The notes beneath the pieces were generated by a model that did no database searches, had not been told where the DNA came from, and saw only the letters and a program-made list of their open reading frames with translations. Shown here piece by piece: positions 1 to 36,637 of a DNA stretch of 36,637 nt; the stretch's first letter is position 1, and the number at the start of each line of letters is the position of its first letter. This DNA is from Paludibacteraceae bacterium (GTDB taxonomy: Bacteria > Bacteroidota > Bacteroidia > Bacteroidales > Paludibacteraceae), in NCBI GenBank assembly GCA_017559385.1, contig JAFYSK010000047.1, forward strand, positions 1-36,637, written 5' to 3'. The position numbers were made by a program, and so were the translations under genes.

Positions 1-135
1 CAGACCAGATATTTGCCGAAGACTTCCTTCAGATTCCACCTCGCGATGGACACCCTTGTCCGTGGCTGGACGCTTCCCGCTATAAGGGCGCGTTAGGGAC
101 TTACACCCGTTAGAGTATGCACATGCTGGACGAAC
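1..135 (-). mobile_element. Group II intron RNA (IIC-like), 5' part of domain I, cut by the window edge
   Basis: Read on the minus strand, 135 down to 1 matches the 5' region of bacterial group IIC introns as I remember it from the Oceanobacillus iheyensis intron. There is a start GTTCG where GUGYG is usual, then TCCAGCATG, then GGGTGTAAGTCCC, then AAGGGTGTCC, GGTGGAATCTGAAGGAAG, CGGCAAA and GGTCTG in the right order. The first base lies directly after the T-run of the terminator at 136-162. IIC introns are known to insert behind rho-independent terminators in the sense orientation, which is what is seen here. The intron-encoded reverse transcriptase, if present, lies outside the window. The start GTTCG departs from GUGYG, so the copy may be decayed. 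Short plus-strand reading frames here are antisense artefacts. Confidence 0.82.
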
Positions 136-162
136 AAAAAGCCCTGTGGCGAACCACAGGGC
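136..162 (-). terminator. Rho-independent terminator of the SusC/SusD operon
   Basis: A perfect 9-base stem (141-149 with 154-162) closes a TTCG loop when read on the minus strand and is followed by five T (136-140). It lies 57 bases past the stop of the last gene of the minus-strand operon. The group II intron begins at the next base. Confidence 0.9.
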
Positions 163-218
163 TAGGATGAGAAATTATATTCTCAATAATTTATGAAATC
201 AATTGATTTCGAAACTAA

Positions 219-1232
219 TTACTCAGCTGGAGTCTCTTCTGGAAGAACCTCAGTATCGTCAGTTACGAGATCAACTGGCATGTTGTAGTTGTTAGCAGAA
301 TACCACTCCCAGTTGCCGTCACCTGCTTTGTCAACCAAATACTTGTATTGGAAAGTAGCAGGAACATCAAGAGTAAGAGTATATTTGCCTTCAGCAACCT
401 TGGTCATCTCGTGCTCTGCTGGAGGAGGGCAAGCCCATGCACCAGCTGCAAGACCTGAACCAGCGATAGCAAACTTAGCCTCTGGAGCGAAGCCAACTGC
501 TGTCAAGTTGAAGGTAGCTGTACCTGCGTCGTTAGTTTTAACGCAAGCTGAAAGCTCCCAAGACTCTACAGAGATGTAGATAACTTGGTTACCAGTATTG
601 ATTACGTTATCGCCATTGATATTACCATCGTTACCAAGAGTAACGTCACCCTCAAGAAGAGTACCGTTCAAAGCTTGGAAAGACCACTCCCATGTACCAT
701 CAGCCTTGCAGTGAGCTACTTTGAAAGCGCGATCTACATCCCAATCAAAAGTACCAGCGTACCATGTAGTTGTACCCTCTACCAATTGAGTAGCTTGACC
801 GTTAGCAACAGCGTCACCAGGGTTCCAAGAGGTCAAAGAACCTGGGATAACAACGAATGAACCCTCGCAGAGTGGCTCTGGAACTTGAACACAGATAGTT
901 ACCTTACCCTCACCTGGAGCCTCGAGTACTGGTTGATCCTCAACCAATTGCTCAACAATTACTTGTACTTTAGCTTCTTGACCCTCATAAGTTGCAGTAA
1001 GAATAGCCTCACCTACAGCAACAGCTTTGATCAAACCTGCCTCTACAGTAGCAACTGCCTCATTATCAGAAGTCCATGTAGCAGCTACTTCATCAGCTCC
1101 AACAAGAGCTTTAACTTGGAACTCTTCACCAACATTAAGAACAACAACAGAGTTAGAAACTGTCAATTCAGTTGGCTCGCAAGCGGTAAACAATGCGAGA
1201 ACCGCCATGCACAAAAATGCTAATTTTTTCAT
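219..1232 (-). CDS. Surface glycan-binding lipoprotein, SusE/SusF position
   Basis: 337 residues. The N-terminus has a short hydrophobic stretch ending in a lipobox LFTAC with Cys18, so the mature protein is predicted to be lipid-anchored. Residues about 20-92 form a bacterial Ig-like (BIG2-type) domain with the VGEEF, WTSDN and ATVEAG signature. The rest is rich in aromatic residues, with two similar halves that look like starch-binding or SusE/F-type modules (pairs such as GTWEWSFQ and GNWEWYSANNY). By position, 47 bases after susD and last in the operon, it is the accessory glycan-binding protein of the uptake complex. The sequence does not show which sugar is bound. Family membership rests on architecture and context rather than on a clear domain match. 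Confidence 0.8.
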   Translation of the reverse strand: MKKLAFLCMAVLALFTACEPTELTVSNSVVVLNVGEEFQVKALVGADEVAATWTSDNEAVATVEAGLIKAVAVGEAILTATYEGQEAKVQVIVEQLVEDQPVLEAPGEGKVTICVQVPEPLCEGSFVVIPGSLTSWNPGDAVANGQATQLVEGTTTWYAGTFDWDVDRAFKVAHCKADGTWEWSFQALNGTLLEGDVTLGNDGNINGDNVINTGNQVIYISVESWELSACVKTNDAGTATFNLTAVGFAPEAKFAIAGSGLAAGAWACPPPAEHEMTKVAEGKYTLTLDVPATFQYKYLVDKAGDGNWEWYSANNYNMPVDLVTDDTEVLPEETPAE

Positions 1233-1279
1233 TTCTGTAAATTTTAAAAGATTAATATTTGGGTTAATTAAAAAGTTGA

Positions 1280-3088
1280 TTATTCAAGATAACCTGGGTT
1301 TTGTGTAAATCCATTGTCAACCACATAGTCTGGCAATGGGAAAATCTTCATATAATCTGGTGTAACGAAAGGTTTTTGACCTGGAAGGTTGTCTGTTTCC
1401 TTATCGTTGGTATATTTCAAGATCCAGAGGTTGGCAGGATCATCATCATTTTGAATAGAATTCATACCGGTGTAACGACCGAAACGAATCAAGTCTTGAC
1501 GACGGTGACCTTCCCACATCATCTCACGGCAACGCTCATTGCAGAGTTCATCGAGAGTCAAAGTGGCAGCAGTATAAGCAGTAGCACCTGCACGCTCACG
1601 AACGAGGTTAGCAGCAGCCACAGCAGCATCGTTAGCAGCACCACCATTAGCACGCATCTCAGCCTCAGCTTTCATGAGGTATACATCAGCAAGACGATAG
1701 ATTGGGAAGTCGTTACTCATGTGATCACCCACACCTTCTTGGATTTGGAACTTCACAAAGCGAGCACCCTCGAAGATATTGCAAATCTTGTATCCTTTGC
1801 TGTTTGTAAGCGTTGTAACGGTATCGGTAAACACAGCAGGGAAAGTATATGTTACAGATTTTAGTTTACCCTTATCATCACGACCAGCAGCTGCCACAAA
1901 CTCCTCAAAAGTAGCAGGCCAGTTAGCTGGTTTACGCACATACTTAGGCATTTCCACATAAGAAGTACTATCAATAGCTACATCAACAGTTAGCGCAGTA
2001 CCTTGCTTATCATATTGTTGACCACGCTCCCAACAGTTGATACGTGTATCACCCTCGCCATAGAGACCAAGTACCTTATGAGTGGTACAATAGCCATTCC
2101 ATGGTTGATTCTTGAGGCCATAAGAATTTTGTGAAGCATAGTGGAGTGTCATCATATGGAACTGCATACCTTTAGAGAATGAAGCGTCATAGAACACACA
2201 CCAGATATTCTCCGAAGAACCTTGGTTCTCAACTTTGAAGTTATCAAAGTAGTTAGGAGTCAAAGTGTAAGCCTTAGAAGCAATGATAGAATCGCAATAA
2301 AGAGAAGCTTGTTTGTAGCAATCTTCAGCAGTTTTAGCATAAGCTGATTTACCCACAACACCCCATGCCTCAGCATTGAGATACATCTTCGCTAGTACCA
2401 TCCAACCTACGTGTTTGTTTACGCGAGAATAAATCTTAGTCTCACTAGCTTGTGGCACATACTTGTGAAGGTCCACCATGATTGAGTCGAAAATTTGGTG
2501 ACGTTGGCCTTGTTTAGCCTCATATCCATTATCGCCCAATTGTGAAACGAATTGTACGTTACCAAAATTATCAAGCATGAGATAGTGATACCAAGCACGG
2601 AGGATATAGAGCTCTGCCATATCAGAAGCACGTGCAACATCCAAAGTCACGCCGTTATCATTCTTCACAGAGCGCATCCACTTCATCATAGAGTTACACT
2701 TAGAGATTCCACGGTATGCAAATGCCCAAGCATTGTTACCTGCTTGACCGTTAGCAGAGATCTCGCGTGTTTTAGAATCATAACGGTGGTTGTGGAGAAT
2801 CCAAAAAACACCACCATCATACCAGTCACCCATGTAACGTGTAGGAGTAATACACTCGTCTGTTGTGTTCTCTTGGAGAGACCAAAAACCCTCGCGATAT
2901 GCATATCCATACTCACGTTGGAGGTTTACATATACGTCACCCAATTTTGGATCGAAAGCAGTTTCGCTATTCTCAAATCCTTCGCGATCATACTCACTGT
3001 AGATCTCTGGGGCCAAATCACAAGCGTTGAATGCGAACAAACTAACACCTGCAAATACAAAAGCCAATTTTTTAATATTCTTAATCAT
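1280..3088 (-). CDS. susD-like: SusD/RagB-type outer-membrane glycan-binding lipoprotein
   Basis: 602 residues. A signal peptide ends in a lipobox FNAC with Cys23. The SusD N-terminal part shows the family block around TTDECITPTR followed by GDWYDGG. Tetratricopeptide-like helices follow (NAWAFAYRGISKCN, AELYILRAWYHYLM), and the C-terminal region has the family motif YRLADVYLMKAEA and the block ERCREMMWEGHRRQDLIRFG. SusD proteins cap the SusC pore at the cell surface and hand oligosaccharides to it. The gene begins 30 bases after the stop of the SusC gene, as expected for a coupled pair. Length is normal for the family. The substrate cannot be read from the sequence. Confidence 0.97.
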   Translation of the reverse strand: MIKNIKKLAFVFAGVSLFAFNACDLAPEIYSEYDREGFENSETAFDPKLGDVYVNLQREYGYAYREGFWSLQENTTDECITPTRYMGDWYDGGVFWILHNHRYDSKTREISANGQAGNNAWAFAYRGISKCNSMMKWMRSVKNDNGVTLDVARASDMAELYILRAWYHYLMLDNFGNVQFVSQLGDNGYEAKQGQRHQIFDSIMVDLHKYVPQASETKIYSRVNKHVGWMVLAKMYLNAEAWGVVGKSAYAKTAEDCYKQASLYCDSIIASKAYTLTPNYFDNFKVENQGSSENIWCVFYDASFSKGMQFHMMTLHYASQNSYGLKNQPWNGYCTTHKVLGLYGEGDTRINCWERGQQYDKQGTALTVDVAIDSTSYVEMPKYVRKPANWPATFEEFVAAAGRDDKGKLKSVTYTFPAVFTDTVTTLTNSKGYKICNIFEGARFVKFQIQEGVGDHMSNDFPIYRLADVYLMKAEAEMRANGGAANDAAVAAANLVRERAGATAYTAATLTLDELCNERCREMMWEGHRRQDLIRFGRYTGMNSIQNDDDPANLWILKYTNDKETDNLPGQKPFVTPDYMKIFPLPDYVVDNGFTQNPGYLE

Positions 3089-3118
3089 AATCTTCAGTAT
3101 TTTATTGTGATACAGTTA

Positions 3119-6067
3119 TTAGAATGTCAAGTTAACACCCAACATGAATGTACGTGGAGTAGGATAATATTTAACACCTTCGATACCTGGCTCAAGACCT
3201 GTCATATTAACAAGTTCTGGGTCAACACCAGAGTAGCTAGAAAGAGTCAACAAGTTTTGACCTGTAACATAAATACGTGCATTCTTGATATACTTAGCAA
3301 CATTCTCTTTGATATTGAAAGTATAACCAACAGTAAGATCACCAAGTTTAGCATATGTACCACTCTCGAGGTAATAGTCAGTCATTACCTTTGGAGGAGT
3401 AATACCATTATCAGGACTAACAATCATGTTACCAGAGGCAAGTGATGAGTTGTTACCATATGCGATACGCTTGGTATTAAGAAGTTTACCACCAAATGCA
3501 CCACGGAGGTTGAAAGACAAATCAACATTGTAGAATGACATGCTTGAGCTCAAACCCCATGTTACAACAGGGAGCGCATTACCGAGAATGACTTTATCTT
3601 TATTCTTAAGTTGAGAGAATTTCTTCTCAATACCATTAGCATCAAATCCCCAGAAGACACCATCCTCGTCAATACGAGAGAACTTGTATCCATAGAAGTT
3701 ACCTACAGGTTGTCCTTCCTCAATGATTTGGAATTTCTGTGAAGTCCATCCTACTGAACCATCTTCTACACCACCACGTTGCTTATCTGCCTCAGGGAAG
3801 ATAAACTCGTCGTTACCAAGAGAGAGAACTTTGTTCTTGTTGTGAGCCAAAGTTAAACCAAGATTCCATACGAAGTTCTTTCTATCTACAGCCACGCCAT
3901 TGATAGCAATCTCAACACCTTGGTTGCGCAAAGAACCTAGGTTGAGAAGCATCGAACTAGCCTCATATTTAGCTGCATCCACTGCATACCAGTAAAGGAG
4001 GTCACGAGTTGTGCGGTTGTAGTAGTCAATAGCACCGCTGAGTCGACCATCAAGGATAGAGAAGTCAACACCGACGTTAACCTCGTGTTTAGTTTCCCAT
4101 TTGAGATCTGGGTTAGGTACAGTAGAAAGTGACCATGTAGCTACCTTACTATCGCCAAAGTAAGCATAGTCCTCGTTCTTACCCATTCGACCTATCCATG
4201 GATAGCAATCGCCAGGCATGTTACCTGTTACACCATAACCAGCACGAAGTTTTAACTCCTTAACAACATCTTGTGTGTCCATGAAGCCTTCGCGAGAAAT
4301 CAACCAGCTTGCAGAAACAGATGGGAAGTAACCCCAACGATTGTTCTTACCAAACTTAGAAGAACCCTCAGCACGGATACTAGCATTAACGAAGTAGCGT
4401 TGATCGTAGTTATAGTTGATACGACCAAATACAGAAGCCAATTTCCACTCTTCTTTCCAAGAAGACATTCCGATACCATCTTTAGAGCCACCGTTAGTTA
4501 GGTTGTTCAAACCTTCACCAAGACCTAAGTTATTGTACAAGAAGTCGTCAGTTGGGAAATAAGTATTACTTGCGCTAAAGCTCTCAGATACAAAGTCTTG
4601 ATATGCATAACCAGCTAAGATGGTAAATGCGTGAGACTTAATCTCATTGGTATATTGAGCAGTAGCCTCGAACATACGTGTAGTATTGAAGTTATTGCCC
4701 TTAGAAGCATTACCTGTAGTACCATTACCATCCTCAGAGTTAGATGGAAGATATTTACCCGTTGATTGATTCCAATATTGATATGAACCAAAAGCACTAA
4801 TGCGAAGACCTGCAACAGGTTTGATTGTAGCACGAATAGATCCCAAGAATGTTTGATCACCACCATCGTCAGTTGGTTGCATTACAATAGCCACTGGGTT
4901 AGAGAAACCAGATTTATCAAAGTTTTGATAATAACCACCATATTTAATGTAGTTAGGATCAGAAGGATCTGCATAAATAGGCATTGTAGGGTTATACTTC
5001 ATAGCCTGTTGATATGCCTCGTGAGATACCCAAGAAGAGTTTGTTTTAGAATAAGAAGCGTTGTAGTTAAACTCAAGGATATTGTTCAAGGCACTTTGGT
5101 TAACACTAGCACGAGCCATGATCTCTTGGTACTCAGAGTTTTTAGCAAGACCTTGATTCAGTTTGTAGTTAACAGAAGCACGGTAATCCACATTCTTCAT
5201 ACCACCAGAAAGGGCGATATTATGCTCAGTAGAAACTGGTACGCGTGTAATAGCTTTATACCAATCAGTCTCATATCCATAGTTAGTACCACCAGCAGCC
5301 ACATACTCTTCAGGAGAGAAAAGTTTGATACGACCAGCAGTATTAGCTGTGCTAACAGAACCTGTGTACTCTACTTGAGTTTTACCTTCTTTACCTTTCT
5401 TAGTAGTAATGATAATCACGCCCGCGTTCGCACGTGTACCATAAATAGCTGCAGCAGAACCGTCCTTCAAGACATCCATAGACTCAATGTCGTTAGGATT
5501 GATGTTATTCATACTAGCACCAGGTACACCATCAATGATGTAGAGAGGAGTTGTAGAACCAGTCAAAGAACCTGTACCACGGATCTGCACGCTAAAGCCA
5601 CGGTTAGTAGGGTCACCACCACCATCTTTAGACATAGTCAAACCAGCAACTTTACCTTGCAAAAGACCTTCTGCGCTATTGAACGCACCTTTGTTAAAGT
5701 CTTCAGCCTTTACGCTAGAAACAGAACCGGTGATCTCTTTCTTGGTTTGTGAACCATAACCAATTGCCACCACCTCTTGTAGGACAAGTGCGTCCTCCGC
5801 GAGTTTGACAATCATTCCATTTTTAGCGGTGAGGGTTTGTGTAGCAAAGCCCACATAGCTAATTTGAATTTTTGCCCCTTCTTTAACATTGAGCACGAAG
5901 TTACCATCGAAATCTGTGATTACACCATTGGTAGTTCCTACTTCGAGGACACTGGCACCAATCACAGGGAAATCAGTGGCTTCTTCCAAAACGGTACCTG
6001 TAATTTGCGCAGACACTGCCATTGAGAAAGCTGCGAAAAGAACAAGTAAAAATGTCTTGTTTTTCAT
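3119..6067 (-). CDS. susC-like: SusC/RagA-type TonB-linked outer-membrane transporter
   Basis: 982 residues, normal for the family. A signal peptide ends at about Ala20 (SMAVSA). Residues about 22-105 form the carboxypeptidase-regulatory-like domain (ITGTVLEEATDFPVIGASV, TDFDGNF, ISYVGF). The junction VVAIGYGSQTKKEITGSVSS leads into a TonB plug domain, including PLYIIDGVPG and the SusC signature GSAAAIYGTRANAGVIIITT. A long beta-barrel follows and ends in an aromatic C-terminus, GVNLTF. It imports oligosaccharides across the outer membrane with TonB energy, together with the SusD partner encoded 30 bases downstream. The MFS transporter lies 64 bases upstream in the same direction with no recognisable promoter between them, so they are probably co-transcribed. 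Confidence 0.97.
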   Translation of the reverse strand: MKNKTFLLVLFAAFSMAVSAQITGTVLEEATDFPVIGASVLEVGTTNGVITDFDGNFVLNVKEGAKIQISYVGFATQTLTAKNGMIVKLAEDALVLQEVVAIGYGSQTKKEITGSVSSVKAEDFNKGAFNSAEGLLQGKVAGLTMSKDGGGDPTNRGFSVQIRGTGSLTGSTTPLYIIDGVPGASMNNINPNDIESMDVLKDGSAAAIYGTRANAGVIIITTKKGKEGKTQVEYTGSVSTANTAGRIKLFSPEEYVAAGGTNYGYETDWYKAITRVPVSTEHNIALSGGMKNVDYRASVNYKLNQGLAKNSEYQEIMARASVNQSALNNILEFNYNASYSKTNSSWVSHEAYQQAMKYNPTMPIYADPSDPNYIKYGGYYQNFDKSGFSNPVAIVMQPTDDGGDQTFLGSIRATIKPVAGLRISAFGSYQYWNQSTGKYLPSNSEDGNGTTGNASKGNNFNTTRMFEATAQYTNEIKSHAFTILAGYAYQDFVSESFSASNTYFPTDDFLYNNLGLGEGLNNLTNGGSKDGIGMSSWKEEWKLASVFGRINYNYDQRYFVNASIRAEGSSKFGKNNRWGYFPSVSASWLISREGFMDTQDVVKELKLRAGYGVTGNMPGDCYPWIGRMGKNEDYAYFGDSKVATWSLSTVPNPDLKWETKHEVNVGVDFSILDGRLSGAIDYYNRTTRDLLYWYAVDAAKYEASSMLLNLGSLRNQGVEIAINGVAVDRKNFVWNLGLTLAHNKNKVLSLGNDEFIFPEADKQRGGVEDGSVGWTSQKFQIIEEGQPVGNFYGYKFSRIDEDGVFWGFDANGIEKKFSQLKNKDKVILGNALPVVTWGLSSSMSFYNVDLSFNLRGAFGGKLLNTKRIAYGNNSSLASGNMIVSPDNGITPPKVMTDYYLESGTYAKLGDLTVGYTFNIKENVAKYIKNARIYVTGQNLLTLSSYSGVDPELVNMTGLEPGIEGVKYYPTPRTFMLGVNLTF

Positions 6068-6131
6068 AAAGTTAAAAATTTAATTAATTATGTTTTAAAA
6101 GTTTTAAGAGTTTTAGAAGTTGTAAGGGTTA

Positions 6132-7478
6132 TTATTTTTTGCCTTCCTTGATAAGCACAACGCTGATGGCACCAAGGATGAGCAATACACCAGCAGCAAC
6201 CAACATACCCACTTGTGAACCTGCACAAATACCCTTCAGGATCACACCACCAATAACAGCAGCTACGATCTGTGGCAAGCAGATGGTGCAGTTGAATAAG
6301 CCCAGGTAGTAACCCATATTGTCACCCTTGAGCGAGTTGGTCAAGATAGTGAATGGCACAGCCAACATAGCTGCCCATGCTGCACCGATGAATGCATAAG
6401 ACACGAGAAGTACATATTGGTTGGTCACAAACAATGTAGATACAAAACCTAACGCACCTACAATCAAAGAGATGGCATATGCGCCCTTATTATGGAAGTA
6501 TTTCTCTAGGGTTGGCATAATCAAAGCCCAAAGCATAGATCCTACCGCTTGGATTGCAAAGCAAACACCTACCCAGTTACCTGCTGTTTGGAAAGCTTCA
6601 GCAGAAGTATTCACACCATCCCAACCAAAACATTGGATAGCGATAGCACCATTTGAATAAGTCCACATAAAAAGGAAAGCAGCCCAGCAGAAGAACTGTA
6701 CAAGACCTACAGTCCAGAAGGTAGAAGGTGCGTTGATGAGCAGTTTGATAAAACTTGGATCCTCTTTCTTCTCGTCCTTCTTGGTGTCAAGTCCGTGGAA
6801 CTTAGCATATTCCTCTGGATTCAACTCCTTAACTGTCACGAAGGTATAGAGCACGCAGAGCATGAGAATAGCCGCGCCAATATAGAAGCTCCACTTCACA
6901 GAGTCTGGAATTACACCTTCTGGAGCGGTATTAGCAATACCTACCCAAGTAAAGAGAATTGGGAAGATATAACCAGCGAGTGAGCCAGCGTTGCAGAGGA
7001 ATGATTGGATAGAATAAGCTAAACCTTTTTGCTCCTCATTGACCATATCGCCAACCATCATTTTGAATGGTTGCATTGCAATATTGATTGATGTATCAAG
7101 GAACATCAGTGAGAACAATCCGAACCACATAGCAGCATTCAAGCCAAGGAAGAGGGATTGTGTAAAGGTGAAGTTACCTGCATTAGGCAAAAGCAACATC
7201 ACAGCCACAGCGATGAGTGCACCTACAATAAGGTAGGGTTTGCGACGACCGAGGCGGTTCCATGTCTTGTCGGAATACTTACCCACGAGAGGTTGCACGA
7301 TCATACCCATCAATGGAGGAAGTACCCAAAAGAAAGAAAGTTGATGTGGATCAGCGCCGAGTGTAGCAAAAATACGAGAGATATTAGCACTCTGAAGCGC
7401 ATAAGCAATTTGGACGCCAAAGAATCCAAAACTGAGATTAAAAAGCTGCCCGAAGGACAAGTTGCGTTTTTCTGTCAT
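6132..7478 (-). CDS. MFS sugar transporter, SLC45/GPH-like (maltose or sucrose type)
   Basis: 448 residues with about 12 hydrophobic segments. The loop after the second membrane helix carries NRLGRRKPY, the D/R-x-GRR(K/R)P motif typical of SLC45-like and plant sucrose-transporter-like MFS proteins. A charged central loop (KELNPEEYAKFHG to KKDEKKEDP) separates the two halves. It probably brings disaccharides or short oligosaccharides across the inner membrane, continuing the SusC/SusD route. It is the first gene of the operon, with a promoter about 25 bases upstream of the start codon. No glycoside hydrolase or regulator gene lies beside it in this window. Maltose or sucrose as the substrate is an inference from family and context. 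Confidence 0.85.
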   Translation of the reverse strand: MTEKRNLSFGQLFNLSFGFFGVQIAYALQSANISRIFATLGADPHQLSFFWVLPPLMGMIVQPLVGKYSDKTWNRLGRRKPYLIVGALIAVAVMLLLPNAGNFTFTQSLFLGLNAAMWFGLFSLMFLDTSINIAMQPFKMMVGDMVNEEQKGLAYSIQSFLCNAGSLAGYIFPILFTWVGIANTAPEGVIPDSVKWSFYIGAAILMLCVLYTFVTVKELNPEEYAKFHGLDTKKDEKKEDPSFIKLLINAPSTFWTVGLVQFFCWAAFLFMWTYSNGAIAIQCFGWDGVNTSAEAFQTAGNWVGVCFAIQAVGSMLWALIMPTLEKYFHNKGAYAISLIVGALGFVSTLFVTNQYVLLVSYAFIGAAWAAMLAVPFTILTNSLKGDNMGYYLGLFNCTICLPQIVAAVIGGVILKGICAGSQVGMLVAAGVLLILGAISVVLIKEGKK

Positions 7479-7502
7479 GGCATATATTTTCTAAATCGGC
7501 CA

Positions 7503-7533
7503 CAAAGATACAACTTATTTTTCACACACGCAA
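7503..7533 (-). promoter_or_regulatory. Promoter of the MFS-SusC-SusD operon
   Basis: On the minus strand a TTG (7531-7533) is followed after 20 bases by TATCTTTG (7503-7510), a full match to the Bacteroidota -33/-7 consensus. The MFS start codon lies about 25 bases further on, so the leader is very short. This is the only such promoter seen upstream of any of the four genes. Confidence 0.82.
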
Positions 7534-7566
7534 GAGTGCACGAAGTTTTGAGCAAAAAAAAGTTAC

Positions 7567-7578
7567 GCAAACGATTTC
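7567..7578. promoter_or_regulatory. Candidate operator, imperfect palindrome with central CG
   Basis: GCAAACGATTTC is a half-conserved palindrome around CG, the form used by LacI-family repressors of sugar operons. It sits 34 bases upstream of the -33 element of the sugar-uptake operon. No LacI-type gene is in the window, so the assignment is only suggestive. Confidence 0.25.
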
Positions 7579-7696
7579 GAAAAAGAGTTAAAAGGCCCTA
7601 TCTCAGCTAAGGGTTTGAACAACCTGCTTAGTTATACGAGAAATAAGGGTTAGAGATTAACACATTTTAACAATTAGCATATTACTCGTAGAACTT

Positions 7697-7899
7697 CCAC
7701 ATTTCCACAATTCCACATAAAAAAATATGTTGAAAGTATATATCGCATAATAAATAATATTATATATTACATATATAATTATTATCTACCCCAATACCCC
7801 CTAAAAAAATAGCCCTTTTTAGAGAGAGTCAATTTAGGTGACTGGAAAGTATGGATAGTAATTTCACTCACAAATTTATGTGGAATTGTGGAAATGTGG
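7697..7899. repeat. Perfect 25-base inverted repeat flanking an A+T-rich core
   Basis: 7697-7721 and 7875-7899 are exact reverse complements over 25 bases, separated by 153 A+T-rich bases with no reading frame. Each arm is itself built from three copies of a TTCCACA-like word. No target-site duplication is visible at the outer edges. It lies between the divergent MFS and recQ genes. It could be a small non-autonomous element or two oppositely oriented word arrays. Confidence 0.75.
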
Positions 7900-7944
7900 T
7901 TTTTGATATATTAAAAAATGTTTAACAATTTGTGTCTTTTCCTA

Positions 7945-8001
7945 AAATTGGTTGACACTCGTCTTAAATTGGTTGATGGTATCTGCGGGGTATCTGCGGG
8001 G
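7945..8001 (+). repeat. Two pairs of direct repeats upstream of recQ
   Basis: AAATTGGTTGA occurs at 7945-7955 and 7966-7976, 21 bases apart or two helical turns. TATCTGCGGGG occurs in tandem at 7980-7990 and 7991-8001, 11 bases apart. All lie about 100-150 bases upstream of the recQ promoter. The spacing would put the copies on one face of the helix, as for a protein-binding site. Confidence 0.6.
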
Positions 8002-8097
8002 ATAAAAGATGGCTAAAAAAACAAGCCGAGAAGCACTAGTTATCAGCAGGTTGCAAGACAAAGAATACGAAAATATAAAATATTTTTCAAAAACATT

Positions 8098-8127
8098 TTG
8101 GTATATCAAAAAAAAGCATTATCTTTG
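8098..8127 (+). promoter_or_regulatory. Promoter of recQ
   Basis: TTG (8098-8100), a 19-base spacer and TATCTTTG (8120-8127) match the Bacteroidota -33/-7 consensus. The recQ start codon lies 57 bases after the -7 element. Confidence 0.82.
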
Positions 8128-8146
8128 CACTCGCAAATTCAGTTAT

Positions 8147-8173
8147 GAATTTAGAATTTAGAATTTAGAATTA
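8147..8173 (+). repeat. GAATTTA tandem word repeat in the recQ leader
   Basis: Three copies of the 7-base unit GAATTTA, followed by GAATTA, lie between the promoter and the start codon of recQ. This is one of several short-word arrays found in gaps of this window. Confidence 0.7.
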
Positions 8174-8184
8174 CCTAACAACAT

Positions 8185-10368
8185 ATGACACGTCACGAAC
8201 AATTAATTGAAGCATTACAGCACAATTTTGGATTTGATTCATTCAAAGGAAATCAAGAGGCTATCATCAACAATTTGATGGATGGCAAGGATACCTTTGT
8301 ACTAATGCCTACGGGCGGCGGTAAGAGTTTGTGTTATCAATTACCATCGTTGTTGATGGATGGTGTAGCTATTGTGATATCTCCTTTGATAGCATTGATG
8401 AAGAATCAGGTAGATGCTATGCGCAACTTCTCAGAGGAAGATGGAGTAGCACATTTTATTAACTCATCGCTATCACGTCCTGAGATTCATGCTGTAAAAG
8501 CCGATATTCTGTCAGGCAAGACGAAACTGCTATATGTGGCGCCAGAGTCATTAAATAAGGATGAGAATGTAGATTTCCTAAAGGAGGTAAAGATATCATT
8601 TTACGCTGTGGATGAGGCGCATTGTATCTCGGAATGGGGACATGATTTCCGTCCAGAATATCGTCGTATCCACCCCATTGTAGAGCGCATAGGCAAGGCT
8701 CCTATTATAGCTTTGACGGCTACAGCGACGCCCAAAGTGCAAAATGACATACAGAAGAACCTAGACATGATGAATGCGACAGTATTCAAGTCGTCGTTTA
8801 ACCGTTCGAACTTGTATTACGAAGTGCGTCAGAAGACTGATGAAGTAGATAAAGACTTGGTACGATACATTCGTACTATGGATGGCAAATCAGGCATTGT
8901 GTACTGCTTGAGCCGCAAGACGGTAGAAGATCTGGCTGAAACACTTCGTGTTAACAATATTCAGGCTTTGCCATATCACGCGGGTATGGATGCACAGACT
9001 CGCAGTGAGAACCAGGATGCCTTTTTGATGGAGAAGGTGCAAGTGATTGTAGCGACGATAGCCTTTGGTATGGGTATTGACAAACCAGATGTTCGCTTTG
9101 TGGTGCACTATGATATTCCAAAATCACTAGAAGGATACTATCAAGAGACAGGTCGTGCAGGCCGTGATGGTGGCGAGGGTCAGTGTATCAGTTTTTATTC
9201 GACAAAAGACATTGAGCGTTTGCGCAAGTTCCAGCAGGGCAAACCAGTTTCAGAACAAGAGATCAGTAACCAGTTATTGTTTGAAACGCAATCGTATGCA
9301 GAAGCATCGATTTGTCGCAGGAAATTGCTGCTGCATTATTTCGGTGAAGAATACAAACAAGACAACTGTGGAAACTGCGATAATTGTCGTAAAAAATACA
9401 AGATGGTTGATGCCACCGAATTATTGGGAATCATCCTAGAAACCATCCAACAATTGAACGAGAAATTCCGCATTGAACATATTGTAGATATCATCAAGGG
9501 CAAGGAGAGTGCCGCCGTATTGTCGTACAAGCACAACGAGTTGGAAAACTTTGGTTCGGGTGAGGATCAAGAAGAGGCCAACCTGTATGCCATCATCCGT
9601 CAGGCGATGATAGCAGGATATCTACGCAAAGATATTGAGTCGTATGGTGATTTGAAATTGACTCCTAGTGGTAAGAAGTTTGCGAAGCGTCCAGTACGCT
9701 TTGAGGTTCCAATTGAGATTCACGGCGAGGACGAAGATGGCGACATGGCATCAGGTGCAGTGACATGTGCGGCTGCCGATGATGTGTTATTCTCTATTTT
9801 GAAAGATCTGCGCAAGAAACTGAGCAAGCGCATGAATGTGCCTCCGTTCGTGATATTCCAAGACGGCAGTTTGGAGGCTATGGCCACATCCTACCCTATC
9901 ACATTGGAGGAATTGCAGAATATCCCTGGTGTAGGTGCCGGCAAGGCTAAACGCTATGGCGATGAGTTTATCAAATTGATCAAGGGCTATGTTGAGGAGA
10001 ACGACATCATTCGTCCAGAAGATTTGCGCGTACGAACCGTAGCTAAGAACTCTGCCCGTAAGATTGCCATCATTCAGGCTATCGATCGCCGTGTAGCACT
10101 AGATGACTTGGCAGAGCGTTTGGGTATGTCCATGGAAGAGATGTTGGAGGAGATAGAAGCCATCATCTACTCAGGTACCAAGCTGAACATCAAGTACTTT
10201 ATCAACGAGGTAGTGGATCCAGATGAGGAGGCAGATATCTACGATTACTTCCGAAATGCAGAAAACGACAATATTCGCACTGCATTGAAGGAACTAGGAG
10301 AAGATGATTATACGGAGATCAATGTGCGTCTAGTAAGAATCAAGTTCCATAGTGATCTTGGAAACTAG
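8185..10368 (+). CDS. recQ: ATP-dependent DNA helicase RecQ
   Basis: 727 residues. The helicase core has Walker A TGGGKS (residues 43-48), the DEAH box (143-146) followed by CISEWGHDFRPEY, the SAT-type motif ALTATATPK, and motif VI with YYQETGRAGRDG. A zinc-binding subdomain follows (CRRKLLLHYF, then CGNCDNC), then a winged-helix RQC part, an HRDC domain (LRKKLSKRMNVPPFVIFQDGS) and a helical C-terminal extension. RecQ unwinds branched DNA with 3'-5' polarity in recombination and replication-fork repair. It heads a run of same-strand genes ending in uvrA. The start is supported by the promoter upstream and by the conserved N-terminus LIEALQHNFGFDSFKGNQ. Confidence 0.97.
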   Translation: MTRHEQLIEALQHNFGFDSFKGNQEAIINNLMDGKDTFVLMPTGGGKSLCYQLPSLLMDGVAIVISPLIALMKNQVDAMRNFSEEDGVAHFINSSLSRPEIHAVKADILSGKTKLLYVAPESLNKDENVDFLKEVKISFYAVDEAHCISEWGHDFRPEYRRIHPIVERIGKAPIIALTATATPKVQNDIQKNLDMMNATVFKSSFNRSNLYYEVRQKTDEVDKDLVRYIRTMDGKSGIVYCLSRKTVEDLAETLRVNNIQALPYHAGMDAQTRSENQDAFLMEKVQVIVATIAFGMGIDKPDVRFVVHYDIPKSLEGYYQETGRAGRDGGEGQCISFYSTKDIERLRKFQQGKPVSEQEISNQLLFETQSYAEASICRRKLLLHYFGEEYKQDNCGNCDNCRKKYKMVDATELLGIILETIQQLNEKFRIEHIVDIIKGKESAAVLSYKHNELENFGSGEDQEEANLYAIIRQAMIAGYLRKDIESYGDLKLTPSGKKFAKRPVRFEVPIEIHGEDEDGDMASGAVTCAAADDVLFSILKDLRKKLSKRMNVPPFVIFQDGSLEAMATSYPITLEELQNIPGVGAGKAKRYGDEFIKLIKGYVEENDIIRPEDLRVRTVAKNSARKIAIIQAIDRRVALDDLAERLGMSMEEMLEEIEAIIYSGTKLNIKYFINEVVDPDEEADIYDYFRNAENDNIRTALKELGEDDYTEINVRLVRIKFHSDLGN

Positions 10369-10424
10369 ACCGCGCTGTTAGATATTAGACCGCCTTCAGC
10401 TATTAGACCGCTACGCTGTTAGAT
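10369..10424 (+). repeat. TTAGACCGC word repeat between recQ and rimO
   Basis: The gap consists almost wholly of a repeated phrase: TAGACCGC occurs three times, at about 10366, 10386 and 10404, and CTGTTAGATAT occurs twice. The array runs from the recQ stop to the rimO start. No promoter or terminator is visible in it. Confidence 0.6.
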
Positions 10425-11759
10425 ATGAGGAAAAACGAAATAGATATCATCACATTGGGTTGTTCGAAGAATCTGGTAGATGCAGAACGACTGATGCACC
10501 AACTAGAGTTGGCTGGCTATCGTTGTGTACACGACTCACCTAAACCCAATGGAGAGATTGCTATCATCAACACCTGCGGATTTATCGGAGATGCCAAAGA
10601 GGAGAGTATTGAGATGATTCTGCAGTTTGCCGACCGCAAGAACAGAGGTAAACTCAGCAAATTGTATGTAATGGGCTGTCTATCTCAACGATACGCCCAA
10701 GAGTTACCCGCAGAGATTCCGGAAGTAGATGGATGGTTCGGTAAGTTTGATTTTATGGGCATCGTGGAGGAGTGCGCAAGCGCACATTTTAGAGAACGCC
10801 CAGAGGGCTACGGTTTAGAGTTAAAAGGCAATGAATACGAGCGGACGCTCACGACACCGAGCCACTATGCATATTTGAAGATTGCTGAGGGATGCAACCG
10901 ATATTGTTCGTATTGCGCGATACCATTGATTACGGGTAAGTTTACATCTCGAACCATTGAGGATATATTGGAGGAAGTGCAGTGGTTGGTGGGCAAAGGC
11001 GTTAAAGAACTAAATGTGATAGCTCAGGACTTATCTAGTTATGGATTAGACCTTTACGGCGAGCATCGTTTGGCAGAACTATTGGACAGAATGGCCCAAG
11101 TGGAAGGCGTGGAATGGATAAGGATACACTATACCTACCCTACGGATTTCCCATATGATATCCTACCCGTTATGGCTAAGCATCCAAACATCTGCAAGTA
11201 TATGGATATCGCGTTGCAACATTGCTCGGATAATATGCTGAAGTTGATGCGCCGTCATATCACTCGCCAGGAGCAAGACGCGCTGATAGCACGCATCAGA
11301 GAGGAAGTGCCAGGTATATGTTTGCGTACCACTTTGCTAGTGGGGCATCCGGGCGAGACAGAGGAAGAGTTCAACGAGTTGTGCGAGTGGGTTAAGACGA
11401 TGAAGTTTGAGCGATTAGGTGCTTTCGCCTATAGCGAAGAGGAGGGCACCTTTGCAGCGCGTCATTACCAAGATGATATTCCTCAGGCAGAAAAAGATAG
11501 ACGTGTAGATACGATCATGGCTATTCAACAGAGCATCTCTGCTGACCATCTTAGCCAGATGGTAGGTACCGAGCAACTGGTCATCATCGACCGAACAGAG
11601 AATGACTATTATGTAGGTCGTACACAGTACGATTCACCGGAAGTGGATTGCGAAGTGTTGATCGCAGTAGACACATGTACTGCTCCACTAAAGATAGGAG
11701 AAATATACAAAGTAAACATCATAAAATCAGAGGATTTTGACCTCTATGCAAGCCTATGA
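10425..11759 (+). CDS. rimO: Ribosomal protein S12 methylthiotransferase RimO
   Basis: 444 residues. The N-terminal MTTase domain begins with IDIITLGCSKNLVDAERLM. The radical SAM cluster motif CxxxCxxC is present as Cys157, Cys161 and Cys164 within EGCNRYCSYCAIP. The C-terminus has a TRAM-like domain. The LGCSKN start and the IPLITGKFTSR sequence after the radical SAM motif fit RimO rather than the tRNA enzyme MiaB. RimO methylthiolates an aspartate of ribosomal protein S12. Its stop codon overlaps the start of the HU-type gene by four bases (ATGA), so the two are probably translationally coupled. Confidence 0.96.
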   Translation: MRKNEIDIITLGCSKNLVDAERLMHQLELAGYRCVHDSPKPNGEIAIINTCGFIGDAKEESIEMILQFADRKNRGKLSKLYVMGCLSQRYAQELPAEIPEVDGWFGKFDFMGIVEECASAHFRERPEGYGLELKGNEYERTLTTPSHYAYLKIAEGCNRYCSYCAIPLITGKFTSRTIEDILEEVQWLVGKGVKELNVIAQDLSSYGLDLYGEHRLAELLDRMAQVEGVEWIRIHYTYPTDFPYDILPVMAKHPNICKYMDIALQHCSDNMLKLMRRHITRQEQDALIARIREEVPGICLRTTLLVGHPGETEEEFNELCEWVKTMKFERLGAFAYSEEEGTFAARHYQDDIPQAEKDRRVDTIMAIQQSISADHLSQMVGTEQLVIIDRTENDYYVGRTQYDSPEVDCEVLIAVDTCTAPLKIGEIYKVNIIKSEDFDLYASL

Positions 11760-12046
11760 AGACAAAAGACTTAATCCAACACATTGCTACATCGACATCG
11801 ATGCCAAAGACTCGTGTAGAAGACATGTTGGAAGCAACCGTTGCAATTCTCCAAAAAGAATTATTGAATGGCAAGATTGTACAGTTGCCTCAGATTGGCA
11901 CCTTAGAAATGAAGCGCCGTAATGCCCGCGTGATTGTGCATCCAAAGACGCAGATTCGAACAGAAGTGCCCGAGAAAATGCAACTAAACTTTAAGCCCAA
12001 TCAGGCAGCTAAAGATATGTTTAAACAAATTAGCAAGGAGGATTAG
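11756..12046 (+). CDS. HU/IHF-family DNA-binding protein
   Basis: 96 residues, the normal size for HU. The helical N-terminal half (LIQHIATSTSMPKTRVEDMLEA) leads into the beta-arm region (QLPQIGTLEMKRRNARVIVHPKTQ) and ends in NFKPNQAAKDMFKQ. The arm tip carries HP followed by KT, close to the RNPxTG tip of typical HU. HU proteins bend and coat DNA as dimers. It overlaps rimO by four bases and precedes a second HU-domain protein by three bases, so the two could form a heterodimer. The partner choice is inference. Confidence 0.93.
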   Translation: MKTKDLIQHIATSTSMPKTRVEDMLEATVAILQKELLNGKIVQLPQIGTLEMKRRNARVIVHPKTQIRTEVPEKMQLNFKPNQAAKDMFKQISKED

Positions 12047-12049
12047 TGT

Positions 12050-13141
12050 ATGGCTAACGAGAAATTTACATGGATTGAGCTGCGCAAGGCAGTAGCACAA
12101 ATGGTTGGTACTAGTGACCAAGCAACCGGAGTATTCTTGGATGCTCTGATTGAGGCTGTCATCAAGGGACTAGAGCAAGATAAGCAGGTCAAGATCAAAG
12201 GAATAGGTACATTCGCATTGAAGCCTATGGCAGCCCGCAAGAGTGTGAATATTGCTACGGGCAAAGATTTTGTGATAGCAGGTTACAACAAACTGACATT
12301 CTCACCAGAGGCTTCGATGAAGGAGAATGTGGAGAAACGAATCGACGTTCCTAAAACAGAAGAAGTAGTAAAGGATATCGCCCAAGACCCACTGAAGAAA
12401 CTAGGGGAACAAGCTACTGAAATCGTTGATATCCTAGCCGATTTAGGCCAAGCGCCTGTGATGCCAGTGGCAGAAGAGCCTGTGGCAGAGGAGCCTATAG
12501 CAGAAGAGCCTGTGGTAGAGGAGAAACCTAAACGTACAGGAAGCAAAAAATGGATTTGGTGGATTGTTGTTGTAGTCATTTTACTGGGCTTAGGAGCAGC
12601 AGGATGGTACTATAGAGACATCATCAAACAATATCTACCAACATTGCCTTTTGAGAAAAAAGCGGAAGTGATTACACCTATTGTAACACCTGAGGACACA
12701 GTTTTGACTCCTGTTGATACTTTGCAAGCAGATACGACCATCGTAGCAGATTCATTGTTAGTAGATTCAATCGCTGTGGAAAACGCAGATACTATTCCTG
12801 CAGAACCCAAAGTAAAAAAGGAGGTTAAGACCGTTAAGGGTAAGAAGGTAACAGGGCAAAAACCTGTAAAGGAGATTCCTCGTAAATATACCAAGTTTAT
12901 TGCTACAGAAAGGGTTAATTCAGCCAGTCGTTTGACATGGATTGCAAAAAAATATTATGGTAGTAAAGACTTGTGGGTATTCATCTACGAAGCCAACCAT
13001 AAGACCATCAAAGATCCTGCTCATATTAGAACAGGCCAATTATTGAAGATTCCAAAACTGACTCCAGAACAACGCGATTTGAACAATCCAGAAACTAGAA
13101 AACTAGTTGACGAATTGACCAAGGAGTATCTTAATCAATAA
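12050..13141 (+). CDS. HU-domain / transmembrane / LysM fusion protein
   Basis: 363 residues with an unusual order of parts. Residues 1-95 are an HU/IHF-type DNA-binding domain (ELRKAVAQMVG, KIKGIGTFALKPMAARKS, NKLTFSPEASMKENV). Residues about 138-158 are an acidic EEPVAEEP-type repeat. Residues about 168-188 are a single hydrophobic membrane helix preceded by positive charges (KRTGSKKWIWW). Residues about 190-282 are a linker rich in acidic, Thr and later Lys residues. Residues about 283-336 are a LysM peptidoglycan-binding domain (TWIAKKYYGSKDLWVFIYEANH, IRTGQLLKIP; shown in pieces). The positive-inside rule places the HU part in the cytoplasm and LysM in the periplasm. Together this suggests a link between nucleoid and cell wall. 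The proline of the HU arm tip is not conserved. Confidence 0.9.
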   Translation: MANEKFTWIELRKAVAQMVGTSDQATGVFLDALIEAVIKGLEQDKQVKIKGIGTFALKPMAARKSVNIATGKDFVIAGYNKLTFSPEASMKENVEKRIDVPKTEEVVKDIAQDPLKKLGEQATEIVDILADLGQAPVMPVAEEPVAEEPIAEEPVVEEKPKRTGSKKWIWWIVVVVILLGLGAAGWYYRDIIKQYLPTLPFEKKAEVITPIVTPEDTVLTPVDTLQADTTIVADSLLVDSIAVENADTIPAEPKVKKEVKTVKGKKVTGQKPVKEIPRKYTKFIATERVNSASRLTWIAKKYYGSKDLWVFIYEANHKTIKDPAHIRTGQLLKIPKLTPEQRDLNNPETRKLVDELTKEYLNQ

Positions 13142-13152
13142 GCACAAACTAT

Positions 13153-15903
13153 TTGAATCAAGATGTAATTCACATACAAGGTGCCCGCACCCATAATCTG
13201 AAGAACATTTCGGTAGATATACCACGCAATCAATTGGTTATCATATCGGGTGTTAGTGGTAGCGGCAAATCATCGTTGGCTTTCGACACATTATTTGCCG
13301 AAGGCCAGCGTCGTTATGTGGAGAGTCTGAGTTCGTATGCACGTCAGTTCCTAGGACGGATGCAGAAGCCCGATGTTGACTTCATAGACGGTATCCCTCC
13401 TGCAATAGCCATAGAACAGAAGGTCACCAATCGTAATCCACGTAGTACAGTGGGCACGGTGACTGAGATTTATGAGTACTTGAAGTTGCTTTTTGCGCGT
13501 GCGGGTCACACGCTTTCGCCCGTCAGCGGACAAGAGGTTAAACGCCATAGCATACACGATGTAGTAGAGTGTGTGCGCCATCAAGAATTAGGTAGCAAAG
13601 TGCTATTATTATCGCCTATTGTAGCGGATAATATCAATGAACAGATAAAAATCTGGCAGCAACAAGGTTTTTCGCGATTGTACCGCATCAATGCAGATGG
13701 AAGCGGCGATGTGCTGCGCATAGGGGCTAGTCAGCAAGATGATTATAGTTCGACATATTTGTTGGTAGATCGTATTGTTAACGATGGCGAGCAGAGCACC
13801 TACAATCGATTTGCCGACTCGGTACAGACAGCATTCTTTGAGGGCAAAGGAGAATGCCAATTAATTGTTAATCAGGCTGATTCATCCGCTAGTAGCACCT
13901 ATACTTTCTCCGAGCGATTCGAAGCCGATGGTATCACATTTATTGAGCCTACTGAGCATCTTTTTGACTTCAACAACCCACTAGGTGCATGTCCCACCTG
14001 CGGTGGTTATGGCAATGTGATTGGCATTGATCCTGACCTAGTGGTACCAGACAAATCAAAAACTATCTACGAGGGGGCGATAGCATGTTGGCGAGGAGAA
14101 AAAATGAGCCAATGGAATGATGCGCTGATTTATTCGGCGGATCAATTTGATTTTCCTATTCATACACCATTTTATGCTTTAACCAACGAGCAGAAACAGC
14201 TGATATGGACAGGCAATGAATATTTCCATGGTTTGAACGACTTCTTTCATGAGTTAGAGAGCAAACAATACGCTAAGATTCAGTATCGTGTGATGCTGAG
14301 TCGCTATCGTGGCAAAGCCACTTGTCCGGACTGCAACGGCATGCGCTTGCGCAAAGAGGCAGGCTATGTATGGGTGGCAGGTAAAACAATCACACAGCTT
14401 AGCCAAATGCCTATCACAGAGTTGGTGGAATGGTTTGATCACCTCCGATTGCCTGAGCATGAGCACCTGGCCGTACACCCTGTGTTACAGGAGATTGAAT
14501 CCAGATTGCAATTTATGCAGGATGTGGGTTTGGGTTATCTGACTTTATCTCGTATGTCCGCCACATTGTCTGGCGGCGAGGGTCAACGCATCAACCTAGC
14601 TAAATCATTGGGTAGCAGCCTAGTAGGATCGTTGTATGTATTGGACGAACCTAGTATCGGTTTGCACCCTCGCGACACACAACGCCTAATACATGTGCTC
14701 AAGCAATTGCGCGATTTGGGCAATACCATCGTGGTAGTTGAGCACGACGACGAGATACAAAAAGCGGCTGACCATACCATTGAGATTGGTCCGAAAGCCG
14801 GTCGCCATGGTGGCGAAGTGGTATATGCAGGCCGTCCGAAGACAGATAAATTCACCTATAATATCCCAGCATATCGTAGGTTGTGGAATAATTATATTGA
14901 AATTGTAGGAGCAACGGAGAACAACCTGAAGAACCTAGATGTGCGCATTCCACTCCATGTAATGACCGTCGTTACGGGTGTGAGTGGTAGTGGCAAATCA
15001 TCGTTGGTAAGTAAGGTTCTCTACCCTGCCCTGAAGAAGCATTATGGCGGTATAGCCGATCGAACAGGCGACTTCGGCAGTCTGCGTGGCAGTTTGCAAC
15101 TGCTTCATAATGTGGAGTTTGTAGATCAAAACCCACTGACCAAATCTTCCCGTTCCAATCCAGTAACCTACCTCAAAGCATTTGACGAGATTCGTAAATT
15201 GTATGCAGATCAACAATTGAGCAAGCAATTGGGATTTACTCCGGCGTTCTTCTCGTTTAACACGCCCGGAGGGCGCTGCGAGGCTTGTCAGGGTGAAGGA
15301 ACCATCACCATCGAGATGCAGTTTATGGCTAATATCGTTTTGGAGTGCGAGCATTGTCACGGCAAACGATATAAGCAAGATGTACTAGATGTACTATACC
15401 GTGGCAAGAATATCTATGATATACTTGAGATGACCGTCAACCAGGCCATCGAATTCTTCAGCGAGGACCCTGCCTGCAAGAAGATTGTATCGCGTTTGCG
15501 TCCGTTGCAGGATGTAGGTATAGGCTATGTCAAACTAGGTCAAGCCGGCAGTACATTATCCGGTGGCGAGAGCCAACGCGTGAAGCTAGCATCCTTCCTG
15601 GCACAGGAGAACGCAGCACCTACATTATTCATCTTCGACGAGCCTACGACAGGCTTGCATCACCATGATATTCAAGTACTTTTGAAGGCTATCAATGCGC
15701 TGATTGGTCGTGGTCATAGTGTGCTGATTATTGAGCATAATCCATCTGTAATTTTGGCGGCGGACCATATCATCGACCTCGGTCCAGAAGGTGGAGACAT
15801 CGGAGGTTATATTGTAGCTGAAGGTACGCCAGAAGAGATTATGCAATGCGCAGAGAGCCATACAGGCAAAGCGTTGAACGATTTGAAAGATAGTTTTATA
15901 TAA
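13153..15903 (+). CDS. uvrA: Excinuclease ABC subunit A (UvrA)
   Basis: 916 residues. The first Walker A is GVSGSGKS (residues 33-40), followed by YARQFLGRM. Two zinc modules are visible as paired CxxC motifs: CPTC with CPDC, and CEAC with CEHC. Both ABC signatures are present (LSGGEGQRINLAKSLG and LSGGESQRVKLAS), as is the second Walker A GVSGSGKSS. UvrA scans DNA for bulky damage and loads UvrB in nucleotide excision repair. The start must be TTG at 13153: the frame opens only after a stop at 13132-13134, no ATG lies before the conserved DVIHIQGARTHNLKN, and the gap to the previous gene is 11 bases. Confidence 0.96.
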   Translation: MNQDVIHIQGARTHNLKNISVDIPRNQLVIISGVSGSGKSSLAFDTLFAEGQRRYVESLSSYARQFLGRMQKPDVDFIDGIPPAIAIEQKVTNRNPRSTVGTVTEIYEYLKLLFARAGHTLSPVSGQEVKRHSIHDVVECVRHQELGSKVLLLSPIVADNINEQIKIWQQQGFSRLYRINADGSGDVLRIGASQQDDYSSTYLLVDRIVNDGEQSTYNRFADSVQTAFFEGKGECQLIVNQADSSASSTYTFSERFEADGITFIEPTEHLFDFNNPLGACPTCGGYGNVIGIDPDLVVPDKSKTIYEGAIACWRGEKMSQWNDALIYSADQFDFPIHTPFYALTNEQKQLIWTGNEYFHGLNDFFHELESKQYAKIQYRVMLSRYRGKATCPDCNGMRLRKEAGYVWVAGKTITQLSQMPITELVEWFDHLRLPEHEHLAVHPVLQEIESRLQFMQDVGLGYLTLSRMSATLSGGEGQRINLAKSLGSSLVGSLYVLDEPSIGLHPRDTQRLIHVLKQLRDLGNTIVVVEHDDEIQKAADHTIEIGPKAGRHGGEVVYAGRPKTDKFTYNIPAYRRLWNNYIEIVGATENNLKNLDVRIPLHVMTVVTGVSGSGKSSLVSKVLYPALKKHYGGIADRTGDFGSLRGSLQLLHNVEFVDQNPLTKSSRSNPVTYLKAFDEIRKLYADQQLSKQLGFTPAFFSFNTPGGRCEACQGEGTITIEMQFMANIVLECEHCHGKRYKQDVLDVLYRGKNIYDILEMTVNQAIEFFSEDPACKKIVSRLRPLQDVGIGYVKLGQAGSTLSGGESQRVKLASFLAQENAAPTLFIFDEPTTGLHHHDIQVLLKAINALIGRGHSVLIIEHNPSVILAADHIIDLGPEGGDIGGYIVAEGTPEEIMQCAESHTGKALNDLKDSFI

Positions 15904-15916
15904 AGATCTAAAACAT

Positions 15917-16750
15917 ATGAAAAAAATCATTTTATTGGTTCTTACGTTTGCATATCTTAGTAATTTATATGCGACTGACCACATGGCTGCTACTGTAGCG
16001 ATTGCTCCAGATGTAAAAGGTCCTGTAAAAAAGGTAACGATTACCATTAAACTAGGCGACGGAAAACTAGATATCCTGTATGGTATGAGTAAACAACCAT
16101 CTCCAGAAGTTAAATACGTGTTTTGGTATGACTCCATCGGTAGACTGACTGAAGAAACAACTTATCCAGGAGGATCACATATCAACGGTCATGTCTACCA
16201 ATACCATAATAATGAGATGGGGGTAAGTTATCATTATAATGAAGATGGATTTATCAAGGGATCCTTCAAACAATTGTTTTATGATTCACTCGGGAATCAA
16301 ATTTCTTCTAGAACTTATAAAGATGGTAAATCCTTTTGCGCTGATTCTACAATCTACAATACCCAAGGGCTTAAAATAGAACATTACGACACAGCTCCAA
16401 AAACAGATTCAATGGTGCTGACATATAGTTACGAATATGATTCTATTGGTAGATTAATTACAGTTAATCGCAAAAATGAACATATTTTTACTATCGAGTA
16501 TCACCCAAATGGCAATTACACGGAACATCACTCTGAAAAAATCAAAAATACAATCAAAGCATGGGAACAAAAATATGTCCTAGATAATAAAGGACAAATT
16601 ATTAAGATACAAGCAAAAGATTCATGGAGTAAATTTACAAAATATGATCACCATGGCAACTGGTTAAAATCAGAACATTCATATAATACAAATAGTCCTC
16701 TCGGGTGGATTACAAGTGTCCAAGAGCGTATTATAGAGTATTATGAATAA
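15917..16750 (+). CDS. Secreted protein with YD/RHS-like repeats, function unknown
   Basis: 277 residues. A clear signal peptide ends near Ala19 (AYLSNLYA). The mature part has several YD-type repeats such as YDSIGRLTEET, YEYDSIGRLITV and IEYHPNGNYTEHHS, typical of short Bacteroidota proteins related to RHS/YD repeats. No enzyme motif, toxin tip or membrane anchor is visible. It lies 13 bases after uvrA, but its function is unlikely to be linked to repair. Its base composition looks lower in G+C than the flanking uvrA and ABC-F genes, so it may be a later insertion. A role in the periplasm or on the surface is all that can be inferred. Confidence 0.75.
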   Translation: MKKIILLVLTFAYLSNLYATDHMAATVAIAPDVKGPVKKVTITIKLGDGKLDILYGMSKQPSPEVKYVFWYDSIGRLTEETTYPGGSHINGHVYQYHNNEMGVSYHYNEDGFIKGSFKQLFYDSLGNQISSRTYKDGKSFCADSTIYNTQGLKIEHYDTAPKTDSMVLTYSYEYDSIGRLITVNRKNEHIFTIEYHPNGNYTEHHSEKIKNTIKAWEQKYVLDNKGQIIKIQAKDSWSKFTKYDHHGNWLKSEHSYNTNSPLGWITSVQERIIEYYE

Positions 16751-16821
16751 GTACGTCACTCTTGAAATTTCTTGTTTCAACCTTTGCACAAAAATTAAAA
16801 TTTTCGGCAGAAATATTAAAT

Positions 16822-18648
16822 ATGGTTTCCGTAGAACATCTCGGCATAGAATATTCATCACGTCCGATATTGGACGATATTACATTTTTGATTAATCCCC
16901 GCGATCGCATTGCTCTCGTGGGCAAGAATGGTGCAGGTAAGACCACCCTACTCCGCCTATTAGCAGGCGCAGAGACACCTAGTTCAGGACGTATCTCGAA
17001 GATGGGCGATATCACCATCGGCTACCTGCCACAAGTGATGATGCACGTGGACGGCAAGACGCTCAGGGAGGATGTGATGAGCGTTGTTCAATGTTCAGAC
17101 GTTCAGGAGTTTAGGAGTTCAGGCGAGGAAGCCAGATTTATTGCCGAGATGGATCGAACCATCATCGGTTTGGGTTTTGAGCGCAAGGATTTTGATCGTC
17201 CATGTTCGGAGTTTTCGGGTGGTTGGCGCATGCGTATTGAGCTAGCTAAGATATTGCTTCAACATCCTGATTTATTGTTACTTGACGAGCCAACCAACCA
17301 CCTTGATATTGAGTCAATCCAATGGCTAGAAGAGTTTTTAAAGACCAATAGTAGTGCATTGGTTTTGGTGAGCCACGACCGTGCATTTTTGGACAATGTG
17401 ACCACCCGAACCATTGAGATTACACTAGGCAGAATATACGACTATAATGTGCCCTACTCCCAGTTCAAGGTACTGCGTCAAGAGCGCCACGAGCAGCAGG
17501 TTCGCGCCTATCAGAATCAACAAAAAATGATTCAAGAGACTGAGGAGTTTATCGAGCGTTTCCGCTACAAAGCGACCAAAGCGGTACAAGTACAATCGCG
17601 CATCAAGCAATTGGAGAAGCTGGAGCGCCTAGAGGTAGATATCGAAGACAACTCCAGACTGAGTCTGCGTTTTCCTCCTGCTCCACGAAGTGGAGATTTT
17701 CCGATTATAGTAGAAGACTTACGCAAAGATTTTGGCGAACATATGGTCTTCCAGAACGCCAATTTCACCATCCGAAGAGGCGAAAAAGTGGCCTTTGTCG
17801 GCAAGAATGGCGAGGGTAAAACTACTCTGGTTCGCTGCATCATGGGTCAACTGGATTATCTAGGTAATCTGAAGATTGGTCACAATGTAAAAATCGGTTA
17901 TTTTGCGCAAAACCAAGCAGCCCTTTTGGATGGCGAAATGACTGTGTTTGAGACGATTGACTATGTGGCAGTGGGTGATATACGCACCAAGATTCGCGAC
18001 ATTTTAGGCGCCTTTATGTTTGGCGGTGAAGCCTCTGATAAGAAGGTCAAAGTGCTATCTGGTGGCGAGCGCAGTCGTTTGGCAATGATTCGTTTGCTGC
18101 TTGAACCATGCAACCTGCTGATTCTAGACGAGCCTACCAACCACCTTGACATGCAGTCCAAGGATGTGCTAAAAGCTGCGTTGAAGGAGTTTAATGGTAC
18201 GGTCATCTGCGTGAGCCACGACCGCGACTTCCTAGATGGCTTGGTAGACAAAGTCTACGAGTTTGGCGGAGGCAAGGTACGCGAACACCTAGGAGGCATC
18301 TACGATTTTCTCCGCAGCAAACGCATTGGTTCGCTGCAGGAGTTGGAGCGGAAATCGGATAACGCGAATCGTGAATCGGGAATTGGAAGTCAGAAAACTG
18401 AGGTCACCTCTGCTAAATTGGATTATGCCGCACAAAAGGCAGCCGCAGCAGCACGACGCAAAAAGGAAAAGCAAATAGCTGATATTGAGGCTGCTATAGC
18501 CAAATTAGAGCAAGAGCAACACGACCTAGAAACGCTACTATCTGATGTAGCAAATCAAACCACCGAAAACTTCCAACGCTACGAACACATCAAGCGCGAA
18601 ATGGAACAGCGCCTGTATGAGTGGGAAATTCTGAGCGAGGAAGATTGA
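16822..18648 (+). CDS. ABC-F family ATP-binding protein (translation factor type)
   Basis: About 608 residues from ATG at 16822. An upstream TTG at 16762 would add 20 residues that do not look like ABC-F sequence. Two ABC modules are fused: Walker A GKNGAGKTT (34-42) with EFSGGWRMRIELAK and LLLLDEPTNHLD, then GKNGEGKTT with LSGGERSRLAMIR and LLILDEPTNHLD. The charged linker between them (FIERFRYKATKAVQVQSRIKQ; part of a longer helix) is the ribosome-contacting arm. The C-terminus is a coiled coil as in Uup/YheS-type proteins. There is no membrane domain. ABC-F proteins act on stalled or antibiotic-bound ribosomes; which subtype this is cannot be settled here. Two stretches of short-word repeats lie in frame inside the gene at about 17084-17124 and 18351-18390. 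Confidence 0.93.
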   Translation: MVSVEHLGIEYSSRPILDDITFLINPRDRIALVGKNGAGKTTLLRLLAGAETPSSGRISKMGDITIGYLPQVMMHVDGKTLREDVMSVVQCSDVQEFRSSGEEARFIAEMDRTIIGLGFERKDFDRPCSEFSGGWRMRIELAKILLQHPDLLLLDEPTNHLDIESIQWLEEFLKTNSSALVLVSHDRAFLDNVTTRTIEITLGRIYDYNVPYSQFKVLRQERHEQQVRAYQNQQKMIQETEEFIERFRYKATKAVQVQSRIKQLEKLERLEVDIEDNSRLSLRFPPAPRSGDFPIIVEDLRKDFGEHMVFQNANFTIRRGEKVAFVGKNGEGKTTLVRCIMGQLDYLGNLKIGHNVKIGYFAQNQAALLDGEMTVFETIDYVAVGDIRTKIRDILGAFMFGGEASDKKVKVLSGGERSRLAMIRLLLEPCNLLILDEPTNHLDMQSKDVLKAALKEFNGTVICVSHDRDFLDGLVDKVYEFGGGKVREHLGGIYDFLRSKRIGSLQELERKSDNANRESGIGSQKTEVTSAKLDYAAQKAAAAARRKKEKQIADIEAAIAKLEQEQHDLETLLSDVANQTTENFQRYEHIKREMEQRLYEWEILSEED

Positions 18649-18696
18649 CAATACCACTAAATTATTGGTTCTACCGCTATTTTACTGCTAAATCAT

Positions 18697-18727
18697 TTGC
18701 AAATATGCAAAAAAATGTGTAATTTTG
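18697..18727 (+). promoter_or_regulatory. Promoter of the nusB-yajC operon
   Basis: TTG (18697-18699), a 20-base spacer and TAATTTTG (18720-18727) match the Bacteroidota consensus. The nusB start lies 43 bases after the -7 element. It is the only promoter of this type I noticed at the head of the long plus-strand run. Confidence 0.75.
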
Positions 18728-18770
18728 CAGCGTAATTTGCAAAATTAGGTATTTTATTGAATAAACTCAT

Positions 18771-19724
18771 ATGATTAACAGAACACTGGTACGTACCAAA
18801 ATCATTCAAACCCTCTTTGCCTACTACAAAGATGGTGACAAGACTCCTTTAACAGCTCGCAAGGAATTATTAAGCAGTTTTTCTAGCACATATAGCCTCT
18901 ATATGGCTTTGTTAGCGTTTGCTGACGAACTAGTCACTTATGCAGAAGAACAGATCACTGAGAACAAACAACGTGCAGCTGTGACCCACCAAGAGTACAC
19001 TCCTAATTATCGATTTGTCAATAACCAAGTGTCGCGCGACTTGTTCAACAATCGTCGCTTGCGTAACTATATCGAGGAGAACCATCTTCGCTGGGATACT
19101 GGCATGAACGGTGTGATTGCTATCTACAAGCAATTGCTGCAAGAGCCTTTCTACCAAGAGTATATGCAGTTGGACGCTCCTAGCTACAATGATGACAAGA
19201 TGCTGTGGCGCAAGATCTACGGCAATCTGCTCATCAACAACGAGCACCTACACGCTGCTCTGGAGGAGATGGAGGTGGCACTGGATCACCAAGGTTGGAC
19301 CACTGATATGGACCAAATCTTGACCTATATTGTTAAAACCATCAAGCAGTTTAAGGAGGAGAATGGCGAGGATCAACCGCTGTTGGAGATGTTCGCATCC
19401 AAGGATGAGTTGGCTTTTGCCAAAGACCTGCTTCGTCTGACAATTGAGCATGCCGAGGAGTACAAGGAGCTCATCGCTCAATCCTTGCACAACTGGGATG
19501 CTGAGCGCATTGCGTATATGGATCAGATCATCTTGCTGGTGGCAATCTCCGAGATTGTTAACTTCAATGATATTGCCCTTGAGGTGTCAATGAATGAGTA
19601 TATCGAATTGTCTAAAGAGTATTCTAGCGACAAGAGTTACCAATTCATCAATGGCGTACTCAACAATGTCGTTCTTGAGTTGAAGAAAAACAATACACTG
19701 TTCAAAATAATCAAAAAACAATAA
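18771..19724 (+). CDS. nusB: Transcription antitermination factor NusB (long Bacteroidota form)
   Basis: 317 residues, about twice the length of the E. coli protein. The N-terminus MINRTLVRTKIIQTLFAYYK and the C-terminal NusB domain (AERIAYMDQIILLVAISEI, IALEVSMNEYIELSKEYS, SYQFINGVLNNV) are typical of the long form in this phylum, with an extra helical region of about 150 residues between them. NusB binds boxA RNA together with NusE/S10 to prevent early termination in rRNA operons. The gene is followed after 17 bases by yajC, a neighbourhood I recognise as usual for Bacteroidota. Confidence 0.95.
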   Translation: MINRTLVRTKIIQTLFAYYKDGDKTPLTARKELLSSFSSTYSLYMALLAFADELVTYAEEQITENKQRAAVTHQEYTPNYRFVNNQVSRDLFNNRRLRNYIEENHLRWDTGMNGVIAIYKQLLQEPFYQEYMQLDAPSYNDDKMLWRKIYGNLLINNEHLHAALEEMEVALDHQGWTTDMDQILTYIVKTIKQFKEENGEDQPLLEMFASKDELAFAKDLLRLTIEHAEEYKELIAQSLHNWDAERIAYMDQIILLVAISEIVNFNDIALEVSMNEYIELSKEYSSDKSYQFINGVLNNVVLELKKNNTLFKIIKKQ

Positions 19725-19741
19725 TCAAAAATCATTAAATC

Positions 19742-20092
19742 ATGCTTAATTTCATTTTATTGCAAGCACAAGCTGCTGCAGGTGCTGGCCAACAACAAGG
19801 TAGTCCATGGTCATTCTGGATCATGATGATCGTTATCTTTGTAATCTTCTATTTCTTTATGATTCGCCCACAACAAAAGAAGCAAAAAGAGTTGCAAAAG
19901 CAACGTGATGCGCTTACCAAAGGCGACAAGGTGATTACCGCTGGTGGTATCTATGGTACTATCAAAGAGGTTAAGGAGACTACCTTCTTGATCGAGATCT
20001 CTAAGGAAGTTGTTATCAAGATTGATAAGGCTAGCGTATTTGTTGCTGCAGAGGATGCACAACAAGCACAAGCTACCAACGAGCAAAAATAA
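19742..20092 (+). CDS. yajC: Preprotein translocase subunit YajC
   Basis: 116 residues. The short N-terminal segment rich in Ala and Gln is followed by one membrane helix (WSFWIMMIVIFVIFYFFMI) and the family motif IRPQQKKQKE. The soluble domain has KGDKVITAGGIYGTIKEV. YajC is an inner-membrane partner of SecDF in protein export. The ybbR-like gene begins two bases after its stop. Confidence 0.97.
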   Translation: MLNFILLQAQAAAGAGQQQGSPWSFWIMMIVIFVIFYFFMIRPQQKKQKELQKQRDALTKGDKVITAGGIYGTIKEVKETTFLIEISKEVVIKIDKASVFVAAEDAQQAQATNEQK

Positions 20093-20094
20093 TT

Positions 20095-21066
20095 GTGAAA
20101 GCTAGATTCCAATCATACAAGCAACAGGTCATCCGCCTGTGGCGTTGGCTGGTGGGCAAAGACTTGCTCATCTTCCTGATGTTTGTAGGACTGGTTACTA
20201 TCATTTGGTGGGGACGCACAATGTCTTCATCATTGAGAGATGCTAAATTTCCAATTGACATCATCTATAGCGGTGTGGACGACTGTATTCAGTTTTCCAC
20301 TCCGCTTCCCACTCAAATCGAAGCTACCATCAGTGACGAAGGCCGCAACCTACGCCACCTGACCAAGCAAAACCTGACTATCACCCTAGACCTATCCTCC
20401 TATTTTACGGAGAAGCAGGGTACCTTTACACTGACGAGCGATATTATTCGTCCTCGCCTGCAAGATATCCTACCTAGCACAGCGATGATCGAGCAACTCA
20501 GTCCCGACAAGTTCGAAACATCCTATCAACTGCAACATAGCAAACGAGTACCTATCCTACTCAAGTACAATGTACAATGCATACCTCAGCACCAGCTAAA
20601 GGGCCGCCCGATACTATCACTAGATAGCATCATGGTCTATGGCACTGAGGATATGGTCAATAGCATCGATAGTATCTGCACCCAAGCCGTTACGCTGGTT
20701 GATGTCAGCGACACGGTTCGTCAAACCGTTGCTCTGCAGATACCTTCCACCGTTCGAAGTAAATATACATCGGTGCAAGCTACATTTATTGCCGAACAAT
20801 TCACGGATAAAACTTTCACATTGCCTATCCAAGTGACAGATGTACCTCAAGGCGAGTATGTCCGCCTCTTTCCTAAGGAAACCACCGTTACGGTGCGCGT
20901 GGGCGTATCCAGCTATGCAGAGGTACAGGCTAGCGACATCATGGTGTATTGCACCTACCCAACACAAACACGCAATACGCTAAGCGTGGAAGCACAGACC
21001 GACAATCCACATATCTCCAATATACGACTCTACCCATCATCGGTGGAGTACATCATTGAACGATAA
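20095..21066 (+). CDS. YbbR-like domain protein
   Basis: 323 residues, starting with GTG at 20095, two bases after yajC. An N-terminal cytoplasmic segment (RLWRWLVGKD) precedes one membrane helix (LLIFLMFVGLVTIIWWG). Extracytoplasmic beta-rich YbbR-type repeats follow, with blocks such as FPIDIIYSG, KRVPILLKYNV and VYGTEDMVNSIDSI. Members in other phyla (CdaR) act beside diadenylate cyclases; no such cyclase gene lies here, and in Bacteroidota the gene commonly sits after yajC. The role here is therefore open. Confidence 0.85.
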   Translation: MKARFQSYKQQVIRLWRWLVGKDLLIFLMFVGLVTIIWWGRTMSSSLRDAKFPIDIIYSGVDDCIQFSTPLPTQIEATISDEGRNLRHLTKQNLTITLDLSSYFTEKQGTFTLTSDIIRPRLQDILPSTAMIEQLSPDKFETSYQLQHSKRVPILLKYNVQCIPQHQLKGRPILSLDSIMVYGTEDMVNSIDSICTQAVTLVDVSDTVRQTVALQIPSTVRSKYTSVQATFIAEQFTDKTFTLPIQVTDVPQGEYVRLFPKETTVTVRVGVSSYAEVQASDIMVYCTYPTQTRNTLSVEAQTDNPHISNIRLYPSSVEYIIER

Positions 21067-21067
21067 T

Positions 21068-22204
21068 ATGAAAAAGATTCAAATGGTAGATCTGCAGACG
21101 CAGTATCAACACATAAAAGCCGATATTGATCGTGGCATCCAAGCTGTGATCGACTCTGCTAGTTTCATCAAGGGCCCAGCCGTAACATCCTTCCAGCATA
21201 ACCTGGAGGCCTATACTGGCGCCAAGCATGTTATTCCGGTGGGCAATGGTACCGATGCGCTACAGATTGCGTTGATGGCACTGGGCCTGAAACCGGGCGA
21301 CGAGGTCATCACCCCTACCTTCACCTTTATCGCCACCGCCGAGGTGGTTGCGCTATTGGGTTTGACCCCGGTGGTGGTAGATGTAGATTGGGATACGATG
21401 AATATCTCCGTTGAGGCTATCCGCAAGGCCATCACCCCACGCACCAAGGCCATCGTACCGGTGCATTTGTTTGGACAATGTGCCGACATGGAGGCCATCA
21501 TGGCTATCGCCCAAGAGCATAAGCTCTATGTGGTGGAAGACGCTTGCCAAGCCATCGGAGCTGAATTCACATTCAGCGATGGCACCAAGCAACAGGCAGC
21601 CACCATTGGTCATGTGGGTTGCACCAGTTTCTTCCCATCCAAGAACCTAGGTTGCTACGGCGATGGAGGAGCTATCTTCACCAACGACGACGAACTAGCG
21701 GCTCAGATGCGCGCCATTGCTAACCACGGTATGGTGATCCGCTATCACCACGATCAGGTGGGTGTCAACTCGCGTTTGGATAGCATACAAGCGGCCATCC
21801 TAGACGTCAAGTTGCCTCATCTGAACGATTATATCGCGGCTCGCCAGCGTGCCGCAGCCTATTACGACCAGGCTTTTGCCAACCATAGCAAGATCCTGAT
21901 CCCAGCACGCGATGCGCGTTCTACTCATGTATTCCACCAATATACGCTGCGCCTACAGAATGTGGACCGCGACGCTTTGCGCGAAGCACTAGCACAAGTA
22001 GGCATACCAGCTATGGTGTACTACCCTATACCATTGCATATGCAGCAGGCATACCAAGATCCACGCTACCAAGCAGGTCATTTCCCTGTGGCTGAGCAAC
22101 TAGCGGCATGCGTTTTGTCATTGCCTATGCATACCGAATTAGACGAAGAGCAACTAGAGTATATCACTACACACGTACTCCAGGCTATTGATGCTCAGCT
22201 CTAA
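21068..22204 (+). CDS. DegT/DnrJ/EryC1-type PLP-dependent sugar aminotransferase
   Basis: 378 residues from ATG at 21068, one base after the previous stop. An upstream TTG at 21056 would only add MNDN. The fold-type I core has GNGTDALQIAL, PTFTFIATAEV, VVEDACQAIGA with Asp158 for the cofactor, and SFFPSKNLGCYGDGG with Lys192 as the PLP lysine. The C-terminal part has GVNSRLDSIQAAIL and VYYPIPLHMQ. The closest type I recall is the WbpE/WlbC-like group that aminates UDP-3-keto sugars for surface polysaccharides. No other sugar-nucleotide gene is beside it, so the true substrate is unknown. Confidence 0.9.
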   Translation: MKKIQMVDLQTQYQHIKADIDRGIQAVIDSASFIKGPAVTSFQHNLEAYTGAKHVIPVGNGTDALQIALMALGLKPGDEVITPTFTFIATAEVVALLGLTPVVVDVDWDTMNISVEAIRKAITPRTKAIVPVHLFGQCADMEAIMAIAQEHKLYVVEDACQAIGAEFTFSDGTKQQAATIGHVGCTSFFPSKNLGCYGDGGAIFTNDDELAAQMRAIANHGMVIRYHHDQVGVNSRLDSIQAAILDVKLPHLNDYIAARQRAAAYYDQAFANHSKILIPARDARSTHVFHQYTLRLQNVDRDALREALAQVGIPAMVYYPIPLHMQQAYQDPRYQAGHFPVAEQLAACVLSLPMHTELDEEQLEYITTHVLQAIDAQL

Positions 22205-22232
22205 ACACTAAACTTTAAACACTAAACTAAAA

Positions 22233-23696
22233 ATGGCAACTTCATTAAGTCTCACACAGAGTCAGAAGCAGACGCTCAACTTATCGCCTGCACAGATACA
22301 GGTGATGCGTATGTTGGAATTGCCAACATGCGAACTCCGCACGCATATTGATGAGGAACTACAAACCAACCCTTCGTTAGAAGAGGGAGTAGAAAAAACC
22401 AACGAGGTAGAAGAGCTCGACTACAACGAGGAGGAATACGAGAATCCCCTCAAGAACAGCGATTTTGACTACGACGACTATACCAACGACGACGATAGCA
22501 TCGAACGCCCCTCATCCTTGGGCAACCCCAATAGCCGTCCGGCCGAGGAAATACCTTTCTCAATGGGTATCAGTCTGAACGAGCACCTCAAATCGCAGAT
22601 CTACCTGACCAAGATGGACAAACCCGACCGCCATATCGCCAAGTTTGTGGTGGGTAATATTGATGACAACGGCTATTTGCGACGCACAGCAGAGGAGCTG
22701 GTGGACGACCTGAGTTTCCGCGAAGGAATCATTGTTTCTGACAGCAAGATGAAGGAGATCATCGAGCAGATTCAGCAGTTTGACCCAGTGGGCGTAGGCG
22801 CATACAATGCACAAGAATGCTTGCTCATACAGATACGCCAGAAGGAGCCTACACCTAGCGTAGAACTAGCGCATAATATCCTGCGCAACCACTTTGAGGC
22901 ATTCTCTAAGGCCAACTTCGAGCGCATCAAACAACGCCTGAACATCACCGATGAGCAGTTTCGTCAGGCTATCAAGGAAATCCAACATCTCAACCCCAAG
23001 CCTAGTAGCGCATGGCAAGGCACACGCGAAGAGATCAATCGCGAGATTGTCATACCAGACTTCATCGTCGAGAATCAGGACGATGTACTCGTAGTATCGC
23101 TCAATAACAGCGATATACCACCGCTGCGCGTATCGGACTACTATGTCAATCAGCTAAACCAATATACCGCTAAGAGCAAGGACCACAGCAGTCGAGAAAA
23201 AGAAGCGGGAAAGCAGATTAAGAAGTATGTGGAGACTGCCAGAACCTTCATCGATGCCATTCGTCAACGCAACGAGACGATGATACGTGCCATGCAGGCA
23301 TTGGTAAAACTGCAACGTGAGTTCTTCTTACAAGGAGACAGCATGTACCTCAAACCAATGGTACTGAAAGATATAGCAGACATCACAAAATATGATGTTT
23401 CAACTATATCACGCGCATTTAGCAACAAGTATGTACAAACCGAACATGGTATTCTGCCGCTCAAATTCTTCTTCTCAGAGGCCATGACCAACGAGAACGG
23501 AGACACCATCTCAACACGCGAGACCAAACAGCGACTAGAAGAGATTATCAAGCACGAGGACAAGCAACATCCACTAACCGACGACCAGTTGGTACAAGCA
23601 TTGTGCAGCGAGGGATATGTCATTGCCCGACGAACAGTAGCTAAATACCGCGAGCAACTCAACATTCCTATTGCCCGACTACGCAAGAAAATATAA
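22233..23696 (+). CDS. rpoN: RNA polymerase sigma-54 factor RpoN
   Basis: 487 residues. Region I is Gln- and Leu-rich (LSLTQSQKQTLNLSPAQIQVM; part) and is followed by the acidic region II (residues about 50-100). The core-binding region, the helix-turn-helix block (LKDIADITKYDVSTISRAFSNKY; part) and the RpoN box ARRTVAKYRE (465-474) are all intact. It directs RNA polymerase to -24/-12 promoters and needs an AAA+ activator, none of which is encoded in this window. The stop codon overlaps the start of the next gene by one base (TAATG). Confidence 0.96.
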   Translation: MATSLSLTQSQKQTLNLSPAQIQVMRMLELPTCELRTHIDEELQTNPSLEEGVEKTNEVEELDYNEEEYENPLKNSDFDYDDYTNDDDSIERPSSLGNPNSRPAEEIPFSMGISLNEHLKSQIYLTKMDKPDRHIAKFVVGNIDDNGYLRRTAEELVDDLSFREGIIVSDSKMKEIIEQIQQFDPVGVGAYNAQECLLIQIRQKEPTPSVELAHNILRNHFEAFSKANFERIKQRLNITDEQFRQAIKEIQHLNPKPSSAWQGTREEINREIVIPDFIVENQDDVLVVSLNNSDIPPLRVSDYYVNQLNQYTAKSKDHSSREKEAGKQIKKYVETARTFIDAIRQRNETMIRAMQALVKLQREFFLQGDSMYLKPMVLKDIADITKYDVSTISRAFSNKYVQTEHGILPLKFFFSEAMTNENGDTISTRETKQRLEEIIKHEDKQHPLTDDQLVQALCSEGYVIARRTVAKYREQLNIPIARLRKKI

Positions 23697-24328
23697 TGCA
23701 ACGCTTATTACACATACTAGCCATGTCGTGCAGCATACTGCTGCATCCGCTGCTGATGCCCACCTATGGTATGGCACTGATGTTGGCATCGCTGCGTATG
23801 GTGTATGTTAATATGGGCATTGTGTATATCCTAGTGGCCATGCTGGGTACTATCTTCTTTACGCTGCTCATACCGGGCAGTATCATCTACTATCTGTGGA
23901 AGAGCAACAAGATTGATTCGCTCCATATCGACAATGCCAAACAGCGCACTGCGCCCTACGTATATACCATCATGGCGTATGGTTTTTGGGTTTATTTTAT
24001 CTACGATATCCTACACCTACCCATGCTGATGCTAAGCATTGGTGTTGGTGCTATCTTGGCGCTGACGGCGGTTACTATCATCAACCATTGGTGGAAGATC
24101 TCCGCTCATCTCACCGGTATTGGCGGTCTGCTAGGTGGCCTATGCAGCTATGCGCTGTTCTCCATCAACACGCCTATTGCACTGATTATCACTATACTGA
24201 TCCTTGCACTAATGCTTATGTATGCCAGACTATACCTCAACGCACATACCCCATTGCAGGTAGTGGCTGGCTTGCTACTGGGCTTACTCACTGTATTCAT
24301 CCCTAACCTCATCATCTGCTATGCGTAA
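23696..24328 (+). CDS. PAP2-like integral membrane protein
   Basis: 210 residues, nearly all hydrophobic, with about six membrane helices. Remnants of the PAP2 phosphatase signature are visible in order: DNAKQRTAPY, then KISAHLTGIGGLLGG where SGH is usual, then ARLYLNAHTPLQVVAGLLLG in place of SRxxxxxHxxxD. The His of motif III is kept but the Asp is replaced by Gln. Family members act on lipid phosphates in the membrane, but with these changes activity is uncertain. Start overlaps the rpoN stop by one base. Confidence 0.78.
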   Translation: MQRLLHILAMSCSILLHPLLMPTYGMALMLASLRMVYVNMGIVYILVAMLGTIFFTLLIPGSIIYYLWKSNKIDSLHIDNAKQRTAPYVYTIMAYGFWVYFIYDILHLPMLMLSIGVGAILALTAVTIINHWWKISAHLTGIGGLLGGLCSYALFSINTPIALIITILILALMLMYARLYLNAHTPLQVVAGLLLGLLTVFIPNLIICYA

Positions 24329-25313
24329 GTTTATTATACTAGCCTTCATATTGCTCACTGTTGGCCTGCAGGCTCAACATAGAATCCAGCTCACCGATAG
24401 TGCACAGATCCAACTCGTCACCTGCACCCAGGGCGAGCAAGTATGGTCCAAGTACGGGCACTCAGGTATTCGCGTAGTAGATCCAGCCAAGAATTTGGAT
24501 ATTGTATTCAACTATGGTATCTTCGACCTGATGTCCGACGACTTTTACATCAAGTTCGTCAAGGGCGAGACCTATTACCAACTAGGAATTGAGAGCTATC
24601 CACATTTCCTATCCTTCTACCGCAGCATTGGTCGCCGTATCTACTGGCAGGAGCTCAATCTCACACCCGCGCAAAAACAGCGCATCGTAGATGCCCTGAT
24701 GGTCAATTACCAACCTGAAAACAGATATTATCTCTATAATTTTGTCTTTGACAACTGTGCCACTCGCCCCTACCACCTCATCAAGAACGCCTTGCAGGAT
24801 AGCATCATTTCTACTTACAAGGGCTTTGAGGGTACAGATTTTCGTCCAGCTATCTCGCATTATACGGGTCCTAACTCCTGGGTAGATTTTGGTATTAATA
24901 TGGTGTTTGGCAGCCGTGCGAACACGGCTATGACCAACGAGCAGCGTCTCTTCTTACCCGAGGAGCTGATGAACTATTTTGCCCATGCCACCCTATCAGA
25001 TGGCACTCCATTGGTCATCCGTCAGGATATTGGAGCTTTCGACCCCGTCAAAGTACCATGGTACGCCAATTGTTGGCTCGGCATTGTTGCTTTTGCCATC
25101 CTCATGACGCTATTATCCTATTACGACAGACGCCGACAACGTCTCACATGGGGTGTGGATGTACTGCTAGGTATCATCTATCTGATACTGATCGCTATTG
25201 TCATCTTCCTCACCTTCTTCTCATGCCACCCATTGGTTGGCTTCAACTGGAGATTATTACTATTCCCTATTATACATTTATGCGCAAGACTCGTTTATTT
25301 TGTACGACGCTGA
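24321..25313 (+). CDS. DUF4105 (Lnb N-terminal type) envelope protein
   Basis: 330 residues. A signal peptide ends after GLQAQ (about residue 19). The DUF4105 domain has the family motifs VTCTQGEQVWSKYGHSGIRV, FNYGIF, FVKGETYYQL and YNFVFDNCATRP. The His in GHSGIRV and the Cys in DNCATRP are the likely catalytic pair of this papain-like fold. The C-terminal 90 residues have about three membrane helices. The substrate is unknown. It overlaps the preceding gene by eight bases and the following gene by 34 bases, so the three are likely one transcription unit. Confidence 0.88.
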   Translation: MRKFIILAFILLTVGLQAQHRIQLTDSAQIQLVTCTQGEQVWSKYGHSGIRVVDPAKNLDIVFNYGIFDLMSDDFYIKFVKGETYYQLGIESYPHFLSFYRSIGRRIYWQELNLTPAQKQRIVDALMVNYQPENRYYLYNFVFDNCATRPYHLIKNALQDSIISTYKGFEGTDFRPAISHYTGPNSWVDFGINMVFGSRANTAMTNEQRLFLPEELMNYFAHATLSDGTPLVIRQDIGAFDPVKVPWYANCWLGIVAFAILMTLLSYYDRRRQRLTWGVDVLLGIIYLILIAIVIFLTFFSCHPLVGFNWRLLLFPIIHLCARLVYFVRR

Positions 25314-26752
25314 TCGTCACACTCATATCCTTGATTAGCTATGCTCAGCCACGCCTAACGATAGTGGTGGTGGTAGATGGTTTGACCCAGGAGAACCTCA
25401 ACAACCTCCGCCCATTCATGGCGGCAGGTGGTTTGCGTCTGTTGACCGAAGAGGCACACCAGACCACAGCCAGTTTCCCCCATCATGTCTATGGCGGTCA
25501 GGAGACGATGGCTACACTCATGACGGGCACTACTCCATCGCACCATAGCATCATGTCAGATGCCTACTTCAACCGTAGCGAACGCGCCGCTCAGTCTATA
25601 CTAATCGACTCTGAGGTCACGGGTATTGGCACCACGCTGACGCTCTCGCCTAGAATGGTGGCGCCTACCACTATCACCGACGAATGGCGTATGCTATATG
25701 GCGCCGGTGCTAAGATCTACGCTGTAGGTCTTCAGCCACAAGCCACCGTGCTCATGGCAGGACATGCATCCGATGCATGCTGCTGGCTCAACCCTGACAC
25801 ACGCAAATGGGCTACCACATCCTTCTACCCAGAGGGCTTGCCTGCGGCTGCTGACGAGATGAATGTCAACGGACATATCGACAACCTGGCTTCACGCGAA
25901 TGGACTCCTCGAATGGATGTTGCCACCTATAACTATGCTACTACCCAAGAGAAAAAGAAAGGCTTCACCTACAAGAATCAGGATATCTTACTACAATCGC
26001 CTGTAGCCAATACGCTGGTGATTGACATGGCTTTGGCACTGCAGCAAAAGCAAAAACTAGGTACCGATATCTCGCCCGACTTGCTGATGCTACAACTCAA
26101 TACGCTATCCCCTAAGGCCACTTCGGATGTTATTGCTTCGGCCGAACAGGAGGACATGTATCTAGGTATCAATCAGGACCTTGGCTACCTAATGGAACAA
26201 CTCAACAAGCGCATTGGCAAAGAGCAATACCAGATACTAGTAACGGGTCGTCCTATCAAGGGACACGCCACTAGCACACTGGAGATGGCAAATATAGCAG
26301 TCAAGCATTTCAGCGTGGACCGTGCAGCGGCTCTGATTGGTACTTATATGATGGCTATCTACGGACACGAGCGTTGGGTGGACGGAGGCTATGGACCATT
26401 CATCTACCTCAATCGCATGCTTATCGAAAAGAAGCGCATGTCGCTAGAGACTATCCAACGACAAGTAGCCAATTTCCTCATGGATTTTGAGGGCATACAA
26501 GTGGCCTACCCTATACACGAAGCTATCACATCCGACGACAAGAGCTCAATCTATCGCAAACACGCAGGCGATGTGTATTTCCGTTTGCAAGACAACTGGT
26601 TGCTCAATATCAACGACCAAACCACCTACGACCATGTCATCCAGTCCGAGCCAGCAGTTCCGGTGTTGTACTGGTCATCCAGCATGGCCAATTTCCCAAC
26701 CAACCAACTTGATGCCACCGACATCAAATCATTGATATTCAACAACCATTAA
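25280..26752 (+). CDS. Degenerate alkaline-phosphatase-superfamily (PafA-like) secreted protein
   Basis: 490 residues from ATG at 25280, overlapping the DUF4105 gene by 34 bases. The longer frame from 25058 lacks a signal peptide and is rejected. The signal peptide ends near Ala22 (LISLISYA). The fold is PafA-like: RLTIVVVVDGL with metal Asp33, LMTGTTPSHHS (81-90) and VLMAGHASDACCWLNP match that family block by block. The active-site residues do not. The nucleophile position in YGGQETMAT (71-79) has no aligned Thr, the Lys-x-Arg pair is replaced in GLQPQ (150-154), and the two metal motifs DYxGH and DHG are replaced by TLSPKA (275-280) and TGRPIKG (322-328). It is probably not a phosphatase; binding or scaffold function is inferred. 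Confidence 0.8.
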   Translation: MRKTRLFCTTLIVTLISLISYAQPRLTIVVVVDGLTQENLNNLRPFMAAGGLRLLTEEAHQTTASFPHHVYGGQETMATLMTGTTPSHHSIMSDAYFNRSERAAQSILIDSEVTGIGTTLTLSPRMVAPTTITDEWRMLYGAGAKIYAVGLQPQATVLMAGHASDACCWLNPDTRKWATTSFYPEGLPAAADEMNVNGHIDNLASREWTPRMDVATYNYATTQEKKKGFTYKNQDILLQSPVANTLVIDMALALQQKQKLGTDISPDLLMLQLNTLSPKATSDVIASAEQEDMYLGINQDLGYLMEQLNKRIGKEQYQILVTGRPIKGHATSTLEMANIAVKHFSVDRAAALIGTYMMAIYGHERWVDGGYGPFIYLNRMLIEKKRMSLETIQRQVANFLMDFEGIQVAYPIHEAITSDDKSSIYRKHAGDVYFRLQDNWLLNINDQTTYDHVIQSEPAVPVLYWSSSMANFPTNQLDATDIKSLIFNNH

Positions 26753-26835
26753 ACCTTTAGAACAGCACCGCAGGTGCGTTTAGGACTTTTTAAAACTTTT
26801 AAAACTTTTAGAACCTTTAAAACTCTATAAAACAT
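26753..26835 (+). repeat. AAAACTTTT word array with a G+C-rich mini-hairpin
   Basis: The gap holds five or six 9-base units of the AAAACTTTT/AGAACTTTT kind, plus the small palindrome GCACC-gca-GGTGC near 26765. It separates the phosphatase-fold gene from DUF4494. No promoter is visible. Confidence 0.6.
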
Positions 26836-27249
26836 ATGATATTCTACGAACTAAAAATCAAGTACACCCGCCAAACAGGCGAGGATAATCCAAAGGGAGT
26901 AAACGAGGTTTACTTTGTCGAAGGTCTCACAGCAGCAGATGTAGAAGAGCGTTTGCTAGGCGAAATTCAACGCTACATCTCTGGCGAATGGGAGACCATC
27001 AGCTGCAAGAAGGTACAACTATTCGACTATATTGCCAAACCAGAAGCAGAGAAATGGTATAAGGCACGCGTGGAACTTATCACGATAGACAATGATAAGG
27101 AAACTCGTAAGGCAGTCAATTTCTACGCACAGGCTAACAACATCACCGAAGCCAACAAAGCCATTCATCAGGCTATGGGCAACGAAGAGTTTGAGGTGGC
27201 TAGTGTCACACGCGCCAAGTTGGTAGATATTATTCGTGCGGTTCGCTAA
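26836..27249 (+). CDS. DUF4494 protein
   Basis: 137 residues. The sequence matches DUF4494 as I know it from Bacteroidota: start FYELKIKYTRQTGEDNPKGV, the centre GEWETISCKKVQLFDY and the end EVASVTRAKLVDII. It has no signal peptide or membrane helix, so it is probably cytoplasmic. No function is established for the family. The yggS start codon follows its stop directly, with no base between (TAATTG), so the two are very probably co-translated. Confidence 0.85.
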   Translation: MIFYELKIKYTRQTGEDNPKGVNEVYFVEGLTAADVEERLLGEIQRYISGEWETISCKKVQLFDYIAKPEAEKWYKARVELITIDNDKETRKAVNFYAQANNITEANKAIHQAMGNEEFEVASVTRAKLVDIIRAVR

Positions 27250-27921
27250 TTGAGTACGATCTCCCAACATATCGCATCTATTCGCGCCACCATCCCTGAT
27301 GGTGTCACCTTGGTTTGTGTCAGCAAGTTCCACCCTGTTGAGGCCATCATGGAGGCTTATGCTTGTGGCGAGCGTGATTTTGGCGAGAGTCGTGTGCAAG
27401 AGCTGCTACCCAAGTATGAAGCGCTGCCCAAGGATATACGTTGGCATTTCATCGGCCATCTGCAGACCAACAAGGTCAAGCAGATTGTGCCGTTTGTACA
27501 TATGATTCACTCGGTGGACAGTGTGCGTCTGTTGGAGACCATCAATCGAGAAGCAGAAAAGATCCAGCGCCGCGTCAAGGTCTTGCTGGAGGTGCATGTG
27601 GCCAAGGAAGAAACCAAATCCGGTTTCACCCCCGAAGAACTTTTGACTTTCAACGCTCAACATTCAACTTTCAACTATGTTGAAATCTGCGGCCTCATGG
27701 GCATGGCTACCAACACGGATGACGAACAAGAATGGCGCCGTTGCTTCCGCGAGATTAAAAATCTCGGAAAACAACTGTTGAACCATTCTGAACTCCTGAA
27801 CAATTCTGAACTAAATATCTCCATGGGCATGTCCGACGACTACCTCGTAGCCATTGAAGAAGGCAGCACGATGGTGCGCATCGGCTCCACCATTTTCGGG
27901 TCGAGAGGATCGACACCCTAA
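27250..27921 (+). CDS. yggS: YggS/PLPBP pyridoxal-phosphate homeostasis protein
   Basis: 223 residues, starting with TTG at 27250 directly after the DUF4494 stop; no in-frame ATG precedes the conserved core. The PLP lysine is Lys26 in VCVSKFHP. Further family blocks are FGESRVQELLPKYE, WHFIGHLQTNKVK, SVDSVRLLETIN, GLMGMAT and ISMGMSDDYLVAIEEGSTMVRIGS (in pieces). It binds PLP and keeps its cellular level balanced; no enzyme activity is known. Two short-word repeats lie in frame at about 27643-27675 and 27778-27812 and encode LTFNAQHSTFN and LNHSELLNNSELN, which look like added loops. Confidence 0.94.
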   Translation: MSTISQHIASIRATIPDGVTLVCVSKFHPVEAIMEAYACGERDFGESRVQELLPKYEALPKDIRWHFIGHLQTNKVKQIVPFVHMIHSVDSVRLLETINREAEKIQRRVKVLLEVHVAKEETKSGFTPEELLTFNAQHSTFNYVEICGLMGMATNTDDEQEWRRCFREIKNLGKQLLNHSELLNNSELNISMGMSDDYLVAIEEGSTMVRIGSTIFGSRGSTP

Positions 27922-28019
27922 AACAGCAGCTCCGCTGCGCTTAAAACTTTTAAAACTCTTTAAACTCTAAAACAGCTTGCTTGCAAGCGCCTAAAACAGC
28001 AGCTCCGCTGCGCTAAGAC
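27920..28019 (+). repeat. Word array with three G+C-rich hairpins
   Basis: The gap between yggS and the HAD gene consists of TTTAAAAC-type words alternating with small palindromes. The same 22-base phrase (AAAACAGCAGCTCC then GCTGCGCT) occurs exactly at 27920-27941 and 27993-28014, and a GCTTGC-ttGCAAGC hairpin lies near 27975. No promoter is seen. Confidence 0.65.
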
Positions 28020-28616
28020 ATGACAATAGTACTAGACATGGGCGGTGTGTTAATGAATCACAACATGCCCGAATGTATCGCTCGTTTCACCGATATCCTC
28101 GGCGAAGAACGTATGAAGACCATCCTCGGCCTTGCCGCTAACGGCGAGGGCACTGCTGATAGCCTGATGGAGCAATACGAGCGTGGTGATATATCCACCG
28201 ATGCCTTTATTGAAGGTATCATACAACACGCACAACGTCCTACTACGCGTGAGGAGGTTATTGCTGCATGGAACGCTATGCACGGGGGTATTCCTGCGGA
28301 GCGCTTGCAATTGATTCAATCGTGGAAAGACGCGGGTCATCGCCTGTTCCTCTTGAGCAACAACAACGACCTGCACTGGCATCATATCTTATCACTCTAC
28401 GACATGTCGATGTTTGAGCATTGCTTTGCGTCGCATCTGCTGCATATGAGCAAACCAGACCCTCGTATCTACGAAGCAGTAGATGCTCAGCTCCAGCAAA
28501 TGGGCTGCGAAGCGCCATTCCATTTCGTGGATGATATCTTGATCAACCGCACTATGGCCGAAGAAATCGGTTGGAAAACTTACGAGACTATTTACGAACT
28601 AGACGCAAAGCTTTAG
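28020..28616 (+). CDS. HAD-family phosphatase, YihX-like
   Basis: 198 residues. Motif I is VLDMGGVLMN with nucleophile Asp6; Gly at +2 instead of Asp is normal for the YihX branch. Motif II is LLSNNND with Ser113, motif III is MSKPDPRIYE with Lys145, and motif IV is FVDDILIN with Asp171 and Asp172. The helical cap between residues 15 and 90 fits cap type C1. Members remove phosphate from small sugar phosphates such as glucose 1-phosphate. The substrate here is unknown. It is the last gene of the plus-strand run and is closed by the terminator at 28657-28692. Confidence 0.88.
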   Translation: MTIVLDMGGVLMNHNMPECIARFTDILGEERMKTILGLAANGEGTADSLMEQYERGDISTDAFIEGIIQHAQRPTTREEVIAAWNAMHGGIPAERLQLIQSWKDAGHRLFLLSNNNDLHWHHILSLYDMSMFEHCFASHLLHMSKPDPRIYEAVDAQLQQMGCEAPFHFVDDILINRTMAEEIGWKTYETIYELDAKL

Positions 28617-28656
28617 TTTACTAGATTAACTAGCCTTACTAGTCCCACTTGCATAT

Positions 28657-28692
28657 AATAATAGGAGCCGCATTTCTGCGGCTCCTATTATT
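28657..28692. terminator. Two-way rho-independent terminator
   Basis: A perfect 16-base stem (28657-28672 with 28677-28692) closes a TTTC loop. The outer part of the stem is A+T-rich, so both strands give a U-rich 3' side. It lies between the convergent HAD gene and the minus-strand gene at 28773-29090. Confidence 0.9.
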
Positions 28693-28700
28693 TATCTCAT

Positions 28701-28749
28701 TTTAAAACTTTTAAAACCTCTAAAACTTTTAGAACTTTTAAAACTTTTA
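28701..28749. repeat. AAAACTTTT word array
   Basis: Five units of the 9-base word TTTTAAAAC/TTTTAGAAC lie directly after the terminator and before the stop codon of the minus-strand gene, followed by a CGCCTC-tc-GAGGCG hairpin near 28755. Confidence 0.65.
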
Positions 28750-28772
28750 TAGCACCGCCTCTCCGAGGCGTC

Positions 28773-29090
28773 CTATGAGCCCTTCACAGCGCTCAGGGCC
28801 ACTCCTAGATTCTCCACCGCTTTGGTGCAAGCACCACTCTCGTCATATATCTTAGGTGCCAAGCGTTGTAGGCTCTTGTATATCTTTTCGGCTTCAGCCA
28901 AGGCTGATAGCGACTTCTCTGATTGGTCCACCACTTTTCCTAACAAGAGATTCATCATATCCACGGCGCACCAGAACATGGCTAGGCTGGTGTATTTGCC
29001 ATGATGTACGCGGTACATCGGTAGGATGGCGTTGTAAGCCTCTTCTACTCTGCCCTCTTTGCGCAATTCAAAAATCTCTTTGACAGTCAC
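28773..29090 (-). CDS. Small TPR-like helical protein, function unknown
   Basis: 105 residues. It opens with MTVKEIFELRKEGRVEEAYN, which has the spacing of a tetratricopeptide helix, and continues with a second helix pair (YTSLAMFWCAVDMMNLLL, SALAEAEKIYKSLQRL). No signal peptide or catalytic motif is visible. Similar short helical proteins occur in Bacteroidales, but I know no function for them. It lies 52 bases downstream of ffh on the same strand, with only word repeats between, so it may be co-transcribed with ffh. Confidence 0.7.
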   Translation of the reverse strand: MTVKEIFELRKEGRVEEAYNAILPMYRVHHGKYTSLAMFWCAVDMMNLLLGKVVDQSEKSLSALAEAEKIYKSLQRLAPKIYDESGACTKAVENLGVALSAVKGS

Positions 29091-29132
29091 CTTTAAAACC
29101 TTTAAAACTTTTAGAACTTTTAAAACTTTTAT
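29091..29132. repeat. AAAACTTTT word array upstream of the TPR-like gene
   Basis: Four to five 9-base units of TTTAAAACC/TTTAGAACT type fill almost the whole gap between the ffh stop and the start of the small TPR-like gene. Confidence 0.65.
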
Positions 29133-29142
29133 TGCAGCGGTC

Positions 29143-30450
29143 TTATCTGCGTCGCATGCCTTGCATGCTTTGCATCTTCTTCATCATCTTGCTGGTTTGC
29201 TCAAACTGCTTGAGGAAGCGGTTCACCTCCACGATGGTGGTTCCTGAGCCCTTAGCAATACGATTCTTGCGGCTACCGTTGAGTAGTGCTGGGTTAGCAC
29301 GCTCAGCTGGGGTCATTGATGAGATGATGGCCTCGATTGGCTTGAAAGCGTCGTCGCTGATCTCTACATCCTTGAGGGCTTTGCCCATGCCTGGGATCAT
29401 ACCGATGAGGTCTTTCATCGAACCCATCTTCTTGATCTGCTCAAGTTGTGACTTAAAGTCGTTGAAGTCGAATTGGTTCTTAGCAATCTTCTTGCTGATG
29501 CGACGTGCCTCAGCTTCGTCGTATTGCTCTTGCGCACGCTCTACGAGTGAAACTACGTCACCCATGCCCAAGATTCGGTCAGCCATACGCGATGGGTGGA
29601 ACACATCCAGTGCCTCCATCTTCTCGCCAGTACCGATAAACTTGATTGGCTTTTGCACTACTGAGCGAATACTCAATGCAGCACCACCACGAGCATCACC
29701 ATCCAACTTTGTCAGGATAACTCCGTCAAAATCAAGGCGATCATTAAACTCCTTAGCGGTATTGACGGCGTCTTGACCGGTCATGGCATCCACTACGAAC
29801 AGGGTCTCTTGTGGGTTGATAGCTTGCTTGATAGAAGCAATCTCTTGCATCATCTGCTCATCTACAGCCAGACGACCGGCGGTATCGACGATAACAACGT
29901 CATAACCATATACTTTAGCCTCTTGGATGGCTTTTTGTGCTTTGATCACTGGGTTAGCTTCGCCTTCGCCGGTGTAAACCTTAGCGTTGATTTGCTCACC
30001 TAGAACGCGCAATTGCTCGATAGCAGCAGGACGATATACGTCGCAGGCTACCATCATCACTTTCTTGTTCTTTTTTGTTTGGAGGTAGTTAGCTAGTTTA
30101 GCGGAGAAGGTGGTTTTACCTGAACCTTGCAAACCGCTCATGAGGATGACAGCAGGGTTACCTTTGAGGTTGATTTCTGCAGCTTCGCCACCCATCAGGG
30201 CTGCTAGTTCGTCGTGTGTGATCTTGATCATCAGTTGTCCTGGGCGGACAGCGGTCATCACATTTTGTCCGAGAGCTTTGGCTTTGACTTGGTCAGTAAA
30301 CTGCTTAGCAGTCTTGTAGTTGACATCGGCTTCCAGCAAAGCTTTGCGAATATCCTTTACGGTTTCCGCAATATTGATTTCGGTGATACGACCTTCACCT
30401 TTTAGGATCTTAAACGAGCGTTCTAATCTTTCTGATAAATTACTAAACAT
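29143..30450 (-). CDS. ffh: Signal recognition particle protein Ffh
   Basis: 435 residues from ATG at 30450 (MFSNLSERLERSF). An ATG nine codons upstream is rejected because the family begins at this block and the promoter leaves little room. The N domain is followed by the G domain with GLQGSGKTT (106-114), DVYRPAAIEQL, VDTAGRLAVDEQMM, TKLDGDARGGAALS and GTGEKMEALDVF. The C-terminal M domain is Met-rich (MIPGM, SSMTPAERANP, MMKKMQSMQGMRRR). Ffh binds signal peptides and 4.5S RNA and delivers ribosomes to the membrane. No 4.5S RNA gene was recognised in the window. Confidence 0.97.
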   Translation of the reverse strand: MFSNLSERLERSFKILKGEGRITEINIAETVKDIRKALLEADVNYKTAKQFTDQVKAKALGQNVMTAVRPGQLMIKITHDELAALMGGEAAEINLKGNPAVILMSGLQGSGKTTFSAKLANYLQTKKNKKVMMVACDVYRPAAIEQLRVLGEQINAKVYTGEGEANPVIKAQKAIQEAKVYGYDVVIVDTAGRLAVDEQMMQEIASIKQAINPQETLFVVDAMTGQDAVNTAKEFNDRLDFDGVILTKLDGDARGGAALSIRSVVQKPIKFIGTGEKMEALDVFHPSRMADRILGMGDVVSLVERAQEQYDEAEARRISKKIAKNQFDFNDFKSQLEQIKKMGSMKDLIGMIPGMGKALKDVEISDDAFKPIEAIISSMTPAERANPALLNGSRKNRIAKGSGTTIVEVNRFLKQFEQTSKMMKKMQSMQGMRRR

Positions 30451-30474
30451 AGTTCTCCAAGTTGAATTATGCTG

Positions 30475-30505
30475 CAAAGGTACTACAAAAAATGCACATA
30501 CGCAA
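30475..30505 (-). promoter_or_regulatory. Promoter of ffh
   Basis: On the minus strand TTG (30503-30505), a 20-base spacer and TACCTTTG (30475-30482) match the Bacteroidota consensus. The -33 element and most of the spacer lie inside the edge of the repeat array that starts here: the same bases recur at about 30733, 31226 and 31628, but without the -7 box. Confidence 0.75.
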
Positions 30506-30670
30506 GCGAAACGAGCATTTTTTGTGGAAAATAGATAGATTTCAATCTATTTCAAATGGTATTCATCACTCATTTAAGCTCGCTTAAGAATGAGGTGATG
30601 GATAGCAGATGATAAGGCGAAGCCGTATTTTCTACAAAAACTGCGAGTGTAGCGAGAGTATGGGCTGCAT
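30490..30670. repeat. Fold-back module A
   Basis: Arms 30515-30533 and 30625-30644 pair over about 19 bases with two imperfections, one of which can be a G-U pair. Inside lie the hairpin ATAGAT-ttca-ATCTAT and a second hairpin around 30565-30600 with a CTCG loop. The outer flanks 30490-30514 and 30645-30670 are those shared with modules B and D. Confidence 0.65.
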
Positions 30671-30722
30671 TTCGCGAACGTAGCTACGAGGAGGGACCCA
30701 CAAAGTGGGAGGTGCACTCGAA

Positions 30723-30911
30723 GTACAACAAAAAATGCACATACGCAAGTAAACGAACACTTTTTATAAGAAAATAATAGATTTCAATCTATTTGTAACA
30801 ACTTTTATCCCACTCTGTGAGCTTGCTCATAATAGTGTGGATAGAAGTGGTACAATAAGGCGGAGCCGATTTTCTTATAAAAAGAGTGAGTGTCTGTAGT
30901 ATGGGCTGCAT
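30723..30911. repeat. Fold-back module B
   Basis: Arms TTTTTATAAGAAAAT (30761-30775) and ATTTTCTTATAAAAA (30869-30883) pair perfectly over 15 bases. Inside are AATAGAT-ttca-ATCTATT and a long imperfect hairpin joining TTGTAACAACTTTTATCC to GGATAGAAGTGGTACAA. Flanks are shared with modules A and D, but the arm sequence is different. Confidence 0.7.
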
Positions 30912-30920
30912 GATGCGAAA

Positions 30921-31227
30921 GTAGCTACGGGGGAATTGGCTTTATTGCGTTGTTTTATGCGCGGGTAAAATAAAGCCAAGGCAGTGTCCGACGGTACGAC
31001 AAAAAAGTGCGAGCGTAACGAGAGTATGGGCTATCAATAGGGCTCCCGCAAAGCTCGTGGCTTTGTGGGAAGAGGAGCAAACGCGGTCATCCTCAATTTG
31101 CGGCGCAAATTCTTATGACAAGCGGATTGCGACGAGCGAACGTAGCTACGGGGGAATTGGCTTTATTGCGTTGTTTTATGCGCGGGTAAAATAAAGCCAA
31201 GGCAGTGTCCGACGGTACGACAAAAAA
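30921..31227. repeat. Exact 86-base direct repeat with a GGCTTTATT hairpin
   Basis: 30921-31006 and 31142-31227 are identical over 86 bases. Each copy contains an 11-base perfect stem TTGGCTTTATT / AATAAAGCCAA (first copy 30936-30946 with 30969-30979) and ends in the GTGTCCGACGGTAC phrase plus a short A-run. The stretch between the copies holds CCCGCAAAGC / GCTTTGTGGG and AATTTGC-ggc-GCAAATT hairpins. Confidence 0.85.
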
Positions 31228-31402
31228 TGCACATACGCAAGCAAAACGAGAAATATTTGCAAAAAAAGATAGACTAATCTATCTGTGATAGTTTTCCGCT
31301 ACGCAATGAGAACTCGTTCTTAATTGTGCAAGCGGAAAGATAGCGCAAAAGTGAAACGATTTTTGCAAATATTTCGAGTGTAGCGAGAGTATGGGCTGCA
31401 TA
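31221..31402. repeat. Fold-back module D
   Basis: Arms AAATATTTGCAAAAA (31251-31265) and TTTTTGCAAATATTT (31360-31374) pair perfectly. Inside are AGATAGA-ctaa-TCTATCT and a hairpin joining TTTCCGCT to AAGCGGAAA. The 3' flank 31376-31401 is identical to that of module A. It leads directly into the 152-base block at 31405. Confidence 0.7.
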
Positions 31403-31404
31403 GT

Positions 31405-31556
31405 GCGTGAAGGAGTGCGACGGAACGCACTCCGAGTGTTGTGCCCGAAGAGTTCCCACTCTGAGGAATCAGCACAACACATAGAATGGCGCGACCCTTG
31501 CGGTCACGCAGCCGTATGGCTATAGGGTAGTGCCGTACAGGGTAGGCACGACCGCC
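31405..31556. ncRNA. Candidate structured RNA, copy 1 of a 152-base pair
   Basis: At least five hairpins in a row: GGAGTGCG/CGCACTCC, GTGTTGTGC/GCACAACAC enclosing AGAGT/ACTCT, GCGCGACC/GGTCACGC with one mismatch, AGCC-gtat-GGCT and GTGCC/GGCAC. The second copy at 31737-31888 differs at 13 positions without any gap, and three pairs of changes restore pairing. Which strand is transcribed, or whether it is transcribed at all, is not shown by the sequence. Confidence 0.5.
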
Positions 31557-31619
31557 TATGGTCTATGATATTACATCAACGATGTTGTGTGCTTTATAAA
31601 GCCAAGGCAGTGTCCGACG

Positions 31620-31694
31620 GTACAACAAAAAATGCACATATGCAAGTAAACGAACACTTTTTATAAGAAAATAATAGATTTCAATCTATTTGTA
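31620..31694. repeat. Truncated fold-back module E (left arm only)
   Basis: Identical to the left half of module B (30723-30797) except for one base, but the inner hairpin and the right arm are missing. The sequence jumps from the TTTGTA word to CAATAAG, as if deleted between short repeats, and then continues to the second 152-base block. Confidence 0.75.
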
Positions 31695-31736
31695 CAATAA
31701 GACAAAGCAGTCTCTCTGCTATTTACTTAAGATTCA

Positions 31737-31888
31737 GCGTGAAGGAGTGCGACGGAACGCACTCCGAGTGTTGCGCCCGAGGAGTCCCCACTCTGAGGAG
31801 TAAGCGCGACACATAGAATGGCGCAACCCTTGCGGTTGAGCAGCCGTATGGCTATAGGGTAGTGTCGTACAGGGTAGACACGACCGCC
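31737..31888. ncRNA. Candidate structured RNA, copy 2 of a 152-base pair
   Basis: Same length and hairpin order as 31405-31556. Relative to copy 1, GTGTTGTGC/GCACAACAC becomes GTGTTGCGC/GCGCGACAC (one compensated pair and one wobble), GACC/GGTC becomes AACC/GGTT, and GTGCC/GGCAC becomes GTGTC/GACAC. The pattern supports selection for base pairing rather than for primary sequence. Confidence 0.5.
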
Positions 31889-32052
31889 GATAACGCGCAT
31901 TAAGATTTAATAATATTTCTCGCCGCAGGCGTAGGAGCTAAATAAACCAGAGAGCCGATGTCCGACGGTACAACAAAAACTGTGAGTGTAGCCGTCAAAT
32001 TGTTGAAAACCGCATCTTTTTCACAATTTTTCACTAAAATTATTAAAAACAC

Positions 32053-32083
32053 TTGCACAAATCAAAAAAAATGTGTATCTTTG
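32053..32083 (+). promoter_or_regulatory. Promoter of the small surface-protein gene
   Basis: TTG (32053-32055), a 20-base spacer and TATCTTTG (32076-32083) fully match the Bacteroidota consensus. The leader to the start codon is about 110 bases. It contains an A/C-rich stretch bracketed by GCGTAGGTCA (32096-32105) and TGACTTACGC (32141-32150), which can pair with one G-U. Confidence 0.82.
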
Positions 32084-32200
32084 CACGTTTTTAGTGCGTA
32101 GGTCAATTACCACACAAAAACACACAGAAAAACACACCACTGACTTACGCAGAATCACCTAGAAATCAACCCCTTTAAAACAGATTAATCTTAAAATCTA

Positions 32201-32665
32201 ATGAATACATTTGTACGCACCAACAAAGCCATGAATTATCTGCAAAAAATCAGCAGAATGACATTGCTGACGCTATCAATCATTTTATCTATTTCAGCGA
32301 CATCTGCACCTATCTACTCCAACTCATCCGATAGGAGTTCTGACGCTTCATCTAGCGCTGCGTCTTACAGCATGCAGCCAACATCGTATCAGATGACCAA
32401 TACCTCTACTTATCAGGTAGGTACAACATTGGGTTCTTCGCAAACCATCTACACTCCATTCTCTGACGAGACACCTACTAGCAATAGTCTTGGTAGTTTG
32501 GGTGGTGCCACTGCTTCTAATGGCAAAGATGGCTTCCTCAATCCAGGTGATCCAAATAAAGATGAAGAACATACCGAGTTCCCTCTCGGCGATGCATGGT
32601 CTTTACTGATCTTCGCCGCAATGACAGCCGTTGTCATCACACTTCGCAAGAAACAGACTGCCTAG
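32201..32665 (+). CDS. Small Ser/Thr-rich exported protein with C-terminal membrane tail
   Basis: 154 residues; a start at the ATG at 32231 would give a cleaner signal peptide (MNYLQKISRMTLLTLSIILS; part). The export signal ends near SATSA. The mature middle is rich in Ser, Thr, Tyr and Gln with no recognisable domain. The C-terminus has EFPLGDAWSLLIFAAMT, a hydrophobic helix, then LRKKQTA. A PLGDA-type motif, a membrane helix and a basic end together look like a sorting or anchoring tail. I recall similar tails on other Bacteroidales surface proteins, but no processing enzyme lies here. The gene is well expressed by the look of its promoter. Function unknown. Confidence 0.75.
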   Translation: MNTFVRTNKAMNYLQKISRMTLLTLSIILSISATSAPIYSNSSDRSSDASSSAASYSMQPTSYQMTNTSTYQVGTTLGSSQTIYTPFSDETPTSNSLGSLGGATASNGKDGFLNPGDPNKDEEHTEFPLGDAWSLLIFAAMTAVVITLRKKQTA

Positions 32666-32704
32666 TTATTGCCACTTACCTGCCACCTATCTCCATAGGG
32701 ACTT

Positions 32705-32770
32705 CATCGGAACCTCATCGGAACCTCATCGGAACCTCACCGAAAGATTACCGAGAGATCACCGAGAGAA
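32705..32770 (+). repeat. Six tandem 11-base units
   Basis: CATCGGAACCT occurs three times in a row (32705-32737), followed by three drifted units CACCGAAAGAT, TACCGAGAGAT and CACCGAGAGAA. The array lies after the stop of the small surface-protein gene. The rest of the gap to 32955 holds only a weak hairpin (32830-32860) and no promoter I can recognise. Confidence 0.8.
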
Positions 32771-32955
32771 AAGTGAAACATTTACACGACAAAAATGATA
32801 GAAATTTAGCCCCATCTATTCTCTCGTAAAAGATTTTGGACGCAGCGAGTCCACAATCTTCAAACAAAAAAGAATGCCACCTTAAACAAAGGCTAACTCA
32901 AGGTTAACGATGGCAAAAGAAAAAACAAGAAATACAATAACAACACAACAACAAT

Positions 32956-34125
32956 ATGAAAATAAACATACAAACCAACAAATTTAATTCGGATTTTGCT
33001 TGCGTGTTGGAGATTATCCAACAGCACCGTACTCAAGCAGCGCGAGCAATTAACCATGCTTCAATATTGACAGCATGGCATGTTGGTGCGTATGTGTCAG
33101 AAAAAATCAAAAATGCCCAATGGGGGGCAAAAGTGGTACAGCAATTGGCTGAATATATCCATACACAAGACCCTACTTTGAAAGGTTGGAGCAAACGTAG
33201 TATCTACAAAATGATACAATTCTATGATTTGTACTCGTCTAAGCCTTTCATAGAACGAGCTAACACACTAAAAATTCTGCCTAATCAATCACAATTGGTT
33301 CAGACAGAATCAACACAAATGAGTGACACACTAATTGTGTCACCAATGGCGGCACAATTATACCAAGATGAATTTATGCCACCAACGGCGGCACAAATAC
33401 TAACTTTTTTACTCAAGACTACTTGGACTAATCACCAAATCATCATGGGGAGTTGTTCTCACCTTGATCAACAGATATTTTATATACTTTATGCCGAATA
33501 CGAGCACTTAAAGAAAAGAGAACTCGAGCGAGCAATCAAAGCTGATACTTATTCTCGCATGTTGAGCGATAAGAAATGGCAATCACAATTGTTGAAGACT
33601 ACCTATCCACAAGCACAAGTATTGCTAAAAGATAAAGCTATTTTAGAGTTTCTAGGACTACCCAAACAGCATAAAGAAAGTAAGTTACGCAAGGGGATTG
33701 TGCAGCACATGCGTGAATTCATTGTAGAGTTAGGAAAAGACTTCCTTTTTATGGATGAAGAGCATCCTTTAGAAGTTGGAGGAAAGACTTATCGTTGTGA
33801 TTTGCTCTTCTTCCATCGCGCTCTGCAATGTTTGGTTGCTATAGAACTTAAAACTACTGAGTTTGATCCTCGCGATTTGGGACAATTAGAATTTTATCTT
33901 GAAGCATTAGATCAAACAGAGCGTAGAAGCAATGAAAATCCAAGTATTGGTATATTAATGTGTAAAGATGCCAATCCCGAAGTAGTACGTTATGCGCTTA
34001 ATCGCAGTATGAGCCCTACAATGATTTCCCAATACGAAGATCAACTGAAAGTAGGAAGTGTATTACAACGAAGTTTAGAAGAATTTACAGTTTTTTTGGC
34101 TGATAACCAAATAAACTACAAATAA
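32956..34125 (+). CDS. PDDEXK nuclease-family protein, DUF1016/YhcG type
   Basis: 389 residues. The N-terminal DUF1016 domain has ARAINHASILTAWHVGAYV, NAQWGAKVVQQLAEYI and GWSKRSIYKMIQFYDLY. The C-terminal PDDEXK nuclease-like domain has ILEFLGLPKQHKESKLRKGI, GGKTYRCDLLFFHRALQCLV with Asp282, AIELKTTEFDPRDLGQLEFY with Glu297 and Lys299, and NPSIGILMCKD. The catalytic D...ExK set is complete. Such genes are found singly in accessory regions, often near restriction or other defence genes; a role in DNA processing or defence is inferred. Between the domains lies a less conserved insert whose DNA holds an 8-base inverted repeat (33323-33343) and a 39-base in-frame duplication. Confidence 0.92.
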   Translation: MKINIQTNKFNSDFACVLEIIQQHRTQAARAINHASILTAWHVGAYVSEKIKNAQWGAKVVQQLAEYIHTQDPTLKGWSKRSIYKMIQFYDLYSSKPFIERANTLKILPNQSQLVQTESTQMSDTLIVSPMAAQLYQDEFMPPTAAQILTFLLKTTWTNHQIIMGSCSHLDQQIFYILYAEYEHLKKRELERAIKADTYSRMLSDKKWQSQLLKTTYPQAQVLLKDKAILEFLGLPKQHKESKLRKGIVQHMREFIVELGKDFLFMDEEHPLEVGGKTYRCDLLFFHRALQCLVAIELKTTEFDPRDLGQLEFYLEALDQTERRSNENPSIGILMCKDANPEVVRYALNRSMSPTMISQYEDQLKVGSVLQRSLEEFTVFLADNQINYK

Positions 34126-34517
34126 CATAAAAGCAAAACCACTTGAAAGGAAGAAATAAAAATGACACAAATTATAATTTTATGATAAAAATCAAAACAT
34201 AGAAATACACGTGGACTTCTTTAACAAAAGAAAATCCTGTAGATGTAACAGAAGCCACTTCTGTCTTAAGTAATAAACAAAATATTTTTAAATCATTTAA
34301 AACAGAAGTTACGAATAATATGAAGAAATTCTTTATAATTCTTATGGCAGCATGCCACATCTATAGTTTAACTATTAACGTAGACATAATTGTTGGACAG
34401 TCACAGAGTGTTCTTGTACAGGCTGAAGGGGGCTTCTGTTACATCTATCAATTACGGATTTTTGGTTGAAGGAGCACATTGTGACAAGAACACGTTCTGC
34501 CCCCACAGTCTCCAATA
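34126..34517 (+). pseudogene. Noncoding stretch with decayed coding fragments
   Basis: No complete gene is visible. On the plus strand a frame from about 34207 to 34469 runs without a stop (WTSLTKENPVDVTEATSVLS, later NNMKKFFIILMAACHIYSL) and could be a gene remnant joined to the start of an exported protein. A second frame near 34437-34512 (INYGFLVEGAHCDKNTFC) continues after a possible frameshift. The phrase ACAGAAGCCACTTCTGT (34249-34265) is an inverted repeat, and its last part recurs as GGCTTCTGTTACATCTAT near 34430. None of this matches a family I know. Confidence 0.35.
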
Positions 34518-34547
34518 GTTTCCTGCATCGTTGCAGGTGCAGGAAAC
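34518..34547 (+). terminator. Hairpin, likely terminator
   Basis: GTTTCCTGCA (34518-34527) and TGCAGGAAAC (34538-34547) pair perfectly over 10 bases and are followed by TTTAATTAAAT. It lies between the decayed stretch and the P-loop gene. Confidence 0.6.
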
Positions 34548-34616
34548 TTTAATTAAATAAAACATCGGAACGCGAATTCCCTAGGTGAGTACAATTAGAC
34601 TTAACACACAACTTAT

Positions 34617-35627
34617 ATGGCAGACATATTAAATCCATTAATAGAGCACCAAAAAGTATTTATGATTGATGCTCACGGACAAGAGGAAAATCCCAACGTA
34701 CGTGAGAGGTTATACGATGATACTAAGTATGACTTACATTTTCATAAAATTACAAATCCTATCTCTATTAACGGAAAGAAAGAGTGTACTGCTGAGATTC
34801 GCATCCCAGTCAATAATCCAGATAGAGAAATTTCTGTAGAAATAAGTGATAATGACGAAGATGCCATACCACGTAAATTAAAAAAAGAAATAAAAGAAGC
34901 ATTGAAAAATAGGAATACTCGGGAAGAGTTTGTTAAAGAACTTAGGAAAATTATGAATACTTATCCATCGTCTAAGAATAACCGAGAAAAAACAGAGGAT
35001 GCTTTACGACGTTTCGCATATGCATTTGGAATAAATTCAATTCCGATTATAGATGAATGGTTTACGCACATTGATCAGGATAAGAACAATGTTTCAATGC
35101 TAAGCTTAATATCGACAAACAATGAACGATTTAATTTGTTAACATATAAGAACTTTATGTTCGCAGAACAAGCAGAGCCCTCTAAAAAAATTATAATCAC
35201 ACTAATGGGGCTCGCTCAAAGAGGGAAAACAGAAACAATTACATTAGCATTCCAAAAGTTATTGGACAAATACTCACGAAATGCTATTATAATTGATGAT
35301 GGAAAGGATAGTGGAGATGTTAAAGCTATACTTTTTATTAATGGAGCTAAAGTCGGAATTGAAAGTCAGGGTGACCCTCATAGTAGGCAAGCACGTTCTG
35401 TAGATGAATTTGTCAGTATGGGATGCGACGTTATTTTAGTCGCTGGTCGTACAAGAGGAATGACAAGAAATTCAATAACTAAACATAAAGACACTCATGA
35501 AATAGTTTCATATCATAAATATCATACTAAGTGTAAGGAATCGTACCATCAAGTAAACTGTGAGATTGCACGTTCTCTAACACGTTTGGTTGAACATTAT
35601 GTAGCAGAATCATTTGAAGAATTATAA
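34617..35627 (+). CDS. P-loop NTPase-like protein of unknown function
   Basis: 336 residues. Residues 1-190 show no domain I recognise and contain charged helices (RKLKKEIKEALKNRNTREEF; part). From residue 190 a P-loop domain begins: IIITLM, then Walker A GLAQRGKT (198-205), AIIIDDGKDSGDVKAILFIN, a conserved-looking IESQGDP (248-254), and CDVILVAGRTRGMT (270-283). The order Walker A, ESQGDP, CDxIxxAxRTRG recalls small P-loop proteins of unknown role seen in accessory regions of many bacteria. No signal peptide or membrane helix is present. Its place next to a PDDEXK nuclease and between surface genes suggests a defence or mobile-element link, which is inference only. Confidence 0.8.
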   Translation: MADILNPLIEHQKVFMIDAHGQEENPNVRERLYDDTKYDLHFHKITNPISINGKKECTAEIRIPVNNPDREISVEISDNDEDAIPRKLKKEIKEALKNRNTREEFVKELRKIMNTYPSSKNNREKTEDALRRFAYAFGINSIPIIDEWFTHIDQDKNNVSMLSLISTNNERFNLLTYKNFMFAEQAEPSKKIIITLMGLAQRGKTETITLAFQKLLDKYSRNAIIIDDGKDSGDVKAILFINGAKVGIESQGDPHSRQARSVDEFVSMGCDVILVAGRTRGMTRNSITKHKDTHEIVSYHKYHTKCKESYHQVNCEIARSLTRLVEHYVAESFEEL

Positions 35628-35690
35628 CCCCCCTGAATTAAATCAGCAAAACCAGAATAAAAACGCAAGGCATAAAGCAAACGGCCCATC

Positions 35691-35718
35691 GCCAATTGCC
35701 AATAGCCAATAGCCAAAA
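35691..35718 (+). repeat. GCCAATA word array
   Basis: Four 7-base units (GCCAATT, GCCAATA, GCCAATA, GCCAAAA) directly precede the start of the last gene. No promoter of the usual type was found in the 100-base gap. Confidence 0.7.
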
Positions 35719-35726
35719 TAAAAAAC

Positions 35727-36637
35727 ATGAAACACAATCTACTTAAATCGGTTATCATTTCAGCAATCCTTCTAATGGGAGTTTCCAATGCGTGGGCATA
35801 TAATGTTAAATCACCCCATGTATATTTTAACGCAACAAATGTATCATCATGGCCTGGAGTCAATATTGTAGTAGGACATGATTCATATTCTTTCGGAGAT
35901 TTAATGTCCAAAGTAAGTAATACTAACCTCTACTATGCACAAGTAACTTTCAACAGAACAGATGCAAATGGATTCGTGTTTATTGGAGCTAATAGTAAGT
36001 GGGGTGAGTATATAAATCAATCACTATACGACAGAACACAAAGTCAATCCAATCGAACTGATTATCTATGGTTTTATAACACTATAACAGACGGATTGCC
36101 CTCTGGAACCTACTATTTCTCAACTTCAGGAAACAAACAGGCTATTGATTACTCACAATACACAACAATCCCTACATTCAACACAACATCAGCTGTAAGA
36201 GTAAGAACAGGGACCTCTGGCACATATAGTGATGCTTCTGGTACATATCCCGCAAACATTAGCATTCAAGGTACATATATAAGCGGAAATGGTAAAACAG
36301 ATCGCACCTCCATTACATCTACTAAATTTTCAGATGGAGATAACAACAAAGTTTATGGTTCAGTGATTACTGGTTTAGTAACACTCTCTTATAGCAATCT
36401 TAATGAAGCATATACTTTCGATGGCTGGGGAACGAGTAATTCCAAAGTATCTAGCACAAGCGCTAATTATGAGTTTAATCAATCTGCAAACACTAAGGTT
36501 TATGCTTTCTTTACTAAAAAGACGTACACTATTACCTACAAGCAAGGTGCAAACGGTTCAGGCTCTATCGATGCTGGTACTAAGGAACACGGAGTAAATT
36601 ATACACTATCTAGTAACAAATTCACTCGCACAGGTTA
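35727..36637 (+). CDS. Secreted surface protein with InlB/Listeria-Bacteroides repeat, 3' end outside the window
   Basis: The frame stays open from ATG at 35727 to the last base (303 codons), so the gene is incomplete. A signal peptide ends at SNAWA (about residue 25). The first part is a beta-rich, Tyr/Ser/Asn-rich region (VYFNATNVSSWPGVNIVVGH; part). Near residue 225 a YTFDGWGTSNSKV segment resembles the end of an InlB B-repeat, and near residue 269 a second copy begins with YTITYKQGANGSGSID, then KEHGVNYTLSSNKFTRTG. Such repeats occur in large secreted or surface-bound proteins of Bacteroidota and Listeria. The carboxy-terminal sorting signal is not in view. Confidence 0.85.
   Translation, partial: MKHNLLKSVIISAILLMGVSNAWAYNVKSPHVYFNATNVSSWPGVNIVVGHDSYSFGDLMSKVSNTNLYYAQVTFNRTDANGFVFIGANSKWGEYINQSLYDRTQSQSNRTDYLWFYNTITDGLPSGTYYFSTSGNKQAIDYSQYTTIPTFNTTSAVRVRTGTSGTYSDASGTYPANISIQGTYISGNGKTDRTSITSTKFSDGDNNKVYGSVITGLVTLSYSNLNEAYTFDGWGTSNSKVSSTSANYEFNQSANTKVYAFFTKKTYTITYKQGANGSGSIDAGTKEHGVNYTLSSNKFTRTG

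Follow-up and report, generated by a model that had tools for sequence, protein, structure and literature searches.

Two nearly identical blocks, 31405-31556 and 31737-31888, lie between ffh and the next gene in the window, i.e. the whole 36,637-nt stretch of Paludibacteraceae DNA analysed here. What kind of sequence are they, and in which form, RNA or DNA, are they selected? An earlier note had read the differences between them as a sign of selection on a folded RNA or on a DNA cruciform. Our best explanation, to which we give about an even chance, is that each block is a copy of a mobile DNA element that is non-autonomous and is selected as a folded plus strand.

Differences between the two blocks

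The blocks align without gaps over 152 nt with 13 differences, the number given in the earlier note, and a 14th difference lies just beyond, at 31557/31889. All three compensated pairs described there were recovered: T-A to C-G at 31442/31474, G-C to A-T at 31493/31505 and C-G to T-A at 31533/31546. The two further changes from A-U to G-U were found at 31449 and 31476, where an A-T pair becomes G-T, and the stem that trades one mismatch for another is P3 (31506/31507). The differences at 31454, 31468 and 31470 are in unpaired positions. Each block forms 40 of 41 standard pairs. When the same substitutions were placed at random positions in 200,000 randomised copies, three or more compensated pairs were obtained in 45 copies, and no more than one pair was broken in 14,243. 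The claim that chance would not place differences in this way thus holds for their coupling. It does not hold for their location, since 10 of the 13 differences are in paired positions and these make up 82 of the 152, so that the share is only mildly raised. The improbable feature of the differences is their coupling, not where they fall.

Anatomy of the repeat

The repeat consists of two modules, with the following features in the window:

31406..31486, plus strand: copy 1, module A, arranged GTGAAG-P1-CGAG-P2-CATAGAA; match to model R1, E 7.6e-30 (a model built with this module among its sequences)
31412..31433, plus strand: copy 1, hairpin P1 with the six-base loop ACGGAA; helix 1 of the covariation set
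31436..31480, plus strand: copy 1, hairpin P2 with the CCGA/GAGG tandem G.A internal loop; helices 2 and 3
31487..31556, plus strand: copy 1, module B with hairpins P3, P4 and P5; in 28 sequences, both partners vary at 8 of 21 pairs
31738..31818, plus strand: copy 2, module A; match to model R1, E 4.4e-29
31819..31888, plus strand: copy 2, module B; right border CGCC

Module A, of about 81 nt, occurs alone or followed by the roughly 70 nt of module B, whose motif is present in 70 of 169 distinct copies. P2 of copy 1 also has a 4-5 nt bulge and, in the apical stem-loop 31449-31462, a C-rich loop. The loop of P5 in module B is GTACAGGGTA. Thirty chosen genomes yielded 14 examples of a short form whose P2 is a plain hairpin, spread over 13 of them, and five loci (L005, L006, L060, L066 and L273) carry an extra hairpin of the GGGGTCCCC type, about 43 nt long, inside the P3 loop of module B. 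Such short forms and extra hairpins indicate that modules are exchanged. In L250, L253 and L251, P1 is followed by a different second hairpin and tail (CGATAGTGAACGC...CGGGAGAA) or stands immediately 5' of a GTACAGGG hairpin; with these differing partners it constitutes a wider superfamily.

Covariation across the family

The paired differences had been taken to imply selection, and a larger set of homologues bears this out. Module A was analysed in 74 sequences, which remained when 122 hits of a pattern requiring the motif ends were thinned at one difference; degraded copies are under-represented as a result. Both sides change in 18 of the 24 pairs and 94.8% of the cells pair, against 21-51% in controls with slid partners, where at most 8 pairs change on both sides. 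Cells with changes on both sides number 205, compared with 49.5 after shuffling, and none of 500 shuffles reached the observed value. The top 19 column pairs by APC-corrected mutual information comprise 14 pairs of the structure and five immediate neighbours. On a FastTree tree, rough because the sequences are short, 21 pairs show 71 double changes from one Watson-Crick pair to another and 33 single ones, versus a single double change in the slid control. In P1 (helix 1), five of the eight pairs change on both sides and 99.0% of cells are paired. An even spread of changes over paired and unpaired positions was sought in these homologues and was absent. Selection on a fold that is kept while its bases change in matched pairs is strongly supported.

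Module B was compared in 28 of 36 distinct modules, the eight with other stem lengths being omitted. Paired cells amount to 91.0%, versus 85.3% after shuffling. Further pair types are not raised in this set (204 of 500 shuffles reach the observed value), and P4 is invariant in the 28 rows.

The two blocks are members of a dispersed family and not an isolated twin. Their differences probably repeat, for the most part, variation that is family-wide, and need not have arisen in the window. The mismatches that flank the P1 loop also covary: A-CGGA-A alternates with T-CGGA-T or T-TGAA-T (columns 15/20 and 16/18 of alignment A1), with 40 AA and 31 TT among the 74 sequences.

Distribution and genomic setting

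The genome that contains the window has 10 matches: seven near full length, one module A and two fragments of about 30 nt. Searched as DNA, the repeat was found in 16 of 61 genomes (own genome included), and all 16 belong to one genus. A covariance model of module A, applied with strict filters under which weak members may be lost, gave at least one match in 105 of 178 genomes of this genus, with 1-20 per carrier, and none in the other 73. With the same strict filters, 5 of 120 genomes matched at the family level, in 3 of 33 genera, and 2 of 393 at the order level, both of the genus. A degenerate pattern was found in at least 118 stretches; among the matches listed, 79 of 80 are from Bacteroidales, Bacteroidia or Paludibacteraceae, mostly metagenome-assembled genomes (MAGs), and the hosts, where named, are ruminants or pig. 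The repeat is thus nearly restricted to MAGs of one genus of gut Bacteroidales (Paludibacteraceae). One of these 80 matches lies on a small contig of an Erysipelotrichaceae MAG, and locus L112, an insertion frame that is filled, is on a 3.8-kb contig binned as Erysipelotrichaceae. This assignment of a repeat-bearing contig is probably a binning error.

Viral contigs gave no match to an exact 27-mer or to a degenerate 30-mer, and blastn gave no match to the block in plasmids and phages. With Rfam 15, the blocks have no match at the gathering score or at E up to 5, and at E up to 0.5 none was obtained for the copies of six loci. Off the blocks, Rfam gave only sub-threshold matches of miRNA, snoRNA and L20-leader type, plus a group II intron end (RF02001, 40.7 bits) on the minus strand at the window edge, positions 1-50. 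A hammerhead- or twister-like ribozyme and a group II intron were dropped as readings of the block: the conserved bases do not fit and Rfam is silent there.

The fetched loci contain the 169 distinct copies, of which 112 have flanks long enough for their ORF context to be determined. According to a simple ORF caller, 107 of these 112 lie between ORFs and five inside an ORF call. The copy is on the same strand as the downstream gene in 70 of the 107 (p 0.002), and where both flanking genes share a strand, ++ is found 41 times and -- 19 times (p 0.006). Neighbours are mostly unrelated: no Pfam family adjoins more than four of the 80 flanking ORFs scanned (229 were found, 110 drawn randomly and 80 kept, short and very long ones being omitted).

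A tandem array at ffh

Both copies in the window are located in a tandem array of five units, 30481-31968, between ffh and the next gene:

30475..30482, minus strand: Bacteroidota-type -7 box TACCTTTG, which reads CAAAGGTA on the plus strand
30481..30723: U1, without a repeat copy; left end TACTACAAAAAATGCACATACGCAAG at 30481
30724..30994: U2, with other hairpin cargo, delimited by unit ends
30995..31215: U3, with other hairpin cargo and a degenerate left end, delimited by unit ends
31216..31620: U4, which carries copy 1, delimited by unit ends
31621..31968: U5, which carries copy 2; a corresponding stretch is present in genome G452

The units each begin with TACnACAAAAAATGCACATACGCAAG, in one case in a degenerate form. 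Hairpins of other kinds are the cargo of U1-U3. U1 ends with CGAAG and U2-U5 with CGACGG, each followed by TAC. The -7 box is taken here to be the ffh promoter, and it is kept upstream of ffh in several relatives that have no array. The left end of the units also aligns at the ffh promoter in 5 of 12 loci without the repeat. Outside the window, 18 of 24 left ends in the same genome (G000) are preceded by CAAAGG, a piece of the Bacteroidota -7 box read on the complementary strand. With their left ends at a -7 box, the units run from promoter to promoter. The region around U4 (31206-31630) has a folding z of -9.4 on the plus and -7.9 on the minus strand. The counterpart of U5 in G452 is supported by locus L274, to which 31597-31982 aligns over 386 nt at 96.9% identity. 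The left ends of the units resemble the stretch of ffh's own promoter that lies upstream of the -7 box. Among the relatives compared, G452 has two units and the others have no match beyond the promoter stretch. The second listed ORF past the array (32956-34125, plus strand) encodes a YhcG/DUF1016 PDDEXK nuclease.

Borders, empty sites and candidate enzymes

The borders of the repeat were examined by comparing A+B copies in pairs of 90% identity or more, of which 469 remained once those alike over more than 40 nt on both sides had been removed. Similarity stops 1-2 nt to the left of TGAAG in 353 of these pairs. On the right it stops exactly at CGCC in 203 and extends further elsewhere. All 155 nt of copy 1 are found identical in contig C9 of G452, amid other flanks; the ffh genes of the two genomes are 90% alike. 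Of 16 ffh-upstream loci found, 13 were compared: 12 are without both copies, and G452 has copy 2. From 126 candidates given by an automatic search for empty sites, one was examined, a filled site on contig C59 of G000 that is empty in L069. A frame in which GAGTGGC is joined to TGATTGAC is empty in L241 and L110 and filled in L014, L015, L028, L036, L112, L131 and L156. No clean target-site duplication was noted in an unsystematic look at the copies.

Candidate enzymes were searched for in 22 genomes. A Y1 transposase matched in five, of which only G478 is among the 11 many-copy carriers; the carriers are incomplete MAGs, and the search detected 5 of 14 positive controls. No genome exceeded the cut-off for an integron integrase (best score 89.5 against 265 bits), and none of the 14 controls did either. 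No Y2 transposase was matched, the controls being equally silent. These absences are weak because the genomes are incomplete.

RNA or DNA

The tandem G.A/A.G internal loop of P2 is kept in 70 and 68 of the 74 module-A sequences. On the other strand it would read T.C/C.T, which makes the plus strand the likelier folded strand and a symmetric cruciform less likely. Predicted folding energies do not separate the strands: as RNA, copy 1 has z values of -4.97 and -5.09 on the two strands, and as DNA the plus strand has -5.2 for copy 1 and -4.1 for copy 2.

In a working RNA of the plus strand, G.U pairs are expected to be common and A.C rare. Both were counted at 21 module-A pairs (the three pairs of a variable stretch were omitted) in the 120 unique rows that 262 nhmmer hits gave after those with eight or more gaps had been dropped. 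Of the 2518 cells, 2456 are Watson-Crick, and G.U occurs in 24 versus 17 for A.C. SRP RNA of the same genus was chosen as the control (30 loci among the matches listed, 26 distinct); ARAGORN gave no tRNA on the loci. In SRP RNA, G.U occurs 58 times (in 8 column pairs) and A.C not once in 832 cells, with a structure from RNAalifold, a choice biased toward pairs that can be G.U but not A.C. Fisher's test on the two spectra gives p 0.012 by columns; by cells it gives 3e-8, although the cells are not independent of one another. The wobble spectrum of module A does not support a folded host RNA. Of the two forms proposed in the earlier note, a selected fold is therefore retained, and neither the symmetric cruciform, in view of the G.A loop, nor a host RNA, in view of the wobble, is favoured. 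DNA is a likelier material for the folded single strand than host RNA.

Against a mobile DNA element, the main rival is a structured host RNA. The blocks could be a cellular structured RNA (UTR element, sRNA or ribozyme) that spread by duplication and whose plus-strand transcript is selected, a possible reading that we hold to be the less probable one. The fold of several hairpins with conserved unpaired bases, the G.A loop confined to one strand and the shared direction with the downstream gene would all suit it. Module B, with one C.A column pair (20 of 28) left out, has seven G.U and no A.C and leans toward RNA-type wobble. However, the module-A wobble differs from that of SRP RNA of the same genus, the blocks match nothing in Rfam, the neighbours are mostly unrelated, and 73 genomes of the genus gave no match under strict filters. 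Nor do T[AG]nnTTTG boxes peak close to the copies: the 100 nt upstream of 131 copies contain 14 of them on the plus strand, in a distribution that is flat over 400 nt. Around these copies, -7-type boxes number 104 upstream on the minus strand, 80 downstream on the plus strand, 59 upstream on the plus strand (43 after shuffling) and 53 downstream on the minus strand. They point away from the repeat, which thus shows no clear sign of having its own promoter.

The arms of the hairpins could also be coupled by mutation, with no selection on the fold, if template switching at quasi-palindromes corrected one arm from the other. The very high Watson-Crick fidelity, the small number of one-sided intermediates and the near equality of G.U and A.C are what such correction would leave, yet we consider it unlikely. 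It would erase the tandem G.A loop, the 4-5 nt bulge, the C.A of P3 (20 of 28) and the A.G of P5 (26 of 28), and all of these persist. Moreover, many unpaired bases are among the most conserved, and the pairs of one helix change independently: columns 8/27 (GC or AT) and 14/21 (GC or CG) are found combined in all four ways. Chance, or coincidental changes after a local duplication of the block, would fit the two copies that the window alone shows, and is a negligible explanation given the 45 cases in the randomised copies, the covariation in 74 module-A sequences and the double changes on the tree.

For the mobile DNA element, we propose that an enzyme acting in trans would recognise, copy or move the unit as a folded plus strand, made of P1, then P2 with its tandem G.A loop and bulge, and of P3-P5 if module B is present. 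Copy lineages would be amplified only with an intact fold, and changes would then accumulate as matched pairs. The two copies in the window would have been carried as cargo of the promoter-to-promoter units U4 and U5. The data establish the covarying fold, its dispersal, the abrupt borders, the empty sites and the near confinement to one genus; that mobility is the trait under selection, that the substrate is a single strand and that it is DNA and not RNA is our inference. Several observations weigh against this explanation. The mobilising enzyme was not found (Y1 in 1 of 11 many-copy carriers, which are incomplete MAGs), and the bias to the strand of the downstream gene could mean a transcript. 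In the apical stem alone, picked after the fact, G.T exceeds A.C by 11 to 1, and module B gives the 7 to 0 mentioned above. The flanks are themselves repeats, and old paralogues that recombined into mosaics could account for the borders.

A bolder version, which we regard as rather unlikely, is a new mobile system of Bacteroidales in which an enzyme other than a Y1 transposase or an integron integrase inserts folded cassettes (A, B and other hairpin modules), in single-stranded form, into a limited number of host frames, among them the promoter-to-promoter units at -7 boxes. If true, whole intergenic regions would be built from interchangeable hairpins.

The repeat offers a large natural set of compensatory changes, with its 169 distinct copies, in a seemingly mobile element. 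It raises a testable question: can folded single-stranded DNA leave the covariation that is usually taken as proof of a structured RNA? If it can, some of the RNAs counted in covariation screens of metagenomes are in fact DNA elements. The comparison of wobble with A.C is simple to use elsewhere.

Relation to known repeats

A literature search, mainly outside subscription journals, found no description of this repeat among the papers listed. REP and REPIN sequences, which go with TnpA-REP (RAYT), are intergenic repeats that fold and probably move as hairpins of single-stranded DNA. REP units measure 20-40 bp, and in contrast to them 10 of 11 carriers here have no Y1 transposase match. Integron attC sites are folded single-strand recombination sites, and the host units here likewise form a tandem array. 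The best integrase score in the 22 genomes, in contrast, is the 89.5 bits reported above, far from a cut-off that no control exceeded, and the unit ends GGTAC are presumably unlike the attC core.

Judged by their descriptions, bcr1 and ERIC are nearest in kind to the repeat, which has the traits of such structured repeats: unrelated intergenic sites, a shared secondary structure and lineage restriction. ERIC is also known for insertions at set places. ERIC sequences are structured intergenic repeats of about 127-140 bp with a single long stem-loop, and bcr1 elements are 147-167 nt long with a shared secondary structure (PMC2267715). In other reports, bcr1-bcr3 are described as MITE-like and bcr10 and bcr18 likely RNA elements (PMC6542083, PMC3446304), and a TTTAT motif is described for bcr elements (PMC6542083). 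The bcr1-bcr18 elements of the Bacillus cereus group, compared here by description, are likewise lineage-restricted dispersed repeats. They belong to another phylum, whereas the repeat described here folds into two to five hairpins, keeps a tandem G.A loop and is built from the modules A and B, which can be exchanged. Unlike ERIC, it is made of separate hairpins and modules.
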